Under the pieces are notes generated by a model. That model had not been told where the DNA came from. It made no database searches and worked only from the letters and a program-made list of their open reading frames with translations. This document shows positions 1 through 25,394 of a stretch of 25,394 bases of DNA, piece by piece; within the stretch, counting starts at the first letter, position 1, and the number at the start of each line of letters is the position of its first letter. The stretch is taken from positions 1-25,394 of the forward strand of contig DIZU01000059.1 in assembly GCA_002429455.1 (NCBI GenBank). The letters run 5' to 3'. Source of the stretch: Methylotenera sp. UBA6020 (GTDB lineage Bacteria; Pseudomonadota; Gammaproteobacteria; Burkholderiales; Methylophilaceae). Both the position numbers and the translations under genes were made by a program.

Positions 1-218
1 GCTGAAGTTTTGAGTTTGCTGATATTTTGATTGGCGATTAGTACTGTGCCGCTAGTTGGCCGTTCAATGGCCGCAATCAGTTTAAGCAAGGTGCTTTTAC
101 CCGCACCCGAATGACCTGTCACAAATACCAATTCACCCGCTTGAATACTCAGGCTGACATTTTTCAATGCCTCATTGCTGCCCGGGTAGCGCTTAGTCAC
201 TTGTTCAAATTGAATCAT
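1..218 (-). CDS. ftsE: Cell-division ABC transporter ATPase FtsE (5' part only)
   Basis: FtsE is the cytoplasmic ATPase that pairs with the membrane protein FtsX and couples ATP hydrolysis to septal peptidoglycan hydrolysis at the divisome. The reverse strand encodes about 72 residues beginning MIQFEQVTKRYPGSNEAL, with a Walker A motif GHSGAGKST at about residues 35-43 followed by LLKLIAAIERPTSG, which is typical of FtsE. The signature motif and Walker B lie beyond the window edge, so the gene is cut by the window, not truncated in nature. The ATG is at 216-218. In many proteobacteria ftsY, ftsE and ftsX are adjacent; here another minus-strand gene lies between ftsY and ftsE. Another small ABC ATPase such as LolD is possible but less likely given the ftsY neighbour. 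Confidence 0.88.
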   Translation of the reverse strand, partial: MIQFEQVTKRYPGSNEALKNVSLSIQAGELVFVTGHSGAGKSTLLKLIAAIERPTSGTVLIANQNISKLKTS

Positions 219-258
219 GCTTGGATTATATCGCTAAATATGCTGATAGGCCGATTTT

Positions 259-328
259 GTAGGGTTTGCAAACAAAGTTTGCGAACCAGTGCCACGGTGG
301 GCAAATAGAGTCGTTTTGCCCACCCTAC
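259..328. repeat. Palindromic intergenic element with two hairpins and GTAGGG/CCCTAC ends
   Basis: The outer ends are GTAGGG (259-264) and CCCTAC (323-328), which are complementary. Inside lie two hairpins: 263-273 with 277-287 (11 pairs, one G-T, loop AAA) and 296-305 with 315-324 (10 perfect pairs, GGTGGGCAAA against TTTGCCCACC, 9-base loop). It sits just upstream of ftsE and downstream of the lipoprotein gene. It looks like a dispersed REP- or MITE-type palindrome and could also act as a transcription barrier. It encodes no protein of note. Confidence 0.7.
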
Positions 329-375
329 CTTGCTGGGCCAAGTTGAGTGATAAGCCCTTTTTTTACACAAAATAG

Positions 376-1090
376 TTAGTGAAATAGTTCCAATCGATCC
401 AGAGTGGCATCGAGGGATTCTATAACTCGCTTCTCAACACGGCGACGAATCTCCAGTTTTTCTTGGTCACTGTACTCATCGAAATTGTCTTTTATTAGCA
501 GGTCATTGGAGCTTTTAGGCTCACAGGGACCACGCTGGGCATTCATCCATTCCCAGCCGACCTTCTTGTCACTCTGCAAATCATAGACTTCAACCAGGAA
601 AACTGTGTAAACACAGGTGCTGGGTTTACCGAAAAAATAACGTGTCTGTAACCCGTACCCAGGGTAAAAAAACGGATAGTTTTCTGAAACAACAGGGGTA
701 ACGAGAAGGAGGCTATCATACCCAAGCGGCTTTACTCGCTCGATGACTTTATTTGGAATGGTGTTAATCGTGTAAGGGCTGCTACCATCGAGAGGGGTGA
801 AAAAGTCTGTTTGTACTTCTGTGGCTAGGAATCCTTGCTTGTTTAAACGCTCAACTAAATGGCTAGCTGCTTGGTGATTGATCTGCCAACCTTTCACATC
901 TGTTTGAGTGATCTTGTTGGTAAATATAGTAGTTCCCACAATATTGTGATGAAAGTTGTTTCCAAGCTCAGACACTATGGCAATCTTTTTCTTTTGCAGA
1001 GTGTAATCTTTCTGGATGGGGCCGGGTCCAACACAAGCTTCTAGTAGAAGGCTTGATCCTATGATTAGTAGCTAAAAATAGTTGTTTCAT
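376..1090 (-). pseudogene. Uncharacterised lipoprotein, frame-shifted in its signal peptide
   Basis: I do not recognise the function. The long frame from 376 up to the 1070 region encodes an apparent lipoprotein: a hydrophobic stretch LLIIGSSLLLEAC with a lipobox-like cysteine codon at 1033-1035, then a charged linker and a soluble domain containing KKKIAIVSELGNNFHH and a Tyr/Phe-rich middle. That frame has no ATG, GTG or TTG before the hydrophobic stretch; it is closed by TAG at 1072-1074. An ATG at 1088-1090, preceded by AAGAGA, opens MKQLFLA in the neighbouring frame. Removing one base near 1071-1074 joins the two into MKQLF..LLLIIGSSLLLEAC, a normal lipoprotein signal. A GTG at 973-975 could give a 199-residue cytoplasmic form but would start inside the conserved-looking domain. 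Either a recent frameshift or a sequence error is likely. The gene separates ftsY from ftsE. Confidence 0.6.
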
Positions 1091-1242
1091 GGGTTCTCTT
1101 AATATTGAATTTGTTTTAAATGGTTGTCAGTACCGCTTTAAGTCAGAGCTTTTCATTTATCTAACATAAAGTAGTCGTCCTAATTGACGTTTTTAATTCC
1201 ATCAATTTAAGACGTTGCACTTGGTTTTTGACTGCGCCAGAA

Positions 1243-2217
1243 TTACTCATCAATCATCGCATCAATAAACTCACTCGCATTAAATGGTCGTAAATCATCA
1301 ATTGCCTCACCGATGCCAATGTAGCGAATAGGAATAGGGCGTGCTTCAGCAATTGCCGCAATTACGCCACCTTTAGCTGTGCCGTCTAATTTGCTTAGTA
1401 CCAGGCCAGTAACCCCTAAGGCATCATCAAAGGTTTTAACTTGTGTTACTGCATTCTGGCCAGTATTGGCATCTAGTACTAATAACACTTCATGCGGCGC
1501 ACCGGGTAGGGCTTTATCCATCACGCGTTTTACTTTGGCAATTTCATCCATCAAATGCATTTGCGTGGGTAGTCTGCCGGCGGTATCTGCCAATACGATA
1601 TCGATATTTTTAGCGCGCGCGGAGTTGATTGCATCAAACATCACCGCCGCGGCGTCACCACTGGTTTGCGAAACGACATGCACATTGTTACGCTCACCCC
1701 ATATTTGTAATTGCTCGCGAGCGGCAGCTCTAAAAGTATCACCGGCGGCAATCAGTACAGATTTACCTTCTGCCTGAAACGCATAGGCAAGTTTGCCGAT
1801 TGTGGTAGTTTTACCTGCGCCATTCACACCAGCCAGCATAATGACAAAAGGCTTGTGTTGACTGGTGTCTAATGGTTTCTGTAATGGCGTTAATAAGTCA
1901 GATAATGCCTCTTTTAAGGCGGTTTTAAGTTGCAGGGTATCGTCTAAACTTTGCCTTTTAACGCGGTTTTTTAAGTCGGCTAATAAGTTTTGTGTCGCAT
2001 TCACACCCACGTCGGAGGTGAGCAAAATGGTTTCGAGTTCTTCATAGACCTCGGCATCAATTTTCCCGCCACCAAACAGGCTTGCCAGTTGATTGCCAAG
2101 TTGCTTACGCGTTTTGGTCAGGCTTTGTTTCAGGCGTTCAGCAAAGCTGGGCTGCGCGCTTGGCGTGGCGTTAAGCTTGTCGTCAGCTACTGGAGGTTTT
2201 TTGAAAATATTAAACAT
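1243..2217 (-). CDS. ftsY: Signal recognition particle receptor FtsY
   Basis: FtsY is the SRP receptor GTPase, which with Ffh and 4.5S RNA delivers nascent inner-membrane proteins to the translocon at the cytoplasmic membrane. The 324-residue product has a short basic N terminus, an N domain, and then the G domain with GVNGAGKTTT (about 130-139), the insertion-box region GDTFRAAAREQL, DTAGR (about 211-215), SKLD (about 275-278) and the C-terminal GIGE..DDLRPF segment. I chose the ATG at 2215-2217 (MFNIFKKPP), which matches the usual FtsY start; an in-frame ATG at 2239-2241 would add eight unlikely residues. No good Shine-Dalgarno is visible at either. The acidic A domain of the E. coli protein is almost absent, as is common in betaproteobacteria. 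It is divergent from the M16 peptidase operon. Confidence 0.96.
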   Translation of the reverse strand: MFNIFKKPPVADDKLNATPSAQPSFAERLKQSLTKTRKQLGNQLASLFGGGKIDAEVYEELETILLTSDVGVNATQNLLADLKNRVKRQSLDDTLQLKTALKEALSDLLTPLQKPLDTSQHKPFVIMLAGVNGAGKTTTIGKLAYAFQAEGKSVLIAAGDTFRAAAREQLQIWGERNNVHVVSQTSGDAAAVMFDAINSARAKNIDIVLADTAGRLPTQMHLMDEIAKVKRVMDKALPGAPHEVLLVLDANTGQNAVTQVKTFDDALGVTGLVLSKLDGTAKGGVIAAIAEARPIPIRYIGIGEAIDDLRPFNASEFIDAMIDE

Positions 2218-2221
2218 AAGG

Positions 2222-2241
2222 ATGCATTGAATAGAATGCAT
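2222..2241 (-). other. Small inverted repeat in the ftsY leader
   Basis: ATGCATT (2222-2228) and AATGCAT (2235-2241) form a perfect seven-base inverted repeat around a six-base loop, immediately upstream of the chosen ftsY start. The second arm contains the alternative upstream ATG, so a hairpin here would hide it. Functional meaning is inference. Confidence 0.4.
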
Positions 2242-2311
2242 TGTATTTTAGCGTAAACTTGTACGCTTGCGTGCTGGCATGCACAATGAAGTCCAAATTG
2301 AAGGCAAAACA

Positions 2312-2337
2312 CCAGAACTAAATCAGCTTTAGTTCGG
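2312..2337. other. Hairpin-forming inverted repeat between ftsY and the M16 operon
   Basis: GAACTAAA (2315-2322) and TTTAGTTC (2328-2335) pair perfectly over eight bases with loop TCAGC; two further C-G pairs flank a bulged A. There is no T-run, so it is not an obvious terminator. It lies in the 270-base gap between divergent genes and could be a binding site. A second hairpin lies at 2407-2427 (eight pairs, one G-T wobble). No convincing -35/-10 pair for either gene was found in this gap. Confidence 0.4.
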
Positions 2338-2432
2338 TCATTGGCTAAGAGCTTGTCATTTAAGTGATGGGCTCATTTGAGTCAGTAGTGCTATTAGTTT
2401 GTGTAGGGCTCGTTTTAAGAACGGGCCATCTA

Positions 2433-2485
2433 TTTCAGAAAGTATCTATGTTTCAGAAAGTACCTAATTTTAGAAAGTACCTAGG
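2433..2485 (+). repeat. Three-copy 18-base tandem repeat ahead of the M16 operon
   Basis: Three near-identical units follow one another: 2433-2450 (TTTCAGAAAGTATCTATG), 2451-2468 (TTTCAGAAAGTACCTAAT) and 2469-2485 (TTTAGAAAGTACCTAGG, one base shorter). The array ends at the putative ribosome-binding AGGG, three bases before the first ATG of the peptidase gene. Copy-number change here would alter the leader without touching the coding frame. Confidence 0.75.
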
Positions 2486-2488
2486 GTA

Positions 2489-3874
2489 ATGATAAAAAAA
2501 ACAGCAATGGTAAAAAAAATACTCATCGTTTGCGCATTCATACCCAGTTTGTTGAGCGCAGTTGCATACGCCAACACAATAGAAGAATTCGAACTTAAAA
2601 ACGGCTTAAAAATTGTTGTACAAGAGGATCACCGCTCACCAGTGGTGGTATCACAGGTTTGGTACCGTGCCGGTAGTATGGATGAGGTGAATGGTAAAAC
2701 TGGTGTAGCGCATGTGCTGGAGCACATGATGTTCAAAGGCACCAAGCGGGTTAAAGCCGGGCAATTTTCACGGTTAATTGCTGCGGCTGGCGGTAAAGAA
2801 AATGCATTTACAGGCGCGGACTACACTTGCTACTTTCAGCAGCTTGAAAAGTCGCATTTGCCGTTGTCTTTTGAGTTGGAAGCTGATCGCATGGCTAACT
2901 TGCAATTGACCAAAGAGGAATTTGATAAAGAAATTAAAGTCGTCATGGAAGAGCGCCGCTGGCGGACTGACGACAAGCCGCAATCTAAAGTGAACGAAGC
3001 TTTTCAAGGCACTGTTTACCACGCCCATCCTTATTCACGCCCGGTCGTTGGCTTTATGAATGATCTTGAAAACATGACCTATGAAGATGCCCGCGAGTGG
3101 TATCACACTTGGTATGCCCCCAATAACGCCACCTTGGTGGTGGTGGGCGATGTGAAGGCGCAAGAGGTATATAAACTGGCCGAGCAGTATTTTGGCAAAG
3201 TGAAAGCCAAAGTATTGCCGGCACGTAAACCACAAGTTGAGCCTGCACAAATTGGTGAGCGTCGTGTAATAGTCAAGGCGCCAGCCAAATTACCATACTT
3301 GCTGATGGGCTACCATGTGCCTGCGGTGGTCAACCCTGATACCGATTGGGAGCCCTATGCGTTGGAAGTGCTGGCTGGGGTGCTGAGCGGTAACCCAGCT
3401 GCGCGCCTTAACCAAAAACTGGTACGTGAAACACAATTGGCGATTGATGCGAGTGCGGGCTACGATCTGTTATCACGGGGTCGATTAAGCATATTTGAGT
3501 TGGATGCTACGCCTAGTGAAGGTAAAACAGTCGCGGAGCTTGAGACTGCTTTATTGCAACAAATTGAAAAAATTAAGGAATCAGGTGTGACTGTTGAAGA
3601 GCTAGACCGTGTGAAAGCGGGCGTCATTGCTGCAGATGTATATCAACGTGACTCTATGTTTTATCAAGCGATGCAAATAGGGACGGTGGAAACCATTGGT
3701 TTTTCATGGAAAATTTTGCAAGACTATCCTGGTAAGTTACGCGCCGTAACGCCGGAACAGGTGCAAGCGGTAGCTAAAAAATACTTGCTACAAGACAATC
3801 TAACTATTGCAACACTGGACCCACAACCGCTTGATCCGAATGCGAAACCACAGGGTAAGCCGCACGTCCATTAA
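2489..3874 (+). CDS. Periplasmic M16B zinc peptidase, catalytic subunit
   Basis: A pitrilysin-type (M16B) metallopeptidase of 461 residues. It starts with a signal peptide (basic KKILIV, hydrophobic core, likely cleavage after AVAYA near residue 28), so it probably works in the periplasm. The inverted zinc motif HVLEH is at residues 75-79 and the distal glutamate lies in VVMEERRW at about 154-155, so all catalytic residues are present. The C-terminal half has RLNQKLVRET but lacks the tyrosine of the R/Y substrate-binding pair usual in this family. The next gene has the opposite pattern, so the two probably form a heterodimer, as known for some bacterial M16B pairs. Two starts are possible, ATG 2489 and ATG 2507; AGGG at 2483-2486 is too close to the first and far from the second. 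The gap to its partner is 62 bases. Confidence 0.9.
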   Translation: MIKKTAMVKKILIVCAFIPSLLSAVAYANTIEEFELKNGLKIVVQEDHRSPVVVSQVWYRAGSMDEVNGKTGVAHVLEHMMFKGTKRVKAGQFSRLIAAAGGKENAFTGADYTCYFQQLEKSHLPLSFELEADRMANLQLTKEEFDKEIKVVMEERRWRTDDKPQSKVNEAFQGTVYHAHPYSRPVVGFMNDLENMTYEDAREWYHTWYAPNNATLVVVGDVKAQEVYKLAEQYFGKVKAKVLPARKPQVEPAQIGERRVIVKAPAKLPYLLMGYHVPAVVNPDTDWEPYALEVLAGVLSGNPAARLNQKLVRETQLAIDASAGYDLLSRGRLSIFELDATPSEGKTVAELETALLQQIEKIKESGVTVEELDRVKAGVIAADVYQRDSMFYQAMQIGTVETIGFSWKILQDYPGKLRAVTPEQVQAVAKKYLLQDNLTIATLDPQPLDPNAKPQGKPHVH

Positions 3875-3936
3875 GCTATCGCTTAGGGTGCAAATCATAA
3901 GATTTGAATTTTTGAAGAACTTTAGGGTAATTGCCA

Positions 3937-5298
3937 ATGAATGTGAAGAATATTAAAAACATATTAGTACTTGGTTTAGCTCAGCTTTCATTAGGTGCTT
4001 CTTTGGCATTTAGTGCTACTTTGTTGTTTAGTACAAGTGTCGAAGCCGGTGTCAAAATTCAGCACTGGCAAACGTCTACAGGTGCTGAAGTATATTTTGT
4101 TGAAGACCATGACTTGCCGATTGTAGACATCAGTGTTAATTTTGCAGCAGGTAGCGCACATGATCCCGCTGAAAAATCTGGGGTGGCCGGGATCACTAGG
4201 CACCTGATGACGCTAGGCGCAGCGGGCATGAGCGATGAGGTGATAGCCAATAAAATGGCGGATATTGGCGCTATTCTAAGTGGTGAATTGGATGCTGATC
4301 GTGCTGCATTCAAGCTACGCACGTTAAGCAGTGAGCGCGAACAGGCACAGGCCCTTGACGTATTCACCAAGGTGTTACAAAAACCAGACTTTCCTGAAGC
4401 TGTGCTTAACCGTGAAAAAGCCCGCATTATTTCAGGCTTGCAAGAATCTGCCACACAACCGGAGAGTATTTCAAATAAAGCATTTATGGCTGCGCTGTAT
4501 GGCAAGCATCCATACAGTTTGGATGAAAGCGGTGAAGTAGAGTCAGTTAGCAAAATTAAACGTGAGGATTTACAGGATTTTTATGGTAAATATTATGGCG
4601 CAAAAGGCGCAGTAATTGCCATGATGGGTGATTTGACCCGTGAGCAAGCCAACAACATTGCCGAAAATATTATCAGTGGTATGCCTAACACTGCCGGTGT
4701 AATGCCAATACCAGCCGTAGAGTTACCTACTAAACCAAGTGAGCAGCGCATTGCACATCCTGCGTCACAATCGCATATTTTATTGGGCTATCCTGGTATT
4801 AAACGTGGCGACCCAGATTCATTTCCACTTTATGTCGGCAACTACATTTTAGGCGGTGGCGGTTTTGTGTCGCGCTTAACGGAGGAGGTGCGTGAAAAGC
4901 GCGGCTTAGTCTATAGCGTATATAGCTACTTTATGCCCATGGCTGAGTTAGGGCCTTTTCAAATTGGCTTGCAAACCAAAAAAGACCAAGCGGATGCTGC
5001 GCTTAAGTTGGTACGTGAAACCTTGAATAAATTTCTTAAAGATGGCGTGACTGAATCTGAGCTAAAGGCTGCCAAAGCGAACATTATTGGTGGCTTTCCA
5101 ATGCGCATCGACAGCAACAGTAAGATTCTAGATTATTTAGCAATGATTGGTTTTTATAAACTACCGCTCAACTATCTTGATGAGTACAACAGTAACGTCG
5201 CTAAAGTGACAACGGCACAGATTAAAGAGGCATTTAATCGACGCATCAAGCCAGAGGATTTTGTGACAGTGATAGTGGGGGACCCTAACGCTAAGTAG
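3937..5298 (+). CDS. Periplasmic M16B peptidase homologue, non-catalytic subunit
   Basis: A 453-residue M16 family protein with an N-terminal signal sequence (likely cleavage near SVEA/GVK). The zinc motif is degenerate: where its partner has GVAHVLEH this has GVAGITRH, so the first His and the catalytic Glu are replaced by Gly and Arg. The C-terminal half keeps the classic GGGGFVSRLTEEVREKRGL segment followed by VYSVYSYF, which carries the Arg/Tyr pair that holds substrate in M16B enzymes. Read with the preceding gene, this is the regulatory or substrate-binding half of a heterodimeric protease; the substrate cannot be told from sequence. The ATG at 3937 is chosen because AGGG at 3924-3927 is nine bases upstream; a TTG at 3931 is in frame but less well placed. 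The stop is followed by a large hairpin. Confidence 0.9.
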   Translation: MNVKNIKNILVLGLAQLSLGASLAFSATLLFSTSVEAGVKIQHWQTSTGAEVYFVEDHDLPIVDISVNFAAGSAHDPAEKSGVAGITRHLMTLGAAGMSDEVIANKMADIGAILSGELDADRAAFKLRTLSSEREQAQALDVFTKVLQKPDFPEAVLNREKARIISGLQESATQPESISNKAFMAALYGKHPYSLDESGEVESVSKIKREDLQDFYGKYYGAKGAVIAMMGDLTREQANNIAENIISGMPNTAGVMPIPAVELPTKPSEQRIAHPASQSHILLGYPGIKRGDPDSFPLYVGNYILGGGGFVSRLTEEVREKRGLVYSVYSYFMPMAELGPFQIGLQTKKDQADAALKLVRETLNKFLKDGVTESELKAAKANIIGGFPMRIDSNSKILDYLAMIGFYKLPLNYLDEYNSNVAKVTTAQIKEAFNRRIKPEDFVTVIVGDPNAK

Positions 5299-5302
5299 TT
5301 AC

Positions 5303-5378
5303 TTCAAGCTGCATTCAAAGGAATACTTCGTACCGTACGCTCTGCAACCCTCTGCCCTTCCTTTGAATGCAGCTTGAA
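5303..5378 (+). terminator. Long hairpin after the M16 pair, probable 3'-end structure
   Basis: The arms at 5303-5323 and 5358-5378 are perfectly complementary over 21 bases (TTCAAGCTGCATTCAAAGGAA and its reverse complement), with a 34-base loop. It begins four bases after the stop codon of the M16 partner gene. There is no T-run after it, so it may stabilise or process the mRNA instead of terminating it. Its loop resembles that of the hairpin after edd (22632-22732), suggesting one repeat family. Confidence 0.75.
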
Positions 5379-5442
5379 ATTAGTTGTAGTTTGAATTAGT
5401 AGTAAAATGCAGATCTATCGAAGAAAATAATACTGCATAAAC

Positions 5443-6009
5443 ATGGCTGAAAAAAAATTAAATACGGTACGCATCAATGCTGGTGAATGGCGTAGCCGCC
5501 TAATTAAATTTCCTGATGCTGAAGGCTTGCGACCTACACCTGAACGCGTACGGCAAACTTTATTTAACTGGTTAGGGCAGGATTTAACGGGGTTGACGTG
5601 CCTGGATTTATTTGCCGGCACAGGGGTGATGGGATTTGAGGCGCTGTCACGTGGCGCAGCGGCGGTAACGCTGGTAGAGAAGTCCATGCCTGCTTATAAA
5701 GCTTTACTTGAGAATAAGCGGTTACTAAAAGCAGAACAGGCGCTGATTCTGCATCAAGATGCGCTGCAGTTTTTAAGTGCAAATACACTAAAATTCAACC
5801 TGATTTTTTTAGACCCGCCATATCATCAGCAATGGTTAGTTAAACTGTTGCCTGTGTTGGCTGGGCACTTGCAGAATGCAGGTTTAGTGTATGTTGAAGC
5901 TGAATATGCGTTGGAATCAACGCCAGAATTAACTGGGGACTGGCAAGTGCTTAAGCAAAGCAAAACGGGTCATGTGTTTTATCATCTGCTAAAATCGTTG
6001 CATGTCTAA
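5443..6009 (+). CDS. rsmD: 16S rRNA (guanine-966 N2)-methyltransferase RsmD
   Basis: RsmD uses S-adenosylmethionine to methylate G966 of 16S rRNA in the assembled 30S subunit. The 188-residue protein shows the family's N-terminal GLRPTPERVRQTLFNWL signature (about 28-44), SAM-binding motif I LDLFAGTGVMGFEALSRGA (about 54-72), and the catalytic LDPPY at about 123-127. Length is normal. The ATG at 5443 is the only sensible start; the upstream stretch AAGAAAATAATACTGCATAA has only a weak ribosome-binding site. M16 peptidases followed by rsmD and coaD, divergent from ftsY, is a recurring proteobacterial arrangement. Confidence 0.95.
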   Translation: MAEKKLNTVRINAGEWRSRLIKFPDAEGLRPTPERVRQTLFNWLGQDLTGLTCLDLFAGTGVMGFEALSRGAAAVTLVEKSMPAYKALLENKRLLKAEQALILHQDALQFLSANTLKFNLIFLDPPYHQQWLVKLLPVLAGHLQNAGLVYVEAEYALESTPELTGDWQVLKQSKTGHVFYHLLKSLHV

Positions 6010-6039
6010 ATATAACATTTACAATCACTTGGCCTGTAA

Positions 6040-6809
<770 letters not shown>

Positions 6810-6827
6810 TAGTAAAGGATATTCAAT

Positions 6828-7217
6828 ATGCGTATGTTACATACCATGCTCCGTGTTGGTAATATGGAGCGCTCAATTAAATTTTATACTGAAATTCTAG
6901 GCATGAAAGTGCTGCGTCAGCATGACTTTCCAGAAGGGAAGTTTAGTTTAGCATTTGTCGGATACGGTGACGAAAAAGACCACACCGTCCTGGAGCTGAC
7001 TTATAACTACGGTGTTGAAAGCTACGATATGGGTAACGCCTACGGACATATTGCCTTAGAGGTGGATGATGCCTACAAAGCTTGTGAAGCAGTTAAGAGC
7101 GCTGGCGGCAAGGTTGTACGCGAGGCTGGCCCAATGCTGCATGGCATCACAGTCATTGCCTTTGTCGAAGATCCAGATGGCTATAAAGTCGAGTTTATTC
7201 AAGCAGGCACTTATTAA
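6828..7217 (+). CDS. gloA: Lactoylglutathione lyase (glyoxalase I), nickel type
   Basis: GloA isomerises the hemithioacetal of methylglyoxal and glutathione to S-lactoylglutathione, the first step of methylglyoxal detoxification. The 129-residue protein fits the E. coli enzyme in length, and its metal ligands fall at exactly the expected places: His5, Glu56 (VLELTYN), His74 (YGHIAL) and Glu122 (YKVEF). The absence of the extra loops of the zinc form suggests a Ni/Co-dependent enzyme. AAAGGA lies nine bases before the ATG. It is 18 bases after the ferredoxin gene and probably co-transcribed. No gloB is in the window. Confidence 0.95.
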
Positions 7218-7253
7218 CGATGTTATTAAGTCATTTTGAATGAGTCAGTCACA

Positions 7254-7496
7254 ATGACTTGGTTTTTATACTTATTAGAATGTAATAATGGTGCTTATTA
7301 TGCAGGCATCACCAATAATTTAGAGTCACGTTTTTCAGCACACTTATTGGGCAAAGGTGCGCGTTACACGCGCGCTAATCCTCCAATCAAAATCATCGCC
7401 TCTAAATTATACCCAGACCGATCAAGCGCAAGTATTGCAGAAGCACAATTGAAAAACTTGCCTAGACACAAGAAGCTGCAATATTTTGTCGAATAA
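7254..7496 (+). CDS. GIY-YIG domain protein, UPF0213/YhbQ-like
   Basis: An 80-residue single-domain protein of the GIY-YIG nuclease superfamily. The N-terminal [20 protein letters not shown] matches the UPF0213 form of the motif (YxYLL...YxGITN), followed by [15 protein letters not shown] and a C-terminal [12 protein letters not shown] segment. YhbQ-type proteins are DNA-binding or nuclease-like, with roles that remain poorly defined. I chose ATG 7254 since it gives the standard length; TTG at 7236 would add six residues. There is no strong ribosome-binding site. Its last 11 bases overlap the next gene, implying translational coupling. Confidence 0.85.
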
Positions 7497-7731
7497 AGCC
7501 GATCTAACTGTTGCAGTGCAAGCCGCGCTCAGCGGTGATTGGCATGGTGCGCATAATATCGCACAAAATTACAATGACACCACTGCAAACTGGCTTCATG
7601 CCGTGCTACATAAAATTGAAGGTGATGAATTCAATAGTCGTTATTGGTATGCAAGAACAGCCGGACGACATTTTGAGGATTTTTCAGATACGACGGAAGA
7701 GCTGAAAGCGATTTTACAAAGCATGGCCTAG
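7486..7731 (+). CDS. Small conserved protein of unknown function
   Basis: An 81-residue acidic soluble protein that begins with TTG at 7486 inside the end of the GIY-YIG gene. The sequence has a helical pattern with [29 protein letters not shown] and [10 protein letters not shown] recall similar short proteins annotated as hypothetical in many proteobacteria with the same [10 protein letters not shown] and N-x-x-YWY features, so it is probably a real conserved family and not a chance frame. No catalytic motif or membrane segment is visible. The repeated helix pattern resembles a TPR-like or Sel1-like fold, but that is a guess. It closes the plus-strand operon before the convergent dnaJ. Confidence 0.7.
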
Positions 7732-7845
7732 GCAAAACTAGGCGAGGAAAACATTAGTTAGGAAAGTGTTGCAACGGTAAAGCTTCGATGAAGACTTACT
7801 CAGTGGGAAAGTGATTGGAGATGGTGAAGGACTAAATCAAATCTA

Positions 7846-7883
7846 ATCTGACAGACACCCTAAAAATTAGGTAACTGTCAGAT
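7846..7883. terminator. Hairpin between the converging operon ends
   Basis: ATCTGACAG (7846-7854) and CTGTCAGAT (7875-7883) are perfectly complementary, and inside them CCTAA (7859-7863) pairs with TTAGG (7867-7871). A second inverted repeat follows at 7913-7929 (AATTTAC/GTAAATT, loop AAC), directly after the dnaJ stop on the minus strand. Neither is followed by a long T-run, so they may be weak terminators serving both strands. The rest of the 216-base gap (7732-7947) shows nothing else. Confidence 0.5.
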
Positions 7884-7947
7884 CAGGTCAGAGCTAGTAC
7901 CAATTGACGTTAAATTTACAACGTAAATTGAATCCATGAAGGACGCA

Positions 7948-9063
7948 TTACTCAAAAAAATCTTTTGCTTTATCTAACCAGCCTTTACTTTTAGGACTAT
8001 GTTTGCCAGAGTCGGCTTGTGTACTTTCGTCAAATTCACGTAAAAGTTCTTTTTGGCGGCTAGTGAGTTTGATTGGTGTTTCTACCACTACATGTACCAT
8101 TAAATCGCCATGTTCCGATGAGCGTAGCGGTTTAATGCCTTTGCCGCGCAACCTGAATACGCCGCCAGTTTGAGTTTCGGCAGGTATTTTCATTTTGGCA
8201 GAACCGCCTAGTGTCGGCACTTCAATTTCACCGCCAAGTGCCGCAGTGCTGAAGCTGATAGGCATTTCACAATGTAAATTACCGCCTTCACGCTGAAAAA
8301 TTTGATGTTCTTTAAGGTGTACTACTACATACAAATCACCTGTTGGTCCGCCATTTACGCCAGCTTCGCCTTCACCACTCAAACGAATACGGTCGCCTTC
8401 ATCAACGCCTGCAGGGATCTTGACTGATAAGGTTTTATTTTGTTTAACGCGGCCAGCACCACTACAAGTGGGGCATGGGTCTTTTACCATTTTGCCGCCA
8501 CCATGACATTTAGGACAGGTTTGCTGTACCGAAAAAAAGCCTTGCTGCATGCGCACTTGGCCGTGACCGGCGCAAGTGGTGCAGGTAGTAGGTTGCGTGC
8601 CAGGACGAGCGCCAGAGCCTTTACAGGTCTCGCATGTGGCTTGCACAGGAATGCGGATTTTAGTTTCAGTGCCTTTCGCTGCGTCTTCTAGCGAGATTTC
8701 CATGTTGTAGCGTAAATCTGCGCCACGATAAACATTGCTGCGTTGACCGCGCGCACCGCCACCAAAAATATCACCAAAAATATCGCCAAATGCATCACCA
8801 AAGCCTGCACCACCAAAACCGCCAGCGCCTGCACCTTGCTCCACTCCAGCGTGACCATATTGATCATAAGCAGCGCGCTTTTGATCATCCGACAACATTT
8901 CATAGGCTTCTTTCGCCTCTTTGAACTGTTCTTCTGCTTTTGGATTGTCTGGATTGCGGTCAGGGTGATACTTCATCGCTAGTTTGCGATATGATTTTTT
9001 GATTTCTTCTTCTGTGGCGTTTTTATTAACGCCCAGTATTTCGTAATAATCTCTTTTGGCCAG
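7948..9063 (-). CDS. dnaJ: Chaperone DnaJ (Hsp40), no canonical start codon in frame
   Basis: DnaJ delivers unfolded proteins to DnaK and stimulates its ATPase in the cytoplasm. The frame encodes 371 residues: J domain with HPD at 33-35, a Gly/Phe-rich linker, four CxxCxGxG zinc repeats ([32 protein letters not shown], about 144-204) and the C-terminal substrate domains. The expected N terminus [16 protein letters not shown] is present, but its only possible in-frame initiator is CTG at 9061-9063, with TAA at 9070-9072 just upstream. The nearby ATG (9065-9067), six bases after GGA, opens a different frame that stops after 13 residues. Deleting one copy of the tandem TGGC at 9059-9066 would restore ATG GCC AAA AGA. 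Starting at the internal ATG 8976 would remove half the J domain and is unlikely. The gene follows dnaK, with a hairpin between. Confidence 0.9.
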
Positions 9064-9108
9064 CCATTTTTAATCCAATTACTTGAGTGAAACATGTTGA
9101 GTTAGGCA

Positions 9109-9143
9109 AAGACAAAAGCCACGAAGGACGTGGCTCTTGTCTT
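9109..9143 (-). terminator. Strong hairpin between dnaK and dnaJ
   Basis: Arms 9109-9123 and 9129-9143 pair over 14 of 15 positions with loop AAGGA; the only mismatch is A9116 with C9136. On the transcribed strand the 3' arm ends in GGCTTTTGTCTTTG, giving a short U-rich tract. It probably terminates or attenuates transcription after dnaK, so that dnaJ is made at lower level, or it protects the dnaK mRNA 3' end. Confidence 0.75.
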
Positions 9144-9169
9144 GTTGCATTAAACGCTAACGTTCAACA

Positions 9170-11101
9170 TTAGTCTTTTTTAACTTCTTCAAACTCTGCA
9201 TCCACTACTTCAGCATCCACAGTTTTCTCACCTTGCGATTGAGCACCACCAGCGTTTGCACTTTCAGTGTTTTGCTGCGCTTGTTGTTCAGCATAGACTT
9301 TTTCACCTAGCTTTTGTGAAGCTTCCATCAAGGCATTGGTTTTGGCTTCAATGGTATCTTTGTCATCCGCTTTCATCGCTTCTTCAACGTCTTTAAGCGC
9401 AGTTTCAATCGCTTCTTTTTCAGCAGCATCTAATTTATCGCCATGTTCAGTCATTGATTTTTTCACTGAGTGCACCATGCCATCTGCCGCATTGCGTGCA
9501 TCTACAAGTTCGCGTAACTTGCGATCTTCATCGGCGTATTTGATAGCGTCTTCTTCCATCTGTTGGATTTCAGCTTCAGATAAACCACTATTTGCCTTGA
9601 CGGTGATTTTGTTTTCTTTGCCAGTGGCTTTGTCTTTGGCTGATACATGCAAAATACCGTTGGCATCAATATCAAAGGTTACTTCAATTTGCGGCATGCC
9701 ACGTGGTGCTGGTGGAATATCGCTTAAGTTGAATTGACCCAAGCTCTTATTCGCAGATGCCATTTCACGTTCACCTTGCAGCACTTGAATAGTCACGGCA
9801 TTTTGGTTGTCGTCAGCGGTTGAAAACACTTGTGATGCCTTGGTAGGAATCGTGGTATTTTTCTTGATGAGTTTAGTCATCACGCCGCCAAGTGTTTCAA
9901 TACCAAGTGATAATGGTGTCACATCAAGTAACAACACATCTTTCACGTCGCCTTGTAGTACGCCACCTTGAATCGCCGCGCCTACAGCCACGGCTTCATC
10001 TGGGTTTACATCTTTACGTGGTTCTTTACCAAAGATTTCTTTTACTTTTTCTTGCACTTTTGGCATGCGGCTTTGACCGCCAACCAAAATCACGTCAGTA
10101 ATGTCATCAATAGAAACGCCAGCATCTTTAATCGCAATACGACAAGGTGCAATGGTGCGCTCGATTAAATCATCGACCAGCGACTCTAATTTTGCACGCG
10201 TGATTTTTACTACCAAGTGTTTTGGGCCAGTCGCATCGGCGGTGATGTATGGCAAGTTCACTTCAGTTTGTTGTGCGCCGGATAGCTCGATTTTAGCTTT
10301 TTCAGCGGCTTCTTTTAAGCGTTGTTTCGCCAATAAATCGTTACGTAAATCCAGGCCATTTTCTTTTTTGAACTCATCAGCCAAAAAGTCGATCAGGCGG
10401 TTATCAAAGTCTTCGCCGCCTAAGAAAGTATCGCCGTTGGTTGAAAGCACTTCAAACTGGTGTTCGCCATCAATGTTAGAAATTTCAATGATAGATACAT
10501 CGAATGTACCGCCACCTAAGTCGTACACGGCAATTTTACGATCGCCTTCTTGTTTGTCTAAACCAAATGCCAGCGCAGCTGCAGTAGGCTCGTTGATGAT
10601 ACGTTTTACTTCCAAACCGGCGATACGGCCAGCATCTTTAGTCGCTTGGCGTTGACTATCGTTAAAGTAAGCCGGTACTGTAATCACGGCCTCTGTTACT
10701 TCTTCACCCAAATAATCTTCAGCGGTTTTTTTCATCTTACGTAAAACTTCTGCTGAAATTTGTGGCGGCGCCATTTTTACGCCACGCACTTCTACCCAGG
10801 CATCGCCGTTATCAGCTTTAGCAATGGTGTAGGGCATCAAGCCAATATCTTTTTGTACTTCTTTTTCTTCGAATCTACGGCCAATTAAACGTTTCACTGC
10901 ATATAGTGTATTTTTTGGATTAGTCACTGCTTGGCGCTTAGCCGGTGCACCTGCCAAAATTTCGCCATCTTCTTGATAGGCGATGATAGAAGGCGTAGTG
11001 CGTGTGCCTTCAGAATTTTCAATCACGCGTGGTTTGCCGCCTTCCATCACAGCGACGCAAGAGTTTGTAGTGCCTAAGTCAATCCCAATAATTTTTCCCA
11101 T
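9170..11101 (-). CDS. dnaK: Chaperone DnaK (Hsp70)
   Basis: DnaK is the ATP-driven Hsp70 that binds hydrophobic segments of unfolded proteins, working with DnaJ and the nucleotide exchange factor GrpE. The 643-residue product has the nucleotide-binding domain ([14 protein letters not shown] start, here [16 protein letters not shown]; then [13 protein letters not shown] and [11 protein letters not shown]), the linker [13 protein letters not shown], the substrate-binding domain and a C-terminal tail ending EFEEVKKD. The start is ATG at 11099-11101, with AAGGA seven bases upstream; an in-frame ATG further up (11143) would add 14 residues unlike the family. Co-transcription with grpE from the sigma-32 promoter at 11918-11946 is likely. 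Confidence 0.98.
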
Positions 11102-11127
11102 GGTGCATTCCTTTTTAATGTCTAATT

Positions 11128-11187
11128 GGCCACAGATGAGCACAGATAAATACTTCTAAGTTTTATTGTGATCTGTATGTCAGTGGC
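11128..11187 (-). repeat. Imperfect inverted repeat in the grpE-dnaK gap
   Basis: GGCCACAGATGAGCACAGAT (11128-11147) and ATCTGTATGTCAGTGGC (11171-11187) form an imperfect palindrome about 60 bases long. The repeated CACAGAT unit resembles a dispersed intergenic repeat I have seen in other environmental genomes. It lies about 30 bases before dnaK on the transcript and could fold in the leader. The remainder of the 194-base gap is A/T-rich, with no gene. Confidence 0.45.
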
Positions 11188-11295
11188 GATTTTTAAATCC
11201 GTATTGTTACAATGGTGATTGTTTATTTTATTTCAAGTGATTCAATTTAATCCTCAAGGCTTAAGCTATATGGATTAGCATTTAGCCGCGGTTAC

Positions 11296-11856
11296 CTATT
11301 TTGCTTTTGCCACCATGACCAACGCTGGACGTAATACGCGCTCGTTAAGGGTGTAGCCTTTTTGCAAGACGGTCAGGACGGTGTTCGGTTCTTGGTCGCT
11401 TTCAAGCATGCTGATTGCTTGGTGTTTGTTAGGGTCAAATTTTTCACCTGCTGGATTCACTTCAGCGATATTGAATTTATCAAATACAGCGCCTAGTTGC
11501 TTGGCTGTAATTTGAACGCCATCTTTGTAACTCTGCACATCGGCCGCTTCAATTAATAAAGCGGCGTCTAAACTATCTTTTACTGCTAATAACTCGTTTG
11601 AGAATTTCTCTAACGCAAACTTACGTGCCTTTTCAATATCATCCATTGCGCGACGGCGGATATTTTCACCTTCTGCCTTCACGTATAAAACGGCGGCTTG
11701 TGTTTCAGCGAGTTGTTTTTCCAATTCGCTAATGCGGTCGGCTTCAGTATGTTTTTCTATTGATTCAGCAGCACCCTCTTGCGGTAAATCCGCTTCAATT
11801 TGGTCTGCATCATTTTCTGGATTTTTATTTTCTGTATTGTGATGTTTTTTGTGCAT
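11296..11856 (-). CDS. grpE: Nucleotide exchange factor GrpE
   Basis: GrpE releases ADP from DnaK as a cytoplasmic dimer. The 186-residue protein has a charged, disordered N terminus, a long helix with [25 protein letters not shown] (about 46-70, split here by the usual coiled-coil pattern), and the C-terminal beta domain with [14 protein letters not shown] and [21 protein letters not shown], which are GrpE hallmarks. The ATG at 11854-11856 has GGGGA seven bases upstream. It is first in the grpE-dnaK-dnaJ order; hrcA, often upstream of grpE, is absent, and a sigma-32 promoter stands in its place. Confidence 0.96.
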
Positions 11857-11917
11857 AATTTCCCCACTAGACTTGCTAGATTAAATGACCTTGTCAGATT
11901 GAATAACAATGTTCAGA

Positions 11918-11946
11918 AAATGGGGATGTCTTAGTTGATTTCAACC
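11918..11946 (-). promoter_or_regulatory. Sigma-32 heat-shock promoter for grpE-dnaK
   Basis: On the minus strand GGTTGAAA (11939-11946) is followed, after a 13-base spacer, by CCCCATTT (11918-11925). This is close to the sigma-32 consensus CTTGAAA - 13 to 17 - CCCCATNT. It lies in the 107-base gap between the waaC stop and the grpE start, about 60 bases before the grpE ATG, so it would drive the chaperone genes independently of waaC. No CIRCE element is visible. Confidence 0.85.
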
Positions 11947-11963
11947 CCAAATAAATAAAATTA

Positions 11964-12947
11964 TTATGGTTTGCGTGGCAGCATTATAAATGCTTGAAAA
12001 ACTTCAGCAACAGATGGAGGTTTCTGAATATTACCTAAGTTGACTGCGGGTGCATATGCGCCCGCGCTGACGCCAGTGAGTTCAGGGTTGGTATCTGTGT
12101 AAATTGCAATGGTTGGGATATTAAGTGCAGCAGCAAGATGCGATAGCCCTGTATCTACGCCAATCGCAGTTTGCGCTTTGCTAATGACTGAAGCTAATTG
12201 GGCAATCGATAATTTAGGTAATACCGTTGCATTTTTCAGTGCATTTGCAATGTCTTGGGCGCGTTGTAATTCGGCTGCACTTGCCCATGGCAAGATCAAA
12301 TTAAGCTGTTGTTCAGCCAACTTTTGTCCCAAGTTAATCCAGTGTGCAGTCGGCCACAATTTACTGTCACGGCTAGTGCCATGTAAGCCGACAATATATG
12401 GCGCATTAAGATAAGGTGCATCAAATGACAAATCTAGCTGAGTTGAAGGTCTTATGCCGTAATCAGGCAAGGTGCTGGGTGTTGGATAATGAAAAGCTTT
12501 TGCTGCCAGAGCACGGTTTAACGCCACTGCCTGCTGCGAGCGCGACACCTGATGGGTGGTATCATAAAAAAAACTAGCGAGCGGCTCACGAGCAGAGTTT
12601 TTATCAAAACCATGTTTATTCCCATGGGTAAAACAGGTCAGCAGTGCGCTTTTAAGCAAACTTTGCGTATCTAGAACAATGTCGTAGTGTTGCTGCGCTA
12701 GTTGTCGTTTGACCTTGCCAATCTCTTGCCAAGTTTTTCTATTAAATAGCGCATTGCGCCAGCGGCGCAATGCAACGGGAATGACTTGATTCACCGCAGG
12801 ATGTAATTTTGGAATATCAGCAAAGCTGGCTTCTACTAACCAATCAATCTCTATATCAGGATAGTGCGCACGAATGTCCGCAATAATGGGTAGATTATGG
12901 ATGACATCGCCCAAAGACGATGTTTTAACGATAAGCAATTTCAGCAT
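11964..12947 (-). CDS. waaC: LPS heptosyltransferase I (WaaC)
   Basis: WaaC adds the first L-glycero-D-manno-heptose to Kdo2-lipid A from ADP-heptose on the cytoplasmic face of the inner membrane. The 327-residue GT9 protein starts MLKLLIVKTSSLGDVIHNLP, nearly the same as the E. coli enzyme, and also has IDWLVEASFADIPKLH, VIPVALRRWR, SAREPLASFFYD and the C-terminal donor-site VDTGLSHLAAAL. The start is ATG 12945-12947; an upstream in-frame ATG would add 34 residues unlike the family. It is divergent from waaG, with 51 bases between the starts, which must hold both promoters. The grpE operon follows downstream on the same strand. Confidence 0.95.
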   Translation of the reverse strand: MLKLLIVKTSSLGDVIHNLPIIADIRAHYPDIEIDWLVEASFADIPKLHPAVNQVIPVALRRWRNALFNRKTWQEIGKVKRQLAQQHYDIVLDTQSLLKSALLTCFTHGNKHGFDKNSAREPLASFFYDTTHQVSRSQQAVALNRALAAKAFHYPTPSTLPDYGIRPSTQLDLSFDAPYLNAPYIVGLHGTSRDSKLWPTAHWINLGQKLAEQQLNLILPWASAAELQRAQDIANALKNATVLPKLSIAQLASVISKAQTAIGVDTGLSHLAAALNIPTIAIYTDTNPELTGVSAGAYAPAVNLGNIQKPPSVAEVFQAFIMLPRKP

Positions 12948-12998
12948 AGCCGCGATTTTCGCATACAATTTAGTTTTTAATGATTGAAGTGTGTAATT

Positions 12999-14144
12999 TT
13001 GAAGTTTGTCTTTTTGATTTTTAAGTACTTTCCTTATGGCGGAGTGCAATGTGACATGCTGCGCATAGCCGAGGATTGTGCAAAGTTAGGGCATACCGTC
13101 ACAATTTACACGGGGCAATGGCGTGGTGATCTCCCCCAAGGCAATATTGATGTACAAATATTACCGAGCAAAGGTTGGTTGAATCATCAGCGCCATCAAT
13201 CATTAATTGATGGCATGCAGGCTGCTATTAAGACGCAGAAGGTTGATTTGATTGTAGGCTTTAATCGCATGGCGGGTTTAGATGCCTATTACGCGGCGGA
13301 CCCTTGTTTTATTGCACGGGCCTATGAGGAAAAGAACTGGTTTTATCGCCTAAGTGGCCGTTTTCGCTTCTTTAGGGATTGTGAAAAAGCCGTGTTTGCC
13401 AAACAAGTCGCTTGCGACATCTTGTTGTTAACGCAGCGGGATAAAGTGGTATTTCAGCAATGGTATCAAACGCCAGATGCACGCCTTCATGTATTGCCGC
13501 CCAATATTCCCGTGGATAAATTTAGCGGAAAGGACCAGGCAGTCTGCCGCGCTTATGTAAGAAAGCAGTTTGGATTGCCTGAGCACGCAAATGTTGTTTT
13601 GACCGTAGGCTCTGCCTACTTAAGAAAAGGCGTCGATCGGGCTGTTATTACGCTGGCAAACTTGCCAGACGCAGTTAAAAATAATACCTGGCTAGTGGCT
13701 GTGGGTGAACATGAATCTAGCAATACTTTTATACAAGACGCAAAAAAACTAGGCATTGCTGAACATTGTATTCTCGCAGGGGGCAGATCAGACGTCGCTG
13801 ACCTGATGTTGGGAGCAGATGTTCTGGCACATCCTGCACGTTCTGAACTGGCCGGTTTAGTCATAGTCGAAGCGATGACGGCAGGCTTGCCTGTGCTGGT
13901 GACGGAGACTTGCGGCTATGCTTACCATGTGGCAAAAGCGAATGCAGGAATCGTCATTGACACGCCTTTTGACCAGGCCAAATTTAATCAGGCTTTTTTG
14001 ACAATGCTAGAGTCTTCTGAGAGGCCCATTTGGGCTAAAAATGGGTTTGAATATACACAAAAATTAATGAGCGAGAATAAAGGCAATGCTGAAGCAAATA
14101 TTTTAATAGAACTTGCAACACGTAAAAAGCCACAGGCGAATTAA
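12999..14144 (+). CDS. waaG: LPS core glucosyltransferase WaaG
   Basis: WaaG is a GT4 enzyme that transfers the first hexose from a UDP-sugar to heptose II of the inner core. The 381 residues begin KFVFLIFKYFPYGGVQ (E. coli: LYKYFPFGGLQRD), followed by DLIVGFNRMAGLDAYYAADPC and, in the C-terminal domain, GSAYLRKGVDRA and HPARSELAGLVIVEAMTAGLP, containing the Ex7E motif. The start is TTG at 12999, giving the family N terminus; GAAG at 12986-12989 is nine bases upstream. Another in-frame TTG at 12984 is possible. SD AAAGGA for the next gene overlaps the waaG stop, so waaG and waaP are one transcription unit. Confidence 0.93.
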   Translation: MKFVFLIFKYFPYGGVQCDMLRIAEDCAKLGHTVTIYTGQWRGDLPQGNIDVQILPSKGWLNHQRHQSLIDGMQAAIKTQKVDLIVGFNRMAGLDAYYAADPCFIARAYEEKNWFYRLSGRFRFFRDCEKAVFAKQVACDILLLTQRDKVVFQQWYQTPDARLHVLPPNIPVDKFSGKDQAVCRAYVRKQFGLPEHANVVLTVGSAYLRKGVDRAVITLANLPDAVKNNTWLVAVGEHESSNTFIQDAKKLGIAEHCILAGGRSDVADLMLGADVLAHPARSELAGLVIVEAMTAGLPVLVTETCGYAYHVAKANAGIVIDTPFDQAKFNQAFLTMLESSERPIWAKNGFEYTQKLMSENKGNAEANILIELATRKKPQAN

Positions 14145-14159
14145 AGGATAAGTCCGGGT

Positions 14160-14997
14160 ATGAATCAATGCACTGAGACCATAGAGATATCCGACGATAT
14201 TGCTCAATATCTGGATAAGCACGACCCGTTCCAGCATGCCATGGGCATGCAAGGTAAAGTATTTCGAGATGTTCCTGGACGTAAAACAATTCAAGTGCGA
14301 TTAGGCGCAAACAGCTACTTTATCAAGCAGCACTTTGGTGTGGGATGGGGCGAGATTTTTAAGAATTTGTTGAGCTTAAAGTTGCCGATTTTAAGCGCAA
14401 TGACGGAAGTAAACGCAATACATAAGTTAGTCGAGTTGGGTATAGCCACCACGCCGTTAGTGAGTTATGGCGTAAAAGGCTGCAATCCGGCCAAGTTGCA
14501 ATCCTTCATAATCACCAAAGATTTAGGCAATATCGTCTCGCTGGAAGATTTATGCGTCAATTGGAAAGCCAGCCCACCAAGTGAGAAGTTTAAGCGGCAA
14601 TTGATCGTTGCCGTCGCAACAATTGCGCGTAAGTTGCATGAAAATGGCATCAATCCACCGTGATTTTTATATTTGCCATTTGTGCTTAGACGCTAACTTG
14701 CTCGCGCAGAATCAAATCAAACTATATTTGATTGATTTGCATCGCGTGCTGATACATAAAAAAATGTCCGTGAACGACAATATGAAAGATATTGCTGCTT
14801 TGTATTTTTCAAGCATGGATATTGGGCTGACAGCACGCGACATCTTGCGTTTTAAAAAGCACTATTTGCGTGAGGCTGAACGACCAGGCAATGATTTTTG
14901 GCTAAATGTGGAAAACAGAGCCAATAAACTTTATGCTAAATTTCACAGTGATAAATTTCAACAAAGATTATCCGTTGAAAAGTCAGCAATACGTTAA
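14160..14997 (+). pseudogene. waaP: LPS core heptose kinase WaaP, frameshifted at the catalytic motif
   Basis: WaaP (RfaP) phosphorylates heptose I of the inner core with ATP. The first frame (14160-14663) matches its N lobe (SYFIKQHFG with the ATP-site Lys, KNLLSLKLPILSA, SFIITKDLG, SLEDLCVNW) up to ARKLHENGIN, then reads PP-stop. The next frame continues exactly where WaaP should: HRDFYICHLCLD, LIDLHRVLI, and DIAALYFSSMDIGLTARDILRF, ending at TAA 14995-14997. AATCCACCGTGAT would give N-H-R-D with one C fewer, so a single extra C at 14655-14656 breaks the gene at the HRD motif whose Asp is needed for kinase activity in E. coli. Undisturbed, it would be about 278 residues, the normal size. 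All downstream motifs are intact, so the break is recent or is a sequence error. Confidence 0.88.
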
Positions 14998-15899
14998 TCA
15001 GACTGAGCGTTACTTGCAGCCTTGTCTTTATGCATGGCGTGTCTTCTTATTTTGTAACGCGGATAACGCCATAAGTATTGCAATGGTTGTTGCATGACTT
15101 GTTGCTCAATGGCCTTATTCAACAAGGCTGGCGTAGCAATTGCACCATCGGCTAATTGTGTCAGATGAATATCAAACCCCTCGCCGTTTGCAAGTCGCTC
15201 ACCAAAGGCCATAATCACCGTTGCGCCAGTTTTATTTGCCAATTTACTGGCTAAAGTCATGGTGTAAGCTGTTTTGCCAAAAAATGGTGCCCACTCACCC
15301 TCGCCAGATGCGGGAATTTGGTCTGGCAACATTCCAACGGCTTCGCCACGTTTTAATGCATGTATTAACATGCGCACGCCTTGCAAATTAGCTGGAGCAA
15401 GTTTTACATTGTTACGTGTTCTTCCAGCTTGAATAAAAGGCATTAACCATTGTATTTTTGGTGGACGATACAACACGGTAATAGGGTGTTTGGCACCATA
15501 AAAGATAGAGGTGATTTCAAAGCAACCTAAATGTGGCGTTAAAAATAATAGGCCTTTATTTTTTGCGATTGCTTCATCAACTAAATGCCAGTTTTTACAT
15601 GATTTTACCCAGGATAAAATCTCTGACTCTTTTTTTTGCCATAGCGCCAAGCTTTCTACAATTGATTTTCCAGATTCTAGAATAGTAAGTTTAATTGCTT
15701 CGTTAAGGCTGGCATTGTCAGTAAAAAGCTGGCTTTGGATTAAATGATTACGGATTAATTGCTTGGATTTCGGCATCAATAAAAACATGATGTGTCCTAG
15801 CACTATGCCTAAGCGGTGAATTGTAGGTAACGAGAGAGCGGATAGTGGTTTTAACAAAAGTCTAAGCATGCTTAAAATCATAACATAGCCAACGACCAT
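14994..15899 (-). CDS. LpxL/HtrB-family lipid A acyltransferase
   Basis: This family moves a fatty acyl chain from acyl-ACP onto the lipid A precursor as a secondary acyl group, at the inner face of the cytoplasmic membrane. The product has an N-terminal hydrophobic helix (IVLGHIMFLLM), the catalytic HX4E motif HLGCFE at residues 123-128 (TPHLGCFEI), VLYRPPK, and the GMLPDQIPASGEGEWAPFFG segment typical of HtrB-like enzymes. The C terminus has QYLWRYPRYK. The start could be ATG 15899, 15881 or 15869; none has a clear ribosome-binding site, and family N termini would fit 15881 or 15869. It runs against waaP and the two stop codons overlap in TTAA (14994-14997). Which acyl chain it adds cannot be told. 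Confidence 0.88.
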   Translation of the reverse strand: MVVGYVMILSMLRLLLKPLSALSLPTIHRLGIVLGHIMFLLMPKSKQLIRNHLIQSQLFTDNASLNEAIKLTILESGKSIVESLALWQKKESEILSWVKSCKNWHLVDEAIAKNKGLLFLTPHLGCFEITSIFYGAKHPITVLYRPPKIQWLMPFIQAGRTRNNVKLAPANLQGVRMLIHALKRGEAVGMLPDQIPASGEGEWAPFFGKTAYTMTLASKLANKTGATVIMAFGERLANGEGFDIHLTQLADGAIATPALLNKAIEQQVMQQPLQYLWRYPRYKIRRHAMHKDKAASNAQSD

Positions 15900-15921
15900 T
15901 CACTTAGCCACGGCGATGGCC

Positions 15922-15950
15922 TTGACTGTTATAATTTAGGCGAATATTTT
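15922..15950 (+). promoter_or_regulatory. Sigma-70 promoter for the ArnT-like gene
   Basis: TTGACT (15922-15927) is followed by a 17-base spacer and TATTTT (15945-15950), in the 91-base gap between the divergent acyltransferase and the ArnT-like gene. The expected start of transcription is about 30 bases ahead of the TTG codon at 15991. The promoter would serve the ArnT-like, kinase and carbamoyltransferase genes. Confidence 0.6.
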
Positions 15951-15990
15951 TTAGTAAAAGTAATGTAGCGATAATGCCAAGGGGGTTTTT

Positions 15991-17502
15991 TTGACAAAAA
16001 TATGGGTTGTGATGTTAAGCATCATGTTGACAGGCTTGCTCTTTGGCTCGTCTGGTAGGGCAATAGATAAAATCCAAGAGTCAAGAATTGCCGAAACCGC
16101 CCGAGAGATGGTGGTGCTAAATGAGTGGGTCGTTCCGCATTACAATGGCGAATTGCGCTTGCAAAAGCCACCGCTAACTTACTGGCTTACCGCGACTAGC
16201 TATAAACTATTCGGCATAAGTGCACTCTCAGCTCGGCTGCCGTCAGCGCTTTTTGCACTGTTGACGGCATGGCTGATGTTTGTATGGGCTAAACGCGAAA
16301 TTAATTTAAACGTAGCGTGCAATATCGTGCTGATACTTATGTCGAGTTTCATTGGGCTCCGTTATTTTAGAAGTGGCGAAGCCGATACCGTACTCATCTT
16401 TTTTATTTCCTTAGCCTGCTATGCCGGATTTAGCTTGCTCGAAGCTACAAGCAAGCATGTGGTCTGGCTATTGATGCTGGCGCTAGGGTTGGGTTTTCTA
16501 ACCAAAGGTCCTGCTGCGATTGCAATTCCACTCGTCACAATTGTGATTTATGCATTTTCAATCAAACGGCTGTCCGCCTTAAAGTCCTTGGCAAACCCTG
16601 TGGGTTTAACTATTTTTGCGGTCACTGCTTTTGCATGGTATGCATGGATTTTATTGATGATGCCAGACATTGCGCAGCATTTTTTCAGTCATCAAGTTGA
16701 TGAAACCTTTATTAGCGGCACACATAAGCAGCCTATTTATTGGTACTTGGCACATGCTTTAGACTTTTTTGCGCCTTGGAGTCTTTTACTTATCCCTGCC
16801 GGTATTTGGTGTTATAAAAACAGGCCATTGCCCAAGTTAATGCATTTTTCTTTTATCTGGCTAGGTGTCGTGTTTGTGCTGCTCACCTTCACGGTCAATA
16901 AACAAACACAGTATGCACTGTTACTTTTACCGCCAGTTGTGATTTTCTTGGGCTATTACCTAGAGGTGGCAACCGGCAAGTTTTATCAATTCAATCGCGT
17001 CATTTTCTGGCTTTTATGCGTTGCCGTATTGGTGATAATCTCGGTTGCGATTCGTAAACAAGGCTTAGCGGTTGTTTTGGCTACGCCTTATTCTGCAGCT
17101 TTGTTACTCCTGATGTTGGCGTCATTGCTGCTTAAAAAAATGCTCAATGTGTCATCTCCTAAGCTGCCCGTGTTAATTGCGGCAGTGCTGGCAGTTTTTA
17201 TCTATCTATTTTCTGAGCAATACTTAACAAAAGATGCGGCTAACTCTGACATTAAAACATTGATGCAAGTCGCCGGTGCAAAGGCTGTGCTCTATCAGGC
17301 CGTGCCTGGTGATGGCGCAGTGTCGTTTTACGCAGAGCGCCCAATTAAACCTTTAACCGAACAACAAATGCAAGTATTGGCAGGCACTCAAGCCGAGTTG
17401 TGGTTGGTAAGCAAACATAAGCCTGTAGTAACAAACCTTCGACTCAGTGCAGAAGTGCAAGCGGGTGGCTGGACATTGTGGAAATTGACTAAATCGCCAT
17501 GA
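15991..17502 (+). CDS. ArnT/PMT-like membrane glycosyltransferase
   Basis: A GT83/GT39-type enzyme that would transfer a sugar from a polyprenyl-phosphate donor to an acceptor, such as lipid A or core, on the periplasmic side. The 503-residue protein has about eleven or twelve hydrophobic helices and the conserved first periplasmic loop ESRIAETAREMVVLNEWVV followed by GELRLQKPPLTYWL, which contains the acidic and PPL residues of this family; GFLTKGPAAIAIP is another family motif. The C-terminal soluble part is short. The start is TTG 15991, with AAGGGGG at 15979-15985, five bases upstream. No arnB/C/A/D genes are near, so aminoarabinose as the donor sugar is not supported. The stop overlaps the start of the kinase gene by four bases (ATGA). 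Confidence 0.88.
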   Translation: MTKIWVVMLSIMLTGLLFGSSGRAIDKIQESRIAETAREMVVLNEWVVPHYNGELRLQKPPLTYWLTATSYKLFGISALSARLPSALFALLTAWLMFVWAKREINLNVACNIVLILMSSFIGLRYFRSGEADTVLIFFISLACYAGFSLLEATSKHVVWLLMLALGLGFLTKGPAAIAIPLVTIVIYAFSIKRLSALKSLANPVGLTIFAVTAFAWYAWILLMMPDIAQHFFSHQVDETFISGTHKQPIYWYLAHALDFFAPWSLLLIPAGIWCYKNRPLPKLMHFSFIWLGVVFVLLTFTVNKQTQYALLLLPPVVIFLGYYLEVATGKFYQFNRVIFWLLCVAVLVIISVAIRKQGLAVVLATPYSAALLLLMLASLLLKKMLNVSSPKLPVLIAAVLAVFIYLFSEQYLTKDAANSDIKTLMQVAGAKAVLYQAVPGDGAVSFYAERPIKPLTEQQMQVLAGTQAELWLVSKHKPVVTNLRLSAEVQAGGWTLWKLTKSP

Positions 17503-18956
17503 CGCTTGATCTGCGGGCTTTATCGCACTCTGGGCAGCAAGCATTTGCAATTAATTTGCAAGATTCATTTGCTTTGCAGATCGAATCGGTAGTCAGGCGT
17601 GTGCCGAATAAGCGTCTGGTCTGTCGCGGCATTTGGAATAATCAACCAGTTTACGCCAAACTTTTTATTGGTGATGATGCGAAAAAATACGCTCTGAGAG
17701 ACAAACATGGCGTGGACTGTTTAGCGCAAGCAGCGCTTGCGACACCGGTTTTGTTGTATGTTGGTACAGCCAAAGACGGCAAGACTGAGGTGCTGATTTA
17801 TCAGGCGATTGAAAATTGCGAAAATGCAGAAGTTGTGTATTTTAATCAGTCAGATCTGGCTTTGCGTTTTGAAATAGCGGCAAAAATAGTGAGTGAGGTG
17901 GCCAAACATCACAATGCAAGTTTATTGCAAACCGATTTGTACCTTAAAAATTTTTTGATTAAACATGATGTGGTATATACCTTGGATGGCGACGGTATTC
18001 GGCAATATGCCAAACTGAGCGAACGGCAAGCGCTAAAAAATCTTAGTGTGTTACTCTCGAAATTTGATGTGCTGGAAATAGAACATTGGCTGGCCAGTTT
18101 AGTGAAAGTTTATGTAGATATAAGAGGTTGGGAAACAGCGCCCAATTTAGCCCGTATTGAAAACTTAGTGAATCTGCATCGTAAAAAAGTAGCGAACAAT
18201 TACGCTGATAAGAAAGTTTTTCGTCCATGTACCGATGTGCGGATTTATCAACAAGGTGATTTTTTCTCAGCCATTTCAGCCCGTTTTTTTCTGAAGAGCT
18301 TACCAAGCAGCTTGCAAGATTATGATGCTTTGATTGCATCGCAACCGCGCATTAAAAGCGGAAATACTTGTACGGTGGCATTGGCCAAAATTGATGGGAT
18401 AGCTGTTGTAATCAAGCGTTACAATATTAAAAGCTTTTGGCATGGCGTTAATCGCGCTGTACGACAGACGCGCGCAGCAGTTTCATGGGCAAATGCACAT
18501 CGATTAATACTATTGGGTATTGCTACAGCAGCACCAATAGCACTGATTGAGCAGCATCGCTTTGGTTTAAGAGGTAAAGCGTATTTTTTAAGTGAATATC
18601 TTGAAGCACCTGACGTGTCCGAGTTTTTCTCTCAGGTAACTGATAGTGCATCGCGAGAAGAGACAGTTACAAATATTGCCAACTTGTTTTATCGATTGTA
18701 TTTACTGCAAATTTCACATGGCGACATGAAGTCTAGCAATATAAAAATTATTGATAACCAACCTTTTTTGATTGATTTAGACAGTATGCGGCAGCACGGT
18801 TTTGCTTGGACGGCTGTAAATGCACATGCTAAAGACCTGCGTCGATTTATGCAAAATTGGCAAGAAGTGCCAGCCCTGTATAATGCGTTTATTAAAGCGT
18901 TAAAAGCGGTTTACGCAGATCATCAGCCTTTGCAGTTGGCACATATTGTTCAATAG
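17499..18956 (+). CDS. Protein with two LPS-kinase (WaaP/InaA-like) domains
   Basis: A 485-residue cytoplasmic protein that appears to contain two protein-kinase-like LPS kinase domains. Domain 1 (about 1-230): candidate Lys54 (VYAK), catalytic loop QTDLYLKN with Asp146 and Asn151, and a metal-binding DGD at 163-165. Domain 2 (about 240-485): Lys306 (VVIKRY), SHGDMKSSN with Asp409 and Asn414, and LIDLDSM with Asp426. Both lobes keep catalytic residues. I recall a protein of similar length (PA5006) in the P. aeruginosa core locus, beside the carbamoyltransferase gene, as here. The likely job is phosphorylation of core heptoses; which position each domain would modify is unknown. It overlaps the upstream gene by four bases and lies 25 bases before the carbamoyltransferase gene. 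Confidence 0.85.
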   Translation: MTLDLRALSHSGQQAFAINLQDSFALQIESVVRRVPNKRLVCRGIWNNQPVYAKLFIGDDAKKYALRDKHGVDCLAQAALATPVLLYVGTAKDGKTEVLIYQAIENCENAEVVYFNQSDLALRFEIAAKIVSEVAKHHNASLLQTDLYLKNFLIKHDVVYTLDGDGIRQYAKLSERQALKNLSVLLSKFDVLEIEHWLASLVKVYVDIRGWETAPNLARIENLVNLHRKKVANNYADKKVFRPCTDVRIYQQGDFFSAISARFFLKSLPSSLQDYDALIASQPRIKSGNTCTVALAKIDGIAVVIKRYNIKSFWHGVNRAVRQTRAAVSWANAHRLILLGIATAAPIALIEQHRFGLRGKAYFLSEYLEAPDVSEFFSQVTDSASREETVTNIANLFYRLYLLQISHGDMKSSNIKIIDNQPFLIDLDSMRQHGFAWTAVNAHAKDLRRFMQNWQEVPALYNAFIKALKAVYADHQPLQLAHIVQ

Positions 18957-18981
18957 ATTGTAGTTTTTTAGAGATTCCCAC

Positions 18982-20706
18982 ATGATTGTATTAGGTTTAT
19001 CCGGTGCTTTAGGTCACGACGCTTCAGCGGCTATTTTAGTTGATGGCAAAATTATTGCGGCAGCGGAAGAAGAACGTTTTATTCGTGATAAACACGCCAA
19101 AAACCAATTCCCCTATGAAGCGGCAAAGTTTTGCCTGAAGCAAGCCGGTATCAAACCTGAAGAGGTTGATATTGTTGCCTTTCCTTATGCAGAAATCCCA
19201 CTGAGCAGCAATGCCCGCTGGCACTATGCCAAGCGCCATTGGTATGCACCAGATCGTGCCTTAGATGCGCTATTTAACGGTAATCGTCGTTTTCGTCGTA
19301 ATCGCGATAAATCTTTGAAGCTGATGAGCGATTTAGGGTTAACTAACGCCAAGTTCATGCCAGTGGAGCATCATCTGGCCCACGCTTCCAGTGCCTACCA
19401 TTTAAGCGGTTTTAAAGAAAAAACCGCGATTGTGGGCATTGATGGCAAAGGCGAGTACGCAACGACATTTTTTGGCTACGGTGAAAACGGAAAAATCCAT
19501 AAGATTAAAGAGTTTTATGACCCTGATTCACTCGGTGGCATGTATGGCGCCATTACCGAGTACCTAGGTTTTGAGATGCTGGATGGTGAATTCAAAGTTA
19601 TGGGTATGGCACCTTATGGCGATGCCAGCAAATACGATTTATCTAAATTAGTCACGTTTGAAAATGGCGATTTAAAAATCAATACTAAGTTGGTGAATGT
19701 AGTCGGCTTGCGTCGCTATAAAGATAACGGCAAAGGTTACTACTTCACACCAGAGCTAATTGAGTGGCTAGGCCCGAAACGCGCTGGGGATGAGATTGAT
19801 GACCCGTACATTCATTATGCTGCATCGGTACAGGCGCTATTGGAAGACGTCGCGCTCAAAATGATTGATTATTATTTGGGCGACATTATTCGTGAAACCG
19901 GGCGTATTGCCATGGCGGGCGGGGTTGCGCTGAATGTGAAATTGAACCAACGCATTATTGCCATGCCTCACGTTAAAGAGTTATTTGTGCAACCAGCTTC
20001 AGGTGATAATGGTACGTCATTAGGTGCTGCTACTTATGCAGCGCATCTTGCGGGTGATGTCATACAGCCCATGCAGCATGCTTACTTAGGCCCAGCTTTT
20101 ACCAGTGAAGAGTGTATCGCCGCTTGTGAGGCGCATCCGGCTAAACCGAAATTTACTCGCGTTGAAAATGCAGCGCAAAAAGGTGCTGAATTACTCGCCG
20201 ATGGTAATCCATTGGCTTGGCTGCAAGGTCGTATGGAGTTTGGTCCACGCTCATTGGGTTGCCGTAGTATTTTGGGAGATCCTAGTCATCCAGGGGTGGC
20301 AGATCGAATCAATGCGCAGATTAAATACCGTGAACGCTGGCGTCCGTTTTGTCCTAGTATGTTGGACCGTGTAGCGTCTGATATTTTGCAAACGGAGCAT
20401 CCTGCACCGTACATGACGTTCACCTTTGATGTGGCCGAACATTGGAAATCACGCATTCCAGAAGTGGTGCATGAAGACGGCACGGCGCGTGCACAAGTGG
20501 TCACGCATGAGACCAATCCGCGCTATTATGAGTTGATCGAGCATCTGGAAAAGTTACGTGGTGTGCCGGTGGTGCTGAATACATCGCTCAACCGTCGTGG
20601 TGAGCCTATGATTTGTTCACCTACAGATGCACTCAATATGTTTTTTGGTTGCGATTTAGAATATCTGATGATGGAAGATGTCCTTGTTACAAAAGTTTTG
20701 GGTTAG
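18982..20706 (+). CDS. NodU/CmcH-family O-carbamoyltransferase, WapO-like
   Basis: Enzymes of this family make carbamoyl-adenylate from carbamoyl phosphate and ATP in a Kae1-like domain, then transfer the carbamoyl group to a sugar hydroxyl. The 574-residue protein has the N-terminal GLSGALGHDASAAIL, metal-binding EHHLAHASSAYHL (His130 and His134), GIDGKGEYATT, MAGGVALNVKLNQ and PASGDNGTSLGAA, and then the C-terminal domain with GRMEFGPRSLGCRSIL and KYRERWRPFCPS. Length is usual. Given the neighbouring LPS-core genes, the likely substrate is a heptose, as for WapO (PA5005) of Pseudomonas, which carbamoylates heptose II; this is inference. The ATG at 18982 is clear; AGAG lies ten bases upstream. 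Confidence 0.92.
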   Translation: MIVLGLSGALGHDASAAILVDGKIIAAAEEERFIRDKHAKNQFPYEAAKFCLKQAGIKPEEVDIVAFPYAEIPLSSNARWHYAKRHWYAPDRALDALFNGNRRFRRNRDKSLKLMSDLGLTNAKFMPVEHHLAHASSAYHLSGFKEKTAIVGIDGKGEYATTFFGYGENGKIHKIKEFYDPDSLGGMYGAITEYLGFEMLDGEFKVMGMAPYGDASKYDLSKLVTFENGDLKINTKLVNVVGLRRYKDNGKGYYFTPELIEWLGPKRAGDEIDDPYIHYAASVQALLEDVALKMIDYYLGDIIRETGRIAMAGGVALNVKLNQRIIAMPHVKELFVQPASGDNGTSLGAATYAAHLAGDVIQPMQHAYLGPAFTSEECIAACEAHPAKPKFTRVENAAQKGAELLADGNPLAWLQGRMEFGPRSLGCRSILGDPSHPGVADRINAQIKYRERWRPFCPSMLDRVASDILQTEHPAPYMTFTFDVAEHWKSRIPEVVHEDGTARAQVVTHETNPRYYELIEHLEKLRGVPVVLNTSLNRRGEPMICSPTDALNMFFGCDLEYLMMEDVLVTKVLG

Positions 20707-20738
20707 CAAGCTGTAAGGTGTGCAGATGTTAAGTCAGT

Positions 20739-20767
20739 TTGACGATATGCCCCACTTTGGGGATAAT
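20739..20767 (+). promoter_or_regulatory. edd promoter with palindrome in the spacer
   Basis: TTGACG (20739-20744) and GATAAT (20762-20767) are separated by exactly 17 bases, making a near-consensus sigma-70 promoter about 36 bases before the edd ATG. The spacer and the first base of the -10 hold the palindrome CCCCACTTTGGGG (20750-20762; five pairs around CTT). A protein bound there would cover the promoter, so an operator is plausible; as RNA it could alternatively end the preceding transcript, but there is no T-run. Confidence 0.65.
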
Positions 20768-20803
20768 TGAACCAGTTTATTAATTTTCGTAGTCTTATAT
20801 AAA

Positions 20804-22633
20804 ATGAAGCAATCTCATATAGAAGTAACCGAGCGTATACGTGAACGTAGTCGCCCAACAAGAACAGCCTATTTGCAACGAGTTGATGAAATTATCAAAC
20901 GTCCGCGCAGTTCTGATCGCCTAGGTTGTGCCAATGTCGCGCATGCTTTTGCCGCACTTCCTGCCAATGATAAGTTGCGTGTAGTGGCTGAGAAAGCGCC
21001 GCATATTGGCATTGTTACGGCGTATAACGATATGCTTTCTGCACATCAGCCGTATGAAACTTATCCAAGTATTATTCGTGACGAGGCACACAAATGTGGT
21101 GCAACCGTACAAGTAGCGGGCGGTGTACCTGCCATGTGTGACGGTGTGACACAGGGCGAACCAGGTATGGAGCTTTCGCTATTTAGTCGTGACACCATTG
21201 CTATGGGTACTGCTATCGCGCTATCGCATGATGTGTTTGATGCGGCTTTGTTACTAGGTATATGCGATAAAATTGTGCCCGGCTTATTGATCGGTGCACT
21301 ACATTTTGGGCATTTACCTTGTGTATTCGTTCCTGCTGGCCCAATGAGCACTGGCTTGGATAACACCGCTAAATCTAAAGTGCGTGAGCAATATGCGCAG
21401 GGCAAAGTCGGTCGCCAAGAGCTGTTGGACTCAGAGTCAGCCGCTTATCATGGTGCTGGCACCTGTACGTTTTATGGTACGGCTAATAGTAACCAAATGT
21501 TGCTGGAGGCCATGGGTTTGCATGTGCCAGGAGCTGCGTTTGTGCATCCGCAGGATGGCTTGCGCGAAACCCTCACCCGCGAAGCCGTGCGCATGGTGCT
21601 GGCTAATACGCAAAAACAACGCTTTACACCTATTGGTAAATTGGTTGATGAATATGTGATTGTGAATGCGATGGTGGCTTTGCTGGCTACGGGCGGTTCA
21701 ACGAATCATCTGATCCACTGGGTGGCCGTTGCGCGCGCTGCTGGTATTATTATTGATTGGACGGACTTTCATTATCTTGCTAAAGCCACGCCGTTATTGG
21801 CGAGTGTGTACCCGAATGGTAAAGCTGACGTTAATCAGTTTCAAGCAGCTGGCGGTCCAGCCTTCGTCATTCGTGAATTGATTGATGGTGGCTATATGTA
21901 CCCTGACGTATTTACGGTTGCCTACGGTGGTTTGCGTGATTACGGTAAGTTGCCAACTTTGGCAGTGGATGCGCAAGAAAACAAATCCATTGTTTGGAAA
22001 GATCTGCCAAAAGAAAGCCCCGACGAAACCATTGTGCGTACGGCGGCGTTCCCATTTAATGAGTCAGGCGGCTTGCGGCTACTTAAAGGTAATTTGGGTC
22101 GCTCAGTGATCAAGATTTCAGCCGTGCCGGAAGATCGTCATATTATCGAAGCACCGGCTATCATTTTTGATGCACAAGAAGAGTTGCTCGCAGCATTTGA
22201 TCGTGGCGAACTGGAGCGCGACTTCGTGGCGGTAGTACGTTTTCAAGGCCCTAAAGCCAATGGGATGCCTGAACTACACAAACTCACGCCGCCATTAGCT
22301 GTATTGCAGAACAAAGGCTTTATGGTGGCGATTGTTACCGATGGCCGCATGAGTGGTGCTTCAGGTAAAATTCCGGCTGCTATTCACTTAAGCCCAGAGG
22401 CTTCCGCAGGTGGTGCGTTGGCTAAAATACGCAACGGCGACATTATTCGCTTAAATGCTACAGTGGGGACACTGAATGTGCTGGTAGATGAAGATACTTG
22501 GGCTGAGCGTGAAGTAGAGGAATTGTCTGATAGTAAACGCCATAATAATTCACATGGCATAGGCCGCGAGTTATTTGGCGGGATGAGGCGTAATGTATTA
22601 TCTGCCGAAGAAGGCGCAATTACTTGGTTATAG
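20804..22633 (+). CDS. edd: 6-Phosphogluconate dehydratase (Edd)
   Basis: Edd dehydrates 6-phosphogluconate to 2-keto-3-deoxy-6-phosphogluconate (KDPG), the first committed step of the Entner-Doudoroff pathway. The 609-residue protein belongs to the IlvD/Edd family: [56 protein letters not shown] (Cys154), [15 protein letters not shown] (Cys221), [14 protein letters not shown] and [18 protein letters not shown]. The cysteines fit the [4Fe-4S] cluster sites. The start at ATG 20804 gives the normal length; no Shine-Dalgarno is obvious. In Methylophilaceae this reaction is part of formaldehyde assimilation through the RuMP cycle. It is followed by eda 187 bases downstream, with a hairpin element and a repeat between. 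Confidence 0.96.
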
Positions 22634-22732
22634 CCATTTGAAAATATAATTTATGCGACGTTACTTTCGCTTGCCGTACTAATCGTACTGTCTGCGCTCA
22701 AGTGCCTTGCCTAAATTAATTTTGAAATGGCT
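22632..22732 (+). repeat. Long hairpin element starting in the edd stop codon
   Basis: The arms 22632-22653 and 22712-22732 are complementary over about 20 of 21 pairs (AGCCATTTGAAAAT against ATTTTGAAATGGCT with one mismatch, then TAATTTA against TAAATTA after a bulge). The inner part is a second, weaker palindrome around GTACTAATCGTAC. The stem begins in the edd TAG. There is no T-run after it, so mRNA stabilisation, processing or partial termination between edd and eda is likely. The loop core matches the hairpin at 5303-5378. Confidence 0.7.
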
Positions 22733-22755
22733 TGCTAATCAGTCTAAATTTTAAA

Positions 22756-22787
22756 CCCCGTCATTCCAGCGCAAGCTGGAATCCAGT
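22756..22787. repeat. REP-like palindrome ATTCCAGC-GCAA-GCTGGAAT
   Basis: The core 22763-22782 is a perfect eight-base inverted repeat with a GCAA tetraloop, within CCCCGTCATTCCAGC and GCTGGAATCCAGT. This context matches the widely dispersed CGTCATTCC...GGAATCCAG repeats of beta- and gammaproteobacteria, such as the Neisseria dRS3 type, from memory. It lies between edd and eda, about 35 bases before the eda start. Confidence 0.75.
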
Positions 22788-22820
22788 AAAAAATATTAAA
22801 TTCAACTAGGTAAAAGAAAC

Positions 22821-23447
22821 ATGAATACATTAGATTTAGCCAACTACGGCCCGGTAATTCCCGTTATCGTTATCAATAGAGTAGAAGATGCTGTGCCAAT
22901 GGCTGAAGCTTTGCTGGCAGGTGGCATTAGAGTGCTGGAAGTGACCTTGCGTACTTCATGTGCTCTTGCAGGTATGGAAGCGATTGCTAAAGCCTTGCCA
23001 GAAGCGATTATGGGTTCTGGTACTGTGCGTAATCTTAAAGATGCGCAAGCATCTAAAGACGTGGGTTGTCAATTTGCAGTGAGCCCTGGCTATACCAGTG
23101 AGTTGGGACGTTTTACACGTGAAATCGGTTTGCCGCTATTGCCGGGTGTTTCTACTGGTTCTGAAATTATGATGGCGAATGCCGATGATTATTATTTCTT
23201 GAAACTATTCCCAGCCGTTGCAGTAGGCGGCATTAATCTGCTTAAGGGTTTTTCAGGTCCGTTTGGCGATGTGAAATTTTGCCCAACAGGCGGCGTCACG
23301 GTAGAAACTGCCTCACAATTTTTGGCCTTACCTAATGTGGTGGTTTGTGGCGGTACTTGGCTCACGCCAGCCGATGCAGTTGCACGCGGCGATTGGGCAC
23401 ATATTACTAAATTAGCAAAAGAAGCAAGCGCCATTAAGCCCGCTTAA
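22821..23447 (+). CDS. eda: KDPG/KHG aldolase (Eda)
   Basis: Eda splits KDPG into pyruvate and glyceraldehyde 3-phosphate as a class I aldolase. The 208-residue protein has PVIPVIVINRVEDAVPMAEAL, the catalytic Glu40 in LEVTLRT, the GSGTVRN segment, SPGYTSEL, the Schiff-base Lys128 in YYFLKLFPA, and the phosphate-binding CPTGGV and VCGGTWL. The start is ATG 22821, with AGGT ten bases upstream. It completes the Entner-Doudoroff pair with edd, and a strong terminator follows 46 bases after the stop. With an Edd partner and no 2-keto-3-deoxygluconate kinase nearby, a role in sugar-phosphate cycling instead of gluconate catabolism is inferred. Confidence 0.97.
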   Translation: MNTLDLANYGPVIPVIVINRVEDAVPMAEALLAGGIRVLEVTLRTSCALAGMEAIAKALPEAIMGSGTVRNLKDAQASKDVGCQFAVSPGYTSELGRFTREIGLPLLPGVSTGSEIMMANADDYYFLKLFPAVAVGGINLLKGFSGPFGDVKFCPTGGVTVETASQFLALPNVVVCGGTWLTPADAVARGDWAHITKLAKEASAIKPA

Positions 23448-23493
23448 CTTAAGCAACAATCCTGGGCTAACCATATAGCTAGCAGGTATAATT

Positions 23494-23536
23494 GGGGTTT
23501 TGCACCTTAGGTTTCTCTAAGGGCAAAGCCCTTTTT
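23494..23536 (+). terminator. Rho-independent terminator after eda
   Basis: GGGTTTTGC (23495-23503) pairs with GCAAAGCCC (23523-23531, one G-T pair); after a bulged A the stem continues as CCTTAG (23505-23510) with CTAAGG (23517-23522), loop GTTTCT. The stem is directly followed by TTTTT (23532-23536). This is a textbook terminator and ends the edd-eda unit. Confidence 0.88.
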
Positions 23537-23577
23537 AATGAGCAGTTTTTTTATCAAGTGATGGTTGGGGCTAAAGT

Positions 23578-24276
23578 TTGGAATTCAGATTGAATAAAGA
23601 AATACAACGATATAAAACTATTGTGTTTGATTGTGATGGCGTGGTACTCAATTCTAACGTAGTAAAAACTGAGGCCTATTTTCGCACCGCCAAAAATTTG
23701 GGCGCAACGGATGAGCAAGCGCAAGCCTTGGTAGATTATCACGTGAAATTAGGTGGTATTTCGCGTTATCACAAGTTTGATTATTATTTACGTGAGATTC
23801 TGAAGCAGCCTGCTACCAAGGAGGCGATTCAAGCGTTGTTAGATGAGTTTGGCCGTGAATTAGAAGTCGGCTTGATGGAGTGTGAGATTGCCGAAGGCTT
23901 GAATGAGTTGCGACAAGCGACGCCCAATGCCAAGTGGTATATATTATCAGGTGGTGATCAACAAGAGCTACGTACCTTGTTTACAAAACGCGAATTGCCT
24001 TCAGGAATCAGTTTGGACCATTTATTTGATGGTGGAATTTACGGTAGCCCAGATAATAAAGACGAAGTGCTTAGCCGAAAAAAAGCCAGTGGCCGCTTAC
24101 AATATCCCGCCTTGTTTTTGGGGGATAGCAAATACGATCATGAAGCTGCTACTCGTGCGGGGCTGGATTTTATTTTTCTCAGCGACTGGACGGAAGTTCC
24201 AGACTGGCAAGACTATTGTGCCAGCCACCAAGTTAGAACCCTAAATAATATTTATCAAATACTGACTTCAAAGTGA
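23578..24276 (+). CDS. HAD-superfamily phosphatase
   Basis: A 232-residue haloacid-dehalogenase hydrolase of subfamily IA, which removes phosphate from small molecules. Motif I is VFDCDGVVLNSN with the nucleophile Asp18 and Asp20, motif II is the ILSGGD serine, motif III the lysine in NKDEVLSRKK, and motif IV FLGDSKYDHEAA. The cap region carries GGISRYHKFDYY, which I recall from HAD proteins in glycan gene clusters, so a sugar-phosphate substrate is plausible but not shown. The start is TTG 23578, with GGGG at 23567-23570; another TTG at 23590 is possible. It lies 14 bases before the glycosyltransferase gene, suggesting an operon with it. Confidence 0.82.
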   Translation: MEFRLNKEIQRYKTIVFDCDGVVLNSNVVKTEAYFRTAKNLGATDEQAQALVDYHVKLGGISRYHKFDYYLREILKQPATKEAIQALLDEFGRELEVGLMECEIAEGLNELRQATPNAKWYILSGGDQQELRTLFTKRELPSGISLDHLFDGGIYGSPDNKDEVLSRKKASGRLQYPALFLGDSKYDHEAATRAGLDFIFLSDWTEVPDWQDYCASHQVRTLNNIYQILTSK

Positions 24277-24290
24277 GATAAAATATTCTC

Positions 24291-25004
24291 ATGCAAATTA
24301 AACAATTATCAGTCGTAGTGCCAGTGCGTAATGAAGAAGACAATGTAGCTGGTTTGATTACAGAAGTTGATGCCGCACTGAAACACATAAGTCATGAAAT
24401 TATATATGTGGATGATGGCAGTACCGACAATACATATAGCCGACTAAAGTCGCTACAAGCGCAATTTGGGCAGTTAAAAATTGTTCGTCATGTACACAGT
24501 TGTGGTCAAAGTACAGCCGTAAGAACTGGGGTAAAAGCCGCTCAATATGACTGGGTGGCTACTTTGGATGGCGATGGACAAAATGATCCTGCAGATATCC
24601 CTAAGTTGCTGGCAGCGGTTGTTGACGGAATTGAGTTGGTGGGCGGCAATCGTCGCGCCAGTCGCCGTGATACATGGATTAAGCGTATTTCGTCCGTTGT
24701 TGCCAACACTGTACGCTCCAAAATGCTCAATGATGATACGCCAGACACGGGATGCGGATTAAAATTATTTAAACGCGAAGCTTTTTTAGATTTACCCTAT
24801 TTTGATCACATGCATCGTTTTTTGCCTGCGTTGATTAAACGTCGTGGCGGCAAGATCGTGTCAGTGTCTGTCTCGCACCGCAGTCGTGAGTATGGTAAAT
24901 CCAACTACGGGACGCTAGACAGGTTAATGGTTGGCGTAGTCGATTTGTTTGGCGTTGCATGGTTACAAAGGCGCGCAAAAATACCAAACATTAAAGAAGA
25001 ATAA
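24291..25004 (+). CDS. DPM1-like family 2 glycosyltransferase
   Basis: A GT-A enzyme of 237 residues resembling dolichyl/undecaprenyl-phosphate sugar transferases, which put a sugar from a nucleotide donor onto a polyprenyl phosphate at the inner membrane. Visible are LSVVVPVRNEEDNV at the N terminus, YVDDGSTDNT, the metal-binding ATLDGDGQNDPAD (DxD type), DTGCGLKLFKREAF and the C-terminal SHRSREYGKSNYG. There are no membrane helices at the C terminus, so it is a peripheral, DPM1-size member, unlike ArnC/GtrB. Its product could supply an ArnT-like transferase such as the one at 15991. It overlaps nothing; the next ATG follows its stop by one base. Confidence 0.88.
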   Translation: MQIKQLSVVVPVRNEEDNVAGLITEVDAALKHISHEIIYVDDGSTDNTYSRLKSLQAQFGQLKIVRHVHSCGQSTAVRTGVKAAQYDWVATLDGDGQNDPADIPKLLAAVVDGIELVGGNRRASRRDTWIKRISSVVANTVRSKMLNDDTPDTGCGLKLFKREAFLDLPYFDHMHRFLPALIKRRGGKIVSVSVSHRSREYGKSNYGTLDRLMVGVVDLFGVAWLQRRAKIPNIKEE

Positions 25005-25005
25005 G

Positions 25006-25329
25006 ATGTACAACGGTATTGGTTATTTTCTAGGGCATTTAATTGAGTCTGTACATCATTATGTAATTGGTACGTCTAGTGCAGATTTGGTTTGGTTGGG
25101 CATAGGTTTACTAGGGCAGTGCTTGTTTATGATGCGGTTTATTGTGCAATGGATACACAGTGAGCGGCATGGCCAGAGTTTAATCCCAGTCAGTTTTTGG
25201 TATTTGAGTTTGCTCGGCGGCATGATTGTGCTTGCGTACGGAGTGCATAAATTAGACCCGGTTATTATTCTGGGGCAGCTGCCTGGCACTATTGTGTATA
25301 CCAGAAATTTAATGCTATTAAGAAAATGA
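25006..25329 (+). CDS. Small membrane protein with lipid-A-synthase N-terminal (LAB_N) domain
   Basis: A 107-residue protein with three predicted membrane helices (about 26-44, 60-78, 84-100). The segment WLGIGLLGQCLFMMRFIVQWIHSERHGQSLIPVSFWYLSL is the pattern of the LAB_N domain, also found in front of some lipid-A-disaccharide synthases and as stand-alone proteins beside polyprenyl sugar transferase genes. That context applies here: the DPM1-like gene ends one base before its ATG. A role as a membrane partner or flippase-like subunit in lipid-linked sugar handling is inferred from neighbours, not shown. The start is ATG 25006; AAGAAG upstream is a weak ribosome-binding site. Its stop overlaps another ATG (25326). 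Confidence 0.82.
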   Translation: MYNGIGYFLGHLIESVHHYVIGTSSADLVWLGIGLLGQCLFMMRFIVQWIHSERHGQSLIPVSFWYLSLLGGMIVLAYGVHKLDPVIILGQLPGTIVYTRNLMLLRK

Positions 25330-25394
25330 AACTCAGCAGTAAATTCATTTAAAAGCAGAAATATTGTATTTGGTGCTGGCGACTGTAAAAGAAA

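Follow-up and report, generated by a model that had tools for sequence, protein, structure and literature searches.

A single extra base separates the dnaJ frame from its own ATG in a draft Methylotenera genome and is probably a sequence or assembly error

In the 25,394-nucleotide stretch of Methylotenera sp. UBA6020 DNA analysed here (hereafter the window), dnaJ is separated from its own start codon by a one-base frame break, which comparison with relatives suggests is quite probably an artefact of sequencing or assembly in a gene that is itself ordinary and intact. We favour an error as the most likely source because the same kind of extra base also breaks the essential gene ileS elsewhere in this genome. 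The true dnaJ would then start at the ATG at 9067–9065 and its product would begin M-A-A-K-R-D-Y-Y; the extra G right after the second codon would have arisen when this fragmented draft was sequenced or assembled, and we infer that the living cell lacks this base. The features concerned are as follows.

7948 to 9060, minus strand: DnaJ frame, open from the break onward (GCC AAA AGA ... TAA), 370 residues, with J, Cys-rich zinc and C-terminal domains.
9060 to 9061, minus strand: GG where in-frame relatives are one base shorter, so that either G may be the extra base (from the start alignment and the genus pattern).
9061 to 9063, minus strand: in-frame CTG, the start candidate of the first-pass annotation (from reading the sequence).
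9062 to 9067, minus strand: the gene's native ATG start, followed by GCT as codon 2; the ATG and the GC of codon 2 are kept in relatives.
9026 to 9067, minus strand: 13-codon reading from the ATG at 9067–9065 to the stop TAA at 9028–9026, the outcome of the frame break.
8974 to 8976, minus strand: next in-frame ATG, which lies 30 residues inside the normal protein when M-A-A is counted.
14160 to 14997, plus strand: gene of a Kdo/WaaP-family lipopolysaccharide kinase in which one extra base, at about 14655, divides the coding sequence over two frames (from protein-level comparison and Pfam).

On the minus strand, dnaK (9173–11101) is followed by dnaJ, whose frame is open from a TAA at 9072–9070 down to its own stop at 7950–7948. 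After this TAA the DnaJ frame reads AAA TGG CTG GCC AAA AGA, and up to the conserved K-R-D-Y-Y the broken record offers no in-frame ATG, GTG or TTG; among these codons together with CTG, ATT, ATC and ATA, the CTG at 9063–9061 is the only one present in frame. The first-pass annotation had described both this lack of a standard start and the ATG at 9067–9065 as a 13-codon dead end, and our reading of the sequence bears it out on each point. A product initiated at the ATG at 8976–8974 would comprise 342 amino acids and lack the first 30 residues, which lie in the J domain. A hairpin of 7 pairs (9117–9135) lies between dnaK and dnaJ; the program classes it as a terminator-like element of the plus strand, a T-rich stretch also follows it on the minus strand, and dnaJ may be expressed by read-through past it.

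The frame downstream of the break encodes a type I DnaJ, with a J domain in whose translation the HPD motif is seen, a CXXCXGXG zinc domain and a C-terminal domain; PF00226, PF00684 and PF01556 all score above the Pfam cut-offs in the 370-residue frame. Compared with the best-scoring relative (G021), which served as the reference, dN/dS is 0.021 for 341 codons of the frame; for the 28 N-terminal codons, a stretch that ends with the next ATG, it is 0.061. Synonymous sites are strongly diverged (0.57–0.61 different). The gene is thus under purifying selection, which argues against long-standing decay and fits an error and a very recent mutation equally. The frame break is more than a chance reading, because the 370-residue frame carries three DnaJ domains and an in-frame ATG is found in all 49 other matching genomes of the genus.

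These starts were compared by running a pattern that begins with ATG over all 52 genus genomes returned, 50 of which matched. From the ATG to the end of the motif, the distance is 26 nt in 46 genomes, 29 nt in three (G011, G012 and G054) and 27 nt in the window alone; the 49 other genomes are all in frame, 46 reading M-A-x-K and three M-A-x-x-K. Neither genome without a match contains the N-terminal part of dnaJ, since G008 has no dnaJ match and G066 only residues 230–371, so that dnaJ is present in 51 of the 52 genomes, counting this genome and one partial copy. Of 40 relatives covered by a protein search, 24 belong to the same genus, and 38 of the 40 have dnaJ in full length; G008, of the same genus and 71% complete, yielded a short J protein only, and G030, of the same order and 68% complete, yielded nothing. 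Starts read in 23 genus relatives were all from ATG (21 M-A-x-K-[KR]-D, two M-A-x-x-K-[KR]-D), and six loci from other families gave five M-A-K-R-D and one M-S-K-R-D. Among 80 loci from named genomes, which by their coordinates are partly the same records as the other relatives compared, 78 starts were readable by the motif and all 78 were ATG; L080 and L085 had no motif match. The best named DnaJ matches are mostly from Methylophilaceae, Methylotenera and Methylophilus among them. In public protein data the top match was 93% identical; no DnaJ of the same species appeared among the 120 matches listed, in a database whose clustering at 90% may hide one, and all 120 begin with M, which carries little weight as alternative starts are also written M. 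In one genus relative, G012, a genome in about 50 contigs and 96% complete, dnaJ (L022, contig 39) is interrupted around codon 256 by an in-frame TAG.

When the start of dnaJ in the window was aligned with six relatives, the ATG and the GC of codon 2 aligned and a single G was inserted in the window. Together with the genus start pattern, this indicates that the event was the gain of one base after codon 2, with the native ATG and GCT intact. The first-pass annotation had instead attributed the break to a tandem duplication of TGGC, which does occur twice in a row at 9066–9059. Removing one copy would give M-A-K-R-D, a form seen in five of the six other-family loci and not in the genus: the M-A-K form occurs in none of the 50 matching genus genomes, and we reject the duplication because all 49 readable genus starts are M-A-x-K or M-A-x-x-K. 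The repeat is what GCT GCC becomes on gaining a G, and GCT GCC itself is present in one relative (G017), so from the aligned starts the simplest account is one extra base and not a four-base slippage product. Of the first-pass annotation as a whole, the finding that dnaJ and its own ATG are in different frames therefore stands, as does sequence error, the best supported of the three options it named, while the TGGC duplication falls.

The window belongs to a draft genome that is 77.24% complete and comprises 2.31 Mb in 227 contigs; of 39 sampled contig stretches, 28 contain runs of N, two of these throughout (possibly withheld sequence). We surveyed frame breaks over 529,112 non-N bases, roughly a quarter of the genome, made up of the window, the tail of its contig and 59 other stretches, using as queries ORFs from 1.26 Mb of a one-contig relative (G013) and from 319 kb of other genus loci. 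Across 160 genes (17 in the window; 47,498 aligned amino acids), this survey found four frame changes outside N runs, one across an N run and two genes with internal stops only, whose queries match no Pfam family. A frame change at L162 was not counted, as it lies over tRNA-Gly and tRNA-Tyr genes and its query has no Pfam family match either. The three counted breaks, in a TPR-repeat gene, in ileS and in the Kdo/WaaP-family kinase gene of the window, each show one base too many; in the TPR-repeat gene the extra base does not lengthen a homopolymer, and intact homologues of the kinase are present in relatives. The break in dnaJ, to which the screen is blind because it lies at codon 3, is a fourth +1 break, and none was seen in dnaK. 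An earlier survey had flagged 11 of 124 genes, six for frame changes (four across N runs, the tRNA-region ORF at L162 and the TPR-repeat gene) and five for stop codons only, all near an alignment end. As controls, the genome's own ORFs against G013 gave no frame change in 118 genes and eight rows flagged for stop codons only (seven with stops within 17 columns of an alignment end, the eighth with scattered stops), and G013 ORFs against other relatives gave two flagged rows in 70 genes, including one frame change (in G021). The excess of breaks in this genome is thus modest in number, and its weight comes from ileS.

Isoleucyl-tRNA synthetase is indispensable to the cell. Its gene, matched in 50 of the 52 genus genomes, is split here between two open frames on one contig (C18) by one extra base (L241, about 8380); against the NCBIfam ileS model, the G013 query scores above cut-off and the two pieces align with successive parts. 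Elsewhere in the 77%-complete genome we found no second ileS, the other contigs giving only pieces 28–41% identical. A similar break thus affects, in the sole copy detected, a gene that cannot be lost, so that a one-base break in this record says little about whether a gene has really been lost. In G063, contig 350, ileS also appears split between two open frames, judged by coordinates.

A passage of a study of complete genomes, from which drafts were excluded, expects protein-confirmed singleton frame transitions to be sequencing errors and not genuine indels (PMC3711429). The dnaJ break resembles such singleton errors in its one-base size, in being unshared by relatives, in occurring with several others per genome and in leaving a downstream frame intact and under selection, and from the sequence we found no difference. 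Counting against an error are the extra base of the TPR-repeat gene, which lengthens no homopolymer, the frame breaks in other genomes, also drafts (the frame change in G021, the apparent split of ileS in G063), the possibility that a second ileS lies in the missing part of this 77%-complete genome, and the in-frame TAG of G012, the one observation that favours real dnaJ loss in the genus.

If the extra base were real, the strain would carry a recent one-base loss-of-function mutation in dnaJ, tolerated through a CbpA-like J protein serving DnaK. We consider this main rival unlikely, though appreciably less so than the two readings discussed below. The stop in G012 is compatible with it, and so is the low dN/dS, which a very recent event would explain no less well than an error. 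The genome also holds a candidate substitute: besides one full-length dnaJ it encodes, on contig C82, a CbpA-like protein with a CbpM-like neighbour, and on C199 a further J protein in a 98-residue frame, these two being the only other J proteins detected and neither a second complete DnaJ. The CbpA-like protein combines a J domain with a C-terminal domain and lacks the zinc domain; its best NCBIfam match is curved DNA-binding protein and that of its neighbour is CbpM, both below the model cut-offs. In E. coli, loss of DnaJ is complemented by overexpression of CbpA, according to a passage of PMC4063869. A null mutation is nevertheless hard to square with the sole detected ileS, which is not dispensable, being broken in the same way, and with the retention of dnaJ in nearly every genome of the genus (51/52, including this one and one partial copy).

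The two readings in which a nearly normal protein is made despite the extra base are both very improbable. Translation could begin at the CTG at 9063–9061, the only in-frame near-start codon upstream of the J domain, as the first-pass annotation had considered; it does not pass the comparison with relatives which that annotation itself proposed, none of the starts compared using CTG, the ATG being in frame in the 49 other matching genus genomes and in all 78 readable named-genome starts, and the start alignment places the native ATG just 4 bases upstream. Within this genome, 91 genes with an aligned N terminus gave a single row flagged as lacking ATG, GTG or TTG, which traced back to a penicillin-binding protein gene whose query ORF was too long and in which an in-frame ATG follows downstream, and a literature search on a CTG start of dnaJ returned nothing relevant. 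Alternatively, ribosomes could start at the ATG, read GCT and slip one base into the DnaJ frame, by programmed or tolerated +1 frameshifting. That the four counted breaks are all +1, one of them in an essential gene, would suit such slippage; the dnaJ site is conserved in none of 49 relatives, so that no frame transition is shared as recoding would entail, and by eye the four break contexts have no evident common motif. In programmed frameshifting of the prfB type, a +1 shift restores the frame and a stop codon stands at the shift site; a +1 shift would restore the dnaJ frame too, but here the site is unconserved and has no such stop codon. It is just as improbable that dnaJ, ileS and the two other genes all truly carry their extra bases and that full-length proteins are made from them by efficient +1 slippage. 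CTG initiation and recoding are thus unlikely, and relatives lend them no support.

Read as an error, the break leaves a type I DnaJ (Hsp40) beside dnaK and grpE like those of other Methylophilaceae, with the same domain order, gene neighbourhood and start codon, from which this record differs by one extra base after codon 2. Caution is called for when using such records, as in gene calls on this one dnaJ would come out truncated or be missed and ileS would be divided in two, and breaks of this kind should not be taken as gene loss or unusual initiation. Should the dnaJ break prove real, the strain would provide a natural test of a CbpA-like protein replacing DnaJ outside E. coli.
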